Shown: positions 1 to 64,000 of the stretch, piece by piece
Position numbering within the stretch: position 1 is the first letter of the stretch
Layout of the letters: every line of letters starts with the position of its first letter
The notes under the pieces: model-generated
The model's input: only the letters and a program-made list of their open reading frames with translations
What the model was told of the DNA's origin: nothing
Database searches by the model: none
From: Polaribacter sejongensis
GTDB taxonomy: Bacteria > Bacteroidota > Bacteroidia > Flavobacteriales > Flavobacteriaceae
DNA length: 64,000 nucleotides
Direction of reading: 5' to 3'
Assembly (NCBI RefSeq): GCF_038024065.1
Contig: NZ_CP150667.1
Location: 1,302,001 to 1,366,000 of the forward strand
Position numbers and translations under genes: made by a program

Positions 1-410
1 AACATTGCTGCAGCATCAGAATCTGCATTCCAACCATTCATCTCTTCAAAAATTATTTGAAGCTCACCAATCTTCTCTGCATTTTCATCTGTATAATCTG
101 CATACAAATCATCAATTTGCTTTTTAATCTTAAACAGCTCTTTGTTCCCCATTACCACTGTCTCTAAAACTGGGAATTCATCAAAGGCATAATGATCTTG
201 CGTTAGCACAGACATTCTTTTACCTTTTTCTAAATGAACTTGCCCAGAAGTTGGCTCTTGAACACCTGAAATAATTTTTAAGAAAGTGGATTTTCCTGCT
301 CCGTTTGCGCCAATAATTCCATAACAGTTTCCTGTTTGAAATTTAGTATTAACATCATCAAACAAAATTCGTTTTCCGAATTGAACAGATAAATTAGAAA
401 CTGATAACAT
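1..410 (-). CDS. ABC-F family ATPase, N-terminal part (runs off the window)
   Basis: The reading frame starts at the ATG whose complement is at 408-410 and stays open to the window edge, about 136 residues. The visible part is the first nucleotide-binding domain: a Walker A motif GANGAGKS near residues 34-41, the Q-loop region LTQDHYAF, and the beginning of the arm insertion. There is no membrane segment. This is the ABC-F type, soluble tandem-ATPase proteins that act on ribosomes, and it most resembles the YbiT branch. The rest of the gene, including the ABC signature and the second domain, lies outside the window. A TACTTTTG box at 434-441 on the same strand is a likely promoter. ABC-F membership is fairly sure; the subgroup is a guess. 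Confidence 0.85.
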   Translation of the reverse strand, partial: MLSVSNLSVQFGKRILFDDVNTKFQTGNCYGIIGANGAGKSTFLKIISGVQEPTSGQVHLEKGKRMSVLTQDHYAFDEFPVLETVVMGNKELFKIKKQIDDLYADYTDENAEKIGELQIIFEEMNGWNADSDAAAM

Positions 411-433
411 ACTCTATTATTTTTAATTTTGTG

Positions 434-441
434 CAAAAGTA
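434..441 (-). promoter_or_regulatory. candidate -7 box of the ABC-F gene
   Basis: On the minus strand the sequence reads TACTTTTGC, matching the Bacteroidota -7 consensus TAnnTTTG, 24 bases before the ABC-F start. The -33 TTTG element is not clear. Confidence 0.4.
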
Positions 442-599
442 CAAATTTGATTTATCTTTTACCCCTTGATTTAAAACGGTTTTCAATAAATTATAATTTG
501 GTTTTTATGACCAATTTAAGAACTATTTTAACAATGAATTAACAACAATAGCCTACATGAATACCTAACTTTGTTATAAAGAATAGATCCATAGTGTAC

Positions 600-1991
600 A
601 TGATTAAAAATCTACTTCATATAATTTTATTAATTACAATTACCGCCTTTGTAGGCTGTACTTCTAATTCTAAAAATACAGCAACTTATTTTGGTGGTAA
701 GATTATAAACCCAAAATCTAAATATGTTGTGTTATTTTCTATGGAAAAAGTAATAGATACTTTGTTCCTTAATAAAGACAATAGATTTTTAGGGAAATTA
801 GAAAATGCCAATGAAGGTTTGTACTATTTTGCACATGGTAATGAAAACCAATTTATCTACTTAGAACAACAAGATAGCTTAATGCTGCGCTTAAACACCT
901 GGGACTTTGATGAATCTATTGTGTATGCAGGTAAAGGTGCAGAAAGAAATAACATTTTAATAGATTGCTTTTTACAAGAAGAAAGAGACAATAAAATGTT
1001 TTACAAATTAAATCAATTAACGCCTGATAAATTTATTAAAAAGACAGATTCTTTACTGGTTTTAAAAGATAAAACATTTAAAGAATACGCCATGAACCAT
1101 CCAGGAGAAACAAAAGGGTTTAACCGCGTTTTAAATGTGGCACTTACCTACCCTATATTTTCTAGAATAGAAAAATATCCTATTGCGCACCTAAGATATA
1201 AGCATAAAAAAGACTTTCATAAAGTGAACAAGTCCTTTTATAAGCATAGAGCATCTGCAGGTGTGAATAATGATTCTTTAATGTATTATCAACCTTACTC
1301 TAAATACGTTAGAAATTTTTTATATAACAGCACATATTCTTTAGGCCATAAACCAATGACTAATGAATATTCTTCTGACTTTACAGTCGATTTATTAAAA
1401 ACAATAGACAAGAATATTACATCTGATGCTTCTAAGAATGCTATTCTAAAGCAAACAGTTATTAGTCATTTTTATAAAAAATCTAGTTGCAACGTAAATA
1501 AAGAAGCTTTTGAAACTTATTTTAAACTAAGCACAAATACTAAAGACAAAGAACATGTAAAACTATTGCTATTAGATAGTGAAGAATTACATAAAGATCA
1601 AGAGTTGGTCGATTTTACCATCACAGATTTAACGAACGACACTTATTCTATAAAAGAGATTACAAAAAACAAAAATACGTTTCTATTGTTCTGGAATCCA
1701 GAGAATACAACACCAATGTATATCTCATCTAGAATTAATTATTTAAGTAGACAATTTCCGGATGTACAATTTATTCAAATAAAAATTGATGGAAGTGCAC
1801 AAGATCGAATAGAGCAATTAGATATTAAAAATCAATTTTTTATTACAGAAGACAGTGAAGCCAATAAGTTCTTAACCAGTAAAATGACAAGATCTATTAT
1901 CATTAATAAAGAAGGAATTATTACAAATGGTTTTGCTTCTATTTCTTCTAAAAAATTATATTCTGATTTAAAAAAGCTAAGAGATCACTAA
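600..1991 (+). CDS. lipoprotein with thioredoxin-like C-terminal domain
   Basis: I chose the ATG at 600 over the in-frame GTG at 594, because it begins directly with the lipoprotein signal (MIKNLLHIILLITITAFVGC) with the acylated Cys about 20 residues in. The mature protein has a middle region of about 330 residues without an obvious domain. Its last ~120 residues look like an AhpC/TlpA-type thioredoxin fold (TFLLFWNP near residue 360, then alternating strands and helices, and a conserved-looking ending SIIINKEGII). The CxxC redox motif expected in TlpA-like proteins is absent, so thiol redox activity is unlikely. It stands alone, upstream of the helicase gene. The fold is inferred; substrate and role are unknown. 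Confidence 0.7.
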   Translation: MIKNLLHIILLITITAFVGCTSNSKNTATYFGGKIINPKSKYVVLFSMEKVIDTLFLNKDNRFLGKLENANEGLYYFAHGNENQFIYLEQQDSLMLRLNTWDFDESIVYAGKGAERNNILIDCFLQEERDNKMFYKLNQLTPDKFIKKTDSLLVLKDKTFKEYAMNHPGETKGFNRVLNVALTYPIFSRIEKYPIAHLRYKHKKDFHKVNKSFYKHRASAGVNNDSLMYYQPYSKYVRNFLYNSTYSLGHKPMTNEYSSDFTVDLLKTIDKNITSDASKNAILKQTVISHFYKKSSCNVNKEAFETYFKLSTNTKDKEHVKLLLLDSEELHKDQELVDFTITDLTNDTYSIKEITKNKNTFLLFWNPENTTPMYISSRINYLSRQFPDVQFIQIKIDGSAQDRIEQLDIKNQFFITEDSEANKFLTSKMTRSIIINKEGIITNGFASISSKKLYSDLKKLRDH

Positions 1992-2019
1992 TTTATTTCG
2001 ATAATCTAAAAATTAGTTG

Positions 2020-2027
2020 TACATTTG
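2020..2027 (+). promoter_or_regulatory. candidate -7 box for the DEAD-box helicase gene
   Basis: TACATTTG matches TAnnTTTG and lies 96 bases before the helicase start, which would give a leader of roughly 90 nt. A clear -33 element is not visible. Long leaders are common for cold-induced helicase genes, but no specific regulatory fold was recognised here. Confidence 0.35.
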
Positions 2028-2123
2028 CACGATTTTTATTCTGAGTCTAACTCATTAATAATCAGGTCGAATTTATAATCGGGTTTGCAGGTGGGCGTTC
2101 TGTGAATCCAAAAAAACACAGTA

Positions 2124-3962
2124 ATGTCAACATTTTTAGAATTAGGTTTAAAAGAACCGATTAACAGAGCATTGACGGATTTAGGTTACGAAAAACCTAC
2201 CGTAATTCAGGAAAAAGCAATTCCACAAATTATTTCATCTACAGACGATTTAAAAGCATTTGCACAAACAGGTACAGGTAAAACTGCTGCTTTTAGTTTG
2301 CCAATATTAGAGCTTTTAGATACAAGCAGTAAAAACGTACAAGCAATTATTTTATCACCAACAAGAGAACTTGCAGTTCAGATTGGTAATAATATTAAAG
2401 ACTTTTGTAAATATTTACCAGATGTTAAAGTAGCTACCGTATATGGTGGTTCTAGTATGGAAGATCAAATTAGATCTTTAAAAAGAGGTGCACAAATAGT
2501 AGTTGGAACTCCAGGTAGAACTGTAGATTTAATTAATAGAAGAGCTTTAAAATTAGGAAACGTTCAATGGTTAGTCTTAGACGAAGCTGATGAAATGTTA
2601 AACATGGGTTTTAAAGACGAATTAGATAAAGTTTTAGAAGCTACTCCAGAAACAAAACAAACGTTATTGTTTTCTGCAACTTTTCCAAGAGAAGTAGAAG
2701 CAATTGCGAAAAACTACATGACTAAGCCAGTAGAAATTACTTCTGGTGAAAAGAACGCAGGTTCAGACAATGTAAGTCACGAGTTTTATGCAGTTACTGA
2801 AAGAACTCGTTACCCTGCTTTAAAAAGAATTGCAGATTTAAACCCTGATATTTATGCAATTATCTTTTGTAGAACTCGTAGAGAAACACAAGAGGTTGCA
2901 GACAATTTAATAAAAGATGGTTACAGTGCAGATGCTTTACACGGAGATTTATCTCAAGCGCAAAGAGATTCTGTAATGGGTAAATTCCGTAAGAAAACAA
3001 TTCAAATATTAGTAGCTACAGATGTTGCTGCTCGTGGATTGGATGTAACGGAATTAACACACGTAATAAATCATAAATTACCAGACCAGATAGAAAACTA
3101 CACACACAGAAGTGGTAGAACTGGTAGAGCTGGTAATAAAGGTATTTCTATTGTTTTAGTTAACGGTAAAGAAAAAGGGAAATTACGCCAGATTGAAAGA
3201 ATCATTAAGAAGAAATTCTTAGAAGGTAAAGTTCCATCTGGAAAAGAAATTGTTCAGAATCAATTAATGAATTTAATTGATAAAGTTCAAAATACGGAAG
3301 TAAATGAATCTGAAATGGAGGAATTTTTACCAAGTATTTATAAAAAACTAGAATCTTTAGATAGAGAAGAGTTAATCAAGAAATTTGTTTCTTTAGAATT
3401 TAATACGATGTTAAAGTATTATGAAAACTCTAAAGATTTAAATGATTTATCTTCTAGAGATAACTCTAGAGCTAGAATGGAGAATGAAAACATGACCCGT
3501 TTCTTTATCAATATTGGTAGAAAAGACAACTTAAACCCAGGTAAATTAATTGGTTTAATTAATGACCAAAACATTGGAGATAAGATTGAAATTGGTTCTA
3601 TAGATATTTTAGACACTTTCTCTTTCTTTGAACTTGATAAAAATTTCGAAGACCAAACATTAGAAGCTTTTGCTAGCAATCAACCAGATTTTGACGGACG
3701 CTCTGTAAATATAGAGATTACTAAGAAAGAACGTTCTGGTGGTGGACGAAGAGGTGGTAAAAAACCTTTCGGTAAAAAAGAAGGAGGCGGTTTTGGAAGA
3801 CGTAGAGGTTCTGAAGGTTCATCTAGAGGAGATTCTTCTAGTAGAGGAAGATCTGACAGACGTTCTTCTGATAGACCAGACAGATCAGATAGAAGTTCTG
3901 GAAGTGGTTCTGGAGAAAGAAGATCTTCTGGCGGTTTTGGAAGAAAACGTAGAGAAAGTTAA
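2124..3962 (+). CDS. deaD: DEAD-box ATP-dependent RNA helicase with DbpA-like RNA-binding domain
   Basis: A 612-residue RNA helicase. The motifs are in the usual order: a Q motif around GYEKPTVIQ (21-29), motif I AQTGTGKT (47-54), PTRELA (79-84), TPGR (129-132), DEAD (153-156), SAT, and the C-terminal helicase motif HRSGRTGRAG. A DbpA/CsdA-type RNA-binding domain follows at about 480-555. The tail from about 540 is rich in Gly, Arg, Ser and Lys, typical of flavobacterial DeaD proteins, and probably binds RNA nonspecifically. Such enzymes remodel rRNA and mRNA structure, particularly in the cold. The gene is monocistronic and ends at a strong terminator. The low-complexity tail also creates an overlapping open frame at 3739-3966 that I do not consider a gene. 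Confidence 0.95.
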   Translation: MSTFLELGLKEPINRALTDLGYEKPTVIQEKAIPQIISSTDDLKAFAQTGTGKTAAFSLPILELLDTSSKNVQAIILSPTRELAVQIGNNIKDFCKYLPDVKVATVYGGSSMEDQIRSLKRGAQIVVGTPGRTVDLINRRALKLGNVQWLVLDEADEMLNMGFKDELDKVLEATPETKQTLLFSATFPREVEAIAKNYMTKPVEITSGEKNAGSDNVSHEFYAVTERTRYPALKRIADLNPDIYAIIFCRTRRETQEVADNLIKDGYSADALHGDLSQAQRDSVMGKFRKKTIQILVATDVAARGLDVTELTHVINHKLPDQIENYTHRSGRTGRAGNKGISIVLVNGKEKGKLRQIERIIKKKFLEGKVPSGKEIVQNQLMNLIDKVQNTEVNESEMEEFLPSIYKKLESLDREELIKKFVSLEFNTMLKYYENSKDLNDLSSRDNSRARMENENMTRFFINIGRKDNLNPGKLIGLINDQNIGDKIEIGSIDILDTFSFFELDKNFEDQTLEAFASNQPDFDGRSVNIEITKKERSGGGRRGGKKPFGKKEGGGFGRRRGSEGSSRGDSSSRGRSDRRSSDRPDRSDRSSGSGSGERRSSGGFGRKRRES

Positions 3963-3984
3963 ATAGTATTAAACTATATATACA

Positions 3985-4018
3985 AACCTCATCATTTTAA
4001 AATGATGAGGTTTTTTTA
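3985..4018. terminator. rho-independent terminator after deaD
   Basis: A 15-bp perfect inverted repeat (arms AAACCTCATCATTTT and its complement) with no loop spacer, followed by a T run. It ends the helicase transcript. Confidence 0.85.
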
Positions 4019-4199
4019 TGCCTAAAAATTTAACATTATTTAAAACCATTATATAGAAAGACGCTTACCTGAATGATCACTTAAATTCAATTAATTTCCT
4101 TAATATTTCAAATTCATTTGGTAACTTATATACGAAACCGATTTCTTAGATTTTTAAAGAATATGATAAATGTTATAGATATATTTTTCTTTCATAACC

Positions 4200-4207
4200 T
4201 ACATTTG
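4200..4207 (+). promoter_or_regulatory. candidate -7 box for the carbonic anhydrase gene
   Basis: TACATTTG matches TAnnTTTG and lies 36 bases before the start codon at 4243. Confidence 0.4.
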
Positions 4208-4242
4208 TAAAGATATTAATCAACTTAAAATAAATTAAAATC

Positions 4243-5031
4243 ATGAACAGGTTTGTAGCCATTATCGTAATTTTTGCACTGATAAGTATAACATCTTGTA
4301 AATCTGATAAAACAGAGACACATACAAAAGAACACCAACCACATTGGAGCTATGATGGAGAAACTTCTCCTGAACATTGGGTAGAAATAGAAAAAAATTC
4401 TGATTGCGATGGTAATAGGCAATCTCCTATTAATATTATAGATATTGATACAAAACCTACACAACAAAAAGATACTCTGTTAAAAGTATTATATACCCCA
4501 AAAACAGCATTAAAACAAGTTACTAATAACGGACATTCTATTCAGTTTGATTTTGAAGCTGGAGATTCTATACAATATCACGGAGAGATCTATCACCTAT
4601 CTCAATTGCATTTTCATGAGCCTTCTGAACATACCATAAACGGTATACGCTATCCCTTAGAAATTCACTTAGTACACAAAAGTAAATCTAACGCGTATAC
4701 AGTTATGAGTGTTTTAGCTAAAGAAGGTGCAAAAAGTCAGTTATTTGAATTCTTTGAAAGCTTTTTACCTATAAAAGTAAATACAACTAAAGAGATTAAC
4801 CAATCCTCAGACCTAACAACCTTATTTCCAAAAAACAAAAACTTTTATACTTATGGTGGTTCTCTAACAACACCTCCATGTACAGAAAATGTAAATTGGA
4901 TTATTTTTAAAGAACCTATTATTGTTTCTGTTGATGAAGTTTTAAAATTAAAGAACAATATGCCAAAAAACAATTATAGAAATGAGCAACCATTAAATAA
5001 CAGAGAAGTATCTATAAATACGTTTCAATAA
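4243..5031 (+). CDS. alpha-class carbonic anhydrase, lipoprotein
   Basis: A 262-residue protein that interconverts CO2 and bicarbonate. The zinc ligands of alpha-class enzymes are recognisable: His123 and His125 in the segment LHFHEPSEH, and His142 in EIHLVH. The SPINI motif near 61-65 and the C-terminal TTPPCTENVNW motif are also present. The N-terminus is a lipoprotein signal (LISITSC, acylated Cys19), so the enzyme should be anchored in the cell envelope facing the periplasm or outside. Cys55 and the Cys in TTPPC are placed to form the family's disulfide. Length and motifs are complete, so it is probably active. It appears monocistronic. Confidence 0.95.
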   Translation: MNRFVAIIVIFALISITSCKSDKTETHTKEHQPHWSYDGETSPEHWVEIEKNSDCDGNRQSPINIIDIDTKPTQQKDTLLKVLYTPKTALKQVTNNGHSIQFDFEAGDSIQYHGEIYHLSQLHFHEPSEHTINGIRYPLEIHLVHKSKSNAYTVMSVLAKEGAKSQLFEFFESFLPIKVNTTKEINQSSDLTTLFPKNKNFYTYGGSLTTPPCTENVNWIIFKEPIIVSVDEVLKLKNNMPKNNYRNEQPLNNREVSINTFQ

Positions 5032-5317
5032 AATTTTAAATATTTTAGAAACCTGATAAATATCATATAATGCTTTCTAAACAATATATAATTTAGGTGT
5101 TCTAATAAAGAATTTATTGAAAAATAGGATCTATTTTTTTAATTCTTTTTAGATTAAAGTGTTGCAATCTCTATCATATATGATCCCTAAATCATTTGAG
5201 ACTGTTTCACTTTTTATTTTTTTTCCATATAATTATCAATATGAATTATTCCCTAATTCTGAAAAGGTTTTACAACTTTATGAAAAATAAAAATTAGAGA
5301 TCCAAACTTCTAAACAC
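5032..5317. other. intergenic region between convergent genes, no gene seen
   Basis: AT-rich spacer after the carbonic anhydrase gene. It holds a weak long-range inverted repeat (TTTAGAAA/TTTCTAAA, about 5053-5092) that could end the upstream transcript, and a 12-bp palindrome ATCATATATGAT at 5173-5184. No open frame of note. Confidence 0.5.
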
Positions 5318-5347
5318 AAAAAACCGAGCTATAAAGCTCGGTTTTTT
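5318..5347. terminator. bidirectional terminator between carbonic anhydrase and sulfonolipid genes
   Basis: Hairpin with arms ACCGAGCT/AGCTCGGT and a 4-nt loop, flanked by A and T runs on both sides, so it can serve both converging transcription units. Confidence 0.85.
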
Positions 5348-5370
5348 ATAATATCTAAAAAGATAAAAAA

Positions 5371-6618
5371 TTACACCATAGAAGCTGCAATCTTTTTATA
5401 AGTACCGTTTTCTAACAATTCTCTAATTGCAGAAAATGCAGTAATTGTTTCGTCTATATCTTCTTGTGTATGTGTTGTAGTTGGAATTAATCTTAAAATA
5501 ATTAATCCTTTTGGTATTACAGGATATACAACAATAGAACAAAAAATTCCGTGGTTTTCACGTAAATCATTTACCATAGCCATTGCTTCTGGTATATCAC
5601 CTTTTAAAAATACTGGTGTAATACATGTTTGTGTAGTTCCTAAATCGAAACCTGCATCACGTAAACCAGATTGTAAAGCATTTGTGTTTCTCCACAAAGT
5701 TTCTTTTAATTCTGGCATTGTACGTAACATATCTAAACGTTTTAATGCTCCTTTTACCATTGCCATTGGCAACGATTTAGCAAACATTTGAGAACGCATA
5801 TTGTATTGTAAATACTGTATTACTTCTTTATTACCTGCAAAGAAAGCTCCAATACCAGCCATAGATTTTGCAAACGTTGCAAAATAAACATCTATTTCAT
5901 CTTGTACTCCTTGCTCTACTCCTGTTCCTTTACCGTCTTTACCTAAGGTACCAAAACCATGAGCATCATCTACTAAAAGTCTAAAATTATATTCTTTTTT
6001 AAAGGCAACAATTTCTCTTAAACGACCTTGCTCTCCACGCATTCCAAAAACACCTTCAGAAATCACTAAGATTCCACCGCCTGTTTTCTCTGCCATTCTT
6101 TGAGCACGCTTAATGTTTTTCTCAAAACTTTCCATGTCGTTATGCTTGTAAACAAAACGTTTACCAGCATGCAAACGAACACCATCTATAATACACGCAT
6201 GTGTATCCATGTCATAGACAATAATATCGTTTTTAGTTACTAAAGCATCAATAGCAGACACCATACCTTGGTATCCAAAGTTCACCAAATATGCAGCGTC
6301 TTTTTCAACAAATTCTGCACACTCTTTTTCTAATTGTTCATGAAATTCTGTATGTCCAGACATCATTCTGGCACCCATTGGGTAAGCCATACCATGTTCT
6401 GCAGCTGCAGCACCATCTACCTTTAAAACTTCAGGATGATTAGCCAAACCTAAATAATCGTTGATACTCCAAGTAACAACTTTCTTACCATTAAAAGACA
6501 TTCTGTTAGAGATTGGTCCTTCTAACTTAGGAAAAACATAATAGCCTTCTGCTTGTTTTGCCCATTTACCTAAGGGACCTTTATCTGCTTCTATTCTTTC
6601 AAATAAATCTTTCGCCAT
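5371..6618 (-). CDS. PLP-dependent alpha-oxoamine synthase, probably cysteate (or serine) C-fatty acyltransferase
   Basis: A 415-residue fold-type I PLP enzyme of the family that condenses an amino acid with an acyl thioester and releases CO2 (serine palmitoyltransferase, KBL, BioF). Key residues: the stacking His140 (DTHACIIDG), the VDDAHGFG segment (217-223) and the Schiff-base Lys251 in TFAKSMAG. In Flavobacteriia the enzyme of this type makes 3-ketocapnine from cysteate for sulfonolipids (CapB in the literature); in Bacteroides the related enzyme uses serine for sphingolipids. The gene directly follows a cysteine-synthase-like gene on the same strand, 84 bases apart, which favours cysteate as substrate. 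The substrate is an inference from context; the enzyme family is clear. Confidence 0.88.
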   Translation of the reverse strand: MAKDLFERIEADKGPLGKWAKQAEGYYVFPKLEGPISNRMSFNGKKVVTWSINDYLGLANHPEVLKVDGAAAAEHGMAYPMGARMMSGHTEFHEQLEKECAEFVEKDAAYLVNFGYQGMVSAIDALVTKNDIIVYDMDTHACIIDGVRLHAGKRFVYKHNDMESFEKNIKRAQRMAEKTGGGILVISEGVFGMRGEQGRLREIVAFKKEYNFRLLVDDAHGFGTLGKDGKGTGVEQGVQDEIDVYFATFAKSMAGIGAFFAGNKEVIQYLQYNMRSQMFAKSLPMAMVKGALKRLDMLRTMPELKETLWRNTNALQSGLRDAGFDLGTTQTCITPVFLKGDIPEAMAMVNDLRENHGIFCSIVVYPVIPKGLIILRLIPTTTHTQEDIDETITAFSAIRELLENGTYKKIAASMV

Positions 6619-6702
6619 GTGCTCTATTTTATTATTGTTATTCGAAACGCAAAGGAACTGCTTTTTTTGCAGTTAATCAAATTGCGTTTATTTCTATTCT
6701 TT

Positions 6703-7698
6703 TTACAAAAATTTGTTTTCTTTCATCCAATCATCGCTATAAATTTTATTCATATAACGAGATCCATGATCTGCAAAAATTAACACTACAAAACTATCTT
6801 CATTAAACATATCTTTTGCAGCATATTGTTTGGTGGCTTGCATAACAGCTCCACTTGTATATCCTGGAAAAATACCTTCTTTTCTAACAATGTTTCTAGC
6901 CTCTAAAGCAGCTTCTTTATCAGATACTTTTTCATAGATATCTATCACATCAAAATCGGTAGCCGTAGGAATTAAGTTTTTACCCAACCCTTCAATTTTA
7001 TACGGACTTACTTCATTTAAATCTAACTCTCTAGTTTCGTGATATTTCTTTAATACAGAACCTATTGCATCAACACCTAAAACCTTAATATTCGGGTTTT
7101 GTTCTTTTAAATATTTCCCAGAACCAGATATTGTACCTCCTGTACCACTTGCAACCACTAAATGTGTGATTTTACCTCCTGTTTGTTCCCAAATTTCTGG
7201 TCCAGTTGTTCTATAATGTGCCTCTGTATTTAGCTCATTAAAGTACTGATTTATATAAACTGAATTCTTTGTTTTTTTATGTATTGCTTTCGCTACTTCA
7301 TAATAAGATCTTGGGTCTTCTGGTGCTACGTTTGCTGGACAAACATGTACCTCTGCTCCCATAGATTTTAGTAAATCAATTTTATCTTTAGAAGATTTAT
7401 CACTTACTGCTAATATACATTTATACCCTTTAACAATACTTATCATTGCCAAACTAAAACCAGTATTCCCCGAAGTAGTTTCTACAATGGTAGCTCCCTT
7501 TTTAAGGATGCCTTTTTTCTCTGCATTTTGTACAATGTGTAAAGCAATTCTATCTTTAGCTGAATGACCCGGATTAAAAGCTTCGAACTTTGCGTAATAG
7601 GCACCAGGTAGATTTTTGGTAATCTTATGAAGTTTAATTAGTGGGGTTTCACCTACTAAATCTAATATTGAATTGGTAATTCCTTTGTTTCTCGTCAT
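6703..7698 (-). CDS. cysteine synthase-like PLP enzyme, putative cysteate synthase
   Basis: A 331-residue fold-type II PLP protein like CysK and cystathionine beta-synthase. Seen: PLP Lys48 in GHSAKDR, the substrate loop TTSGNTG (74-80) and the phosphate-binding GTGGTISG (185-192). The Lys motif differs from ordinary CysK (usually GSVKDR or SVKCR), suggesting another substrate. Placed immediately upstream of the alpha-oxoamine synthase, it fits cysteate synthase (CapA), which makes L-cysteate from O-phosphoserine and sulfite in capnine synthesis. An ordinary cysteine synthase or CBS remains possible. The leader contains a palindromic repeat (7722-7792) between the likely promoter (7818-7825) and the start codon. 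Confidence 0.8.
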
Positions 7699-7721
7699 TC
7701 TCTCACTGTTCTCAAAGTAAA

Positions 7722-7792
7722 TGTCATTACGATTTTGCGCTACGTATTTATCTTTTATTGCTAAAAATAGCTTCGTTACGCTCGCAATGACA
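7722..7792. repeat. imperfect inverted repeat with TGTCATT ends in the leader of the cysteate synthase-like gene
   Basis: The left arm begins TGTCATTACGA and the right arm ends TCGCAATGACA, with a 2-base difference between the outer 11-bp arms. The inner parts also pair partly (CTACG/CGTAACGAAG). The right arm, read on the minus strand as TGTCATTGCGAGCGTAACG, resembles an interspersed palindromic repeat common in Bacteroidota genomes. Confidence 0.65.
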
Positions 7793-7817
7793 CTTATATG
7801 ATCTTTGATTCTTGCAG

Positions 7818-7825
7818 CAAAAGTA
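7818..7825 (-). promoter_or_regulatory. candidate -7 box of the putative sulfonolipid operon
   Basis: On the minus strand TACTTTTGC matches the Bacteroidota -7 box. Transcription from here would give a leader of about 115 nt that contains the inverted repeat at 7722-7792. Confidence 0.4.
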
Positions 7826-7866
7826 CGGTTAATCCTTAAATACTGAAACTGTTTTTAATACTTAAT

Positions 7867-10038
7867 TTATTTGGTATCTAATTTATCTTCTAATGCTAAA
7901 AAGAAAGAATACATTTTAGCTGTTTCTTTTAAAGCATCAAAACGCCCCGAAGCACCTCCGTGTCCTGCTTCCATATTTGTTTCTAATAACAGTAAATTGT
8001 TGTCTGTTTTTAACTCACGTAATTTTGCAACCCACTTTGCTGGCTCCCAATATTGTACTTGAGAATCATGAAAACCTGTAGTAACTAAAATATTCGGGTA
8101 GTCTTTTGCTTTTACTTGGTCATAAGGTGAATACGATTTTATATAATCGTAATATTCTTTGTCGTTTGGATTTCCCCATTCGTCATATTCTCCCGTAGTA
8201 AGTGGAATGCTATCATCTAACATCGTAGAAATTACATCTACAAAAGGTACAGAAGCAATAATTCCGTTATACAATTCTGGATTCATATTTACAATAGCTC
8301 CCATTAACAAACCTCCTGCAGAACCTCCCATAGCGTATAAATGTTCTGGTGATGTGTAGTTGTTATCAATTAAATACTGAGAACAATCGATAAAATCATT
8401 AAAAGTATTTTTCTTATTCAACATTTTACCGTCTTCATACCATTCTCTTCCTAGGTATTCGCTACCGCGGATGTGCGCCAACGCATACACAAAACCTCTA
8501 TCTAATAAACTTAAACGAGTGGTAGAAAAACTATCTGGAATGGTGTATCCGTAAGAACCATATGCATATTGCAATACCGGTGTATTATTATTTAGCTCTG
8601 TATCTTTATGATAAACCAAAGAAATAGCTACCTTTTTACCATCTCTAGCACTTGCCCAAACACGTCTACTAACGTAGTTTTCTTTGTTGAATTTACCTCC
8701 TAAAACTTCTTGTTCCTTTTTAACCTCTTTAGATTGATCTTTCATATTAAAATCAATCACAGAACTTGGAGTTGTAAAAGAATTGTATGAATAACGAATT
8801 ACATCAGTATCAAAATCTGGATTAGCATACACGCCTACAGAATAAGTTTCCTCATTAAAAGGTAAGTAGTAATCTTTTGTTTCATCCCAACGCTTAATAC
8901 GTATTTTATTTAAGCCATTAGTACGCTCTTCTAAAACTAAATAGTCTTTAAATATTGAAAAATCTTCTAATAAAGTATCATCTCTATGCGGAATTACATC
9001 TACCCAATTCTCTTTGGTAGTATTTGTAATTGGAGTTTTCATCAACTTAAAGTTGATAGCATTATCTTTATTGGTTAACAAGTAAAAATAATCTCCAAAA
9101 TGCGCAACACTATATTCTAAATCTCTTTCTCTAGGTTGTAGCATTGTAAATGCTCCTGTTGGATTGTCTGCATCTAAATACTGTGCTTCTGTAGAGATTG
9201 TATTGTAAGAACCAATAATAATGTATTTATCAGATTTAGATTTGGTTACATACGTACCAAATGTATCATCATCTTCATGAAAAACTTCCACATCTTCAGA
9301 GGTTGGTGTACCTAAAACATGTCTAAAAACCTTTTCACTTCTTAACGTTTCTGGGTTCTTTTTGGTGTAAAAAATAGTTTTATTATCGTTTGCCCAAACA
9401 GAGCCACCTGTTGTATTTTCTATAATATCTTTATAAATTTCGCCAGTTTCTAAGTTTTTAATTCTTAAAAAATACTGTCTTCTACTTACTGTGTCTGTTG
9501 CAAAAACGGCTAATTTATTATCCGAAGAAATATTTAAACCTCCTAATTGATAATAATCGAAATCTTTAGCCATTTCGTTTACATTAAAAAGCACTTCTTC
9601 GTCTGCTTCTAAATTTTCCTTTTTACGGCTATAAATTGGGTATTGGTTCCCTATTTCATAACGCGTAATATAATAATAACCGTTGTCTTTATAAGGTACA
9701 GAAGAATCGTCTTCTTTTATTCTACCTTTCATTTCTTCGAATAATTCTTCTTGAAACGGTTTTGTATATGCAGTTACCTCATTATAATAGGTATTTTCCT
9801 CTTCTAAATAATTTACTACTTTTTCAGTTTGAGTGTCTTTATCTATGGCGTTTTTTTGCTCATCAGACAAACGCATCCAAAAATAATTATCTATTCTAAC
9901 ATCTCCGTGTTTTTCTAACTTAGTAGGCTGTTTTTCTGCTACTGGAGTTTTTGCATCTGTACTTTTCATGGTCTCATTTTTACAAGCGGTTGCAAATGTA
10001 AGGCTTAATACAACGAAAGGAATAACTATTTTTCTCAT
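7867..10038 (-). CDS. S9A prolyl oligopeptidase / oligopeptidase B-like lipoprotein
   Basis: A 723-residue serine peptidase. The N-terminal half is a beta-propeller (about residues 80-440) and the C-terminal half an alpha/beta hydrolase. The catalytic triad is visible: Ser573 in GGSAGG, Asp658 in TGFHDSQV and His693 in EAGHGG. EYDEWGNP (about 617-624) is typical of oligopeptidase B/PtrB, which cuts peptides after basic residues. The N-terminus is a lipoprotein signal ending in FATAC (Cys19), so the enzyme is predicted to sit in the periplasm or envelope, unlike cytosolic E. coli PtrB. It is a single gene divergent from ybaB. Family certain, cleavage preference inferred. Confidence 0.93.
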   Translation of the reverse strand: MRKIVIPFVVLSLTFATACKNETMKSTDAKTPVAEKQPTKLEKHGDVRIDNYFWMRLSDEQKNAIDKDTQTEKVVNYLEEENTYYNEVTAYTKPFQEELFEEMKGRIKEDDSSVPYKDNGYYYITRYEIGNQYPIYSRKKENLEADEEVLFNVNEMAKDFDYYQLGGLNISSDNKLAVFATDTVSRRQYFLRIKNLETGEIYKDIIENTTGGSVWANDNKTIFYTKKNPETLRSEKVFRHVLGTPTSEDVEVFHEDDDTFGTYVTKSKSDKYIIIGSYNTISTEAQYLDADNPTGAFTMLQPRERDLEYSVAHFGDYFYLLTNKDNAINFKLMKTPITNTTKENWVDVIPHRDDTLLEDFSIFKDYLVLEERTNGLNKIRIKRWDETKDYYLPFNEETYSVGVYANPDFDTDVIRYSYNSFTTPSSVIDFNMKDQSKEVKKEQEVLGGKFNKENYVSRRVWASARDGKKVAISLVYHKDTELNNNTPVLQYAYGSYGYTIPDSFSTTRLSLLDRGFVYALAHIRGSEYLGREWYEDGKMLNKKNTFNDFIDCSQYLIDNNYTSPEHLYAMGGSAGGLLMGAIVNMNPELYNGIIASVPFVDVISTMLDDSIPLTTGEYDEWGNPNDKEYYDYIKSYSPYDQVKAKDYPNILVTTGFHDSQVQYWEPAKWVAKLRELKTDNNLLLLETNMEAGHGGASGRFDALKETAKMYSFFLALEDKLDTK

Positions 10039-10069
10039 TTTTGGTTGATTTAAATTCTTATAAAAATAC

Positions 10070-10077
10070 TAAATTTG
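10070..10077 (+). promoter_or_regulatory. candidate promoter of the ybaB operon
   Basis: TAAATTTG (-7 type) with an upstream TTG at 10045-10047 (spacer 22), placed 29 bases before the ybaB start in the divergent spacer. Confidence 0.45.
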
Positions 10078-10105
10078 TAACAAACTTAAATTTTAATAAA
10101 AAAAT

Positions 10106-10429
10106 ATGTTAGGAGACTTATCAGGAATGATGAATAAGCTTAAAGAAGCTCAGCAAAAAGTAGAAGAAACAAAAACAAGATTAAATTCTGTTTTAGTAGA
10201 TGAAGTAGCCGCAGATGGTAAACTAAAAATAACTTTAACAGCAAACAGAGAAATTAAATCTATTTCTATAGATAATTCTTTGTTAGAAGATCCCGAAGAA
10301 TTAGAAGACTATTTAATTCTTGCTTTAAATAAAGCCATCGAAAAAGCAACCAAAATTAATGATGCAGAAATGGCTGTTGCCGCTAAAAGCGGAATGCCAA
10401 ACATACCAGGAATGGACATGTTTAAATAA
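10106..10429 (+). CDS. ybaB: YbaB/EbfC family nucleoid-associated protein
   Basis: A 107-residue protein of normal family length. It begins [21 protein letters not shown], an amphipathic N-terminal helix, followed by the central sheet with the family-typical [15 protein letters not shown] segment and a C-terminal helix ending in a [11 protein letters not shown] tail. YbaB dimers bind DNA and are associated with the nucleoid. It is the first gene of a short plus-strand group with two small membrane proteins, 6 and 9 bases apart. Confidence 0.93.
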
Positions 10430-10435
10430 TTACAG

Positions 10436-10735
10436 ATGTTTTTAAGTACAAATGATTATTTACTGCCTTGTTTAAATAAATCTCTTTTCGGGATAGATTG
10501 CCCAGGTTGCGGAATTCAGAGGGCATTTATGCTGCTTACAAAAGGAGACTTTGTAGCTGCATTTAAAATGTATCCTGCAATTTACACGTTACTATTATTT
10601 GGTCTATTTATATTGATAACCTTTAAATTTAGGTTTAAAAACAAGCAAAAAATAATTATATCTTTTGCAACCATAAACGTGCTTGTTATTGTAATTAGTT
10701 ACTGTATTAAAATGAAACCTTTATTTACACTTTAA
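10436..10735 (+). CDS. DUF2752 family small membrane protein
   Basis: 99 residues with the DUF2752 hallmark CPGCGIQRAF near residue 22, followed by two hydrophobic segments (about 45-62 and 75-92) separated by a Lys/Arg-rich loop. The two Cys in CPGC could bind metal or form a disulfide. Function is unknown for the family. It follows ybaB by 6 bases and is probably cotranscribed. Confidence 0.85.
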   Translation: MFLSTNDYLLPCLNKSLFGIDCPGCGIQRAFMLLTKGDFVAAFKMYPAIYTLLLFGLFILITFKFRFKNKQKIIISFATINVLVIVISYCIKMKPLFTL

Positions 10736-10744
10736 AAAAAATCA

Positions 10745-11077
10745 ATGGAAAAACAAAATTTACCCAATGCAACCACTTCTTTAGTACTTGGTATTTTATC
10801 TTTGGTAACTTGTATTTGTTACGGAATTATAGGACTGCCTTTAGGTATTATCGCTTTAGTTTTAGGTAACAAAGCTATAAAAGAATACAATTTAAACCCA
10901 GAGAACTACAATAGCGTTGGTAACGCTACTGCAGGGAAAATAACAGGAATTATTGGTATCATCTTAAACGCAATTTTTTTATTGGTAATTGTATGGTTCT
11001 TTTACCAAATAGGTTTAGCAACTTTAGAAGACCCAGCCTTATTAGAACAAAGAATAAATGAGATCTTTGGGCAATAA
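10745..11077 (+). CDS. small DUF4190-like membrane protein
   Basis: 110 residues with two hydrophobic stretches: about 10-38, beginning TTSLVLGILSLVTC, and about 64-92, beginning GKITGIIGIILNAIF. Between them lies NKAIKEYNLNPENY. This pattern matches the small two-helix DUF4190/CCC-motif membrane proteins widespread in Bacteroidota, although only CIC is present here. No function is known. It is the last gene of the ybaB group and is followed by a terminator. Confidence 0.75.
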   Translation: MEKQNLPNATTSLVLGILSLVTCICYGIIGLPLGIIALVLGNKAIKEYNLNPENYNSVGNATAGKITGIIGIILNAIFLLVIVWFFYQIGLATLEDPALLEQRINEIFGQ

Positions 11078-11099
11078 TACCAATATATAGTAAACTACT

Positions 11100-11138
11100 A
11101 ATACTGTAATTCTTACCAAGAGTTACAGTATTTTTTTT
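11100..11138 (+). terminator. rho-independent terminator of the ybaB group
   Basis: Stem AATACTGTAA paired with TTACAGTATT (one extra base pair-side bulge) and an inner TTCT/AAGA extension, followed by a run of eight T. Confidence 0.8.
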
Positions 11139-11225
11139 CAATTCATTCATATTTAACGTTATATAAACACATTAAAGAGTGTCTAAATTGTATTTTTGCT
11201 GTTGATATTTAATCAACTTAAAAAA

Positions 11226-13856
11226 ATGACAAATACCGAAAAAAAGAAGAAGTCTTTAGTCTCAAAAATTCTTAAATGGGGTTCTATAACTGCTCTTGTA
11301 TTGATAATAGCAGTAATTTCAATTCCCTTTCTGTTTAAAGATAAAATTGTAGTTATGGTAACCAATACCATTAATAACAATATAAACGCTACGGTAACTT
11401 TTAAAGAAGCAGACCTTAGTTTACTTAAACACTTTCCATTAATTAGTTTAACGGTAAACGATGTGGTTGTAGCTAATAAAGCACCGTTTGTTGGTGATAC
11501 TTTATTCAATACAAAAGAATTAAGCTTATCTTTAAAACTAACAGAACTTTTTAAAAACTCTGAAGAAACGCTTTCAATAAAAAGTATTTCTACCAAAGAA
11601 GGAGATGTCAATATTATATTTGATAAAGAAGGAAATGGAAATTTTGATATAGCAATAGCTTCCGAAGAAACGCCTACAACAAGTAGCGAAAGTACTTTTT
11701 CTTTAAACATTGAAGACTATGAGTTAGAAGACATCAATTTTAATTACATAGACAGAGGTAGCAACACCAAAATGAGTTTAGATAGTATTTACCATTCTGG
11801 TGAAGGAAATTTTGCTGAAGATGTTTTTAACTTAGATACCCAAACAACAGGTTATTTATCTTTAGACCTAGACAAAACGAATTATTTAAGTAATGTAAAA
11901 ATTTCTTTAGACGCCGTACTTGGTATCGATTTAAAAAACAGCAAATACACCTTTAAAGAAAATACAGGCTATATAAATCAATTGCCTTTAGAGTTTGATG
12001 GTTTTGTTCAATTAGTTGATGAAAACCAATTATATAACCTTAATTTTAAAACCCCAACCTCATCTTTTAAAAATGCATTGGCTTTATTACCTAAACAATA
12101 TGCAGGTAATTTAGAATCTATTAAAACGGAAGGTAATTTTGAAGTAAATGGTGTGGTAAAAGGGACTTTATCAGAAACTACAATTCCTTCATTTAATATC
12201 GAAATTATTTCTAAAAACGCCTTGTTTAAATATGCCGATTTACCAAAATCTGTAACCAACATAAACATAGATACTAAAATTGTAAACAAAACAGGTTTTG
12301 TTAAAGACACCTATGTAAATATTGATCAATTCAACTTTAAAATTGATGATGACACCTTTGCTGCCAATGGAAATTTCAAAAACATTACCACCAATCCATA
12401 TATTAATTTAACAGCAAAAGGAACTATTAACTTAGCTAATATTGGGAAAGTGTATCCTGTTGAATTAGAAAATGCCTTAGCAGGTGTTTTAAAGGCAGAT
12501 ATTACAACGAATTTTGATATGAATTCTGTTGAAAAAGAAAACTATCAAAATATTAAAAACGCTGGTGAAGTTACCGTAACTGATTTTAAATATGAAGGAG
12601 CTGATGTTGCCAACCCTTTTTACATCAACAAAACAAAAGTTACTTTTAACACCAACACCATTACACTAAATGAGTTTGATGCAAAAACAGGAACTTCCGA
12701 TTTATCTATAAAAGGAAACCTAGACAATTTTTATGGTTTTATATTTAAAAATGATGTGCTAAAAGGAAACTTTACTTTAAACTCTAACAATCTTAAAGTA
12801 GCCGATTTTATTGCTGAAGATGCAACGCCACAAACCAATACAGAAACCAAAGAAACCAGTACTTCTCCTTTAAAAATTCCTGCATTTTTAGATGTTAAGT
12901 TTACAGCCAATGCAAAAAAAGTAGTGTATGATAATATAAACTTAACCAATGTTTCTGGTGATCTTTATATACATGATGAAACGGTTGATTTAAAAAACCT
13001 AAAAACGGATGTATTTGGAGGGAATATTGCTTTTGAAGGAAATGTTTCTACCCAAGGAAGTACCCCTAAATTTAAAATGGATTTAAACCTATCTAAATTA
13101 AATATTGGAGAATCTTTTGGTTCTTTAGAAATGTTAAAATCTATTGCTCCAATAGCAAAAGCAATTGAAGGAAAAATGAATTCTACAATTACTGTCTCTG
13201 GTGATTTAAATAAAGATATGACACCTAATCTAAAAACCATTACTGGAAATTTATTAGGACAGTTGTTAGACACTAAACTAAAAGCTAGTAATTCTAAAAT
13301 GTTAACTACACTAACAGAAAAAGTAAGTTTTTTAGATATAAATAAACTAAACTTAAACGAAGCTACTGGTGCATTTTCTTTTAAAGATGGTAAAGTTACT
13401 GTAAAACCAATTCCTTTAAACTATCAAGATATTGGCTTAACAATTTCAGGGACACATGGTTTTGATCAATCTATGAATTATAACTTAGTTTTTGATGTTC
13501 CTGTAAAATATTTAGGTACAGATGTAACCAATATAATAGCTAAACTAACAGCTAAAGATGCTGCAAATATTAAAAGTATTCCTGTAAACGGAACATTAAC
13601 GGGTAGTTTTAATAGTCCTAAATTTACTTCTAATATTAAAGATGCAACGGCAAACCTAGTTAAGGATTTGGTTGAAAAACAAAAAAATCAATTGATAAAT
13701 CAAGGAAAAGATAAGTTGAAAGATTTAATAAGTGGTGACACTAAAAAGGATTCTACTAGCACAGAAACTGCAAAAGACAAGGTTACCGATAAAGTAAAAG
13801 ATGTTTTAGGTGGTCTTTTTGGAAATAAAAAGAAAGATACTGTTAAGAAAAATTAA
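11226..13856 (+). CDS. AsmA family protein
   Basis: 876 residues from the ATG at 11226. The in-frame TTG at 11196 would put ten residues before the typical MTNTEKKKKS start and is less likely. A positively charged N-terminus and a single membrane helix (about residues 15-38, beginning WGSITALVLIIAV) are followed by a long repetitive beta-strand-rich region, typical of AsmA/TamB-like bridge proteins that span the periplasm and are thought to carry lipids or assist outer-membrane assembly. The C-terminal ~80 residues are Lys-, Asp- and Thr-rich. A second, larger protein of this superfamily (TamB) lies at the other end of the window. Monocistronic. Confidence 0.88.
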   Translation: MTNTEKKKKSLVSKILKWGSITALVLIIAVISIPFLFKDKIVVMVTNTINNNINATVTFKEADLSLLKHFPLISLTVNDVVVANKAPFVGDTLFNTKELSLSLKLTELFKNSEETLSIKSISTKEGDVNIIFDKEGNGNFDIAIASEETPTTSSESTFSLNIEDYELEDINFNYIDRGSNTKMSLDSIYHSGEGNFAEDVFNLDTQTTGYLSLDLDKTNYLSNVKISLDAVLGIDLKNSKYTFKENTGYINQLPLEFDGFVQLVDENQLYNLNFKTPTSSFKNALALLPKQYAGNLESIKTEGNFEVNGVVKGTLSETTIPSFNIEIISKNALFKYADLPKSVTNINIDTKIVNKTGFVKDTYVNIDQFNFKIDDDTFAANGNFKNITTNPYINLTAKGTINLANIGKVYPVELENALAGVLKADITTNFDMNSVEKENYQNIKNAGEVTVTDFKYEGADVANPFYINKTKVTFNTNTITLNEFDAKTGTSDLSIKGNLDNFYGFIFKNDVLKGNFTLNSNNLKVADFIAEDATPQTNTETKETSTSPLKIPAFLDVKFTANAKKVVYDNINLTNVSGDLYIHDETVDLKNLKTDVFGGNIAFEGNVSTQGSTPKFKMDLNLSKLNIGESFGSLEMLKSIAPIAKAIEGKMNSTITVSGDLNKDMTPNLKTITGNLLGQLLDTKLKASNSKMLTTLTEKVSFLDINKLNLNEATGAFSFKDGKVTVKPIPLNYQDIGLTISGTHGFDQSMNYNLVFDVPVKYLGTDVTNIIAKLTAKDAANIKSIPVNGTLTGSFNSPKFTSNIKDATANLVKDLVEKQKNQLINQGKDKLKDLISGDTKKDSTSTETAKDKVTDKVKDVLGGLFGNKKKDTVKKN

Positions 13857-13898
13857 TAAGGTTCTTCTAATTAATACAACAATTCTCATAAGCCATAT

Positions 13899-13943
13899 CA
13901 AAAGGGTATTTCACGTTATTTAATAAACTGAAATATCCTTTTG
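13899..13943. terminator. stem-loop after the AsmA gene, probable terminator
   Basis: Arms CAAAAGGGTATTTCA and TGAAATATCCTTTTG (15 bp, one G-T pair) around a 15-nt loop, 43 bases after the stop. The T tract after it is short, so termination is likely but not certain. Confidence 0.55.
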
Positions 13944-14261
13944 TATGGTTTTATTATTTCCTGTATAGATACATCCTAAAGAACTTATTTAATATTAAAT
14001 AGAAATCATAGTATGGCATCCATCTAAAAAAAAACTATTTACAATGATGTTTAGCTGGTTTATTCTATATAAATCAGTTTCGTTTATGAGAGATATTCAA
14101 AATCTATATTTTTATCATTTATAAAAAATATAACAACTAGACCACTAACCTAATAATTAGTAGACTTAGTAAAAAGCAAAGAATATTAAAAACCGTAAGT
14201 AATAGAAATTATGTTACGATTTAAACTTATTGTGTGATTAAAAATAGTTGTAAAGCTTTGT
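13944..14261. other. intergenic region without a recognisable gene
   Basis: AT-rich spacer. The longest ATG-started frame noticed is 26 codons (start 14044) and shows no sign of being real. No repeats of note before the small-RNA unit at 14264-14360. Confidence 0.5.
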
Positions 14262-14263
14262 AA

Positions 14264-14360
14264 ATAAAAAAGCAACTTATTTCTAAGTTGCTTTAAAAGT
14301 TTAAAATGGTGATAAAATATTTTGGGGGAAAATTAAACATTTTGGGGAATCACTTATTAT
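14264..14360 (-). ncRNA. candidate small RNA with two CCCCAAAA loops and its own terminator
   Basis: On the minus strand a -7 box TATATTTG (14366-14373) is followed by about 97 nt and a strong terminator: stem AAAGCAACTTA/TAAGTTGCTTT at 14268-14295, then a T run. Between them GTGAT and ATCAC can pair and enclose two C-rich unpaired stretches, CCCCAAAAT and CCCCCAAAAT. There is no open frame, and downstream lies only the 3' side of the AsmA gene on the opposite strand, so it would be a free-standing transcript. Upstream are four phased GTAAC sites. This is a prediction from promoter, terminator and structure only. Confidence 0.4.
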
Positions 14361-14365
14361 GTAAT

Positions 14366-14399
14366 CAAATATAAATAATAAGTCTAAATTTTACACAAA
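14366..14399 (-). promoter_or_regulatory. candidate promoter of the small RNA
   Basis: On the minus strand a TTTG (14396-14399) lies 22 bases upstream of TATATTTG (14366-14373), the Bacteroidota -33/-7 arrangement. Confidence 0.45.
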
Positions 14400-14406
14400 A
14401 AAATAG

Positions 14407-14455
14407 GTAACAAAAAGTAACAAAGTACTTTTCAAACGTAACAAAAAGTAACAAA
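14407..14455. promoter_or_regulatory. four phased GTAAC half-sites (putative operator array)
   Basis: The 18-mer GTAACAAAAAGTAACAAA occurs twice, at 14407-14424 and 14438-14455. GTAAC therefore begins at 14407, 14417, 14438 and 14448, offsets of 10, 31 and 41 bases. These are close to whole helical turns, so the sites fall on one DNA face. The array lies directly upstream of the small-RNA promoter and next to the HTH-regulator gene, fitting a binding site for an activator. The binding protein is not known. Confidence 0.45.
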
Positions 14456-14514
14456 AAAACAATGTATTAACAGTAATCGATTAAAAGTCAATTATTTAAA
14501 CAAAAAAAAACAAG

Positions 14515-16149
14515 CTATACTTCTAACTTTTGAATAAACATCTCTAATTTTTCACCTTTAGGTACATTCATTTTCTTTCTTATTCTATAGCGTGTAACTT
14601 TTATTGCATCTGAACTTGAATTTCTAATTGATGCTATTTCTTTAACCGATAAATTTAACCTTAATAATGAGCATACTTCTCTTTCTGTTTTAGTAAGCTC
14701 TTTATAAGTAGTAACTAACATATTATCAAAACCATCATTAATTATATCAATCTTATTTTTAAGCAAAGTTAATTTACTATCTGTTGTAATTTGTTGCTGA
14801 ATTTTAAAAGATAAATCTTTAATATAGTTTTTCACTTCAACTGAATCAATAGATTCTCTTTGATTTTTAAGTTTTAATAAAAGTTGTTTTAAAAACTCTA
14901 ATCTCATTGAATTATCTGCAACTAAACTTCTTATATCTGTTTCAGATCTTTTAAACTTTTGCTGTAAAACTTCTTTTTTAATTTTCTCTTTTTCTAAATT
15001 TCCTTGTATTATTTTATTTTTATTAACTGAATTTCTATATAGTAAAACAACAAGAGGAATACCCAATAATAAAAAAACAAAAATTATAATTAAGTACAAT
15101 CTCTTTTCAAAAACTTCTTCTTGATTTAATATTTGCAAATTTTTGGTTTCTACCTTGTGCTTATTTTCTAACTCAGTCTCTTCAAGTGTGTTTGTTAATT
15201 GAGATTTAATAATAGAGTCTGAATAAATTTTATGTTTTTGTTGATATAGGTAAGCTGCTTTATAATTTTTCAATGAATAGTTAACCTTTGAAATTGAGCT
15301 ATAAGATTTTGCTAACCTCAGTTTAAAATTTTCCTCTTCTGCTACTACAATAGCAGAATCTAAATATTTCTCAGCTTTATCGTATTCGTCCAATTCACTA
15401 TATGCGGCCGCAATGTTATGATAACTTACAGTTATAAGTAGTTTCTTATTTTCCTTTTTAGCATATTTTAAAACTAAACTTCTAATATTTATTACCTCAG
15501 CATATCTTCCCTGTTTATAATACGTATTCGCTATGTTATTATAAACATTATAAACTCTATTTTCTTTCTTTATTTTTTTAAAAAGGTAAAGCGCTTTATT
15601 ATAAAAATAAATTGATGAATCTAATTTTTTTAATCTAGTATAGTAATTCCCTAAATGTAGATAACCTTTTCCTCTTAATGTTTCACTTCCTCCTTCACTT
15701 AATTTCAATCCTTTTTTATAGAATTCAAATTCTTTATCCATTTGGTTTTTATATCGATATACATATCCAATATCAAAATAAACAGAAGCTAAACGTTCTA
15801 TATCATTATTATCTTTAAAGATATCTTTTGCTTTATTAAAATACCTAAGACTCGTACTTAAATTACCTTCATTTTTCTCTACAAATCCTAATTTAAATAA
15901 AGCCCTACCTTCCATCAAATTATTCTTACCCTTATTTAAAGCCAAAGCTTCTCGATAAAAATATTCCGCTTTATTACTATTTTTAGAATAAAAATACTCG
16001 CCACATTCATATAAAAACAGTGCTTTTTTTTCGTCTGTTTTTATAGATTTTACAATTTCTTTTTTTGAAATAAAAATAGAATCTAGATTCTGAGAGTTGC
16101 TTTTTAAAATAAAAAGAAATAAAAAGAAGAATATAGTTTTGAAGTACAT
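14515..16149 (-). CDS. membrane-anchored TPR protein with LuxR-type HTH domain
   Basis: 544 residues from the ATG at 16149, where a signal-like segment (MYFKTIFFFLFLFILKSNSQ) begins; an upstream ATG at 16185 would add 12 polar residues. About eight tetratricopeptide repeats follow (roughly residues 30-300). Then come one membrane helix (near 350-370, LYLIIIFVFLLLGIPLVVLLY), a Lys/Glu-rich coiled coil, and at the C-terminus a LuxR/GerE-like helix-turn-helix (LTKTEREVCSLLRLNLSVKEIA, then SDAIKVTRYRIRKKM). The layout places a periplasmic TPR sensor across the membrane from a cytoplasmic DNA-binding domain, a one-component regulator common in Flavobacteriaceae. Signal and targets are unknown. The adjacent GTAAC array is a candidate target. 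Confidence 0.85.
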   Translation of the reverse strand: MYFKTIFFFLFLFILKSNSQNLDSIFISKKEIVKSIKTDEKKALFLYECGEYFYSKNSNKAEYFYREALALNKGKNNLMEGRALFKLGFVEKNEGNLSTSLRYFNKAKDIFKDNNDIERLASVYFDIGYVYRYKNQMDKEFEFYKKGLKLSEGGSETLRGKGYLHLGNYYTRLKKLDSSIYFYNKALYLFKKIKKENRVYNVYNNIANTYYKQGRYAEVINIRSLVLKYAKKENKKLLITVSYHNIAAAYSELDEYDKAEKYLDSAIVVAEEENFKLRLAKSYSSISKVNYSLKNYKAAYLYQQKHKIYSDSIIKSQLTNTLEETELENKHKVETKNLQILNQEEVFEKRLYLIIIFVFLLLGIPLVVLLYRNSVNKNKIIQGNLEKEKIKKEVLQQKFKRSETDIRSLVADNSMRLEFLKQLLLKLKNQRESIDSVEVKNYIKDLSFKIQQQITTDSKLTLLKNKIDIINDGFDNMLVTTYKELTKTEREVCSLLRLNLSVKEIASIRNSSSDAIKVTRYRIRKKMNVPKGEKLEMFIQKLEV

Positions 16150-16250
16150 TTTTTTGTTAGTGCTATTTTTACTTTTACAAAACAATAGATATCACAAAAG
16201 TTAAAGCAAAATACAACTAAAATTAATATCAATAAAAAAAACGATGTAAA

Positions 16251-16282
16251 AAAAAGGCAAAACGAATCGTTTTGCCTTTTTT
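16251..16282. terminator. bidirectional terminator after hemF
   Basis: Hairpin GGCAAAACGA/TCGTTTTGCC flanked by A and T runs, 6 bases after the hemF stop. It ends the minus-strand heme gene cluster. Confidence 0.85.
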
Positions 16283-16287
16283 ATCTT

Positions 16288-17193
16288 TTAAGAAACCCAT
16301 TCTTTAGGATTTTCTAAAACCTTAATCAACCTTTCTTCTTCAGAATTTTCTTCTGGTTGATGGTTGTATTTCCATTGTACAATTGGCGGTAAACTCATTA
16401 AAATACTTTCTATCCTTCCGTTTGTCTTTAAGCCAAACAAAGTACCTCTATCATGCACTAAATTGAATTCTACATAACGTCCTCGTCTTACCTCTTGCCA
16501 ATCTTTATGTTCTTTTGTAAACGAAATTTCTTTTCGTTTTTCTACAATTGGCACATAACTTTCTAAGAAACTATCTCCTACTTCTGTTACAAAATTGAAT
16601 CTATCTTCTATAGAAAATTCTTCAGTTTCCTTTTGATAATCGAAAAATAAACCTCCTATTCCTCTTGCTTCATTTCTGTGAGCATTCCAGAAATACTCAT
16701 CACAAACTTTTTTAAACTTCGGATAAAATTCTGGATCATGTTGGTCACAAGCAGATTTACATACTGTATGGAAATGAGTAGCATCTTCATCAAATAAATA
16801 ATACGGCGTTAAATCTTGTCCACCACCAAACCACTGTGTAACGATGTTTCCTGCTTCGTCATACATTTCAAAATAGCGCCAATTTGCGTGCACTGTTGGC
16901 ACAAATGGACTTATTGGATGTAAAACGAGACTCAATCCACAAGCAAAGAAATTTCCTTCTTTTACTTTAAACTGCTTCCTTAACGCTTCTGGTAATTCGC
17001 CATGAACAGCAGATATGTTTACACCACCTTTTTCAAAAACTTTTCCGTTTTCAATCACACGAGTTCTTCCACCTCCACCTTCTTCTCTTTTCCAAAGGTC
17101 TTCTTGAAATTTAGCTCCGCCATCTACCTCCTCTAACTTAGAAGTAATTGTGTCTTGTAAGTTTTCTATGTATTTATAAAATTGATCTTTCAT
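16288..17193 (-). CDS. hemF: oxygen-dependent coproporphyrinogen III oxidase
   Basis: 301 residues, the normal HemF length. It converts coproporphyrinogen III to protoporphyrinogen IX using O2. Recognisable family segments are SAVHGELP-like ISAVHGE, VHANWRYFE, WFGGGQDLTPYY, HRNEARGIGGLFFD and the C-terminal GRIESILMSLPPIVQWKY. The start overlaps the stop of the upstream membrane gene by 4 bases, showing translational coupling in the minus-strand cluster. It is the last gene before the terminator at 16251-16282. Confidence 0.97.
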   Translation of the reverse strand: MKDQFYKYIENLQDTITSKLEEVDGGAKFQEDLWKREEGGGGRTRVIENGKVFEKGGVNISAVHGELPEALRKQFKVKEGNFFACGLSLVLHPISPFVPTVHANWRYFEMYDEAGNIVTQWFGGGQDLTPYYLFDEDATHFHTVCKSACDQHDPEFYPKFKKVCDEYFWNAHRNEARGIGGLFFDYQKETEEFSIEDRFNFVTEVGDSFLESYVPIVEKRKEISFTKEHKDWQEVRRGRYVEFNLVHDRGTLFGLKTNGRIESILMSLPPIVQWKYNHQPEENSEEERLIKVLENPKEWVS

Positions 17194-17819
17194 TTAATTG
17201 CAATTTTAGTCATATTTATTTTTTTAGTGGTTAGCAATAGCGTTTCTACTACAGCCAAAAAGCAGTAATAAAAAAAACCAAAACTAATAGCCGTATGTGG
17301 TCTTTCCATAAACTCTCCACTTGCTGTTAAAGTTTCAAAATATCCAGACGAATTTAAAAATTCTTGTGTTAGTCCTAATTCTCCAAAAACACCATTTGAA
17401 AAAAGAGTGATAAAGATAAGTATAAAGTATAAAATTGCTGCCGAAATAGAAAACAGTATCGCTCTACTTCGTATCTGAATATCGACTTCTGAAAATGCAA
17501 AGCGCATTCTATTTAATACAACTAACAAGTATATAATTAATATATCATTGCCTTCCATTGCTGACGAAAATCCCCAGGCAAATAAACCATAAAAAGGCAC
17601 CAACAGAAACAAAGATAATCTTTTAGGCATAACAGCCATAAATACACCTGAATGTACCATTATAAACTCAAAAACCATTAAGATAGCCATTGAAGATATT
17701 TTAGAAACATCAGAAGCTTCTGGTTGAAACCAAATAACAGAAAATTGATAAGCAATAATAAGTTTCATTATTATGCCTGCATACTCAAAAGGTTTGTCGT
17801 ATTTTTTTAAAAAATTCAC
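17190..17819 (-). CDS. hypothetical membrane protein in the heme cluster
   Basis: 209 residues with about five hydrophobic segments (near 15-30, 43-62, 68-85, 94-104, 118-142 and 178-198). I do not recognise a family. It overlaps hemF by 4 bases and its start overlaps the stop of the EI24-like gene by 4 bases, so the three genes are almost certainly cotranscribed. A role in heme or envelope function can be suspected from position only. Confidence 0.7.
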   Translation of the reverse strand: MNFLKKYDKPFEYAGIIMKLIIAYQFSVIWFQPEASDVSKISSMAILMVFEFIMVHSGVFMAVMPKRLSLFLLVPFYGLFAWGFSSAMEGNDILIIYLLVVLNRMRFAFSEVDIQIRSRAILFSISAAILYFILIFITLFSNGVFGELGLTQEFLNSSGYFETLTASGEFMERPHTAISFGFFYYCFLAVVETLLLTTKKINMTKIAIK

Positions 17820-18562
17820 TTACTATTTTCGGTATTTAATAAGGCCACCGTTTTTACAGATGCAGCTGTTACAGAAAGTGGTAAAACGATAATGATTCCT
17901 ATAATTGGAATTAACATACAGAGCATAAAAACAATTCCATTACCAATAGCAAAACCTTTCTTTTTTCCTACAAAGTTGATGCTATCTTTATAATTAAAAT
18001 GTCTTTCTAAAGTATAATCCATATTTCCGAAACCGACATAATAAGCTTGTAATAAAAATAATAAAGCGGTAAAAACAATTCCTATTAAGGGAATAAAACT
18101 TAATAATAACAACGGAATCGTTAACATTAATTCTTTACTTATGTTTCTTAAACTAATTCTAATACCTCTAATTAATTGTTCTTGAAAGCTCGTTTTTCTG
18201 TGGTTGTCTTTTAAATCTCCAATGATATGAATTTCTATCTTTTCTGATACAGGACTCATAAATGGTGCTGATAAAGCCATTACAATATGCTTGTACAGTA
18301 AAAAACCAATAACCAAAACAAAGAGTCCTCCAATTACAGATGTAATGGTTGTAAATGTTTCTTTTCCCCAATCCCAAATCCAGATTTTAGCTAAAAAAGC
18401 ACCAATATTATCTGATAATCCGTAGGCTGTAAAACCAATAATTGTTGCCGTTACCACACTAATTACTATGGGAATTATAAAATATTTCCAAAGTTTTAAT
18501 TGAGATATTAAACCAAAAGAACCTGCGTAGGCACTAATACCTGAAAGTATATTTTTAATCAT
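17816..18562 (-). CDS. EI24/CysZ-like integral membrane protein
   Basis: 248 residues with four or more long hydrophobic segments and the pattern of the EI24 (formerly CysZ-like) family: an amphipathic N-terminus (GISAYAGSFGLISQLKLWKYFIIPI), paired helices near 30-50 and 65-95, then 150-180 and 210-235. CysZ proteins take up sulfate; most EI24 members in Bacteroidota have no assigned function. It is not near sulfate-assimilation genes here but between hemE and hemF. Family fairly sure, function not assigned. Confidence 0.8.
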   Translation of the reverse strand: MIKNILSGISAYAGSFGLISQLKLWKYFIIPIVISVVTATIIGFTAYGLSDNIGAFLAKIWIWDWGKETFTTITSVIGGLFVLVIGFLLYKHIVMALSAPFMSPVSEKIEIHIIGDLKDNHRKTSFQEQLIRGIRISLRNISKELMLTIPLLLLSFIPLIGIVFTALLFLLQAYYVGFGNMDYTLERHFNYKDSINFVGKKKGFAIGNGIVFMLCMLIPIIGIIIVLPLSVTAASVKTVALLNTENSK

Positions 18563-18582
18563 TAGCGTTGGCTTGCGTTAGC

Positions 18583-18678
18583 GATTGAAATGGCATCCTT
18601 TTTTAATGTCAGTTCGAGTAAATTTGCTTTTTTGCAAATTTGTATCGAGAACAAATTAAAAAAGATATAATGTAAAGC
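18583..18678 (+). repeat. structured intergenic repeat, copy 1 (hemE-EI24 spacer)
   Basis: Begins GATTGAAATGGCATCC and ends GATATAATGTAAAGC. The CCTTTTTT near the left end can pair with AAAAAAG near the right end, and an inner hairpin is formed by GTTCGAG-TAAATTTGC and GCAAATTTGTATCGAGAAC. Other copies lie at 24776-24850, 30648-30743 and, partial, 50951-51004. Confidence 0.75.
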
Positions 18679-18681
18679 GCG

Positions 18682-18709
18682 ACTTTGTGTTGTTTTTTCA
18701 ACACAAAGT
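18682..18709. repeat. 11-bp perfect hairpin abutting repeat copy 1
   Basis: ACTTTGTGTTG, six T, CAACACAAAGT. It sits between the repeat end and the sequence AACGCCCAAATA, which in copy 2 follows the repeat almost directly, so the hairpin looks like an insertion or an optional module. Confidence 0.7.
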
Positions 18710-18727
18710 AACGCCCAAATATTTATT

Positions 18728-19756
18728 TTATGAAGCTTTATACTCTTTTACCGCGTCTATAAATGCTTTTGCATTTTCTAACGGAATGTTAGGTAAAATA
18801 CCATGACCAAGGTTTACAACTAACTTGTCTTTACCAAATTCATTAATCATTTGATGTACCATTGTTTTAATAACTTCCGGTGGCGAAAACAATCTTGTAG
18901 GATCGAAATTACCTTGTAAAGTAATATTGCCTCCAGACAATTTACGGGCAGTTTTTGGAGAACACGTCCAATCTACACCTAAAGCCGAAGCGCCAGATTT
19001 AGACATCTCGTCTAAAGCAAACCAACAACCTTTACCAAAAGCAATTACCGGAGTACTATCTTTTAAAGCATCGATAATTTGCTGCATATATTGCCAAGAA
19101 AATTCTTGATAATCTACTGGAGATAACATTCCTCCCCAAGAATCAAAAACCTGAACGGCATCTACACCAGCTTCAACTTTTGCTTTTAAATACGCAATAG
19201 TTGTGTCTGTAATTTTTTGTAATAAAGAATGTGCTACCACAGGGTTTGTGAAACATAATTCTTTTGCTTTATCAAAGTTTTTAGAACCTTGTCCTTGTAC
19301 ACAATAACAAAGAATTGTCCAAGGTGAACCTGCAAAACCGATTAATGGCACTTCATCATTCAGCTTTTCTTTGGTTGCTTTAATAGCTTCCATAACATAG
19401 CCTAAAGTATCTTGAATATCTGGAACAATTACGGAATCTAAATCTTTTTGAGTACGAATTGGATTCGGTAAATAAGGTCCGAAATCTGGTTTCATTTCCA
19501 CATGAATATTCATTGCTTGTGGAATTACCAAGATATCTGAAAACAGAATTGCAGCATCCATTCCGTATCTACGAATTGGTTGCACCGTAATTTCTGATGC
19601 TAACTCTGGAGTTTGGCAACGTGTAAAAAAATCGTACTTTTTCTTGATTTCTTGAAATTCTGGTAAATATCTACCTGCTTGACGCATCATCCAAACTGGT
19701 GGACGGTCTACAGTTTCTCCTTTTAAAGCTCTTAAAAATAAATCGTTTTTTATCAT
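18728..19756 (-). CDS. hemE: uroporphyrinogen decarboxylase
   Basis: 342 residues, complete. It decarboxylates the four acetate side chains of uroporphyrinogen III to give coproporphyrinogen III. The signature [16 protein letters not shown] is near residues 19-34, with the substrate-binding [12 protein letters not shown] and the C-terminal NLGHGILP (near 314-321) also present. The start lies one base after the stop of the TrkA-type gene, so it is part of the same minus-strand unit. Confidence 0.97.
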
Positions 19757-19757
19757 C

Positions 19758-20474
19758 TTATATGTTTTTGTTACCTAGGTTGTATTCTTCTTCCCCTAAG
19801 CAGTAATTTTCTATATCTTTATTATTTCCATACACCACTAAAACGTCATTTTCCATCACTATGGTTTCTGAATTTACTCGCCCAATACTCTGTTTAACAC
19901 TATGTTTTTTACCCATAAAATTTCGTTCATATTTCTCACGAATAATAGTAATTAAGGTCAGTTGATATTTATTTGTGGTATCTAATTCTTTTAATGTTTT
20001 ACCAATAAAATCTTTTTTTGCTTTTACTTCTGAAATCGTAAAATTATCGTCCAATTGATAGTTTTCTAAAGTAGATTTAAAATTGATTTGCTTGGTTAAT
20101 CGGTTTGCTGAATCTTGTTCTGGATGTATAATAGCGTATACTCCCATCGCTTCGAGCACTGTATCATGAATAGAAGATAATGCACGACTGATAATTTTTA
20201 CATCACATAGTTTTTTTACAATTGCTGTGGTAATAATTGCGGCTCCTTCATTCTCCCCAATAGCAACAATAACCTTATCGGCATCTTTTAATGGTACCGC
20301 ATTGTAAGCTAGTTCATTGGTAGAATCCATACAAATGGCATGAGAAACTTGGTCTTTTAATAAGTTAATTTTCTCCATTTGTTTGTCTATAGCAATTACT
20401 TCGTTGCCAGTTTCGGTTAGCCTTAATGCGAGTGCGTGTCCAAAATTTCCAAGTCCAATAACTATTATTTTCAT
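19758..20474 (-). CDS. TrkA/KtrA-type potassium channel regulatory protein
   Basis: 238 residues. N-terminal RCK (TrkA-N) Rossmann domain with the nucleotide-binding motif [13 protein letters not shown] (6-18) and an acidic residue at the end of the second strand (VIAIDK). The C-terminal ~75 residues form a TrkA-C domain ([22 protein letters not shown]). One RCK domain per chain fits the KtrA type rather than the double-domain TrkA. It gates the neighbouring membrane subunit in response to nucleotides. It lies 35 bases downstream of that gene and 1 base upstream of hemE. Confidence 0.92.
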
Positions 20475-20509
20475 TTGTATAAATTTATTTAATTCGTTAT
20501 AAACTAGCC

Positions 20510-22261
20510 TTAGTTAATTAAAATATTTTCTTTTGGATATTCATAAAATTGATGATTGATTTGTCGTAATAAACCAATCATTAAATTGAGCATTCCTATT
20601 CTACCTATAAACATGACCAAAATGATAACGTATTTGCTAGACTCTGTTAATATGGGCGTAAAATTTAAGCTTAATCCAACGGTACTATATGCCGAAAAAC
20701 ATTCAAAAATAACAGATAATATTGGAGTGTCTTTGGGTTCAAAAATTAATAAAGCCAGAATAGCAGTTCCAATTACAATAAGCGAGATACATAAAATTGC
20801 AAAGGCTCTACTTGTTGATTCTGATGAAATCCGTTTTCCAAATATTTCTGTACGACTTTTACCTCTAGAAACCGTAAAAATATTTAATGTTGCTAATGCA
20901 ATAGTGCTTGTTTTTACACCACCTCCTGTTGATGCAGGAGAGGCTCCAACCCACATTAAAAATATTACAAACAATAATGATGGCACAGTCATTTGGCTAT
21001 AATCTATCACATTAAACCCAGCTGTTCTAGGACTTACCGAATTAAACGCAGCATTTGTGAGTTTACCTACAATTGTAGTATGCTCTAGCATCGTATTATT
21101 ATATTCTGAAATAAAGAAAAACACCCACCCCGTAACAAGCAAGATAGCCGTAGTATAGATTACAATTTTTGTATTTAATGTAATAATTGGCACGCGTTTA
21201 TGTATCGTATTTTTTTGAAATAACTCTATAACCGATATTTTAATTTTTTTGTAGAAATTAAATATAATATTGTGCCCTAAACCACCAAAAATAATAAGCA
21301 TCATAATAACCCATTGAAAGCTATAATTAAAACGGATACTTTCTTGAAATAATCCAGAAGGAATAATAGAAAAACCGGCATTACAAAATGCTGAAATAGA
21401 ATGAAATACAGAAAAGAACAACTTGTTTTTAATTACCATATTATCTGCCACTGAAAAATAGATAAATACCGCACCAATTAGTTCTAAAACAACCGTAAAG
21501 GCAACTACATTCAATGCCGCTCTAAAAACATCTTTCAATCCTTCTTGAGCAAGAAAATCGCGTGTATTTAAACCTTCTTTAAAGGAAGAACTTCCTCTAA
21601 AAAAAAAAGCAAAAAATGAGGTAAAAGTCAAAATCCCTAACCCACCTAATTGAATTAAAACCAATATAATAGATTGTCCTATCGTGGTAAAATCATGACT
21701 GGTATCTAAAACAGCTAAACCCGTAACACAAACCGAACTTGTAGCCGTAAAAAGAGCATTTGTAAATGTTATTCCATTAGAGGTAGCACTTGGTAGCATC
21801 AATAAGAATGCTCCTAAAACAGCTAAAATGAAAAAACTCCCTACAAATACAATAGCAGGGTTAAAGTAAACTTCATAAATGTAGCGAACTAAAACAAGTA
21901 ACCTTAAAAGAAAGTATAAAATAAGCCCAAACTCTAGAGTTGGTTTTATTTTCTGTAAGATAAAATGATAATCATTATTAAAATGAACAACAGAAACAAC
22001 AATAGAAATAATAAGTAAAACAGCAATAATTGCAATGTTTACTAATGCAATATTCTTGGTTTTCTTATATTTTCCAGCAAAAAACTTAATGGCGTTAAAC
22101 ACCAATAATGCGGTAGATAAAACGATTAATCCAAAAACATGTGGTGATGTAAAGTTATCTGCATGATCGTAACCAAAATCAAAAACAATAAAAAACAATA
22201 CAATAATATCGAAAAACCGATAAATGTAATTTAGTAATGATTGTTTTCTTAATTTAGGCAT
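20510..22261 (-). CDS. Trk/Ktr-type potassium transporter membrane subunit
   Basis: 583 residues with a TrkH/KtrB core of four membrane-pore-membrane units. Pore regions recognisable by their context are SVCVTGLAVLD, SISAFCNAGFS, FNSVSPRTAGFN and SAYSTVGLSLNF, each with the filter Gly. The N-terminal ~150 residues add about four extra membrane helices, so it is longer than a minimal KtrB. It forms a sodium- or proton-coupled potassium uptake system with the adjacent RCK protein. The pair is inserted in the heme cluster between hemL and hemE with short spacers, so it shares the transcript. Confidence 0.93.
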   Translation of the reverse strand: MPKLRKQSLLNYIYRFFDIIVLFFIVFDFGYDHADNFTSPHVFGLIVLSTALLVFNAIKFFAGKYKKTKNIALVNIAIIAVLLIISIVVSVVHFNNDYHFILQKIKPTLEFGLILYFLLRLLVLVRYIYEVYFNPAIVFVGSFFILAVLGAFLLMLPSATSNGITFTNALFTATSSVCVTGLAVLDTSHDFTTIGQSIILVLIQLGGLGILTFTSFFAFFFRGSSSFKEGLNTRDFLAQEGLKDVFRAALNVVAFTVVLELIGAVFIYFSVADNMVIKNKLFFSVFHSISAFCNAGFSIIPSGLFQESIRFNYSFQWVIMMLIIFGGLGHNIIFNFYKKIKISVIELFQKNTIHKRVPIITLNTKIVIYTTAILLVTGWVFFFISEYNNTMLEHTTIVGKLTNAAFNSVSPRTAGFNVIDYSQMTVPSLLFVIFLMWVGASPASTGGGVKTSTIALATLNIFTVSRGKSRTEIFGKRISSESTSRAFAILCISLIVIGTAILALLIFEPKDTPILSVIFECFSAYSTVGLSLNFTPILTESSKYVIILVMFIGRIGMLNLMIGLLRQINHQFYEYPKENILIN

Positions 22262-22269
22262 TTTAATAC

Positions 22270-23562
22270 TTAATTACTTTCTGCAACCTTTTTCATTCCT
22301 GCATCAATAGCTTTACTTATTTTCTTAATATCCTTGTCTGATAAAGCTGATGATAAAAACCATGCTTCAAACTGACTTGGAGGTAAGAAAACTCCGTTTC
22401 TAATCATTTCCCAGAAAAACACTGCAAACTTTTTAGTATCTGATAATTGTGCTTCTACAAAGTTGGTAACTTCACTATTTACAAAGAAAGGATTTAACAT
22501 AGAACCAAATCTATTTACTGTTAAAGCTACATTGTATTTCTTAGCCGTTTCTAATAAAATTACTTCTAAAATAGCACCAGTTTCTTCAAATTGTTTATAC
22601 GGATTTTGCTTTTTCAGTTCCGTTAAAGTTGCAATTCCACCTGCCATTGCAATTGGATTTCCACTTAACGTTCCTGCTTGATACATTCCGCCTAAAGGCG
22701 CAACTTCTTGCATAATTTCTTCTCTTGCTCCGTAAGCTCCTACGGGGAAACCTCCACCAATAACTTTACCTAAACACGTAATATCTGCTTCTACGCCTAA
22801 TAATTCTTGCGCTCCACCAAACTTAGAACGGAAACCTGTCATTACCTCATCTACAATTAATAAGGCTCCTTTAGATTCTAAGTATTTTTTTAATTCTACT
22901 AAGAAATTATCTTCAGGAACAACAACTCCCATATTACCTGCAATTGGTTCAATAATTACTCCTGCAATATTGTCGTCGTTTTCAAAATGTTTTTTTACAC
23001 TTTCTAAATCGTTATAATTAGAAATTAATGTGTTCTTAACAGCTCCTTCAGGAACTCCTTTAGAACCGGGTAAACTTAAAGTCATTAAACCAGAACCTGC
23101 AGCGACTAATAACGCATCTTGATGCCCATGGTAACAACCTGCAAATTTTATAATTTTATCTTTTCCGGTAAATGCTCTTGCCAAACGGATTCCGCTTAAA
23201 ACAGCTTCTGTACCAGAATTTACAAAACGGACTTTATCCATTCCTGGAAAAGCATCACAAACTATTTTTGCTAATTTTATTTCGTTTTCTGTTGATGCAC
23301 CAAAAGAATATCCTTTTTGTAATGCTTTTTCAACAGCTTTTTGTACTTTTTTATGTCTGTGACCTAAAATCATTGGCCCGTAAGAAAGTACTAAATCTAT
23401 ATATTTATTACCATCAACATCGGTAATTTTAGTTCCTTTTGCTTTTTTGATAAACAACGGATTTCCTCCAACTGATGAAAAGGCTCTTACAGGAGAATTT
23501 ACCGCTCCAACAAGATTTTTTAATCCTTTTTTATATAATTTTTCTGATTTCTTGAATTCCAT
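22270..23562 (-). CDS. hemL: glutamate-1-semialdehyde 2,1-aminomutase
   Basis: 430 residues, a fold-type I PLP enzyme that makes 5-aminolevulinate from glutamate-1-semialdehyde, the last step of the C5 route. Family segments: SPVRAFSSVGG (near 24-34), FVNSGTEAVLSGIRLAR, GCYHGHQDALL, the aspartate in IVDEVMTGFR, and the PLP lysine in CLGKVIGGGFPVGAYG. Complete. It follows hemB on the minus strand after an 80-base spacer that holds a palindromic repeat. Confidence 0.97.
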   Translation of the reverse strand: MEFKKSEKLYKKGLKNLVGAVNSPVRAFSSVGGNPLFIKKAKGTKITDVDGNKYIDLVLSYGPMILGHRHKKVQKAVEKALQKGYSFGASTENEIKLAKIVCDAFPGMDKVRFVNSGTEAVLSGIRLARAFTGKDKIIKFAGCYHGHQDALLVAAGSGLMTLSLPGSKGVPEGAVKNTLISNYNDLESVKKHFENDDNIAGVIIEPIAGNMGVVVPEDNFLVELKKYLESKGALLIVDEVMTGFRSKFGGAQELLGVEADITCLGKVIGGGFPVGAYGAREEIMQEVAPLGGMYQAGTLSGNPIAMAGGIATLTELKKQNPYKQFEETGAILEVILLETAKKYNVALTVNRFGSMLNPFFVNSEVTNFVEAQLSDTKKFAVFFWEMIRNGVFLPPSQFEAWFLSSALSDKDIKKISKAIDAGMKKVAESN

Positions 23563-23576
23563 TTTTCTAGATTTTT

Positions 23577-23634
23577 GTCTGGTCGAGCGCAGTCGAGACC
23601 TTTATAAAACCTCTCGACTGCGCTCGAGGTGACA
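23577..23634. repeat. palindromic CTCGACTGCGCTCGA repeat, copy 1 (hemB-hemL spacer)
   Basis: Arms GGTCGAGCGCAGTCGAGA and TCTCGACTGCGCTCGAGG flank an AT-rich loop, with TGTC and GACA at the outer ends. The long GC-rich stem stands out in this AT-rich genome. A second copy is at 24622-24684. Confidence 0.85.
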
Positions 23635-23642
23635 TTGTAACT

Positions 23643-24608
23643 TTATTTTCTCAACAGTACTCTTGCTGCTTCTTTAGCAAAATACGTAATAATAATATCA
23701 GCTCCTGCTCTTTTCATAGACAGTAAGCTTTCCATCATTACTTTTTCACCATCAATCCAACCTTTTTCTGCCGCGGCTTTTACCATTGCATATTCCCCAC
23801 TTACATTGTAACATGCAATCGGACGGTCGAAATTGTTTTTTAAATCTCTAATAATATCTAAATAAGACAATGCTGGTTTTACCATTAAGATATCAGCTCC
23901 TTCTTGATCGTCAAAAGTTGCTTCACGCATTCCCTCGTCTCTGTTTGCAGGATCCATTTGATAGGTTCTTCTGTCTCCAAAGGTTGGTGCAGAATCTGCA
24001 GCATCTCTAAAAGGACCGTAAAAAGCCGATGAATATTTTACAGCATACGCCATAATTGGTAAGTCTACAAAGCCTGTATTGTCTAAAGACTGACGAATCA
24101 TATCAATCGTTCCGTCCATCATTCCAGATGGCGCAACCATATCTACACCTGCTTTTGCATGCGATATAACTTGTTTAGCAATATTGACTAACGTAGCGTC
24201 ATTATCTACATCATTGTCATGAATAATTCCGCAATGACCGTGAGAAGTATATTCACAAAAACAAACGTCTGTAATTACATATAAACTTGGGTAGTTTTTC
24301 TTGATAAAACGAATTGCTTGTTGCATAATTCCGTTATCATTCCAAGTTTCTGTTCCTTCATCATCTTTTGTAGATGGAATTCCGAATAACAAAACAGCAG
24401 GAATATTTAATTCAACCACCTCATCTAATTCTTTAGAAATCCGATCTAAAGAAAAACGTTTGATTCCTGGCATAGAAACAATTTCAGTTTCTATATTTTC
24501 TCCTTCTTCAATAAAAAGTGGATAAATAAAATCGTCTACAGATACTTTAGTTTCTCTAACTAATCTTCTAATTCCTTCTGTTTTTCTTAATCTACGAGTT
24601 CTAAACAT
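23643..24608 (-). CDS. hemB: porphobilinogen synthase (delta-aminolevulinic acid dehydratase)
   Basis: 321 residues from the ATG at 24608. It condenses two 5-aminolevulinate molecules to porphobilinogen. The zinc-site cysteines are present in [14 protein letters not shown] (near residues 116-129), so a zinc-dependent form is likely. The two Schiff-base lysines are in [14 protein letters not shown] (near 190) and [10 protein letters not shown] (near 245). Complete. The spacers on both sides carry the palindromic CTCGACTGCGCTCGA repeat. Confidence 0.97.
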
Positions 24609-24621
24609 CAATTTTTACTTA

Positions 24622-24684
24622 TGTCAGGTCGAGCGCAGTCGAGACCTAATTTATAAAAAACTCTCGACTGCGCTCGAGGAGACA
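24622..24684. repeat. palindromic CTCGACTGCGCTCGA repeat, copy 2 (upstream of hemB)
   Basis: Same element as 23577-23634: TGTCAGGTCGAGCGCAGTCG at the left, CTCGACTGCGCTCGAGG then GACA at the right, and a different AT-rich loop. Confidence 0.85.
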
Positions 24685-24696
24685 TTCTTTATTATT

Positions 24697-24723
24697 TTGA
24701 ATAATACAAGTTCACCAATTCTA
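24697..24723 (-). pseudogene. duplicated fragment of the hemC-hemD 3' end
   Basis: 27 bases identical to 24926-24952, the last codons of the hemC-hemD fusion. Read on the minus strand it encodes ELVNLYYS-like residues, then a lysine codon and a stop, but nothing matching the gene upstream of it. It is a remnant of a duplication or recombination, not a gene. It lies between the palindromic repeat at 24622-24684 and the structured repeat at 24776-24850. Confidence 0.75.
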
Positions 24724-24775
24724 CAAGGATTTAAAAAACTTGCAGAATATTTGTAAACTTGTAATATGCATTAGA

Positions 24776-24850
24776 GATTGAAACCTTTCGACTTCCCTCA
24801 ACACAGGCTTCTTCCTTTTTTCTTATTCGAAAAAAGATATAGTGTAAAGC
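24776..24850 (+). repeat. structured intergenic repeat, copy 2 (hemCD-hemB spacer)
   Basis: Begins GATTGAAA and ends AAAAAAGATATAGTGTAAAGC, matching the ends of the copy at 18583-18678. The middle is shorter and diverged, but CCTTTTTT and AAAAAAG can still pair around CTTATTCG. The sequence AACGCCCAAATA after it is shared with the right flank of copy 1. Confidence 0.7.
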
Positions 24851-24920
24851 CCATTAAAACGCCCAAATAATTATCTTTTTTAATACCTATAAATTTATAT
24901 CCCTTGCAGGAAATACGTCT

Positions 24921-26513
24921 TTATCTTGAATAATACAAGTTCACCAATTCTAGAAGACTATCTACACTTGGCATGTTTGCTACTTCTACTTTTTCAAAAT
25001 ATTTTCTTGCTTCTACTGCTGTAGTTTCTCCAATACAAAAAGCAACTCTATCTGGGTTGTTTTCTTCTAAATAGCTTTCAATTCCTGATGGACTGTAAAA
25101 CAAAACTCCAGAAACTTCATCATCAATTTTTTCTGAACTTAACATGGTCTTGTAAGCCTCTATTTCAGTTACTTGTATACCTTCAGCTTTTAAAGAAGCT
25201 GGTAAAACATCTAACCTTAGATTACTACAAAAATAAGTTACTTTTTTAGTGTCTAATTCTTCTGCTAAGTATTCCGCTAATTTCTTAGCATTTTTTGCAG
25301 CATGTGCAACTTTACCAATTCTGTTTTCAATCAGTTTTTTAGTTCTTCTACCTACACAGTAAATATTCTTAAAATTCATTTCATCTCTTGTGAAAGAATT
25401 TAAAAGTGCTTCCACTCCATTCTGACTTGTGATAATAACGTTTTTTATTTCGTTTTTCATCACCTTAGCAGGAATTCTATTAAAACGGATTTTAATAAAA
25501 TCGCTATCTTTTATACCAATTTCTTCTGATAAAATTTCTTTTTGAAGCTCAGAAAGTTTCTTTGTAGAAAATATATTTTGTAATGTTTCAACAGCATCTT
25601 CTGCGTCTTCTGCCATTAATTCTTTTCCACCTTTGTTAATTACATAATCTGCACAATCTTTAGCTAAATAACGATGGCTACCAACTTTTGCTGTTTTAGC
25701 AACTGAAATCTTTTTAGAACCATCTTTTTTTAATAAAACGCCTCTAAAGCTTATCTCTTCTGTTTTTCCATCAATATAAGCAACAGCACCAATTGGTGCA
25801 GAACAACCACCTTCTAAAAGATGTAAAAACTCACGTTCTATTGTTGTACATATTTCTGTTTCTTTATGGTTTAATTGCTCACAAGCATCTAAAGAATAAT
25901 CATCTTTTTGTAAACAAGTAACCATAATTGTACCTTGTCCTGGTGCAGGAGTCATCCAAGAAAGACTAATAGCGTCTTCTGGTTTTTTTCCAATACGGTA
26001 TAAACCTGCAGCAGCAAAAATAGCTCCATCCCAAGTTTCACTTTCTTCTAATTTCTGTAAACGAGTATTTACATTTCCTCTTAAACCTTCTACCTTATGT
26101 GTTGGATATCTATCTAACCACATTGCTTTTCTACGCAAACTTCCGGTTGCAATAATTCCACCTGGTTGTCCAAAAAACTCTTCATTTCCTTTTAATAGTA
26201 AAACATCAGAATAATCATCACGCCTTAAAACAGCTGCTTGTGTAATTCCTTCTGGTAAAACTGTAGGTACATCTTTAAGAGAATGTACAGCAATATCAAT
26301 ATCACCATTTAACATAGCAACATCTAAATTTTTAGTAAAGACACCTGTAACTCCTAAATCATATAAGGGTTTGTCTAAAACAATATCTCCTAAAGATTTT
26401 ATAGGAACAATTACAGACTCATAGCCTAATTCTTTTAATTCTTTGCGCACTTTATTAGCTTGCCAAAGCGCTAATTCGCTATCACGAGTTCCTATTTTTA
26501 TTATTTTCTGCAT
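24921..26513 (-). CDS. hemCD: fused porphobilinogen deaminase and uroporphyrinogen III synthase
   Basis: 530 residues in one frame. Residues 1 to about 305 are hydroxymethylbilane synthase: KIGTRDSELALWQA (6-19), AVHSLKDVPT (75-84), the arginine-rich GSLRRKA and the dipyrromethane-cofactor cysteine Cys237 in EGGCSAPIG. From about 315 to the end is a HemD domain with the usual weakly conserved features (VIITSQNGVEAL near 358-369, SPSGIESYL near 478 and a terminal helix). The fusion would hand the unstable linear tetrapyrrole directly to the cyclising enzyme. It starts 11 bases after the hemA stop. Separate hemC and hemD genes are the rule elsewhere; fusions are known. Confidence 0.95.
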   Translation of the reverse strand: MQKIIKIGTRDSELALWQANKVRKELKELGYESVIVPIKSLGDIVLDKPLYDLGVTGVFTKNLDVAMLNGDIDIAVHSLKDVPTVLPEGITQAAVLRRDDYSDVLLLKGNEEFFGQPGGIIATGSLRRKAMWLDRYPTHKVEGLRGNVNTRLQKLEESETWDGAIFAAAGLYRIGKKPEDAISLSWMTPAPGQGTIMVTCLQKDDYSLDACEQLNHKETEICTTIEREFLHLLEGGCSAPIGAVAYIDGKTEEISFRGVLLKKDGSKKISVAKTAKVGSHRYLAKDCADYVINKGGKELMAEDAEDAVETLQNIFSTKKLSELQKEILSEEIGIKDSDFIKIRFNRIPAKVMKNEIKNVIITSQNGVEALLNSFTRDEMNFKNIYCVGRRTKKLIENRIGKVAHAAKNAKKLAEYLAEELDTKKVTYFCSNLRLDVLPASLKAEGIQVTEIEAYKTMLSSEKIDDEVSGVLFYSPSGIESYLEENNPDRVAFCIGETTAVEARKYFEKVEVANMPSVDSLLELVNLYYSR

Positions 26514-26524
26514 GGAGTTTTTGA

Positions 26525-27760
26525 TTAAGATTTAAAAACCTTATTAATTACTTGTAAGCTTTGTGTAACAGATGTTTCTTCATCTTTTAAGTGTTTCACA
26601 AATTGGGTGGTTATTTTCTGTATAAAACGTGACGTTAAAATTTCTGCCTGACTTTCATCAAAACCAGCTATTTTTTTCTTCTGAAAATTAATTTCGTCAG
26701 TTGTAATATTTTCTAATGATTTCTTTAAAGCAGCAATTGCAGGCGTAAACCTTCTATGGTTTAACCATTCATTAAACTCTGCTTTATGAGTCTCTATAAT
26801 TGCTTCTGCATACGGTACTTCTTGCTGACGAACCGCTAAAGTTTCATGTGTAATTTTAGAAAGCTCATCTATATTTACTAAAGTAACATCTTTAAAATCA
26901 GCAACATCTTTTGCCACGTTTTCGGGCATCGATAAATCTAAAATTAATAAATCTTTATTTTTAGCAATAAGTTCTTTTGTAATAGTAGGTTTATCTGCTC
27001 CTGTAGAAACAATTAAAACATCTGCTTTTTCTATTTCATCAGATAAGTTTTCTATTACTGATTTTCTAATAGTAGCATGTTCTTTTACAAATTCTGTTGT
27101 TTTCTCTTCCGTTCTATTAATTAGACAAACAGATTTATTTTGTGTGTATTCTGCTAGGTTTTTACAAGTGTACTTCCCCATTTTACCCAAACCAAAAACT
27201 AAAATATTTTTAGAATTATAATCTGGTAAATGTTTAATAAGATATTGAATAGCAGCATAAGAAACAGAGGTTGTCCCAGAGCTTAATCTTGTTTCATTTT
27301 TAACTCTTTTACTTGCTTGCAATACAGAGTTAATCAACCTTTCTGAATACGCATTGGTCGTTTTTAAAGATTTTGCTACTTTGTAAGACTGTCTTAATTG
27401 CCCTACAATTTCGTAATCTCCTAAAATCTGACTTTCTAAGCCGGTACCAATTCTAAATAACTGATGTATTGCTTCTTGGTTTTTATAAACATTAGAAACT
27501 TTAGAGAACTCCTGAATGGTTCCTTCAGAAAACTCACACAACAATTCTATTAGTTGACATGGTCTTTCTGCAAAACCACTTATTTCTGTTCTGTTGCAGG
27601 TAGAGATAATAAAGACCCCTTTATACCCTCTCTCTTTTGAAAGTTTTAACAACGAAATTTGATTTTCTTTTGATAAAGAAAATTTTCCACGTGTGTTAGC
27701 ATCCGCTTTTTTGTAACTAACGCCAATATTATAAAAGTGCTCTTGCCTGTGCTCTTGCAT
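26525..27760 (-). CDS. hemA: glutamyl-tRNA reductase
   Basis: 411 residues, catalysing the first committed step of C5 heme synthesis: glutamyl-tRNA(Glu) to glutamate-1-semialdehyde with NADPH. The catalytic cysteine is in ISTCNRTEISGF (near residues 52-63). GLESQILGDYEIVGQLRQSY (near 112-131) and the NADPH site VFGLGKMG are also present, followed by the helical dimerisation domain. It is the first gene of the minus-strand heme cluster and is divergent from the AraC gene. A TACTTTTG box lies 19 bases upstream. Confidence 0.97.
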   Translation of the reverse strand: MQEHRQEHFYNIGVSYKKADANTRGKFSLSKENQISLLKLSKERGYKGVFIISTCNRTEISGFAERPCQLIELLCEFSEGTIQEFSKVSNVYKNQEAIHQLFRIGTGLESQILGDYEIVGQLRQSYKVAKSLKTTNAYSERLINSVLQASKRVKNETRLSSGTTSVSYAAIQYLIKHLPDYNSKNILVFGLGKMGKYTCKNLAEYTQNKSVCLINRTEEKTTEFVKEHATIRKSVIENLSDEIEKADVLIVSTGADKPTITKELIAKNKDLLILDLSMPENVAKDVADFKDVTLVNIDELSKITHETLAVRQQEVPYAEAIIETHKAEFNEWLNHRRFTPAIAALKKSLENITTDEINFQKKKIAGFDESQAEILTSRFIQKITTQFVKHLKDEETSVTQSLQVINKVFKS

Positions 27761-27778
27761 ATTATTCTAAAAGTTGGA

Positions 27779-27786
27779 CAAAAGTA
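27779..27786 (-). promoter_or_regulatory. candidate -7 box of the hemA-led cluster
   Basis: The minus strand reads TACTTTTG (TAnnTTTG) 19 bases before the hemA start. A clear -33 element was not found. Confidence 0.45.
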
Positions 27787-27881
27787 TAAACTTCAATTAG
27801 AAAAAAATGTCGCTTAAAGGACTATTTATATCGTTATATGTTTTTTAATTAATTTTTATCCATAAAACACCCGAAAAGCAT

Positions 27882-27889
27882 TACTTTTG
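27882..27889 (+). promoter_or_regulatory. candidate -7 box of the AraC-family gene
   Basis: TACTTTTG followed by C, in the 204-base divergent spacer, 76 bases before the start codon. The hemA and AraC promoters are only about 95 bases apart, so one bound regulator could affect both. Confidence 0.45.
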
Positions 27890-27964
27890 CTACGTAATTG
27901 AGTTTTTATTTCTTTTTATATAGAATGATTCTAAATAAAAAAAATGAAACTAAAAAGATAAGAT

Positions 27965-28849
27965 ATGTTCAAAAATGTCGGAGAAAGTACATTTGAAGAA
28001 ATTACTTTAGAAAAAGGGTTTTATGTGCTTCATTTTCAGAACGAAAGTAAAGAAGTAGAAAACTTTGAAAGGAAAATAAATAATGCCTTTATACAAATCC
28101 ACTTTTGTTTAAGAGGTAAATCTAAATTTTTATTCAATAATGGCACCTACTCTTTTGACGTTCTAGACAATAGAGCAATTTTATTATACAATCCTCAAGG
28201 GGTTTTACCAATCAATTTAGAGATTCAACCAAAAACTACATTGGTATCATTGTTAATTTCTATCGAAAAATTTCACTCTTTATTTTCTAAAGAATCTGGT
28301 TACATTCCTTTTTTAAGTAATGAGAACAGTAACAAGAAATATTACGACGACACAGAAATAAAACCAACTGTTTCTATTATTTTACAACAAATTATCAATT
28401 CTAAAACAAATAACTCTATTAGAGATTTATATGTTAGAGGTAAAGTATACGAATTGTTAAGCATCCATTTTCAGAAAGAAGAAAATCCGGAAGGTGAATT
28501 TTGTCCGTTTTTAGTAGATGAACAAAATGTTTTAAAAATTAGAAAAGCCAAAGAAATTATTATTGCAAGATTATCTGAACCACCAAGTTTACAAGAACTA
28601 GCGAATGAAATTGGTTTGAACATTAAAAAATTAAAAGAAGGTTTTAAACAAATTTACGGAGATACCGTTTATAGTTTTCTGTTTGATTATAAAATGGAAT
28701 ACGCTAGAAAATTACTAGAGAGCAATCAATATAATGTAAATGAAGTTGGTGTAAAAGTTGGTTATAGTACCTCTAGCCATTTTATTGCAGCCTTTAAAAA
28801 GAAATTTGGCACAACGCCTAAGAAGTATGTAATGAGTTTGAAAGAGTAA
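27965..28849 (+). CDS. AraC family transcriptional regulator
   Basis: 294 residues. The N-terminal ~170 residues form a cupin-like sensor region (HFCLRGKSKFLFNNGTYSF). The C-terminal ~100 residues contain the two AraC helix-turn-helix units (PSLQELANEIGLNIKKLKEGFKQ-like region near 215-240, then VNEVGVKVGYSTSSHFIAAFKKKFGTTPKKY near 260-290). Divergent placement next to hemA suggests it controls heme genes or responds to iron or heme, but the sequence does not show its ligand. The stop codon lies inside a heptanucleotide repeat array. Confidence 0.92.
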   Translation: MFKNVGESTFEEITLEKGFYVLHFQNESKEVENFERKINNAFIQIHFCLRGKSKFLFNNGTYSFDVLDNRAILLYNPQGVLPINLEIQPKTTLVSLLISIEKFHSLFSKESGYIPFLSNENSNKKYYDDTEIKPTVSIILQQIINSKTNNSIRDLYVRGKVYELLSIHFQKEENPEGEFCPFLVDEQNVLKIRKAKEIIIARLSEPPSLQELANEIGLNIKKLKEGFKQIYGDTVYSFLFDYKMEYARKLLESNQYNVNEVGVKVGYSTSSHFIAAFKKKFGTTPKKYVMSLKE

Positions 28850-28914
28850 TCAGTAATCAGTAATCAGTAATCAGTAATCAGTAATCAGTAATCAGTAATC
28901 AGTAATCAGTAATC
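28844..28914 (+). repeat. CAGTAAT heptanucleotide tandem array overlapping the AraC gene stop
   Basis: One GAGTAAT followed by nine exact CAGTAAT units (28851-28913) and a final C, then AAAATT. The stop codon TAA at 28847-28849 is part of the first unit. Confidence 0.95.
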
Positions 28915-28926
28915 AAAATTAAAAAA

Positions 28927-29442
28927 TTGGAACAACTTACACATTACGACATAGAAAATAATCAAAAGCAATTTCCAATAACAATTGTTTGTGATGCCAT
29001 TAGAACACCAGAAAACATAGGAATGTGTTTTAGAATTTCGGAAAGTTTTGGAGTGCAAAAAATTTATTTTCATGAGAATTCACCTACCACAGAAAATAGA
29101 ATTGTAAAAAAGACGGCAAGAAATACCGTAAATCAAATTGAACATGACGTTTACAACAATTTTGATGCGCTAATACAGCAATTAAAGCAAGAAGGAAACA
29201 CCATTATTGGTATAGAGATTACTGATAAAAGTATCGATATTCAAGATTTTAATTTTAAAAATTATGAAAAAATCGTATTACTTTTGGGGAGCGAAAGAAA
29301 CGGAATTGAAAACATCAATTTACTAGACGAAACAATTGCAATACCAATGTACGGTAGAAACTCTAGTATGAATGTAATACATAGTTTAGCGATTACGTTG
29401 TATGAAGTTACAAACCAGTTGGCAGTAAGCAGTAAGCAGTAA
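28927..29442 (+). CDS. SpoU/TrmH-type RNA 2'-O-methyltransferase
   Basis: 171 residues, a compact SPOUT methyltransferase. The three family motifs are present: DAIRTPENIGMCFRISESFG (near 23-42, AdoMet and RNA side), LLLGSERNGI (near 117-126) and the C-terminal IPMYGRNSSMNVIHSLAITLYE knot. The first in-frame start is a TTG at 28927; no ATG exists before the first motif, so TTG initiation is assumed. It probably methylates a ribose in tRNA or rRNA; the site cannot be told. The last codons (QLAVSSKQ and stop) are encoded by the CAGTTGG/CAGTAAG heptad array. Confidence 0.9.
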   Translation: MEQLTHYDIENNQKQFPITIVCDAIRTPENIGMCFRISESFGVQKIYFHENSPTTENRIVKKTARNTVNQIEHDVYNNFDALIQQLKQEGNTIIGIEITDKSIDIQDFNFKNYEKIVLLLGSERNGIENINLLDETIAIPMYGRNSSMNVIHSLAITLYEVTNQLAVSSKQ

Positions 29443-29451
29443 GCAGTAAGC
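29416..29451 (+). repeat. CAGTAAG heptanucleotide array overlapping the methyltransferase C-terminus
   Basis: CAGTTGG followed by four exact CAGTAAG units, ending CAAAAATT. The stop codon of the methyltransferase (TAA, 29440-29442) is within the third unit. Confidence 0.95.
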
Positions 29452-29460
29452 AAAAATTAA

Positions 29461-29553
29461 ATTCTGAAACAAGTTCAGAACAAAAAACAAAATAACAAAA
29501 GTCTATTTTTCAACCTAAAAACTTGAAATTTTGAAGCTTTGAAACTTTTTTAA
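29461..29553 (+). repeat. leader of hemH: short inverted repeat and TTTGAANN octamers
   Basis: TTCTGAA and TTCAGAA (around 29462-29480) form a small inverted repeat resembling a degenerate TTCTGAAACAAGTTCAGAA Bacteroidota repeat. Just before the hemH start, CTTGAAAT, TTTGAAGC and TTTGAAAC follow each other with a period of 8. Confidence 0.5.
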
Positions 29554-30570
29554 ATGAAGGGAATATTACTTAACAATTTAGGATCACCAGACTCTACAGA
29601 GACACAAGACGTTAAAAATTATTTAGGAGAATTTTTAATGGATGAACGTGTAATTGACATTCCGTATTGGAAACGTTGGTTGCTAATTAACGGAATTATC
29701 TTACAAACAAGACCAAAAAAAGCAGGTGCTGCTTATAAAAAAATCTGGTGGAAAGAAGGTTCTCCGTTAGTGGTAATATCTCAAAGATTTACAGATAAAG
29801 TAATTAAAAAAGTAGACCTTCCGGTGGCTTTAGCTATGCGTTATGGTTCTATGACCATGGAAAAAGGGATTAAAGAATTGGTCGATAAAGGAGTTACAGA
29901 AATCTTTTTAGCACCATTATATCCGCATTACGCCATGTCTTCTTATGAAACGGTTGTTGTAAAGGCTGAAGAAATTTTAGCAGAGAAATATCCGCAAGTA
30001 AAATTAGACGTTTTACCTGCTTTTTATAATGAACCAGATTATATAAAAGCAATGAGTAACAACATTGCAAATCATTTAGAAGGGTTTGATTATGATCATA
30101 TTTTGTTTTCTTATCACGGAATTCCAGAGCGTCATATCATGAAATCTGATGTTACCAAAAACCACTGTAAAATAGACGGTTCTTGTTGCGAACGTAATTC
30201 GGTTGCACACCACACATGTTACAGACACCAGTGTTTTGAAACGACCAAAGAAATTGCGAAAACCTTAAATTTAAAAGAAGGTATGTACAGCAATTCTTTT
30301 CAATCTCGTTTATTAAAAGACCCTTGGTTAAAACCATATACCGATTTTGAAATCGAGAAATTTCCAGGAGAAGGTAAAAAGAAACTAGCCGTAATTACCC
30401 CTGCATTTGTTGCAGATTGTTTAGAAACTTTAGAAGAAATTGCAATGGAAGGAAAAGACGAATTCTTAAAATTTGGTGGTACAGATTATAAACACATCCC
30501 TTGTATGAACGATAATGACGATTGGGTAGATGTGATGGTAAAATGGATTAACGACTGGAGAAAGAAGTAA
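29554..30570 (+). CDS. hemH: ferrochelatase
   Basis: 338 residues, inserting Fe2+ into protoporphyrin IX. The catalytic His188 is in FSYHGIPERH, and the C-terminal conserved acidic segment reads EIAMEGKDEFLKFGG. Between them is a cysteine cluster (Cys205, 211, 212, 222, 227) in the segment CKIDGSCCERN and TCYRHQC. Several bacterial ferrochelatases bind a [2Fe-2S] cluster through cysteines in this region, so an FeS cluster is possible. It lies on the plus strand, on the far side of the AraC gene from the other hem genes. Confidence 0.97.
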   Translation: MKGILLNNLGSPDSTETQDVKNYLGEFLMDERVIDIPYWKRWLLINGIILQTRPKKAGAAYKKIWWKEGSPLVVISQRFTDKVIKKVDLPVALAMRYGSMTMEKGIKELVDKGVTEIFLAPLYPHYAMSSYETVVVKAEEILAEKYPQVKLDVLPAFYNEPDYIKAMSNNIANHLEGFDYDHILFSYHGIPERHIMKSDVTKNHCKIDGSCCERNSVAHHTCYRHQCFETTKEIAKTLNLKEGMYSNSFQSRLLKDPWLKPYTDFEIEKFPGEGKKKLAVITPAFVADCLETLEEIAMEGKDEFLKFGGTDYKHIPCMNDNDDWVDVMVKWINDWRKK

Positions 30571-30647
30571 ACAGTAGTCAGTCTCTGTAAGCAACTGAAG
30601 TTTGTAAAAAACATTAATTCTAGTAAAATTATTAGAAGCTATTTCCT

Positions 30648-30743
30648 GCTTTACATTATATCTTTTTTCTTCTGTTCTCGATACTAATTTGCAAAAAAAG
30701 CAAATTCACTCGAACTGACAGAAAAAAGGATGCCATTTCAATC
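30648..30743 (-). repeat. structured intergenic repeat, copy 3 (hemH-hemJ spacer)
   Basis: Read on the minus strand it begins GATTGAAATGGCATCC, contains the hairpin GTTCGAGTGAATTTGC/GCAAATTAGTATCGAGAAC and ends GATATAATGTAAAGC, almost identical to copy 1 at 18583-18678. Similarity may continue to about 30765 on the right. Confidence 0.8.
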
Positions 30744-30796
30744 AGGGCTAAACTTGTTTGCAGGCTAAAAGCTTAATTTAAAATTATACCCATATT

Positions 30797-31390
30797 ATGG
30801 ATTTCCTTTACGTAAAAGCATTACATATTATCTTCGTAGTAACTTGGTTTGCGGGTTTATTTTACATAATTCGCTTATTTATTTACCATGTAGAAGCAGA
30901 AAAAAAACCAGAACCTGCTAAAGAAATTTTACAAACGCAATATAAATTAATGAGCAAAAGGTTGTGGTATATGATTACTTGGCCTTCCGCAATTTTGGCA
31001 AGTTTTTTTGCATTTTGGATGTTGTATAAAAATCCAATTTATTTAGAGATGCCTTGGATGCACGTTAAGCTAACCTTTGTTTTAGCCTTATACTTCTACC
31101 ATTACTCTTGTCAGAAAATATACAAGCAACTACAAAACGATATCATAAAATATTCTGCTTTAAAATTAAGAATATGGAATGAGGTGGCAACACTTATCCT
31201 TTTTGCAGTGGTCTTTTTAGTTACGTTACAATCTGCCATCAACTGGATTTGGGGCGTTGCAGGAATCATTCTTTTTGGAGTTTTATTAATGCTAGGTATT
31301 AGACTCTACAAAAAAATTAGAGAAAAGAAATCTTGGGAAAAAGCCGAGAGAGAGGTGTTGGAAGACATCAAAGAAAATGAGCACAAGTAA
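30797..31390 (+). CDS. hemJ: HemJ-type protoporphyrinogen IX oxidase
   Basis: 197 residues with five hydrophobic segments. Two family-conserved residues are recognisable: His10 in VKALHIIFVVTWFAGLFY and Lys91 in WMHVKLTF. HemJ proteins oxidise protoporphyrinogen IX to protoporphyrin IX in the membrane, replacing HemG or HemY, neither of which is in the window. It follows hemH after a 226-base spacer with repeat copy 3. It fills the only gap in the heme route encoded here. Confidence 0.9.
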   Translation: MDFLYVKALHIIFVVTWFAGLFYIIRLFIYHVEAEKKPEPAKEILQTQYKLMSKRLWYMITWPSAILASFFAFWMLYKNPIYLEMPWMHVKLTFVLALYFYHYSCQKIYKQLQNDIIKYSALKLRIWNEVATLILFAVVFLVTLQSAINWIWGVAGIILFGVLLMLGIRLYKKIREKKSWEKAEREVLEDIKENEHK

Positions 31391-31436
31391 AAACACTCTT
31401 ACAAAGAATATAAAATGAAATTTGTAACTTTACAAT

Positions 31437-31670
31437 ATGGATATAAATCTTCAAAATAAAAAAATTGAATTGATACAATGGTTATCAACTCTAAACGATG
31501 TTTCTTTAATTGACAAACTAATAAAAATTAGAGAAAAAGAGAAAACAGACTGGTGGAATGAAATTTCAGTAGCAGAAAGAGAATCTATTAAAAAAGGTTT
31601 ACTTGATGCGGAAAATGGAAAATTAACTTCTCATTCTAATGCAAAAAAGATTTATGAAAAGTGGCTTTAA
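31437..31670 (+). CDS. putative antitoxin of a type II toxin-antitoxin pair
   Basis: 77 residues, charged and helical, with no recognised fold. The middle WWNEISVAERESIKKGLLDAENGKLTSH resembles flavobacterial antitoxin components placed before ParE/RelE toxins (the ERxSIxxGLxDxENGxxxSHxxAKxxYxKWL pattern). Its stop lies 17 bases inside the toxin gene, giving translational coupling. Assignment rests mainly on the partner. Confidence 0.78.
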   Translation: MDINLQNKKIELIQWLSTLNDVSLIDKLIKIREKEKTDWWNEISVAERESIKKGLLDAENGKLTSHSNAKKIYEKWL

Positions 31671-31956
31671 AATCTTTTGGACTGACCACGCACTTTCTGA
31701 ATTAGAACAAACTATAGGATATTTAGAAAACAAATGGACAGAAAAAGAATTGAGAATATTTTCAGCCAAACTAGATCATACAATAGAATTAATTTCAAAA
31801 TCACCTGAAATATTCCCTACTTCGTTAGGTAAAAAAGGAATTCGAAGAGCAGTTGTGGAAAAACATAACACTTTGTACTATCTAATAAATAATGAAAGTA
31901 TTGAGATTATATCATTATTTTCAAATCATAAAAATCCGAATAAAATAAAATTATAA
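31654..31956 (+). CDS. RelE/ParE family toxin
   Basis: 100 residues from the ATG at 31654, which overlaps the antitoxin stop; an earlier in-frame ATG at 31639 is possible. Family features: FKIFWTDHALSELEQTIGYLENKW at the start, a central SPEIFPTSLGKKGIRRAVVEKHNTLYYLI and the C-terminal IEIISLFSNHKNPNK. ParE types inhibit gyrase and RelE types cleave mRNA at the ribosome; which applies cannot be told. Confidence 0.87.
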   Translation: MKSGFKIFWTDHALSELEQTIGYLENKWTEKELRIFSAKLDHTIELISKSPEIFPTSLGKKGIRRAVVEKHNTLYYLINNESIEIISLFSNHKNPNKIKL

Positions 31957-32082
31957 TACCATTATTAAAAATTGCTACTTGTAGTTTACTTATAAAAATA
32001 AACGTCTTTTTTATCTATGTTTTATGTAGTAAACTAATTACTTAAAAACAACGTAACTTTCAGAATAAAAACATGATCTTTT

Positions 32083-32135
32083 TCTGTAAACAGTCTCAGT
32101 TACTCACTGTAAACTGCTACTGAAAACTGTAAACT
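32083..32135 (-). repeat. degenerate CAGTNNN heptad array directly after recR
   Basis: On the minus strand, three bases after the recR stop: TTTACAG, TTTTCAG, TAGCAG, TTTACAG and further CAGT/ACTG words. Units are diverged and one has lost a base, but the 7-base rhythm is clear. Confidence 0.7.
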
Positions 32136-32138
32136 AAA

Positions 32139-32756
32139 TTACCCTCTTATACTTTGCTCAAACGGAATTCTATTTACTATAGACCTACCTAAAGTAACTT
32201 CATCTGCATATTCTAATTCATCACCAACAGAAATTCCACGTGCAATTGTACTCGTAGTAATTTCAAATTTTTCTATTTGTTTAAAAATATAGAAATTGGT
32301 TGTATCGCCTTCCATGGTAGAACTTAAAGCAAAAATCAATTCTTTTACTTCTCCGCTTTCCACTTTTTTTACTAAGCTTTCTATTTTTAAATTCTGAGGA
32401 CCAATTCCTTCAATAGGAGAAATCTTTCCTCCTAAAACATGATACAATCCATTAAATTGAGAGGTGCTTTCTATCGCCATTACATCTCTAATATCCTCTA
32501 CCACACAGACTATCTCTGGATTTCTTTTTACATTATTACAGATATCACACAAAGCTGTATCAGAAATATTGTGACACTTTTCACAATTCTTTACATCATT
32601 TCTTAAATGCAATAAAGCCTCCGATAAAAACTTGGTATTATCCGAAGGTTGTTTTAATAAATGTAATACCAAACGCAATGCAGTTCTTTTACCAATTCCT
32701 GGTAAGCGAGAAACTTCATTTACGGCGTTTTCTAAAAGTTTTGATGAAAAATCCAT
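32139..32756 (-). CDS. recR: recombination mediator RecR
   Basis: 205 residues from the ATG at 32756 ([12 protein letters not shown]); three codons upstream there is only a TTG. The helix-hairpin-helix [19 protein letters not shown] (near 16-34), the four-cysteine zinc finger [16 protein letters not shown] (near 54-69) and the Toprim region ([12 protein letters not shown]) are all present. RecR works with RecO and RecF to load RecA at single-strand gaps. Its start and the divergent symporter start face each other across two heptad arrays. Confidence 0.95.
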
Positions 32757-32766
32757 AGCCGTCAAA

Positions 32767-32801
32767 ATTACGAATTATCAATTATCATTTACGAATTAAT
32801 C
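32767..32801 (-). repeat. TCGTAAT-type heptads in the recR leader
   Basis: On the plus strand the units are ATTACGA, ATTATCA, ATTATCA, TTTACGA, ATTAATC in register. On the minus strand they read TCGTAAT-like heptads running into the recR start. Confidence 0.75.
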
Positions 32802-32827
32802 CTTTAAAATTTTTAAAAAGTATATCT

Positions 32828-32862
32828 TCGTAATTGTTAAATCGTAATTCGTAATTTATCTA
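32828..32862 (+). repeat. TCGTAAT heptads in the symporter leader
   Basis: TCGTAAT, TGTTAAA, TCGTAAT, TCGTAAT, TTATCTA in register, ending exactly at the symporter ATG. The array is the mirror of the one at 32767-32801. Confidence 0.75.
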
Positions 32863-34293
32863 ATGCAACCACTTTACATACTCCTTTTAATAGTCGCTTA
32901 TTTTACGGTATTAATCGGTATTTCTTACCTCACCGGAAAATCTGCAGACAATAAAACCTTTTTTAAGGCAGATAACTCTTCACCTTGGTATTTAGTTGCT
33001 TTTGGTATGATTGGCGCTTCACTTTCTGGCGTTACCTTTATCTCGGTTCCTGGTTGGGTAGAAACAGATTCTATGAGCTATTTTCAAATGGTTTTAGGGT
33101 ATGTTGTTGGGTATGCAATTATTGGTTTGGTTTTACTTCCGTTGTATTACAAACTGAATCTAACTTCTATTTACACCTATTTACAAGATCGTTTTGGTAA
33201 TTATTCTTACAAAACTGGCGCTAGTTTCTTTTTACTTTCTAGAATCGTTGGCGCTGCGTTCAGACTCTTTTTAGTTGCAAATGTGTTACAAGCAATTTTA
33301 TTTGATGCTTACGGCGTTCCGTTTTGGGTAACTGTTTCCATTACTATTTTATTAATTTGGTTATATACTTTTAAAGGAGGTATCAAAACCATTGTATGGA
33401 CAGATACTTTACAAACTTTATTTATGCTAATTGCGGTAGGCGTTTGTATCTACACCATTTCTAGCGAAATGAAAATTGACAATCTATTTACCTATGTTGC
33501 CGATAGCGAAATGTCTAAAACTTTCTTTTTTGATGACATAAAAGCTGGAAATTATTTCTGGAAGCAGTTTTTATCGGGTGCTTTTATTGCTGTTGTAATG
33601 ACGGGTTTAGACCAAGATATGATGCAAAAAAACTTAACCTGTAGAAATTTAAAAGATGCGCAGAAAAACATGTTTTGGTTTACAATTGTGTTGGTAATTG
33701 TCAACTTTTTCTTTTTAGCATTAGGTATTTTATTAACAGATTACGCACAACAAGCAGGAATTGAAGCTCACAAAGACGAGCTTTTTCCAATTATTGCAAC
33801 ACAAGGAAACTTAGGTTTGGCTACTGCCCTATTCTTTTTATTGGGTTTAATTGCAGCAGCTTATTCTAGTGCAGATTCGGCCTTAACTTCATTAACCACT
33901 TCTTTTAGTATCGATATTTTAGAGATTGATAAAAAGAAAGATAAAAACGAACAAGAAAAAATTAGAAAGAAGATTCATATTATATTCTCTTTTGTATTGA
34001 TTGCAACCATTCTAATCTTTAAATATTTTATTGCTGATGCTAGTGTTATTGCAAAAATATTCACGTTTGCAGGTTATACGTACGGACCTTTATTAGGTTT
34101 ATATGCTTTTGGAATGTTTACTAAAATAAAAGTAAAAGATAAATTGATACCTGCCATTTGCATCATTGCTCCGATTCTTACGTATGTAATTAGTTTTTAC
34201 TCTAAAGAAAAACTTGGTTTCGACTTTGGCTTTTTTGTATTGGTTTTAAACGGCTTTTTAACCTTTATTGGATTGTATTTAGCAAAGAAGTAA
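32863..34293 (+). CDS. sodium:solute symporter (SSS family)
   Basis: 476 residues and about 13 membrane helices. SSS features: the first helix MQPLYILLLIVAYFTVLIGI, then KADNSSPWYLVAFGMIGASLSGVTFISVPG (sodium-site helix) near 39-66, FKGGIKTIVWTDTLQ near 168-182 (SSS signature region) and SSADSALTSLTTSFSIDIL near 336-354. The substrate is unknown; the family takes up sugars, amino acids, vitamins, sialic acid or monocarboxylates. No catabolic genes lie next to it. Confidence 0.93.
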   Translation: MQPLYILLLIVAYFTVLIGISYLTGKSADNKTFFKADNSSPWYLVAFGMIGASLSGVTFISVPGWVETDSMSYFQMVLGYVVGYAIIGLVLLPLYYKLNLTSIYTYLQDRFGNYSYKTGASFFLLSRIVGAAFRLFLVANVLQAILFDAYGVPFWVTVSITILLIWLYTFKGGIKTIVWTDTLQTLFMLIAVGVCIYTISSEMKIDNLFTYVADSEMSKTFFFDDIKAGNYFWKQFLSGAFIAVVMTGLDQDMMQKNLTCRNLKDAQKNMFWFTIVLVIVNFFFLALGILLTDYAQQAGIEAHKDELFPIIATQGNLGLATALFFLLGLIAAAYSSADSALTSLTTSFSIDILEIDKKKDKNEQEKIRKKIHIIFSFVLIATILIFKYFIADASVIAKIFTFAGYTYGPLLGLYAFGMFTKIKVKDKLIPAICIIAPILTYVISFYSKEKLGFDFGFFVLVLNGFLTFIGLYLAKK

Positions 34294-34420
34294 TTTGGGT
34301 TGTTTCTAAGCTTATTTTTAGATAAATTCGTTAACTTGTGATGTTAAACATTAAACCGTTTGATAACAATTTAGCTACCTACAAGGCTTAAAAAAAATAA
34401 ATGAAAAAGATAAATAAAAT

Positions 34421-36976
34421 ATGGCTTCAACAACAACTAATAAAAAAACCATAGTTGATTTTCTATGGGAATGGGCTGAAAATAATGGAGAGTGGAGTAA
34501 ACTTTTAATAAGCAAGATTGTACAAACAGAAAATGATTTAATTAATACAGATAGACAATTAGTATTTGACTATTTCTTGCAATCCATAAAACTACATTCA
34601 GGATTAACACCTTTAAAAACTATAAAACCAAGTTATACTCCTACTAATAAAAAAATTGAATTAGAAACTTTATCAAATATTCAAGGAGTTAATAGACTCG
34701 CCAAAAATCAATCAATACAATTTAGTGAAAATCTTACTGTTATTTTTGGAGAGAATGGAACAGGTAAAACAGGATATGGAAGAATATTAAAAACTCTTGG
34801 TTATAGTTATGACAGCCACAACAATATACTTTCAGATATTTATTCAGGTAGCCAACCTCAATCAGCTGATATAAAATTCAAAACAAATAGTAACAGTCAA
34901 GTTTTTAATTGGAATGGAAGTAACAAAAATACCGATTTAGAAAATATTTCTGTTTTTAATAATAATTGTGTTCAAATCACACTATCTGATAGACAACTGA
35001 TAGTTACTCCTATTGGTTTTCATCTATTTAACTTAGTAACTTCTGAATTAAATAAATTACAAGATTTATTTAATATAAAAATTAGTAACTATCCAACTTT
35101 ATTACCTTGGGTAGATAGTTTGAATAAAGACACGATCCAGAAAAAATATATTTCATCTTTATCTAAAACTTCCTCAGATTTAACTCTAACTCAAATATCA
35201 ACTTTTTCTAACTTACGAGAGAACGAATTAAAAGATAGTGAGAATGAATTAAAGGATTTAAATAAAACACTTCTTCAAAAAGAAATTGAAAATATTAATT
35301 CCTCCATTCTAGAGTTATCTACGATTAAAAAAAGTATTAATGAAGCTAAAACCCTATTAAATAAAGAAAATTGGGAAATCTTAATTAATTTTAACGAACA
35401 AATTAAGGTTTTAGAGAGTAAAACGAAAAAAGGGATTAAAGAAATTGCAGAATCAAATGGAATTGATTTTTACGAAACTCAACAATTCCAAACATTTCTT
35501 AAATCCGCAGAGGAATATATTAAAATTATTGATAAACCTGATTATCCAACGGAACAAGATAATTGTGTTTATTGTTTACAACCGCTTCAAAGTACAGCTA
35601 AAGAATTACTAGACAATTATAGAAATTTATTGAATGATAAGACAGAGGCAAATTTAGAAGTCATCAAAGAGAAAAAATTACTTTTAATAAATCAAATTAA
35701 AAAAATTGATACTAGTTTAAATTTTCATCAATCAACTTATGGATTAAATTGTGATAATGAAGCTATCCAACCTAATGAAATTACAGAGTACAATAAAATT
35801 TTGGATAAACTGAAAACTACCTTTACAAAAGAAAAAGTTGATAAAGAATCAACCTTTAATTTTGATTATGACAAATACTTAAAAATATTCAACGAGAAAA
35901 AAGAAAATATAAACGAAACTTTAAAAATAAAAAAAGAATTATTACTTAACCTAGGTCAAAAAGAAACTCAATTAAAGAGTAAAATTAATGAACTTAAAGA
36001 TAGAAAGTTTATATCAAAAAAAACAACTGAAATTAAACAAGTAATTTCGAATCATAAAGTTCTTTCAATTCTAAATTCGAATATAAATAAATTTAATACT
36101 AATTCAATTAGCCGAAAAACCAGCGAAGCAAGAGATGAATTAGTTCAATCAAATTTTGGAGTCCTTTTTAAAGATGAGCTTAAATCGTTCAGAAAATCAC
36201 ATCTTAAAATTGATTTAAGTTTTGGGACAAATCGAGGTAATTCTAAAATTTCACATAAAATCAACTCATATTCTCTTACAGATATATTGAGCGAAGGAGA
36301 ACAAAAGGCGATTGCACTTTCAGAATTTCTAACTGAATTACAATTAGACAATATTAAAGCTCCTGTTATTTTTGATGATCCCGTTAATAGTTTAGATCAT
36401 AATATAATCGATGATGTAGCAAAAAGACTTATTAAACTTTCAAAGGAAAGGCAAGTAGTTATTTTTACACACAGTGTTTTATTGTTCAATAGTTTTTTAC
36501 ATTTTAGTAAACAATCAAGTTTTAAATCACTCAAATATAAATTTTACAACACTAAAAATAATTTTAAAGAAACAGGGTTTGTTACTGAAGCCGAAGAAGA
36601 AATTAATAAAGTTAAAAGCTATACCGGTAAAATAAATACCATTCTAAATAATACCCCTAAAGGAAAATCTGAAACTGATTTAGCAGAAGATGGTTATGGG
36701 TATTTACGTTCTGCAATAGAATTATTTGTAGAAATTGATATATTTCAAGGAACTGTAAAAAGATATCAGAAAAATATTGCATTAACATCTTTTCTTAAAG
36801 TGGACGGAATAAAACTGAATCAGCATAAAGAAAAACTTAATGAGATATTTGAAAGATGTTGCGGTTATATTAAAGGGCATAGTAATCCTGAACAGATTCA
36901 TAATGACCCTACTCTTATCGAATTAAAATCAGATTTTGATAATTTTATCGCGATAAGAAGTTCTTTTTTAAATTAG
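34421..36976 (+). CDS. RloC/PrrC-like SMC-type ATPase with CxxC hook, possible defence nuclease
   Basis: 851 residues. An N-terminal helical domain (1-80, with DFLWEWAENNGEW) precedes an ABC/SMC-type ATPase split by coiled coil. Walker A GENGTGKT is at 110-117, coiled coil spans about 265-545 with a CxxC (Cys382, Cys385) near its middle like the zinc hook of RloC and Rad50, then come the ABC signature LSEGE (623-627), Walker B VIFDDP (649-654) and switch His684. The last 160 residues have Arg763 and Glu767 four apart, and His802, compared with the Arg-Glu-His anticodon-nuclease triad of PrrC (spacing 4 and 32). Architecture supports the AAA_13/RloC family; nuclease activity is a hypothesis. 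No restriction-modification genes are adjacent. Confidence 0.7.
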   Translation: MASTTTNKKTIVDFLWEWAENNGEWSKLLISKIVQTENDLINTDRQLVFDYFLQSIKLHSGLTPLKTIKPSYTPTNKKIELETLSNIQGVNRLAKNQSIQFSENLTVIFGENGTGKTGYGRILKTLGYSYDSHNNILSDIYSGSQPQSADIKFKTNSNSQVFNWNGSNKNTDLENISVFNNNCVQITLSDRQLIVTPIGFHLFNLVTSELNKLQDLFNIKISNYPTLLPWVDSLNKDTIQKKYISSLSKTSSDLTLTQISTFSNLRENELKDSENELKDLNKTLLQKEIENINSSILELSTIKKSINEAKTLLNKENWEILINFNEQIKVLESKTKKGIKEIAESNGIDFYETQQFQTFLKSAEEYIKIIDKPDYPTEQDNCVYCLQPLQSTAKELLDNYRNLLNDKTEANLEVIKEKKLLLINQIKKIDTSLNFHQSTYGLNCDNEAIQPNEITEYNKILDKLKTTFTKEKVDKESTFNFDYDKYLKIFNEKKENINETLKIKKELLLNLGQKETQLKSKINELKDRKFISKKTTEIKQVISNHKVLSILNSNINKFNTNSISRKTSEARDELVQSNFGVLFKDELKSFRKSHLKIDLSFGTNRGNSKISHKINSYSLTDILSEGEQKAIALSEFLTELQLDNIKAPVIFDDPVNSLDHNIIDDVAKRLIKLSKERQVVIFTHSVLLFNSFLHFSKQSSFKSLKYKFYNTKNNFKETGFVTEAEEEINKVKSYTGKINTILNNTPKGKSETDLAEDGYGYLRSAIELFVEIDIFQGTVKRYQKNIALTSFLKVDGIKLNQHKEKLNEIFERCCGYIKGHSNPEQIHNDPTLIELKSDFDNFIAIRSSFLN

Positions 36977-37153
36977 TATAAAATGCACAGCAGGTAACAA
37001 TGGGGCTAAAAAATCGCTAAATTAAATAAGATAAAACATAAAAACATAATTTTAAACATCGGAAAATTGCGTTTTCAAAAGCGCAACTTTCCATATTCTA
37101 AACCGTTAGCAAATTCAATAAAAAAAACAAGCATATATCATTTTATAAATAAT

Positions 37154-38341
37154 ATGAAAAAATCAATTTCAATCATTGGCTCCGGACCTTCCGCCCTACT
37201 CTTAGCAGCGTTTTTAGATATTAAAAAATTTGATGTTACTATTTATGAAAAAAATAAAACAGCAGGTAGAAAACTTTTGGTTGCCGGAAAAGGTGGTTTT
37301 AATTTGACACATTCAGAACCTATTCTAGATTTTATTGAACGTTATACTCCTAATGATGTTTTAAAAAATGCTTTATTAAAATTCACCAATGATGATTTTA
37401 GAAATTGGCTACAATCCATTGGAATTCCTACCTATATCGGCAGTAGCAAGAGAATTTATCCAGAAGAAGGAATAAAACCAATAACCGTTTTAAATACTAT
37501 TTTAAATCATTTAAAAGAAAAAGGAATCGTTTTTAAATACGAACACACTTTTTCTGGTTGGGATGTAGAAAGTAATTTAATAATCAATGACAAGATTATT
37601 CATTCTGATTACACGGCTTTCTCTTTAGGTGGCGCTAGTTGGAAAATTACTGGTTCTGACGGAAGTTGGTTAGAAACATTTCAAGAAAAAGGCATAAAAA
37701 CACTACCATTTGAAGCTTCTAACTGTGCTTTTAAAATTGATTGGAATCCAGAATTCATCAAACAGAATGAAGGAAATCCTTTGAAAAATATTGCTATTTC
37801 TTGTGCTGACAAAACACAAAAAGGAGAAGCTGTAATTACCAAATTCGGAATAGAAGGAAATGCTATTTACGCCTTGAGTCCGCAGATTAGAGCACAACTA
37901 AAATCCGAAGAAAAAGCAATGGTTTACATCGATTTTAAGCCTACTTTTTCTTTGGAAGATGTAAATAATAAAATTGTAAATTCATCTTTTAAAAATACTA
38001 CTCAAATTTTAAAGAAAGGATTAAAATTAAGCACTTCACAAATAGATTTACTTAAAATTTATCTTTCTAAAGAAGACTATTTAAATGCAGCAGTTTTATC
38101 AAAAAACATTAAAAATTTTCCTTTAGAAATTACAGACTTAGGTAAGTTAAATGCAGCGATTTCTACCGTTGGTGGAATTGACATAAATGCTGTAGACACT
38201 CATTTTCAATTAGATAAAATCCCAAATCAATTTTGTATTGGAGAAATGTTAAATTGGGATGCTCCAACTGGAGGATATTTAATTCAGGGTTGTGCAAGTT
38301 CTGGAGTTTATCTAGCAAAACATATCAATAAAAATCTTTAA
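37154..38341 (+). CDS. HI0933-like NAD(P)/FAD-dependent oxidoreductase
   Basis: 395 residues from the ATG at 37154. An open frame continues 29 codons upstream but lacks family similarity, and the FAD-binding strand begins right after this Met (SIIGSGPSALLLAAFLDI, GxGxxA type). The second family signature GRKLLVAGKGGFNLTHSE is near 40-58. The C-terminus has the usual GGYLIQGCASSGVYLA FAD-contact segment. These flavoproteins are of unknown physiological role; relatives include BaiN. It is not clearly in an operon with the ATPase before it. Confidence 0.88.
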   Translation: MKKSISIIGSGPSALLLAAFLDIKKFDVTIYEKNKTAGRKLLVAGKGGFNLTHSEPILDFIERYTPNDVLKNALLKFTNDDFRNWLQSIGIPTYIGSSKRIYPEEGIKPITVLNTILNHLKEKGIVFKYEHTFSGWDVESNLIINDKIIHSDYTAFSLGGASWKITGSDGSWLETFQEKGIKTLPFEASNCAFKIDWNPEFIKQNEGNPLKNIAISCADKTQKGEAVITKFGIEGNAIYALSPQIRAQLKSEEKAMVYIDFKPTFSLEDVNNKIVNSSFKNTTQILKKGLKLSTSQIDLLKIYLSKEDYLNAAVLSKNIKNFPLEITDLGKLNAAISTVGGIDINAVDTHFQLDKIPNQFCIGEMLNWDAPTGGYLIQGCASSGVYLAKHINKNL

Positions 38342-38409
38342 AAAGGCTGTTTTAGAGTGTTAATACTCTTAAAATATTCTGTATTTTTACTGTATAGAAT
38401 TTATATATA

Positions 38410-39057
38410 ATGTCTAAAGATTTAAGTAATTACAGAAAATCCTACGAAAAACAAGAACTTTTAGAAAGTACTTGTCCAGAAAATCCCATGGAATTTTTCC
38501 AGACTTGGTTTCTAAAAGCCGATACATCAAACATGGTAGATGAAAGTAATGCCATGACTGTATCTTCCATTGGTTTAGATGGTTTCCCTAAAAGTAGAGT
38601 TGTTTTATTAAAAAAATTCACTTGGGAAGGCTTTATATTTTACACCAATTACAATTCGGAAAAAGGAAAAGCAATTGCTGCCAATAACAATATTTGTTTG
38701 TCTTTCTTCTGGCCTGCGCTAGAACAACAGATTATTATAAAGGGAAACGCAGAAATATTAGCCGAAAACTTATCTGACGGTTATTTTGATTCTAGACCAG
38801 ACGGTAGCAAATTAGGTGCCTGGGCATCTAACCAAAGTGCTGTAGTTAGCTCTAGAGAAGAATTAGATGGTAATTTAAAGACTTTTGAAAACCAATTTGA
38901 AGGAAAAGAAATACTTAGACCTAAGCATTGGGGCGGTTATTTGGTAAAACCAATTTCTATAGAATTTTGGCAAGGGAGACCAAATAGAATGCATGATAGA
39001 ATAAGATATACCTTAGAAGAAGATTTTTCTTGGAAAAAAGAAAGATTAGCACCATAA
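38410..39057 (+). CDS. pdxH: pyridoxamine 5'-phosphate oxidase
   Basis: 215 residues, normal length. It oxidises pyridoxine or pyridoxamine phosphate to PLP with FMN and O2. Family segments: AMTVSSIGLDGFPKSRVVLLKKF (near 43-65, FMN site), FYTNYNSEKGKAI, the LGAWASNQSAVVSSREEL segment, and the C-terminal FWQGRPNRMHDRIRY (near 186-200, substrate site). The window encodes several PLP users (hemL, the sulfonolipid pair), although not in the same operon. Two small genes follow closely on the same strand. Confidence 0.96.
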   Translation: MSKDLSNYRKSYEKQELLESTCPENPMEFFQTWFLKADTSNMVDESNAMTVSSIGLDGFPKSRVVLLKKFTWEGFIFYTNYNSEKGKAIAANNNICLSFFWPALEQQIIIKGNAEILAENLSDGYFDSRPDGSKLGAWASNQSAVVSSREELDGNLKTFENQFEGKEILRPKHWGGYLVKPISIEFWQGRPNRMHDRIRYTLEEDFSWKKERLAP

Positions 39058-39091
39058 ATATTTATATTTACAACTCAACAATTAGAATTGA

Positions 39092-39580
39092 ATGAAAACT
39101 TTATACATTGTTAGGCACGCAAAATCTTCTTGGGAATACTCAGGAATAGAAGATATTGACAGACCTCTAAAAAAACGCGGCATAAAAGACGCACATTTAA
39201 TGTCTAAATTCTTATCAACAGAAATAGACAGACCAGATGTTTTTGTATCAAGTAGTGCCAACAGAGCGCTACATACAGCAATTATTTTTTGTGAAAACTT
39301 CGAGTTTCCTTTATCTAACCTTCAAGTAAAAAGACAATTGTACAGCTTTAGCGACGGTTATTTAGTAAAAACAGTAAATGCTTTAGACGATGGTTTTAAT
39401 TCTGCTATCATTTTTAGCCATGATCACGGTATTAATACCTTTGTAAATAAGTTTGGTAACAAACCTATTTCGCATGTATCTACTTGCGGAGTTGTAGGTA
39501 TTCAGTTTGAAGATAAACATTGGAAAAACATAAAAAAAGGGAAAACGTTTATGATAGAATTCCCTAAGAACCATAAATAA
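39092..39580 (+). CDS. histidine phosphatase family protein (SixA-like)
   Basis: 162 residues. The RHG-type motif is LYIVRHAKSSW, with the phosphohistidine at His8. RPLKKRGIKDA, SSSANRALHTA and the second catalytic His in FSHDHGIN are family-typical. SixA dephosphorylates phosphohistidine on proteins; other members of this small class have uncertain substrates. It ends 6 bases before the Ppx/GppA gene, so the two phosphatase-related genes are cotranscribed, a frequent pairing in Flavobacteriia. Confidence 0.9.
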   Translation: MKTLYIVRHAKSSWEYSGIEDIDRPLKKRGIKDAHLMSKFLSTEIDRPDVFVSSSANRALHTAIIFCENFEFPLSNLQVKRQLYSFSDGYLVKTVNALDDGFNSAIIFSHDHGINTFVNKFGNKPISHVSTCGVVGIQFEDKHWKNIKKGKTFMIEFPKNHK

Positions 39581-39586
39581 AATAGT

Positions 39587-40483
39587 TTGTTAGAAATTAA
39601 GAAATATGGAGCTATAGATATTGGATCAAATGCAATTAGATTACTAATATCCAACGTTATAGTATCTGACGACAAAGAGCCTCAGTTTAAAAAATCTTCT
39701 TTAGTACGTGTTCCTATTCGTTTAGGAGCAGATGCTTTTGTTGGTGGAATTATCTGCGAGAAAAACATCACCAGAATGATTAATGCTATGGAAGCATTTA
39801 AGTTATTAATGGATGTAAATGGTGTAGAAAGATATAAAGCCTGTGCAACTTCTGCGATGCGAGAAGCAGAAAACGGTAAGGAAGTTGTTGAAAAAATTTT
39901 TAAAGAAACTGGTGTTAAAATTGATATTATTGGAGGTAAAGAAGAAGCCGCTATAATTTCATCTACAGATCTAAATCAATTAATACAAGGTGATAACTCT
40001 TACCTTTATGTTGATGTTGGTGGTGGTAGTACAGAGTTTACCATATTTTCTGAAGGTAAAATTCTTACTTCTAAATCTTTTAAAATGGGAACAGTACGTT
40101 TGTTAAGTAACAAAAAAGCTGTGAACAAAGAAATTTTTGCCAACGTAGAAAAATGGATAAAGAAAAATACTAAAGATTTAAAGAAAGTATCTTTAATTGG
40201 TTCTGGCGGTAACATTAATAAGTTATTTAAAATGTCTGGACGAGCAGAAGGAAAACCTATTTCTTATATTTATCTGAATGCTCAGTATCAATTCTTAAAA
40301 CAAATGACGTATGATGAACGCATCTCTGAGTTAAGTTTAAACCCAGATAGAGCAGATGTTATTATACCAGCAACCAAAATTTACTTGTCTGCTATGAAAT
40401 GGAGTGGAGCTAGAAAAATTTATGTCCCTAAAATTGGACTGTCTGACGGTATCATTAAAAGCTTATTTTACAATAAGTTGTGA
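39587..40483 (+). CDS. Ppx/GppA family phosphatase
   Basis: 298 residues, one ASKHA-fold phosphatase unit (the C-terminal HD domain of full-length Ppx is missing, as usual for this short form). P-loop AIDIGSNAIRLL near 9-20, DVGGGSTEF near 144-152 and GTVRL near 169-173. It hydrolyses exopolyphosphate or the 5' gamma-phosphate of pppGpp; which cannot be told. I accept a TTG start at 39587 because no in-frame ATG precedes the P-loop and the resulting MLEIKKYGAIDIG matches the family N-terminus. Confidence 0.92.
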   Translation: MLEIKKYGAIDIGSNAIRLLISNVIVSDDKEPQFKKSSLVRVPIRLGADAFVGGIICEKNITRMINAMEAFKLLMDVNGVERYKACATSAMREAENGKEVVEKIFKETGVKIDIIGGKEEAAIISSTDLNQLIQGDNSYLYVDVGGGSTEFTIFSEGKILTSKSFKMGTVRLLSNKKAVNKEIFANVEKWIKKNTKDLKKVSLIGSGGNINKLFKMSGRAEGKPISYIYLNAQYQFLKQMTYDERISELSLNPDRADVIIPATKIYLSAMKWSGARKIYVPKIGLSDGIIKSLFYNKL

Positions 40484-40593
40484 TTTTTTTATGATTTCTT
40501 TAACATAATTTGTATTTTTGGGTAACGTGATGTGACTTACTAAAAAAGTTTGTGTCATAAAACTGAACTATTAACACAAAATACAAGTTTATT

Positions 40594-41694
40594 ATGAAAA
40601 AAATTTTACTAAGTGCTACATTATTAATGTTTGGAGCAACAGCGTTTGCTCAAGACTTACCACAGAATCCAGAACCAGGAAAGTGTTATGTTCGATGTAA
40701 AACTCCAGAAGTTTGGAAAAACGAAGATGTTACAATAGAAGTAGCTCCGGCTTACAAGAAAATTGTTACGCATCCTGCAGAATACAATACAGTAACTGAA
40801 AGAGTATTAGTTAAAGAAGCTGGACAACGTTTAGTTGTTGTACCTGCTGTATGGGAAAACAAAACAGTTAGCTATACTGCCAAAGTAGATGCAAATAAGT
40901 TAAGTGTAGTTAATGCTACTTTTAATTCAGATTCTCAAACAATAGAAACAAAAGCTGCTTCTGCTAATTGGGAAATGAGTGAAAAAGCACCTGATTGTGA
41001 ATCTAGCGATCCTAACGATTGTAGATACTGGTGTTTTGTACCTGTTGCTGCTCAATATGTAACAGTACCTTTAACTAAATTAGATAAAGACGCAACTACT
41101 GTATCTAACAAAGTTCCTGGATATGATAAAACATATACTACTAAAGTAATGGTAACGCCACCTACTACTAAATCTATTGAGATTCCTGCAGAATATGGAA
41201 GCATCAATAAAACAGTTTTAGTAAAAGATGCATGGCAAGAAGAAGTTACTGTTGATGCTAAATACAAAACGGTTACTAAAGAAATTTTAGTTAATAAAGG
41301 TGGATTAACAACTTGGAAAGAGGTTGAATGTGAATTAGTAAACAATACAATTTTACCAATTAACTGGAATTTAGGAAGCGCTACTTTAACTTCTACAGCA
41401 AAAGGAATTATCGATACAAGATTATTACCTGTTTTAAAAACTGGTGTATCTGTAGCTTTAGAATCTCATACAGACTCTAGAGGTACTAAATCATCTAACC
41501 AAGACTTGTCTGAAAGAAGAGCTCAAGCAGTAACTAACTATTTAATTTCTAAAGGTATTAACCCAAGTAAATTAACTGGTAATGGTTACGGTGAAGCTAA
41601 ATTAACTAACAGATGTGCTGATGGTGTTTCTTGTACAGAGGCGCAACACAGAGCTAATAGAAGAACTACATTTAGAGTAGTAAATGAAAAATAA
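40594..41694 (+). CDS. OmpA family outer-membrane protein with PAEY/VLVK repeats
   Basis: 366 residues with a signal peptide (MKKILLSATLLMFGATAFAQ). The C-terminal ~120 residues are an OmpA peptidoglycan-binding domain (ALESHTDSRGTKSSNQDLSERRA near 290-312, RANRRTTFRV at the end). The N-terminal part has no barrel pattern. Instead it contains two related units, PAEYNTVTERVLVKEAG (61-77) and PAEYGSINKTVLVKDAW (near 200-216), each followed by a partly similar strand-rich segment. Six Cys residues suggest disulfides. Probably a periplasmic or outer-membrane anchor protein; the repeats' role is unknown. Followed by a strong terminator. Confidence 0.9.
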   Translation: MKKILLSATLLMFGATAFAQDLPQNPEPGKCYVRCKTPEVWKNEDVTIEVAPAYKKIVTHPAEYNTVTERVLVKEAGQRLVVVPAVWENKTVSYTAKVDANKLSVVNATFNSDSQTIETKAASANWEMSEKAPDCESSDPNDCRYWCFVPVAAQYVTVPLTKLDKDATTVSNKVPGYDKTYTTKVMVTPPTTKSIEIPAEYGSINKTVLVKDAWQEEVTVDAKYKTVTKEILVNKGGLTTWKEVECELVNNTILPINWNLGSATLTSTAKGIIDTRLLPVLKTGVSVALESHTDSRGTKSSNQDLSERRAQAVTNYLISKGINPSKLTGNGYGEAKLTNRCADGVSCTEAQHRANRRTTFRVVNEK

Positions 41695-41725
41695 TTTTAT
41701 TTTTCTAATATAATTTAGAACAACA

Positions 41726-41755
41726 AAAACCGAAGCATATTGCTTCGGTTTTTTT
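41726..41755. terminator. terminator after the OmpA gene
   Basis: Stem AAAACCGAAGCA/TGCTTCGGTTTT with an ATAT loop and further T residues. Confidence 0.85.
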
Positions 41756-41819
41756 ATGCAATAAAACTAGATATAAGAACCTATAACAGAAAGTGTTGTT
41801 AAGTTATAAGTATATTTTT

Positions 41820-42308
41820 TCAATAATTTTCGATAACAGATTGAATAAAAGGGTAATAATAATCGGTAAGAATTAACCCTTTTTTATAGCCAATCATTTT
41901 TCCTTTGTGATTTACAAACACTAACGTAGGAAAAGATCTTATTTTAAATTTTCTTTTTAATTCATTATTTGCCTCTAACATCTCCGGAGAAATTAAATCT
42001 ATATTTCTAGGACTATCTGCCTCATACAATACTAAGTCTTTATCTGCAATAGCCTTAAATTTTTCTGTATGAAAAAGTTTCTTATCTAAAACAATACATG
42101 GACCACACCAATCTGATCCTGTAAAATAAATAAGTACTGGTTTATTTTCTTTTTTAGACTTCTTTAAAGCATCAGTATAAGAAGGTTCCCAGTTTATATG
42201 AACTGATTCTTCTAAATTAACTTCTTGCTCTTCTGTAGGCTGTTCTTGTGCCACAATATATGTAAAGGAAAAAAAACAAATAATAAATCCTAAAATAACT
42301 TTTTTCAT
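41820..42308 (-). CDS. periplasmic thioredoxin family protein
   Basis: 162 residues from the ATG at 42308, where a clear signal peptide begins (MKKVILGFIICFFSFTYIVAQ). Upstream in-frame starts at 42323 and 42347 would only add residues before it. The active site WCGPC lies in YFTGSDWCGPCIVLDKKLF, and the cis-proline segment is RSFPTLVF. This belongs to the thioredoxin_7/DUF255-like group of exported Bacteroidota thioredoxins. It stands alone between the OmpA gene and the menaquinone cluster. A promoter-terminator unit at 42446-42559 lies upstream and could be its attenuated leader. Confidence 0.9.
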   Translation of the reverse strand: MKKVILGFIICFFSFTYIVAQEQPTEEQEVNLEESVHINWEPSYTDALKKSKKENKPVLIYFTGSDWCGPCIVLDKKLFHTEKFKAIADKDLVLYEADSPRNIDLISPEMLEANNELKRKFKIRSFPTLVFVNHKGKMIGYKKGLILTDYYYPFIQSVIENY

Positions 42309-42789
42309 GAATGGTAATTTCATCAAAAATATCAAAAATAATACCATAAAAAAAACTCCATAGAAAATTCACCTTAATTAGGAATTTAAAAAGGATAATA
42401 TCTCTCCATTTAAAAGGTAAATCTGGTAAAGAACATTAGGAATGAAAAAACAAAAAGCCGTAATTAAAAAATTACGACCTTAGGTTATTCTTAGAATATA
42501 ATAAATTCAATCCCCCAATTTAATTATTATGTATTATCGTCAGAATAAATACAAATATATAAAAAATTTAAACATTTTTCAAGATAACTGTTACATTTAG
42601 TTATTAATTATGGTAAATTTAAAATAATGATAAGAATAATATAATATTATTAAATAGTGAAGAAATTTAGAGCACTATTATATGAATCTTAAATGTATAG
42701 AATTTATATTTTTATTATTTCAGAGAGAAAGTTTCTCTTTCGGATATAATATTACAAAATATTGAAAATGAATGTATAATCCTAACTTC
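42309..42789. other. 481-base spacer between menE and the thioredoxin gene
   Basis: Apart from the candidate small RNA or leader at 42446-42545, it contains a short inverted repeat GAGAAA/TTTCTC around 42724-42738. No coding frame was seen. Confidence 0.5.
42446..42545 (-). ncRNA. candidate small RNA or attenuated leader with GGGGG motif
   Basis: On the minus strand TTG (42580-42582), a 20-base spacer and TATATTTG (42552-42559) form a promoter. About 100 nt downstream, the stem GTCGTAATT/AATTACGGC with a T run is a terminator (about 42446-42479). The unit contains ACATAATAATTAAATTGGGG, sharing the ACATAATAA word and overall plan with the unit at 14264-14360. The thioredoxin start is about 140 bases beyond the terminator, so it could be a leader with an attenuator. 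Prediction only. Confidence 0.33.
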
Positions 42790-43881
42790 TTATTGTAATA
42801 ACTCTAAGGTCTTGGTACGTTGAATTTTATTTGTTTCTGTATCTATAAAATTAGCAACAAAATAAATTTCTTTCGGAATCTCGAATTTAGTAAGTGCTAT
42901 TAATTGCTTTATTTTTAATTTTAAAGCAACTTCTGCCTCTAATGAAGCAAATGGTTGTTCTATAATTAAAACAAGCTTCTGCCCTAACCTATCATCTGCT
43001 AAACCTGCTACAAAAAAACGGTTGCTAATTATTTTAGATAACTTTTCTTCTATTTTTTCTGGATGCAATTTTACTCCTCCAGAGTTTATCACATTATCTA
43101 AACGCCCTAACCATTCAAATTGATCATCAGCAACTAAATGAATGATATCATTTGTAAAAATCACTTCATTGGAAACCTTTGGTGCTTTAATTACCAGACA
43201 GTTTCTAACATCTTTATAGATTTCTACATTTGGTAATGTTTCATAAAAGTCCTTTTGTGAAGATTCATTACTATTATTTTTTTGTAATGAAGAAAAGTTA
43301 TTCAACCTTTTAACGGCAATATGAGTAATGGTTTCCGTCATTCCGTAAGTAGCAAAAATACTACAACTAGCGCTCTGAATTTTATCTTGTAATTGATTTG
43401 AAACCACGCCTCCACCAACAATTAATTTATTAATTTGATTTAAGGAATTGATAGAATTCTCTAACTGTAACGGAACCATTGCAGAAAAATCATACTGTTT
43501 TTTTATCCCACGTAGTGGATAAGAAGTTGGTGCCACTATATCTAAATGCCAGCCTAAAGTTAAAGCCCGAACCAGCATCATTTTACCTGCAATATATTCT
43601 GTAGGCAAACATAATAATGCTGTAGTATTTTCTTTTAAATCAAAAAAACTACCGGTAGCCAAAGCAGAATTAATCATTTGCCTTTTATGTAATTTTATGT
43701 TTTTTGGAACACCTGTAGAACCAGAAGTTTTAACTGTGATAAAATAATCGTCTGAAAACCATGTTTCTAAAAACGGGTGTATTTCATCCGTAAAACGTGA
43801 TGCATAGGTTAGAATTTCATCTACAGAAGTAAAAGAAACACCATTTAACTGAAAGCAATTATGAAACTTATCTATTTTCAA
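42790..43881 (-). CDS. menE: o-succinylbenzoate-CoA ligase
   Basis: 363 residues, an adenylate-forming enzyme that activates o-succinylbenzoate with CoA in menaquinone synthesis. The ATP-binding loop TSGSTGVPKNIKLH is near 54-67, the acyl-adenylate motif ATYGMTETITHIA near 173-185, the hinge GRLDNVINSGGVKLHPEKIEEKL near 256-278, and the C-terminal lysine in NKIQRTKTLELL. It is shorter than E. coli MenE (about 450), as usual in Bacteroidota. It overlaps the CPBP gene by 4 bases. Confidence 0.93.
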   Translation of the reverse strand: MKIDKFHNCFQLNGVSFTSVDEILTYASRFTDEIHPFLETWFSDDYFITVKTSGSTGVPKNIKLHKRQMINSALATGSFFDLKENTTALLCLPTEYIAGKMMLVRALTLGWHLDIVAPTSYPLRGIKKQYDFSAMVPLQLENSINSLNQINKLIVGGGVVSNQLQDKIQSASCSIFATYGMTETITHIAVKRLNNFSSLQKNNSNESSQKDFYETLPNVEIYKDVRNCLVIKAPKVSNEVIFTNDIIHLVADDQFEWLGRLDNVINSGGVKLHPEKIEEKLSKIISNRFFVAGLADDRLGQKLVLIIEQPFASLEAEVALKLKIKQLIALTKFEIPKEIYFVANFIDTETNKIQRTKTLELLQ

Positions 43882-44843
43882 TCTTCTAAAATTCTATAAT
43901 TTTCTTTTAAATTAACAGGTTCAATAATCTTGCCCGTTAGTTTTTCTTTCCAATTTTTCCATCCATATTTCTTAGAAAAAATAAATAATAGAATTGGATA
44001 TAAAACCAACACAGGGAAAAACATTTCCCATCCTACAGAAGGTTCTGAAGTATCTACATACAAAGCATCCGTTTGAAAAACAGTCCAATTGGTAGTTACA
44101 AAAAATGCTGCTACAATATTATTTATAGCATGTAGGCCAATTGCCAATTCGGTTCCTTCGTCCATTAAAGTGGTAATGCCGTAAAAGAACCCTGTTCCAA
44201 TATAAAAAACCATAGAAATGTAACCTAGTTTCTCCACCTCTGGATTTGCGCCATGTAATAACCCAAAGCAAACCGAAGTGATAAATAAAGGCACCCATCT
44301 ATTTTTAGCTAAAATTCCCAAACCTTGCATAAAGTATCCTCTAAACAACAACTCTTCAAAACTAGTTTGAAAAGGCAAAAATAGAAAAGAAACTGCTATT
44401 AAAGTAAAGAAAGGGATCGGTTTAAAATTCCACTCATAACTTTCTGGTGATAGAAAAATTCCACTCATAATTACAACGGCAGAAACGATTCCCCATGTAA
44501 TAAAGCCAAACCAAAAACGTTTCCAATCTATCGATTTCCTACTCGTAACCAACGATGTTAAAGTTCTTTTATGAATATACTTAATTGCTATTAAAAGACT
44601 GACTAAGCCAAAAAAGAACATTAAAATCATAAAAAAAAGGAAGAGATTTTTATCGATGTCTAACGTCATAAAGTTATTTTCTCCAGCGGCAATAAATTCA
44701 GAAAAATTTGCAGAATGCATAATAGCTAAAGCTGTTAAAGGCAACACACCAATAACTTGCCAGCCAACAAAAACGACTATAATAGTTAATACCCAATGAA
44801 ACCATTCATTGTTTCCTTTATATGCTTGTTGTATAAAATTCAT
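43878..44843 (-). CDS. CPBP family intramembrane metalloprotease
   Basis: 321 residues and about eight hydrophobic segments. The family active-site motifs are visible: EELLFRGY (near 164-171), then FGLLHG (near 193-198), and a later His in AIGLHAINN. CPBP proteins (Rce1/Abi relatives) cleave or process membrane or prenylated proteins and peptides; many bacterial ones lack a known role. It sits between menC (2 bases) and menE (4-base overlap), so it is expressed with menaquinone genes, but no direct role in that pathway is known. Confidence 0.9.
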   Translation of the reverse strand: MNFIQQAYKGNNEWFHWVLTIIVVFVGWQVIGVLPLTALAIMHSANFSEFIAAGENNFMTLDIDKNLFLFFMILMFFFGLVSLLIAIKYIHKRTLTSLVTSRKSIDWKRFWFGFITWGIVSAVVIMSGIFLSPESYEWNFKPIPFFTLIAVSFLFLPFQTSFEELLFRGYFMQGLGILAKNRWVPLFITSVCFGLLHGANPEVEKLGYISMVFYIGTGFFYGITTLMDEGTELAIGLHAINNIVAAFFVTTNWTVFQTDALYVDTSEPSVGWEMFFPVLVLYPILLFIFSKKYGWKNWKEKLTGKIIEPVNLKENYRILED

Positions 44844-44845
44844 AT

Positions 44846-45883
44846 TTATAAATTAAAATCCCAATTTTGAGTTTGATTATAATGCAAAGCTCCATTTTTA
44901 ACTTCTAACGGACTCGTAAAATTATTTGTAAACAAGCCACCAGTACCTAAGCCTTGTGGTAAATTACTTTTTAAGGTATGTGTAAATTGCGCAATAGCAT
45001 TCAACCCAATATTACTTTCTAATGCAGAAGTTATCCACCAATCAGTATTTATTGCTTCTGCACATTTAATCCATTCTAAACTCCCCGCAAAACCGCCAAT
45101 TAAACTCGGTTTTAAAATGATAAATTGAGGTTGAATTGTTTGTAATAACTGCTTTTTATCTTCGGATGAAAATATACCAATCAACTCTTCATCCAATGCA
45201 ATTGGCAAAGGTGTTTTAGCACATAAAGCAGCCATTTCTTGCACTTGCCCTTGTTTGATGGGTTGTTCTATAGAATGAATTTCTAATTCTGATAAACGCT
45301 TTAATTTTTCTAACGCATTTTTAGGATTAAAAGCACCATTAGCATCTACTCTTAATTCTATTTCTTCAGATGAAAATTCTTTTCGAATGGATTTTAGCAA
45401 TGCTATTTCAGCTTCAAAATCGATAGCACCAATTTTCATTTTGATGCAAGAAAAACCAGTTTCTAATTTTTCTTTGATTTGCTTTTTCATAAATGCTTTT
45501 TCTCCCATCCAGATAAGTCCATTTATAGCAATAGCTTCATTTCCTTTTGTAAATTCTGATGGAAACAATGTAAACTGATCTTCGCTTTTAAGCGATAAAA
45601 AAGCCTGTTCTAATCCAAATTGTATAGACGGAAACTCACGTAGCTCCTTAAGCAAAAACACCAAACCTTTGTTTATGTTGCTGCAAGCCCAAATTAGTTT
45701 TTCTTCATAATTAACTACATCATCTATACTTAAACCTCTAAACAAACCAGTTTCTCCAATACCTGTTTTATCATTTTCTTCTAAAATAATAAACCACGTT
45801 TCTTTGGTTCTTAAAATTCCTCGTGAAGTACCACTTGGATTTTTAAAATTGAGCGTATATTTTTTGTGAGTAGCGTGTATCAA
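44846..45883 (-). CDS. menC: o-succinylbenzoate synthase
   Basis: 345 residues, enolase superfamily; dehydrates SHCHC to o-succinylbenzoate in menaquinone synthesis. Catalytic features: Lys pair region CIKMKIGAIDFE (near 142-153), metal ligands Asp in RVDANGAF, Glu in IEQPIKQG and Asp in ALDEELIG, and the second Lys in ILKPSLIGGF. Dipeptide epimerases share the fold, but the menE and menA neighbours support MenC. Confidence 0.93.
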   Translation of the reverse strand: MIHATHKKYTLNFKNPSGTSRGILRTKETWFIILEENDKTGIGETGLFRGLSIDDVVNYEEKLIWACSNINKGLVFLLKELREFPSIQFGLEQAFLSLKSEDQFTLFPSEFTKGNEAIAINGLIWMGEKAFMKKQIKEKLETGFSCIKMKIGAIDFEAEIALLKSIRKEFSSEEIELRVDANGAFNPKNALEKLKRLSELEIHSIEQPIKQGQVQEMAALCAKTPLPIALDEELIGIFSSEDKKQLLQTIQPQFIILKPSLIGGFAGSLEWIKCAEAINTDWWITSALESNIGLNAIAQFTHTLKSNLPQGLGTGGLFTNNFTSPLEVKNGALHYNQTQNWDFNL

Positions 45884-45981
45884 AAGAATTTATTTTTTAT
45901 AAAATATGAATACCGATTTTTTTGTGCTTTACCACAGCCAATAAAATATTTTTAACGGTCTTATCAACGAAAGAAGAAAAA

Positions 45982-46506
45982 TTAATCTTCTTTTTTATCT
46001 TCTACAAAAGCTTTAAAATTATCTAAATAAGATTGATCTTGCTCCATGAATGTTCCTTTAAAATATGGAAAAACACAAGCCATTAAAAAAGTATCACTTT
46101 GGCAACTTGCATTTAAAGTAACGGTTGTAACTCCGTCTTTTTCTGTAAATATATAATCGTCTTTTTTAAGCATACCCTGTGCATTAAAAAACAAGGTTAC
46201 TTTTTCATTGGGTACATACGCCAACACTTTTTCCGTCATTGTTATTTCTTGCCCTTGGTTTAAAACAACAATTTTATAGATACTTCCTATTTTTCCAGGG
46301 TTTTCATTAACAACTTCAAAAGACTGTACTTCTGGAATCCAGTTATTTACATCCTCAGAATTATTAAAAGCTGTAAAAACCTCGTCTACAGACTTATCTA
46401 TAGACACTTCTGCGGTATACGTTGTTTCTTTTACAATTAAACCTGTTAGTAAAAAAATCACTATAAAGGTAGAGATGATTATTAATATTACTTTTATTGT
46501 TTTCAT
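45982..46506 (-). CDS. SRPBCC family protein with N-terminal membrane helix
   Basis: 174 residues. A membrane helix (residues 4-26) is followed by a START/polyketide-cyclase-like domain (TAEVSIDKSVDEVFTAFNN near 31-49; EVVNENPGKIGSIYKIVV). Such domains bind hydrophobic ligands. It lies 1 base from the UPF0173 hydrolase gene and belongs to the same unit. Ligand unknown. Confidence 0.82.
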   Translation of the reverse strand: MKTIKVILIIISTFIVIFLLTGLIVKETTYTAEVSIDKSVDEVFTAFNNSEDVNNWIPEVQSFEVVNENPGKIGSIYKIVVLNQGQEITMTEKVLAYVPNEKVTLFFNAQGMLKKDDYIFTEKDGVTTVTLNASCQSDTFLMACVFPYFKGTFMEQDQSYLDNFKAFVEDKKED

Positions 46507-46507
46507 T

Positions 46508-47185
46508 TTATAAATTTATATTTCCTCCTATTTCTAATATAACTAATTCTTTATTTTTTGATGAGAATTTAATTTTGGCATCATTTACATCTATTTCAAT
46601 TGGAGGAAAAGTATTAAAATGACAACCTATTACTTTAGTGCACTTCACTAAATCACTTGCAATAATTGCGTCTTCAACTCCCATTGTAAACGTATCTCCA
46701 ATAGGAAAAATAGCCGCATCAAGTTTTGTTGTTAAAGGAATTAATTTCATATCCATAGTAACAGCAGTATCTCCTGCAACATATAAGTTTTTATCTTTAG
46801 ATGAAATAACAAAACCACCTGGCTCACCGCCATACGTGCCATCTACAAAAGAAGAGGTATGAATTGCATTTACATATTTGGCAGAAAAGTGCTCCGTTTT
46901 AAAAGTTCCTCCATGGTTTAATGCTGTTACTTCTAAATCTTTTGCTCCATAGTACATGGCTATTTCATAGTTAGAAACAATGACTGCCTTTGTTCTTTCT
47001 GCGATTATTTCTACATCTAAAACATGGTCTTGATGCGCATGGGTTAATAAGATAAAATCTGCTTTCAAATTAGAAATATCTATATGAGAAGCCAATGCAT
47101 TACCCGAAATAAACGGATCTATTAAAATAGTTACTTTATTAATTTCTATAGAAAAACAAGAATGCCCTAAATATTTAATCTCCAT
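46508..47185 (-). CDS. UPF0173 family metal-dependent hydrolase
   Basis: 225 residues, metallo-beta-lactamase fold. The metal motif is LTHAHQDHVLD (near 48-58, HxHxDH), with further ligands in YVAGDTAVTMDM and IGCHFNTFP near the end. Substrate unknown; related to UlaG-like phosphodiesterases. It lies 27 bases downstream of menA. Confidence 0.92.
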   Translation of the reverse strand: MEIKYLGHSCFSIEINKVTILIDPFISGNALASHIDISNLKADFILLTHAHQDHVLDVEIIAERTKAVIVSNYEIAMYYGAKDLEVTALNHGGTFKTEHFSAKYVNAIHTSSFVDGTYGGEPGGFVISSKDKNLYVAGDTAVTMDMKLIPLTTKLDAAIFPIGDTFTMGVEDAIIASDLVKCTKVIGCHFNTFPPIEIDVNDAKIKFSSKNKELVILEIGGNINL

Positions 47186-47212
47186 ATCTTACAATTATAA
47201 TTGAATTCTAAT

Positions 47213-48124
47213 TTACAATATTTGTCCAATTCCAAAAAGGATTGCAAACAAAAAAGTACTCAATGCTACTTTCTTTAATTCACTATCTAATTCCGAAGGT
47301 ACCGTGTTGTTTGCAACCGTTTTTACGTTTTTAAGTAATGGCACAAAAGCCATTAAGAAAATAAGTTGATAAACAGTTTTAAAATCTAAAAAAGTATAGA
47401 CACAAGCAGTAATTAAAGCACCAAAAATCAATCCATAATGGTATTTTTTTGCTTTTAATATTCCTAACTTTACCACTAACGTATTTTTATTATTTTTTTG
47501 ATCCTCTTCCCTATCTCGTAAATTATTTAGATTTAGAACCGCTGTGCTTAGCAACCCAACAGATATTGCGGGTAGAAAAACAGTAAAATCTATCTGTTTT
47601 GTAAATAAGAAATAACTACCTATAACACTTAGTAATCCAAAGAATAGAAAAACAAAAACATCTCCAAAACCACTATATCCATAGGCTGAATTACCAACTG
47701 TATATTTTATAGCTGCTGCAATAGAAGCAATTCCTAAACCTAAAAACAGTATTGAATACCCGAAATTTTCTTTTCCGAAAGAAACATAAATTAACAATAA
47801 CGCAATTATCAACGTAATGATCGTTGTAATTATCATGGCAGATTTCATTTGTTTCGGAGTAATTGCTCCTGATGAAACCATACGTGCTTCTCCTGTTCTA
47901 TTTTTATCAGATCCTTTAATTCCGTCTCCATAATCGTTTGCAAAATTAGACAATACTTGAAAACCGATAGTGGTTAAAATTGCTAACCAAAAAATAGGCG
48001 ATTCTAAAATAGAAATCTGATTATTTAATTGATCACTCCCTAAAAAACTTCCAACAATAATTCCTGAAACCGATAAAGGTAAAGTTCTTAATCGTGCTGC
48101 TTTTACATAACTTTTTACATCCAT
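47213..48124 (-). CDS. menA: 1,4-dihydroxy-2-naphthoate prenyltransferase
   Basis: 303 residues and about eight to nine membrane helices, UbiA superfamily. The first Asp-rich motif is NFANDYGDGIKGSD (near 61-74) and the second is NLRDREEDQKNNKNT (near 199-213). It attaches the polyprenyl chain to 1,4-dihydroxy-2-naphthoate, giving demethylmenaquinone. Its start overlaps the stop of the upstream PH-domain gene by 10 bases. With menC and menE it covers part of the pathway; menF, menD, menH, menB and the thioesterase are not in the window. Confidence 0.95.
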   Translation of the reverse strand: MDVKSYVKAARLRTLPLSVSGIIVGSFLGSDQLNNQISILESPIFWLAILTTIGFQVLSNFANDYGDGIKGSDKNRTGEARMVSSGAITPKQMKSAMIITTIITLIIALLLIYVSFGKENFGYSILFLGLGIASIAAAIKYTVGNSAYGYSGFGDVFVFLFFGLLSVIGSYFLFTKQIDFTVFLPAISVGLLSTAVLNLNNLRDREEDQKNNKNTLVVKLGILKAKKYHYGLIFGALITACVYTFLDFKTVYQLIFLMAFVPLLKNVKTVANNTVPSELDSELKKVALSTFLFAILFGIGQIL

Positions 48125-49614
48125 AAATCTGTACTACTTTCCACTTTAAATAAAGTATAATTGTAAATTTTTATCGCCTGGCTTTTTTCTATACAAGGAA
48201 GTTTAATTTCTCCAGAAGCGGTTTGAAAGACCAAATCTACAACCTTATTTCTTTCTTGAAAAAAAGTTTGCATCATTTTAATATTTTGAACCTTAAAAAA
48301 CGGTAAATATGTTAAATGAGTGTCAAAAAATCCAGAACCAACTAGCAAAACATCATCGCTTATTTTATAAAATCTTTTATTGAAAATTAAACTGACAAAA
48401 AGGATAAATAAAGGAACCAATAAAACATTCCCTAAGAAAACCAATCCATCTAAAAAAGTAAGATAAAGAGCTCCGTTTAATATCAACAAAAGTATAAAAG
48501 ACAAAAAATACATTCTCTTTTTTAAATAAACATGCACCTGCTTTTTTTCTAAATGATCTACTTCAGAAAAATTGAAAAGCAGTTCTTTAACCTTATTAAC
48601 CTGAGTTCTCCTACAACCAACAATACGTATTAATTTATCTTTTCTTTTTCCACTTACCTTACCGCTAACAGCTTGTTTAAATGTGATAAAAGAAATGCCT
48701 AGAGTCTTTTTTATTGGATTTGTAGAAACAGTAATACTTTGAATTTTATCCTTTTTTAAAATAATAGATTTCTTGGTAAGCAATCCTTGATAGATTTCAA
48801 AATTCTGGTCTTTTATAAAAACAGTTAAATTAAAATGAAATAAAAACACTCTTACAAAAGAACTTAAAATAGCTATAAAAACCAGTAAAATAAAGAGCAC
48901 AATAAATACAAATACGCTTTTATGAAACGAATTACCACTCTTCTCTATGTATTCATTTAGCAAATAATCTTTTCCAATACCGCTAAATAATTGCTCTAAC
49001 TGCTGATAAAGACCTAATAATAATGCTAGAAAAATAAGTAAACTTTGTAGGTGATTTTCTGTTAAACTAACCTTTAACAATTCTAATAAACTTATTTTTA
49101 AAAATGGCTTTTCTTTAATACTTTCCTCTTTAAGTATGTTTGAATTATAAGATGAAAGTTGACTTTTAAGTGCTTTTGCTTTTTGAAAAGACAATGCCTT
49201 TATAGAAATTTCTGTTTTATTAGACCCAGCAGTTTCTATATTAACTTCATGAACATTAATAATTTGCTGAATAATATTTTGCTTAAAATTAATATTCTGA
49301 ATTCGATCAAAAGAAATGGAAGTATTTGTCTTGTTTAAAATTCCTTGTTTTAAGATAAAGTGATTATTTTGAACCTTAAACTGAAAGTTTTCATAAATCA
49401 AAAAAGCTCTAATCAGAAAAAATAAAAACAAAAACCCGAGTCCTAAGTAGATATAGAAAAATGTACTCTCGTTAAGCTCAGAAAACTTCTGAATAAATAA
49501 GAACAGCAAAACCCAAAAAGCTTTTAATACTTTATACAGTAACTTAAGATAAATTACAAGTATTCCTTTTTTAGATTGCTTAGAAAATTGGCTAAAATCA
49601 AACGTGTTATTCAT
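48115..49614 (-). CDS. bacterial PH domain membrane protein (YdbT-like)
   Basis: 499 residues with three bPH2 (DUF304) units, each next to membrane helices. The repeated pattern of an arginine or phenylalanine before an IQN(I) word is visible: SFDRIQNINFKQNI near 99-112, LKKDKIQSITVSTN near 276-289 and FFKVQNIKMMQTF near 440-452. Hydrophobic pairs lie near 30-70, 190-245 and 365-405. It matches YdbT, found with YdbS in many bacteria; function is unknown. It overlaps the ydbS-like gene by 8 bases and menA by 10 bases. Confidence 0.87.
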   Translation of the reverse strand: MNNTFDFSQFSKQSKKGILVIYLKLLYKVLKAFWVLLFLFIQKFSELNESTFFYIYLGLGFLFLFFLIRAFLIYENFQFKVQNNHFILKQGILNKTNTSISFDRIQNINFKQNIIQQIINVHEVNIETAGSNKTEISIKALSFQKAKALKSQLSSYNSNILKEESIKEKPFLKISLLELLKVSLTENHLQSLLIFLALLLGLYQQLEQLFSGIGKDYLLNEYIEKSGNSFHKSVFVFIVLFILLVFIAILSSFVRVFLFHFNLTVFIKDQNFEIYQGLLTKKSIILKKDKIQSITVSTNPIKKTLGISFITFKQAVSGKVSGKRKDKLIRIVGCRRTQVNKVKELLFNFSEVDHLEKKQVHVYLKKRMYFLSFILLLILNGALYLTFLDGLVFLGNVLLVPLFILFVSLIFNKRFYKISDDVLLVGSGFFDTHLTYLPFFKVQNIKMMQTFFQERNKVVDLVFQTASGEIKLPCIEKSQAIKIYNYTLFKVESSTDLWM

Positions 49615-50110
49615 TGATTTTTTGACTGATAAATTCTTTTATTTCTATAGCTTCTTTTTTGGTTATACCTTTTATTTCTAAATCGTCACTACTATCTCCT
49701 GCCGTAAAAACACTTAAGGAAGCCAATTTAAAAAACCTAGAAAAAGGACTTTCATCTACTTCTATATGCTGAACTCTAGAAAACGGTACTGTTGTTATTT
49801 TTTTGTAGAACAGACCACTTTTATAAGAAATATCTTTTTGTCTAACTGCGTATTTTCTTTTTTTAAATCCGAAGTAAAGTAAAAGTACTGTGAAAATAAA
49901 AACAATTATAAAGGCGATATAGATAAGGTAAACATAAGGACTAATTCCTTCAAGAAAATTATAATAACTTGCTAAGTAAATCCCTAATAAGGCAGCAGTA
50001 AAAATTAATAATACATTAAATAAAATGACTTTTAAATAATTCTTATGAATCGGTTTAAAGGCTATCTCGGTAATATTTGGTAAATTAGAAACCAATTCGT
50101 TTTCAAACAT
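49607..50110 (-). CDS. bacterial PH domain protein (YdbS-like)
   Basis: 167 residues: two membrane helices (about 28-48 and 55-80), then one bPH2 domain with the VPFSRVQHIEVDESPFSRFF segment near 107-126 and a typical ending SLSVFTAGDSSDDLEIKGI. It is the smaller partner of the YdbT-like protein, with which it overlaps by 8 bases. Function unknown. Confidence 0.88.
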   Translation of the reverse strand: MFENELVSNLPNITEIAFKPIHKNYLKVILFNVLLIFTAALLGIYLASYYNFLEGISPYVYLIYIAFIIVFIFTVLLLYFGFKKRKYAVRQKDISYKSGLFYKKITTVPFSRVQHIEVDESPFSRFFKLASLSVFTAGDSSDDLEIKGITKKEAIEIKEFISQKINE

Positions 50111-50133
50111 TTAAATTATTTTAATGTTTTTAT

Positions 50134-50913
50134 CTACAAATTATTAGCTTCTGCAATTAACTCAGCAATATCTTTAACAACAACTTCTGCTTCTTTTTCT
50201 TTAAATTTAATTCCGTCTGTCATCATGGTATTACAATAAGGGCAACCAGTTGCTATAATATTTGGCTTGGTTTCTAAAGCATCTTCTGTTCTTAAAACAT
50301 TAATCTCCTTATCCCCTTTTTCTGCATCTTTAAACATTTGCGCTCCTCCTGCTCCACAACATAAAGCGGTGGATTTATTGCGTTTCATTTCTGTTAAATT
50401 GACACCTAACCTTTTTATAAGTTCCCTAGGAGACTCATAAACATCATTGGCTCTACCCAAATAACAAGGATCGTGAAACGTTACTCTTTTACCTTTTAAA
50501 GTAGTATCATCAATTTTTAAACGACCTTCTGCTATTAAGTCTTGTATGAATTGTGTGTGATGAAAAACCTCATATTTTCCTCCTAAAGAAGGATATTCAT
50601 TTTTTAAAGTATTAAATGAATGCGGATCGCAAGTAACAATCTTTTTCACTTCGTAACCATTTAGCACTTCAATATTCATCATTGCTTGCATTTGAAACAA
50701 GAACTCATTTCCTGCTCTTTTTGCGGCATCTCCAGTAGAGGATTCTTCCGTTCCTAAAACAGCAAAATCTACCTTAGCCTGATGTAATATTTTTACAAAT
50801 GCTCTCGATATTTTTTTTGCTCTATCATCATAACTTCCTGCTGCGCCAACCCAAAACAACACTTCTGGTTGCTTTCCTTGAGCCATCATATCTGCCATTG
50901 TTGGTACGTTCAT
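50134..50913 (-). CDS. CCG-domain (Fe-S)-binding protein, heterodisulfide reductase-like
   Basis: 259 residues with two cysteine-rich CCG domains: FHDPCYLGRANDVYE and TALCCGAGGAQMF form one unit, with TGCPYCNTMM at the end; the N-terminal unit is degenerate. Domains of this kind occur in HdrB, GlpC and LutA and bind noncubane FeS clusters or disulfide substrates. It follows a membrane FeS protein (51084-52400), and the two probably form a membrane-bound electron-transfer complex whose partner is unknown. Confidence 0.9.
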   Translation of the reverse strand: MNVPTMADMMAQGKQPEVLFWVGAAGSYDDRAKKISRAFVKILHQAKVDFAVLGTEESSTGDAAKRAGNEFLFQMQAMMNIEVLNGYEVKKIVTCDPHSFNTLKNEYPSLGGKYEVFHHTQFIQDLIAEGRLKIDDTTLKGKRVTFHDPCYLGRANDVYESPRELIKRLGVNLTEMKRNKSTALCCGAGGAQMFKDAEKGDKEINVLRTEDALETKPNIIATGCPYCNTMMTDGIKFKEKEAEVVVKDIAELIAEANNL

Positions 50914-50950
50914 AACTTTGATGTTTATTCGTTTAAATGATTAATCGTGT

Positions 50951-51004
50951 GTTCTTGATACAAATTTATTCGTTCCTCTTAAATTTACTCGAACTAACAG
51001 GAAC
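50951..51004 (-). repeat. structured intergenic repeat, partial copy 4
   Basis: On the minus strand: GTTAGTTCGAGTAAATTT, a diverged loop, then AAATTTGTATCAAGAAC. This is the inner hairpin of the repeat at 18583-18678 without its outer ends. Confidence 0.6.
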
Positions 51005-51080
51005 TGAAAACTGAGACTGAATACTAATTTTTAAAACAATAGCTTTTCACTGACAATTAAAACTGTAAACTGCCAACTAT
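51001..51080 (-). repeat. degenerate CAGTNNN heptads after the FeS membrane protein gene
   Basis: On the minus strand, directly after the stop: AGTTGG, CAGTTTA, CAGTTTT, then a diverged stretch and further CAGT words up to 51001. It abuts the partial structured repeat. Confidence 0.6.
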
Positions 51081-51083
51081 TTT

Positions 51084-52400
51084 TTACTCTTCGTTAGCCC
51101 AGTTTAACCTGTCTTGTTGATTATATTGCCAAGGAGCTCCATTATTTTCGATGTTTGTCATCATCATATTTAACTCTTGTGGCGCTGCACTTTCTTCCAT
51201 TACTAAATATCTTCTCATATCCATAATTATAGAAAGAGGATCTATGTTTACAGGACATTCTTCTACACAAGCATTACAACTTGTACACGCCCAAAGTTCT
51301 TCTGGAGAAATATAATCGTTTAATAATTGTTTACCATCATCAACAAAAACACCTTTATTAGCATCGATATTTCTACCAACTTCTTCTAAACGATCACGAG
51401 TATCCATCATGATTTTTCTTGGTGATAATTCTTTTCCGGTAAGGTTTGCAGGACAAGATGATGTACATCTACCACACTCCGTACAGGTGTATGCGTTTAA
51501 TAATTGTACCCAGTTTAAATCTGCAACGTCAGATGCTCCAAATTTTTCTGGAATTGCTTCTTCCGCTCCTTCAGCTGGAGCTGCATAAGGATCTGCATCT
51601 GGATCCATCATTAATTTTACTTCTGTAGTAACAGAATCTAAATTGGTAAACTGCCCTTTTGGGTTTAAATTTGCAAAATAGGTATTTGGAAACGCTAATA
51701 AGATGTGTAAATGTTTTGAGTAATATAAGTAGTTTAAGAAAACTAAAATTCCTAAAATATGAATCCACCATGCAGTTCTTTCTATTGTATGTAAACCTTC
51801 TGGAGAAAAACCATCAAATAACGGTGCTATAAACTGACTGATTGTATTCCCTACTCCTGCTTGCTGAAAACTAGCGTCTGTAGCATTCATAACCAAAAAC
51901 AATGTCATTAACACCATTTCAAAATAAAGGATATAATTTCCATCATTTTTAGGCCAACCTTTCATTTCCTTACTTAAGAAACGTTTAATATTAGATATAT
52001 TTCTACGTAACCAAAAAACAATAACAGCTACAAAAACTAAGACTGCTAATACTTCGAAAACACCAATTAAAAATCCATATATACCATTACCTAAAAGCCC
52101 TTGAAAAACTCTGTGAGTTCCAAATAACCCATCAATAATAATTTCTAAAACTTCTATATTTATAATGATAAAACCAACATACACAATAATGTGAAGCGCT
52201 CCTGAAAAAGGTCTTTTTACCATTTTAGATTGCCCAAGAGCAATCATCATCATATTTTTTAAACGCTCAGGCTTTTTATCCGTACGATTAACCTCTTTTC
52301 CTAATTTTATATTTCTAAATAATTTGCGAATATTCATCACAAAAAAACTAAGTCCTAAAGCTAATGCTAAAGCAAAGATTATGTTTGGTAAGTATTGCAT
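51084..52400 (-). CDS. membrane-bound [4Fe-4S] electron-transfer protein
   Basis: 438 residues. Five hydrophobic segments (about 4-24, 65-90, 100-125, 155-175 and 205-225) resemble a NarI/HdrE-type heme b membrane domain. A soluble domain follows with two [4Fe-4S] motifs, CTECGRCTSSCP (near 317-328) and CTSCNACVEECP (near 373-384). The next gene supplies the CCG subunit. In Flavobacteriia this pair is conserved next to the MCE and amidase genes. A role in quinone-linked electron transfer is likely but the partner is unknown. Confidence 0.9.
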   Translation of the reverse strand: MQYLPNIIFALALALGLSFFVMNIRKLFRNIKLGKEVNRTDKKPERLKNMMMIALGQSKMVKRPFSGALHIIVYVGFIIINIEVLEIIIDGLFGTHRVFQGLLGNGIYGFLIGVFEVLAVLVFVAVIVFWLRRNISNIKRFLSKEMKGWPKNDGNYILYFEMVLMTLFLVMNATDASFQQAGVGNTISQFIAPLFDGFSPEGLHTIERTAWWIHILGILVFLNYLYYSKHLHILLAFPNTYFANLNPKGQFTNLDSVTTEVKLMMDPDADPYAAPAEGAEEAIPEKFGASDVADLNWVQLLNAYTCTECGRCTSSCPANLTGKELSPRKIMMDTRDRLEEVGRNIDANKGVFVDDGKQLLNDYISPEELWACTSCNACVEECPVNIDPLSIIMDMRRYLVMEESAAPQELNMMMTNIENNGAPWQYNQQDRLNWANEE

Positions 52401-52423
52401 ATTCGTAAAGGGTTTATGTGAAA

Positions 52424-53395
52424 TTAGTTGTTTTCTTCGTTGTCTAATTCGTCGTCTTCAGTAGGTGTATAAGGCTTTGCTTTTTTACCAAATAATGAAA
52501 AGTGTACAAATCGCTTAGGGTTCAACTTCATTTCTCTAAGCAATTCTTCTAGTTCTTTAGAAGCGTTTTCTAAATTTGTGTACATCGCTTCATCAGTAAT
52601 TAATTTACCAATAGTACCTTTACCAGAATTGATACCTTCTAATATTGTATTAACAGAAGTAAGCGTATGTTCTGCTTTTTTCACAATCCTGCCAATATCT
52701 GCATTTGCTAACGTATCTGAAACTTTTGCAAAATTTTCTGTAATTGTTTTTGTGTTTTTTACACTTGCTTTTAAATCTGAAGAAGTAGCATCTATCATTC
52801 CGTTTACAGAAGACATCATCTTATTTACTTCATTTAAAGTAGCTTCTAAGCTAGAAACCGAATTTTTTAGACTATTCTGTGTGTTTGTATCTAAAATATT
52901 GTTTACATTTTTAAACAATGAATCAGCTCTTACCATTACTGTCTCTAACTTTGCCTGTATAGGATCTAAACGCTCACCAATAGAAGTAAATAAACTAGAT
53001 TCAATTTCACCTTTAAGATAATCTCCAGAAACAGCCATTTCTCCTTCATAATTAGGTATTATTGCTAAGTTAGAACCACCTAAAGGGCTTGGAGAATATA
53101 TTTTTACAATACTCTTTTTAGAGAAATCAAAATCTTTTTCAATAGCGAAATTAACTACTAATTGCCCTTTTTTATCATTTGACTTATTAAAAGCAATATC
53201 TATAACCTTACCTACTTTTAACCCATTAATAGTTACTGAGCTAGACTCCGTTAAACCACCAATATTGGTGTATTCTACTTTGAAGTAACGGGTACTTCCA
53301 TCAAACAAGTTTTGACCTTTTAAAAAATTATATCCCCATATAAATATGAATATAATAACAATAGCTACAATTCCTGTTTTTAATTCTTTAGACAT
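52424..53395 (-). CDS. MCE/MlaD family lipid-transport protein
   Basis: 323 residues. One N-terminal membrane helix (6-24) is followed by a single MCE domain (about 36-115: YFKVEYTNIGGLTESSSVTINGLKVGKV). A long helical region with coiled-coil potential (about 140-290) follows and then an acidic tail. MCE proteins form hexameric lipid channels across the periplasm. No Mla ATPase or permease is beside it. The neighbours lptD and the amidase point to envelope maintenance. Confidence 0.92.
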   Translation of the reverse strand: MSKELKTGIVAIVIIFIFIWGYNFLKGQNLFDGSTRYFKVEYTNIGGLTESSSVTINGLKVGKVIDIAFNKSNDKKGQLVVNFAIEKDFDFSKKSIVKIYSPSPLGGSNLAIIPNYEGEMAVSGDYLKGEIESSLFTSIGERLDPIQAKLETVMVRADSLFKNVNNILDTNTQNSLKNSVSSLEATLNEVNKMMSSVNGMIDATSSDLKASVKNTKTITENFAKVSDTLANADIGRIVKKAEHTLTSVNTILEGINSGKGTIGKLITDEAMYTNLENASKELEELLREMKLNPKRFVHFSLFGKKAKPYTPTEDDELDNEENN

Positions 53396-53449
53396 CCATA
53401 AAAGTTTAATAACAAAACTACTAATAATTTTTGGTTGAAACCATCAAAT

Positions 53450-54541
53450 CTATTGTATTTTAAGCGCTTCTTGTACAGAGATCTTTTCTCCATTCTTAAA
53501 AGCAACAATAAAAGCAGATGTATATCCTTTAGATTTTGCCACCCTTAAAGATTGTTTTACACTACTATAGTTAGACGTATTTCCAAAATAATATTTATAA
53601 AAACTCCCCACAGGAACTCTTTCTATATCTCTTAAACCTTTAAAATTATATGCTTTTGTTTCTATTTTATTTTTTCCTGAAGCAACTTGCACTTTGTATT
53701 CTACATTACCTACTACTTTGCTTTCTGACACATTATTGTTTACAGTATTTAGTTTTAAATTACCTATATAATTTAAAACAGCCGCTGTAATGGCAGTTCC
53801 CATTTGTTCCTGACCTTTTTTAGAGTTTAGGTATCTACCTTCTGTTTTATTAGTTAAAAAACCTAATTCCACCAAAACACTTGGCATAATTGTTTCTCTT
53901 AAAACCTGAAAATTATCTTGCTTTACCTTTCTATCGTGTCTTTTTAGTTTAGAGGTAAAACTATGTTGAATTAAACTCGCAATTGCTAAACTTCTATCTA
54001 AGTTTTCTTCTTGTAAAAGCGATAATCCGATTACAGATTCTGCTGAATTAGAATCAAATCCTTTATACTTCTCTTCATAATTATCTTCATAAAAAATGGC
54101 AGCATTTTCCCTTTTGGCAATTTCTAGGTTCTTTTTATTACCTCTTAACCCTAAAACAAAAGTACCAGCACCGTATGCATTAGAGGTATGAGAGTCGCAA
54201 TGAATAGACAGAAATAAGTCTGCTTTTGCATGATTTGCTATTTCTCCTCTTTTCCATAAATCTATAAAAACATCATCATCTCTGGTATAAACAACTTTTA
54301 TATCACTCGTTTTAGATAATTTTTTACCGACAATTAACGCAACTTTTAACGCTATATTCTTCTCTTTATAACCGTTACCCATGTTACCAGGGTCTTTACC
54401 ACCATGGCCTGCATCAATAACAACTACATATTCTTTTTGCCCAAAGACTAATGATGGGTTCATTAAAAATGAGAACACAAAGAGAAAAAATAGAAGATTT
54501 TTAACTTTGATATTAATTTTGTGATTTTCTTTAATTTGCAT
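53450..54541 (-). CDS. N-acetylmuramoyl-L-alanine amidase with SPOR-like domain
   Basis: 363 residues from the ATG at 54541. After a signal peptide (about 1-36) comes an Amidase_3 domain: VVIDAGHGGKDPGN (first zinc His), Glu in the KEKNIALKVA segment, SIHCDSH (second His) and VLVELGFLTN (catalytic Glu). The last ~75 residues (YKVQVASGKNKIE to AFIVAFKNGE) look like a SPOR domain that binds denuded glycan at septa. It cleaves the bond between muramic acid and the stem peptide. Divergent from lptD. Confidence 0.93.
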   Translation of the reverse strand: MQIKENHKINIKVKNLLFFLFVFSFLMNPSLVFGQKEYVVVIDAGHGGKDPGNMGNGYKEKNIALKVALIVGKKLSKTSDIKVVYTRDDDVFIDLWKRGEIANHAKADLFLSIHCDSHTSNAYGAGTFVLGLRGNKKNLEIAKRENAAIFYEDNYEEKYKGFDSNSAESVIGLSLLQEENLDRSLAIASLIQHSFTSKLKRHDRKVKQDNFQVLRETIMPSVLVELGFLTNKTEGRYLNSKKGQEQMGTAITAAVLNYIGNLKLNTVNNNVSESKVVGNVEYKVQVASGKNKIETKAYNFKGLRDIERVPVGSFYKYYFGNTSNYSSVKQSLRVAKSKGYTSAFIVAFKNGEKISVQEALKIQ

Positions 54542-54555
54542 CAATAAAATTTAAC

Positions 54556-54563
54556 TAATTTTG
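54556..54563 (+). promoter_or_regulatory. candidate -7 box of lptD
   Basis: TAATTTTG; a second TAAATTTG follows at 54570-54577. Either would place the transcription start near or after 54570, which argues for translation of lptD from the downstream TTG at 54635. Confidence 0.4.
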
Positions 54564-54634
54564 GCTTCGTAAATTTGGTGTTTCAAATATTGAGCCATAC
54601 TTTTAACCTTTATACAAAAATAGCATTTAAAGCC

Positions 54635-57295
54635 TTGCAAACAAACCTATCATACATTCTTTTATTTTGCGGCATATTTTTTATAGAAATAGGCTTTTCT
54701 CAAGAACTAAAATCTGAAGAAAAAACAGCAATTACTAATGTTGAGAAAGATTCTCTATTTAAAAGTAAGAGAGATTCTTTGGCATTAAAAAACACAGATT
54801 CTATTTCTTTAGACTCTATAAAACCTAAAGAGACTATAGAAGACATTATTGTGCATGTTGCTACAGACTACACCATACAAAACGCAAAAGACCAAACGGT
54901 TACTCTTTATAACGAAGCAAACATCACGTATACAGATATTGATTTAAAAGCAGGTTTAATTGTTGTTGATTATAAGAAAAACACTCTTTTTGCAAAAGGA
55001 ATTATAGATAGTACAGGCTATGTGCAACGTCCTATATTTAAACAAGGAAGTCAGGAATCTGAACAAGATTCTATTATCTATAATTTTAAAACTGAAAGAG
55101 CTTTAATCTACGGATTAAAAACAAAACAAGGAGAAATGTTTACGTATGGAGAAAAAACCAAACGTATAAATGACTCAACTATTTATATAAGAAACATTCG
55201 TTTTACGACTTCAGAGAAGAAGAATCCGGATTATTACATAGCAACTGACAAAGCTAAATTAGTGCCTGGAAAAAAGATTATTGTAGGAACTAGTAATTTA
55301 GTTTTAGCAGACATACCTACACCTATATTTTTACCTTTTGCCTATTTTCCAATAACAGAAACAAGTGTTTCGGGGTTTTTAATTCCGTCTTTTGATACTG
55401 GTAGTAGTGATAGAGGTATTGGTTTTCAGAACGGTGGTTATTACTTTGCTATTAGTGACTATATGGATTTAACGGTTTTAGGTGATGTGTATTCTAACGG
55501 AAGTTGGGGTTCAATAATATCGTCTAACTATAGAAAGCGGTACCGTTTTAATGGTTCTTTTAGTTTAAATTTCGAAAACAATATAAGTGGAATTAGAGGT
55601 TTTGATGATTATAGTAAATCTAACAATTTTAACATTAGATGGTCTCATAGTCAGGATGCTAAGGCGAGTCCTAATTCTAGTTTTTCTGCTTCTGTAAACC
55701 TAGGTAGTAGTAAGTTTTTTAGAGAATCTCAAAATCAATATAATATAGCAGAGACATTAACTAATACATTTAACTCTTCTATAAACTATAGCAAAACTTT
55801 TGTGGGTACGCCGTTTAACATGAACCTTACCGCTAGTCATCAACAAAATACAAATACAGAAGCTATAACAATGACTTTACCCTCATTAACGGTAAATATG
55901 AATAGGATATACCCATTTGCAGGAAAAAATGGTATACAAAAAACTCCTATTCAAAAAATGGGGTTTAATTACACCATGCAAGGTCAGTATTTAATTAACA
56001 CTACAGATGATGAGTTTTTTACACCAAAAATGTTTGAAACAGCAAGATCTGGAATGCAACATAAAACAGGAACCAGTACTAACATAAAAGCCTTTAAATA
56101 CTTTACATTATCTCCAAGTGCTAATTATGAAGAAACTTGGCAGTTTGATTATATTCAGAAAGATTATGATGTTACCGATAATGTTGTAGTAACTGACACG
56201 CTTAGAGGTTTTAAAAGCTACAGAGAGTACAATGCAGGAGTTAGTTTATCTACAAATATTTATGGTACTTTTAATTTTAAGAAAGGAAGATTAAAGACCA
56301 TTCGTCATACTTTTAGACCTTCTGTTTCTTATTCTTACAGACCCGATTTTAAAGATAAATACATAAAACAAGTACAACAAAGTGCAGATGCTACAGACTT
56401 ATTAGACTACACTGTTTATGACCAAGGTATTTATGGTGCTCCGTCTTCTGGATTAAGTAATTCTATCGGTATTTCTTTAAACAACGTTTTAGAAGCAAAA
56501 ATGGCTCCCAAAGACCCAGATAGCGATGAGGAAGATGAAAAAATAACGATTTTAAATAATTTAAATTTTAGTAGTTCTTATAATATTGCCGCAGATAGTT
56601 TACGATGGTCTCCGGTTAGTTTTTCTGCAGGTACACGTTTGTTTAAAGATAAGTTATCTGTTAATTTAAGTGGTTCTATGGATCCTTATAAAGTAAATAG
56701 CGACGGTGTAAGAATTAACGAGTTTAATGCAAATATATTAAGATTAACAAATGCTAATTTAACTGCAAATTACTCTATATCTAGTACCGATTTTGATAAA
56801 GACAAAAAGGACAAATCTAAACAAAGCGGCAACGGAGGAGACAATAATGTAGATGTTATTGGTGCAGATATTAATCCTACTGGTAGAGATAATAGAAACA
56901 ACGCTGGTAATACAGAAGAAACAGATAAAAAGAAAGAAACCCAGCTATATAAAGCTGACATCCCTTGGTCTATCAATTTAGCCTACTCTACTAATTATAC
57001 AAATAATGGTATTGACGGCGGTAGTATTGGTGTACACAGTATTATGTTTAGTGGTAATTTAGAACTCTCTCCAAAATGGAAAATGGGCTATTCTTCTGGT
57101 TACGATGTTAAAGGAGGTGCTTTTACGTTTTCTAGATTCAATTTCACGAGAGATTTAGATAGCTGGCAATTTAATTTTAATTGGGTTCCTTTTGGTACAA
57201 ATTCATCTTACACCTTTTTTATTGGTGTAAAATCTTCTGTCTTATCAGATCTTAAATGGGATAAAAGCAAACCTGCGGATAGAACGTTGTTTTAA
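54635..57295 (+). CDS. lptD: LPS-assembly outer-membrane protein LptD
   Basis: About 886 residues from a TTG at 54635. The frame is open from a TTG at 54575, but candidate -7 boxes lie at 54556-54577 and no ATG precedes the signal peptide (LLFCGIFFIEIGFSQ), so I prefer the downstream start. The N-terminal periplasmic part is an OstA-like beta-taco (DQTVTLYNEANITYTDIDLKAG and GIIDSTG). A long barrel region follows (from about residue 210) with aromatic alternating strands and no hydrophobic helices. LptD inserts lipopolysaccharide in the outer leaflet; its LptE partner is not in the window. The gene ends 12 bases before a heptad array. Confidence 0.9.
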   Translation: MQTNLSYILLFCGIFFIEIGFSQELKSEEKTAITNVEKDSLFKSKRDSLALKNTDSISLDSIKPKETIEDIIVHVATDYTIQNAKDQTVTLYNEANITYTDIDLKAGLIVVDYKKNTLFAKGIIDSTGYVQRPIFKQGSQESEQDSIIYNFKTERALIYGLKTKQGEMFTYGEKTKRINDSTIYIRNIRFTTSEKKNPDYYIATDKAKLVPGKKIIVGTSNLVLADIPTPIFLPFAYFPITETSVSGFLIPSFDTGSSDRGIGFQNGGYYFAISDYMDLTVLGDVYSNGSWGSIISSNYRKRYRFNGSFSLNFENNISGIRGFDDYSKSNNFNIRWSHSQDAKASPNSSFSASVNLGSSKFFRESQNQYNIAETLTNTFNSSINYSKTFVGTPFNMNLTASHQQNTNTEAITMTLPSLTVNMNRIYPFAGKNGIQKTPIQKMGFNYTMQGQYLINTTDDEFFTPKMFETARSGMQHKTGTSTNIKAFKYFTLSPSANYEETWQFDYIQKDYDVTDNVVVTDTLRGFKSYREYNAGVSLSTNIYGTFNFKKGRLKTIRHTFRPSVSYSYRPDFKDKYIKQVQQSADATDLLDYTVYDQGIYGAPSSGLSNSIGISLNNVLEAKMAPKDPDSDEEDEKITILNNLNFSSSYNIAADSLRWSPVSFSAGTRLFKDKLSVNLSGSMDPYKVNSDGVRINEFNANILRLTNANLTANYSISSTDFDKDKKDKSKQSGNGGDNNVDVIGADINPTGRDNRNNAGNTEETDKKKETQLYKADIPWSINLAYSTNYTNNGIDGGSIGVHSIMFSGNLELSPKWKMGYSSGYDVKGGAFTFSRFNFTRDLDSWQFNFNWVPFGTNSSYTFFIGVKSSVLSDLKWDKSKPADRTLF

Positions 57296-57300
57296 AAAAA

Positions 57301-57363
57301 CAATATTCAGTATTCAGTATTCAGTATTCAGTATTCAGTATTCAGTATTCAGTATTCAGTATT
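57301..57363 (+). repeat. CAGTATT heptanucleotide array after lptD
   Basis: CAATATT followed by eight exact CAGTATT units (57308-57363), ending CAAAACT. It starts 6 bases after the lptD stop. Confidence 0.95.
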
Positions 57364-57459
57364 CAAAACTAAAATACTTAGACTCTCTCATACGAACAAT
57401 CGTTAAAACTTATTAACTTTGTTACTTTAGAATTCTCTAATTTAGAAACATAAAATCTA

Positions 57460-57840
57460 ATGAAAAAAATAATAACAACTACAAAAGCACCAGCTCCAAT
57501 AGGACCATATAATCAAGCTGTATTAAGCGGAAATACTTTATACACTTCTGGTCAAATTGCCATCAATCCAGAAAATGGAGAATTGGTTTTATCTTCTATA
57601 AAAGAAGAAACAACTCAGGTTATGGAAAATCTAAAAGAAGTATTGGCTGCCGCTGATATGACTTTCGAAAACGTCATTAAAACTTCTATTTTTATTTCTG
57701 ATATGCATAATTTCGGAGAAATAAATGCTATTTACGGAAACTATTTTAACGAAGAAATAGCTCCTGCAAGAGAAACCGTAGAAGTAGCTAACTTACCGAA
57801 GTTTGTAAATGTAGAAATAAGTGCAATTGCTATTAAATAG
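57460..57840 (+). CDS. ridA: RidA family reactive-intermediate deaminase
   Basis: 126 residues, full length. It hydrolyses enamine/imine intermediates released by PLP enzymes. Typical segments: APAPIGPYNQAVLSGNTLYTSGQIAINP (near 10-37), the substrate Arg in PARETVEVANLP (near 107-118) and the terminal VNVEISAIAI. Its 3' end overlaps that of the convergent mgsA by 8 bases. Confidence 0.96.
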   Translation: MKKIITTTKAPAPIGPYNQAVLSGNTLYTSGQIAINPENGELVLSSIKEETTQVMENLKEVLAAADMTFENVIKTSIFISDMHNFGEINAIYGNYFNEEIAPARETVEVANLPKFVNVEISAIAIK

Positions 57841-58201
57841 CAATTGCCTTCATTAACAAGTCTGCAGAAGCAGGGTTTGTTGCTAACGGAACATTGTGTA
57901 CGTCACAAATTCTTAATAGCATTATAATATCTGGTTCGTGAGGGTGTTTTGCGTGAGGATCTCTAAAAAATAAGACCATATTGCATTTACCTTCTGCAAC
58001 TCTTGCTGCAATTTGCGCATCGCCTCCAATAGGACCAGATAAGAATTTTGTAACTACAAAACCCGCTTTTTCTGCTTTAGAACCTGTAGTTCCTGTAGAA
58101 ACTAACTTTATATTTTTTGTAAGCAAAACTTCTTTATGTTCATTTAAAAACTGAACCATTTCTGCTTTTTTGCCATCATGTGCAATAATTGCTATTTCCA
58201 T
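57833..58201 (-). CDS. mgsA: methylglyoxal synthase
   Basis: 122 residues, shorter than the E. coli enzyme (152) at both ends but with the whole core. It converts dihydroxyacetone phosphate to methylglyoxal. Motifs: AHDGKKAEM (near 7-15), STGTTG (phosphate loop near 36-41), SGPIGGDAQIA with the catalytic Asp (near 55-65) and FFRDPHAKHPHEPDI with the conserved His. It lies just downstream of gapA on the same strand but behind a strong terminator, so it probably has its own promoter. Confidence 0.95.
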   Translation of the reverse strand: MEIAIIAHDGKKAEMVQFLNEHKEVLLTKNIKLVSTGTTGSKAEKAGFVVTKFLSGPIGGDAQIAARVAEGKCNMVLFFRDPHAKHPHEPDIIMLLRICDVHNVPLATNPASADLLMKAIAI

Positions 58202-58235
58202 AAAATAGTATTAAATTTATTTAATCTAAAGATAA

Positions 58236-58276
58236 AAAAAAAGCCTGATAGAAAATTAATTCTATCAGGCTTTTTA
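58236..58276. terminator. terminator after gapA
   Basis: Stem AAAAAGCCTGATAGAA/TTCTATCAGGCTTTTT with a 6-nt loop; strong in both directions. Confidence 0.9.
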
Positions 58277-58297
58277 TTATGTGTAAGCTACTTTATA

Positions 58298-59314
<1,017 letters not shown>

Positions 59315-59325
59315 TTAATTATTTT

Positions 59326-60309
59326 TTATGTTGTTATGATATCAGAAATTCTAAGTAACTCGTGGTTTATAGAATGTCCACCAGCAATTGCTACTTTAAT
59401 ATCTGTACTAATTACTAAATTATCTTTTAAACCTACCATTAGATTTGTTTTACCATCTAATAATAACTCTACCGCTTTTACACCTAGTCTACTTGCTAAA
59501 ACTCTATCGAAACAAGAAGGAGAACCTCCTCTTTGCATATGACCAAGAATACTAACACGAACATCATATTCTGGTAAGTTTTGTTCTACATAACTAGCTA
59601 GTTCGTATACATTTTTACCAGATTTATCACCTTCTGCAACTACTACAATACTAGATGATTTACCTGCTCTTCTACTTCTTTCTAAAGATTCTAGCATTCT
59701 ATCTAATCCTAAATCTTCTTCAGGAATTAAGATTTCTTCTGCTCCTGCTCCTACACCTGCATTTAAAGCGATAAAACCTGCGTCACGCCCCATCACCTCA
59801 ACAAAGAAAAGTCTGTTATGTGAAGATGCTGTATCTCTAATTTTATCAATTGCTTCTACGGCTGTATTTAAAGCTGTGTCATACCCTAATGTATGTGAAG
59901 TTCCAAAAATATCATTATCAATAGTACCTGGAATACCTACTACAGGGAAACCAAATTCTTCGTTAAACAATACTGCTCCAGTAAAAGATCCATCTCCACC
60001 AATTACAACTAGTGCATCTACCTCACGTTCAATTAAGTTTTCGTAAGCTTTCTGTCTACCTTCTTTGGTTCTAAACCCTTTAGATCTAGCAGATTTTAAG
60101 ATTGTTCCTCCTTTGTTAATAATATTATGAACGCTCCTTGCATTTAAATCTACAAGATCATCTTCAATTAAACCTTCATATCCTCTATATATACCTACAC
60201 AACCTAAACTATAATAGGCACAAGACCTAACTACTGCTCTAATTGCGGCGTTCATTCCTGGAGCATCTCCTCCAGAAGTCATAACTGCTATTTTTTTAAT
60301 TTTCTTCAT
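59326..60309 (-). CDS. pfkA: ATP-dependent 6-phosphofructokinase
   Basis: 327 residues. ATP site TSGGDAPGMNAAIRAVVR (11-28), GGDGSFTGA (near 104-112; the Gly of GGDGS marks ATP rather than pyrophosphate use), catalytic PGTIDNDIFGTSHTLGYDTA (near 127-146), VEVMGRDAGFIAL and the substrate loop ILGHMQRGGSP. It phosphorylates fructose 6-phosphate and is first in the operon with gapA. A candidate -7 box is at 60465-60472. Confidence 0.98.
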   Translation of the reverse strand: MKKIKKIAVMTSGGDAPGMNAAIRAVVRSCAYYSLGCVGIYRGYEGLIEDDLVDLNARSVHNIINKGGTILKSARSKGFRTKEGRQKAYENLIEREVDALVVIGGDGSFTGAVLFNEEFGFPVVGIPGTIDNDIFGTSHTLGYDTALNTAVEAIDKIRDTASSHNRLFFVEVMGRDAGFIALNAGVGAGAEEILIPEEDLGLDRMLESLERSRRAGKSSSIVVVAEGDKSGKNVYELASYVEQNLPEYDVRVSILGHMQRGGSPSCFDRVLASRLGVKAVELLLDGKTNLMVGLKDNLVISTDIKVAIAGGHSINHELLRISDIITT

Positions 60310-60464
60310 ATCCTGATGTAAATTTACTGCTTTATAACCATTTAAAATAATAAAATTACGAAATCGTTTTAGGCTAATTTTCGTTATTATAAGTGAAAAG
60401 TAGCTATTTTTTTTTAATTATTTTAATGGTATACATTATTGTTTTGTTATTATTTTTTCAGACG

Positions 60465-60472
60465 CAAAAATA
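60465..60472 (-). promoter_or_regulatory. candidate -7 box of the pfkA-gapA operon
   Basis: The minus strand reads TATTTTTGCG, matching TAnnTTTG, 155 bases before the pfkA start, implying a leader of about 150 nt. No -33 element is obvious. Confidence 0.35.
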
Positions 60473-60534
60473 ACCATGAACTCGAAAAAATTAAATGATA
60501 AAAATCACTTTTGTTTTAATAAATTGTAAGTTTA

Positions 60535-63500
60535 TTAGTTTCCTTCGAAATTTATTAACTTATCCTTTAATCTTAAGGTAGAATCTCTTTTTATGAAAGT
60601 TTCGTTTTCTCTAACAACTCTTTTCTTTCCTTTAATTTTTCTTAACAAGCCAGAAAGTGTATTAAAATTAACCTGATAAGAAAGTCCGACACCTTGCGTA
60701 TAGCCTTCTTCTTCTGTAGAATATTGTATTTCGTTTTGTCTATTAAAAATAACACCTCTAAAATTCCCCTCTTTATTTAATAGAATTTCAACTTTTACCT
60801 CACCAACAACACTAGATTGCGTTTGTGTACCAACCGGGACTCCCACTTTACCGTTAATAACAACTTTATCACCCAATTGTGTGCTTACAGAAACATCTAC
60901 TTGATTATCTGTATATAAACTTCCTATATCAGTACCACTATTTCCTTGTTGATAATCTACTCCTAATTGAAATTTACCATCAGGATTATTTAATAAGCTA
61001 GAAAAAGCGGCAGACACTGCACTAGAAGCTGTATTAGAAAAAGTTTCACCTGCATTAAAATCTGCTCTATCTGGGTTTGCAAAACTACCAAAAGCAAGTA
61101 ATGATATAAATTGGGTTGTTTTCTCGTTTACATTATTATCATTTAAAATAAACTCTAACTCACTCGCAATCGATGGATCTACATTTGTTAATTGAATGTC
61201 TAAATCTTGTTTAGAACTAAATAAACCTCCTGTAATTTTGGTTACTAGATCTACCTCAATCTTTCTATTAGAATTAAAATTTTGCAATAAAACTCCCGGG
61301 TTGGCTTTTGCCTTATAAATTGCTGTTACATCTAAATTGGCTTCATACGGATTTCCGCTCCAAGAAACCGTACCTCCTTTTTGTATTAAGAATGGTTTAC
61401 TTACAATGCCTCCATATTTAAAATCGTAAACACCACTATCTATCATATAATCGCCAAACATGTTAAATTTACCACGTGTATTTATCTCTATCCTTAGATT
61501 TCCTTTACCGCTACCAGTTAACTGACTCCCATTCACCTCATCTATAACCACCTGAGCCGTTGCATCGCTTGTTACATCTAAATCCATATTTAAAGACAAT
61601 CCTTTAATAGCTTCTAAAGCAACCTCTTTTTGTTTTTCTTGAATTCCAGTTTCCTTTGTTTTAAAATGAATTAAATTATAGCTATCTACGGTTTCTATAT
61701 CTTTTAAAGGAACAACAAATGCAGTACCAGGCATTGTTTTAGCATTAATATCTATTGTTAATTGATCTGTTAACCCTGTAATATTAGCAGTACCATCTAT
61801 AAAAGCAGAACCATAATAGAGTGATTCATCAGTATTTTTAGTATCTAAAACTAATAAATTATTGCTCTCTATTTCTATATTTAAAAACCACTTTTTAAAA
61901 TTCAAATGGGTAATATCTCCAATAAGCCTCCCACGACTTTTATGCTTGGTGTCTACCAATTTCACTTCTTCAAAAATAAACGACTGTTCTTGTAAACTGA
62001 TTATAGATTCTCCTTCAAAATCATAATCTACATTAAGATACGGAAACTTTAACCCCGCATTTCTTAGCGCTAAAGTTCCTTCCATTTCAGGATTCCCTAA
62101 GAAACCTCTTAAAGAAAAGTCGCCATTTGCAGTACCTCTTATAGAGGATAAAACGTCTTGCCCAAGCGGACTGAAAGCGTCTAAGCCAAACTCTTCTAAG
62201 TAAACATCTAAATCTATTAAAGGCCTTTTTTCTGAGAAATCTAAAGAACCAGTTGCGGCAATACTTTTTACCTTTTCATTATTTATAGATAAATCTACTT
62301 GGTACTTTTTATAAGAATTGTTTCCTTTTACATTTAAGGATAAATCTCCTTGTTTAAAATTATTGACTTGAAAATCTGCAATAGAAAGTAATGCTTCCGG
62401 ATTGTAAACACCTTTACTTTGAACAAAATCTACATGACCAGACAAAACTCCTTTTAACGCAAGACTATCAATTTTAGGTAAAAAACTCTCTAACTTCACT
62501 TTTGTAAAATCGGCTAAAAGCACTTTCTCAGAATCTCCTTTTACACTCCCAGAAAACTCTATTTTTTGCTCTCCAGAAGTAAATTTAAACTGACTAAAGT
62601 TAAAATCATTTTCTTTGATATTGAAAGTAACTTTATTTTTATTTAATACGTCTGGATTAATCTCCCAAGTATTTTCTTTAAATATTAAGGATGATTTTTC
62701 GAGACCAACAACAGATTTTCCTTCCGGATTAAATGTATAGAAAAAATCGAGATTAAAATTTTCGTTCTTTTTATTACCTCCTTTAAATTCTGATTTAAAG
62801 TACAAGGTATCATTCTGATTTAAACTTAATAAATTTAACTTAGAAACATTATAATATTTTGTATTTACTTCGGATGCTGTTAAATGTGAATTATAAAGCG
62901 GATTTTGATTGTCTGTTCTTAACAAAATATCTTTTACTTCACTACCATAAGCTTCTATTTTGGGCGAAGAAAACGTTAACCTTAATTGGTTTTTATCTGC
63001 TTTAATTTTACCTTTTATCTTTGTGTTGTTATCAATAGAAATCTCAGGAAAAAACACCGTAACAATTTGATTATAAATCGTGAAATTAAAATCTAGAAAC
63101 TGATTTGGTGCTACAGTAAAAGGTGTATAGTTTGTATAAACACTACCCAATGCATTTTGTGCAACGGGTAACAATTCTGAAAAAGAAAATTTACCCGTAA
63201 GGTATCCTTCTGCAATATCTTTAGAGACTACTTCTATTGTTTTAATACTATCTTTTAAAGAAGATAATACATTAAATTCTTTAAAATTAAATTCTTCTTT
63301 TTGGTTTGTGTATAAAATATTTGTAAAAGTTGCTTTTCCGGTAATATCATCAAAAGTATTTCCTTCTACATCTAATACTATATCTCCCTTTAAAACAGCA
63401 ATACTATCTCTTGTAAAAAGGTTTGTTTCTTTTAAATTAAGGTATTCTATATTCGATTTAAAATCGAACTTATTAATATCTGTAGACAAATCTGCCAATC

Positions 63501-64000
63501 CGTTAAACTTCATTTTAAAGTTAACGTCATCTATATTTAAATCTCCATCAAATTTATTATTTTGATATTGACCATTTGCTTCAATATTTTTATAGGTATA
63601 TTTTTTAAAATTAAGCTCTGCAACAGTACCTATAAAAGAAGTATTAATATTATCTAATTTAAAACCACTCCCTTTTACATCTCCTTTTAGGGAAACATTA
63701 CCAAATAAAGGGTCATTAAACAGCTCTCCAATATCAAACGTATTTAACGCTATTTTTCCACTGTAGGCGGCATAATCAATATCGTCTATATTAGAAATTT
63801 GCAAGTCGGATACTACATTTCCTATTTCAGATTGTAAATCTAAATTAGCTTTAATTTCTTTAGAAGTAACATGTACTTGCCCCTTTAAAGTAAATCTTCC
63901 AAATTTAGCAAATTCCGATGGCAGTGTCTTTCCCAAAACATTAGGTAAAATACTTTTTAAGTCATAATAAGTAGCTGTTACATCTCTTAAATTACCATTA
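60535..64000 (-). CDS. tamB: TamB-like translocation and assembly module protein (N-terminus outside the window)
   Basis: At least 1155 residues; the frame stays open to the window edge, and the TTG at 63936 is internal, not a start. The visible part is a long series of beta-strand repeats (a beta-helix or taco), ending in the conserved C-terminal TamB domain (DUF490): TGSGKGNLRIEINTRGKFNMFGDYMID, GGIVSKPFLIQKGGTVSWSGNPYEANLDV and the QLGDKVVINGKVGVP segment. TamB spans the periplasm between the inner membrane and a BamA-like barrel and takes part in outer-membrane protein assembly or phospholipid transport. The gene is a neighbour of the glycolytic operon with 225 bases between. Confidence 0.93.
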   Translation of the reverse strand, partial: NGNLRDVTATYYDLKSILPNVLGKTLPSEFAKFGRFTLKGQVHVTSKEIKANLDLQSEIGNVVSDLQISNIDDIDYAAYSGKIALNTFDIGELFNDPLFGNVSLKGDVKGSGFKLDNINTSFIGTVAELNFKKYTYKNIEANGQYQNNKFDGDLNIDDVNFKMKFNGLADLSTDINKFDFKSNIEYLNLKETNLFTRDSIAVLKGDIVLDVEGNTFDDITGKATFTNILYTNQKEEFNFKEFNVLSSLKDSIKTIEVVSKDIAEGYLTGKFSFSELLPVAQNALGSVYTNYTPFTVAPNQFLDFNFTIYNQIVTVFFPEISIDNNTKIKGKIKADKNQLRLTFSSPKIEAYGSEVKDILLRTDNQNPLYNSHLTASEVNTKYYNVSKLNLLSLNQNDTLYFKSEFKGGNKKNENFNLDFFYTFNPEGKSVVGLEKSSLIFKENTWEINPDVLNKNKVTFNIKENDFNFSQFKFTSGEQKIEFSGSVKGDSEKVLLADFTKVKLESFLPKIDSLALKGVLSGHVDFVQSKGVYNPEALLSIADFQVNNFKQGDLSLNVKGNNSYKKYQVDLSINNEKVKSIAATGSLDFSEKRPLIDLDVYLEEFGLDAFSPLGQDVLSSIRGTANGDFSLRGFLGNPEMEGTLALRNAGLKFPYLNVDYDFEGESIISLQEQSFIFEEVKLVDTKHKSRGRLIGDITHLNFKKWFLNIEIESNNLLVLDTKNTDESLYYGSAFIDGTANITGLTDQLTIDINAKTMPGTAFVVPLKDIETVDSYNLIHFKTKETGIQEKQKEVALEAIKGLSLNMDLDVTSDATAQVVIDEVNGSQLTGSGKGNLRIEINTRGKFNMFGDYMIDSGVYDFKYGGIVSKPFLIQKGGTVSWSGNPYEANLDVTAIYKAKANPGVLLQNFNSNRKIEVDLVTKITGGLFSSKQDLDIQLTNVDPSIASELEFILNDNNVNEKTTQFISLLAFGSFANPDRADFNAGETFSNTASSAVSAAFSSLLNNPDGKFQLGVDYQQGNSGTDIGSLYTDNQVDVSVSTQLGDKVVINGKVGVPVGTQTQSSVVGEVKVEILLNKEGNFRGVIFNRQNEIQYSTEEEGYTQGVGLSYQVNFNTLSGLLRKIKGKKRVVRENETFIKRDSTLRLKDKLINFEGN

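Follow-up and report, generated by a model that had tools for sequence, protein, structure and literature searches.

Among the closest described relatives of the elements reported here is the intervening sequence (IVS) of 23S rRNA in Coxiella and Leptospira, which carries an open reading frame (ORF) of the S23p family, is described as selfish and is excised by RNase III in vitro, its protein family being reported as a toroidal homopentamer (PMC4990558); homology between S23 and Avd has also been stated (PMC10053308). Heptad repeats have been described separately. The GGGAATC and GGGGA(T/C)T heptads of Xanthomonas and Nostoc have a period of 7, prefer four units, favour positions within 50 bp after a stop codon (sense) or before a start codon (antisense), form facing pairs (70 and 75 in two Xanthomonas genomes, few in Nostoc) and were explained by G-quadruplexes (PMC4692102); the term S23 is absent from the main text of that paper. 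TAACTGA direct repeats, known from Beggiatoaceae, cyanobacteria and five Bacteroidetes, lie in BOGUAY mostly just 5′ of start codons, with one Flexibacter set just after a stop codon in reverse orientation, and were interpreted as translational regulator sites (PMC4679880). A published link between TAACTGA and S23 was considered and rejected, the main text of the Thiomargarita paper mentioning neither S23 nor intervening sequences.

We analysed a stretch of 64 kb (C1:1302001-1366000, the window) of the Polaribacter sejongensis genome (4.50 Mb), in which arrays of CAGTNNN heptads stand at gene ends and are most likely S23-less arms of an IVS-like selfish element. Like the 23S rRNA IVS, full elements of this kind hold an S23p/IVP ORF within terminal inverted repeats that form a stem around it, in the sense of the host transcript; unlike the IVS, they sit between protein genes, flanked by ORFs at the loci read, rather than in a 23S rRNA helix, and have clade-specific heptad arms and many S23-less copies. 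With the published GGGAATC heptads the CAGT arms here share the period of 7, the placement at stops and starts, and facing pairs, but their core is CAGT and the CAGTNNN units of the window lack G-tracts. Tandem TAACTGA is the complement of a CAGTTAT array, and its orientation in BOGUAY is that of the CAGT-family 3′ arms here, although, unlike for the S23 elements, the accessible text of PMC4679880 proposes no travelling gene.

Kinship of S23 with Avd of diversity-generating retroelements extends to the fold family (bAvd, PF22296, 47.3 bits at a cut-off of 40) but not to the Avd equivalog model, which scored far below its cut-off (37.8 of 80). REPINs, too, are short hairpins between genes that come with a protein gene of their own in low copy number, that of the Y1 transposase RAYT, whose clade matches the repeat, and the elements here resemble them in these respects; for S23, we know of no catalytic site. 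Membership in the REPIN/RAYT system was rejected, since the two Y1_Tnp (PF01797) genes have other palindromes and no CAGT arms (by eye). These RAYT-like genes (L101 and L102, at G000:C1:2634541 and 704709), with GCTAGCG and ACGAGCG palindromes, form a REP-like system of their own in this genome.

Regarding novelty, the preliminary description knew of no heptad arrays tied to stop codons in Flavobacteriia; the placement rule itself was already published for the GGGAATC repeats of Xanthomonas and Nostoc (PMC4692102). None of the matches listed in the literature, among which subscription papers were mostly absent, evidently joins S23 with heptad repeats.

CAGT arrays in the window and across the genome

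All arrays of the preliminary description, at the stops of araC, the methyltransferase, lptD, recR and the FeS gene, are real, as is the weak trace behind hemH, and at every named site CAGT has the orientation of the gene ending there (Table 1). Profile searches back the identities of the AraC-family protein, SpoU methylase, HemH, LptD (LptD_2 profile, 574 bits), RecR and the 4Fe-4S protein. The array of the AraC-family gene (27965-28849) begins in the last codon ahead of the stop; TRF gives it as 28845-28915 with unit AGTAATC (10.1 copies, 100%), and read as CAGTAAT it comprises nine units at 28851-28913. The SpoU methylase array starts within the final codons and contains the stop codon, and the CAGTATT units of lptD (57308-57363) begin 13 nt 3′ of its stop. 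Tandem 7-nt units, the STRR/SSR criterion, are present in the window arrays, and these arrays themselves hold no ORF of the S23p/IVP kind.

Table 1 CAGT arrays and arms of the window, in window positions
Feature	Position	Strand	Placement and form
AraC-family gene array, (CAGTAAT)9	28845..28915	+	across the stop codon; one-armed, without facing ACTG arm
SpoU methylase array, CAGTTGG + (CAGTAAG)4	29416..29450	+	gene 3′ end
hemH trace, two CAGT units (remnant)	30572..30585	+	directly 3′ of the hemH stop codon
recR arm, five CAGT units, spacing 7,7,6,7	32091..32135	-	after the stop codon; short facing arm
4Fe-4S gene, two degenerate CAGT arm stretches	51003..51078	-	after the stop codon; mixed 6/7 spacing
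lptD array, (CAGTATT)8	57304..57365	+	after the lptD stop codon

The three exact arrays end in CAAAA-type tails, as originally noticed (CAAAAT, CAAAAAT and CAAAACT). The same or a similar tail, CAAAA[ACT]TAAAA, closes many exact one-armed arrays in the genus whatever their unit (window 28914-28930, 29450-29465 and 57363-57378; L025, L313, L315, L317 and L405), even behind an octad TTAGATTG array, and a loose form was matched in 16 of 37 arrays at stops; it may be the original target or the element end. No Rfam RNA was found at the arrays of the window and nine loci searched. Elsewhere in the window, the only RNAs over the gathering score were two Flavo-1 RNAs (RF01705), at 18566-18688 (+) and at 30638-30753 (-), the latter directly downstream of hemH, where it adjoins the CAGT remnant.

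Across the whole genome, the three-unit pattern CAGTNNNCAGTNNNCAGT matched 50 times (28+22 by strand) and its reversed form never (0+0), while the two-unit CAGT pattern matched 170 times (97+73) versus four (2+2) reversed. Arms were read as 63 clusters in 43 stretches plus the window, the first 100 of the 170 two-unit matches being placed and only three-unit places being taken beyond 2.99 Mb. A less biased sample, the window and 17 spaced 20-kb stretches picked blind, held nine arms, seven of them in the window, which is therefore CAGT-rich. The tandem character first described holds for the three exact arrays, but strict tandems are a minority in the stretches examined and form one end of a range: five units are present in 18, and three in 17, of the 51 chains that reach three units or more, the commonest five-unit spacing being 7,7,6,7 (11 chains; AGTNNN CAGTNNN CAGTNN CAGTNNN CAGT). 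Ten facing CAGT/ACTG pairs with loops of at most 70 nt occur in the examined stretches, and solo facing pairs have strong predicted stems, with single hairpins down to about −32 kcal/mol. Complementarity of the gap letters between the two arms of solo hairpins was rejected, as 27 of 64 matched, with an uncertain register, versus a fraction of 0.42 between elements, i.e., no excess.

With genes taken as longest-ORF calls, 14 of 75 arms lie inside genes and 61 are non-genic, of which 38 overlap a stop codon of the same direction or begin no more than 35 nt past it, nine are mirrored just 5′ of a start codon, by the same limit of 35 nt, and 14 lie elsewhere. Among arms with an intergenic start, 36 of 59 begin within 30 nt after a sense stop, a zone that covers 8.2% of intergenic strand-positions (p about 2e-24), which supports the tie to gene 3′ ends and the sense orientation given in the preliminary description; two further arms of the 61 overlap a gene end, and several hairpins stand between closely spaced co-directional genes. 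The CAGT arms thereby follow the placement rule of GGGNATC repeats (sense after stops, antisense before starts). G-quadruplexes, invoked for GGGAATC heptads under the same rule (PMC4692102), can be practically dismissed, because the window CAGTNNN units hold no G-tract and yet their core obeys the rule.

Functionally, the sense position just after stops, the predicted stems and the finding that related GGGAATC repeats are mostly transcribed (PMC4692102) would suit a host 3′-end element, such as a terminator, a 3′ stabiliser or an RNase III site. We regard this reading as improbable, given that the presence, type and length of arrays differ between sister species at the same gene, that nine arms are mirrored before starts and several hairpins occupy short gaps between co-directional genes, and that two same-genus genomes carry an ordinary terminator-like hairpin instead (by eye) at the ffh-folD site considered below. 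Mirrored arms, turnover and the presence of the same arms around S23 genes leave the 3′-end signal proposed in the preliminary description unsupported as a primary function.

S23 genes between inverted heptad arms

Between ffh and folD, one facing arm pair encloses a 123-aa gene of PF05635 (23S rRNA IVP, S23), the S23 match at L094 scoring 117.8 bits. The genome has nine PF05635 genes (ten matches; two genes broken), and on reading most of their flanks show period-7 or period-8 repeats, each with a core of its own and inverted between the two sides. A family test in Bacteroidota used 81 of 85 S23 matches (two duplicate fragments in L099, one match cut at a locus end and one with an internal stop were dropped) and 224 control gaps, the S23 loci being the best-scoring ones per search or chosen from the matches listed rather than drawn at random. 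Self-identity of 126 flanks of these 81 genes was 0.478 at lag 7, 0.449 at lag 14 and 0.391 at lag 21, versus 0.275-0.326 at the remaining lags from 2 to 13 and none above 0.33 up to 21, and the control gaps showed no peak (0.332 at lag 7); restricting the set to a single locus for each family of neighbours left lag-7 identity at 0.475 (50 loci). Lag 7 was the best of lags 4-13 in 73 of 109 S23 flanks versus 24 of 130 control gaps, and the best lag-7 window exceeded the 95% level of control gaps in only 34 of 72 S23 loci. The arms are inverted, own pairs scoring 25.2 versus 13.2 for cross pairs (66 loci; reached in 0 of 10000 permutations), and predicted RNA folds contain 18.2 arm-arm pairs versus 10.3 with shuffled arms (62 elements). 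S23 genes of the sampled loci thus sit between inverted heptad arms, and both neighbours are co-directional with S23 in 78 of 81 cases, versus 35 of 69 for small control genes of our own genome.

The pattern extends beyond the family. Outside it, lag-7 identity was 0.434 in 23 loci versus 0.339 in 23 control gaps, and own arms scored 24.4 versus 12.9 for cross pairs (22 loci; three locus-end matches were dropped, and four same-family loci were left out of the outside counts); both neighbours were co-directional in 25 of 27 loci of this set and in 97 of 110 loci of a CAGT-clade search. PF05635 is present in 157 of 198 genomes of the phylum versus 0 of 14 control genomes. Among plasmids, 14 of 35 S23 records were analysed, all cyanobacterial and taken without control gaps, with a lag-7 identity of 0.513 and arm scores of 33.5 for own versus 15.2 for cross pairs (13 loci), the repeats being mostly G-rich or AAAAGCT-type heptamers. 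The link between S23 and heptad repeats therefore occurs in two bacterial phyla. Both neighbours were co-directional in nine of the 14 plasmid loci and S23 was antisense to both in four, which argues against a strict rule of co-transcription. Three cyanobacterial plasmid S23 genes with heptad arms lie within CRISPR operons (L372, L374 and L378), in the order cas6-S23-cas4 twice and cas10-S23-cmr3 once.

Arm length offers a possible connection to the protein. Each of the S23 entries 2gsc and 2rld comprises five chains. Among arms to the right of S23 genes, five units is the commonest length (42 of 110), and those to the left have mostly four (27) or five (26), although the five-unit mode is narrow and half of the S23 loci behind these counts share the ffh-folD site. 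With a five-chain protein and a commonest arm of five units, one protomer per heptad is a fair guess.

Arm core and S23 clade

Evolutionarily, the core of the arms follows the clade of the S23 protein. In a tree of 81 proteins, CAGT/ACTG arms flank 10 of 10 genes of one clade, the CAGT clade, versus 2 of 71 others (p=3.5e-11); our genome has a single S23 copy of this clade, at ffh-folD. A query with this CAGT-clade protein gave 301 matches, of which the best 80, mainly from Flavobacteriaceae, were taken together with 30 further loci; of these 110 matches, 107 loci were kept (three second matches were dropped) and 102 are distinct, nine of the ten CAGT-clade tree genes recurring among them. Although these 102 loci were chosen by protein alone, CAGT stands at least twice on the left in 93 of them and ACTG at least twice on the right in 89, one or the other in 100, and the opposite orientation in only 3 and 2. 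The loci span 24 neighbour pairs, with 55 of them lying at ffh-folD, and arms accompany one copy or more at 23 of these 24 sites. More generally, different-site S23 pairs with at least 50% identity shared more arm 5-mers than 5000 of 5000 label permutations, a result that holds without the CAGT clade too, while the rank correlation between core and protein similarity across all pairs was weak (rho 0.12; permutation sd 0.05, maximum 0.16). At different sites among the sampled loci, the arm core tracks the S23 clade, and solo arms sharing that core occur dispersed at the ends of genes.

Our own genome has a second core, the octad ACTTTGNN (ACTTTG), which flanks the S23 gene at L091 and is also found in solo hairpins with facing arms and in arrays immediately 5′ of starts; the control pattern for this core occurs within (ACTTTGAA)n arrays and is thus no independent control. 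A degenerate ACTTTG-type octad repeat at window 29519-29548, just 5′ of the hemH start, has the mirrored position of a 3′ arm of this second core.

Taken together, the CAGTNNN arrays are likely S23-less arms, lengthened in some cases by slippage, that belong to a family of small, probably mobile hairpin elements. A complete element consists of a 5′ arm of core repeats, frequently about five of them, spaced 7 nt (in places 6 or 8 nt) apart, a loop holding the gene of an S23/IVP four-helix-bundle protein, and an inverted 3′ arm (ACTG in the CAGT family). It occupies the gap from a stop codon to the following gene, and S23 clades have cores of their own, CAGT for the ffh-folD clade here. Core recognition and the mode of movement are inferred: the S23 protein, a homopentamer in crystals, would bind its cognate core, perhaps with one protomer per repeat on a folded RNA or DNA arm, and could help the copying or insertion of arms near stops, with an RNA step being possible in view of the kinship of S23 and Avd. 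The preliminary description had suggested a protein that counts heptads, for which S23 is now a concrete candidate. Solo arms, copied in trans or left after loss of the gene, would be non-autonomous passengers, like the REPINs of a RAYT, spread by or with S23 as selfish stem elements of the IVS type; their stop-proximal placement may follow from target choice together with low host cost, and slippage could then lengthen some of them into exact arrays.

We also posit, as a tentative generalisation that may well prove too broad, that S23/IVP pentamers read heptads in a sequence-specific way, each core having its own reader, and that a broad class of mobile stem elements is driven by them, with the long-known heptads of cyanobacteria, Xanthomonas, Beggiatoaceae and Bacteroidota all being arms and the 23S rRNA IVS a special case in rRNA. 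If so, heptanucleotide repeats of several phyla, previously read in terms of G-quadruplexes, translation or slippage, would have one cause; the S23/IVP family, which has no known function, would gain a likely partner in its own arm core; the pairing code between protein and repeat would be open to in vitro test; and apparent 3′-end signals could be relics of selfish elements.

Turnover between relatives and distribution across genomes

Among relatives, the arrays turn over at the same genes. In the hemH region, copy number lies between zero and 17 among genomes of the genus whose HemH is 98% identical. The SpoU methylase array has 16.9 copies in one relative (L313) and about one in another (L314), the AraC-family array is absent in two relatives with 98% HemH identity and has eight units in one with 88%, and the hemH stop has CAGT arms in L317, L323 and L330 and a TGGTTAG array in L322. 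The lptD array, of eight units in our genome, has about 12 in G516 and about two in G519 and is a CAGTTAG array in G521; the arms of the 4Fe-4S gene are also found in G516, degenerate in G519 and replaced by a different repeat in G521. Another orthologous site has a mixed hairpin in one genome and a CAGTATG array in the other, and at a third a CAGT hairpin is swapped for one with a different core, but most turnover sites keep the CAGT core and alter the NNN. At the sampled loci, CAGT thus persists while sister species differ in their arms, the number of copies and the NNN part. Additionally, five relatives (L315, L321, L322, L323 and L325) have an extra gene of 132-202 aa between the methylase and hemH, beside the position of the CAGTAAG array, which our genome lacks.

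The range of 0 to about 17 copies among close relatives agrees with the local expansion proposed in the preliminary description and, with the uniform units within each array and the arrays of other units at stops, could also be read as neutral slippage of microsatellites (VNTR/STRR), which would expand where tolerated, 3′ ends being tolerant and TAA- or TAG-bearing units keeping a stop in every frame, with S23 irrelevant. The three exact window arrays, which have no facing arm, are a counterpoint to the S23-arm account, and pure slippage from the stop context is possible for the two that extend across a stop codon. As a general explanation, slippage is nevertheless unlikely: CAGT and not its reverse is enriched in our genome, many arms are five-unit chains of mixed 6/7 spacing and ten have a facing ACTG arm, unit turnover at orthologous sites usually spares CAGT, and the core tracks the S23 clade.

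Returning to the S23-arm element, the ffh-folD site links arms and gene directly. At least two CAGT or at least two ACTG were found in none of 30 ffh-folD gaps without S23 (sites hand-chosen, with the upstream neighbour judged by length; one genome, G029, has a CAGT-clade S23 elsewhere and another, G234, was left out of the CAGT-clade search), and arms and S23 gene therefore come and go together. This result, with the match of core and clade across many sites, weighs against S23 being itself a passenger that lands in pre-existing hairpins spread otherwise, by template switching or an unknown enzyme, even though solo arms far exceed S23 copies in our genome (170 two-unit matches versus one CAGT-clade S23) and some CAGT-rich genomes have no detected CAGT-clade S23; we accord that scenario little probability.

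Spread by or with S23 also accords with the distribution of CAGT arrays over 199 genomes of the family, where three-unit CAGT matches are present in 36 of 37 genomes with a CAGT-clade S23 (median 12) versus 71 of 162 without (median 0), 19 of the 162 still having at least 10 such matches. The reversed control pattern is raised as well in S23-positive genomes (20 of 37, versus 23 of 162 others), and part of the correlation thus reflects general heptad richness. Some Bacteroidota (for example G292, G113, G179, G101 and G121) are rich in this reversed control, three-unit TGACNNN, instead of or besides CAGTNNN, and these repeats are possibly the cores of other S23 proteins.
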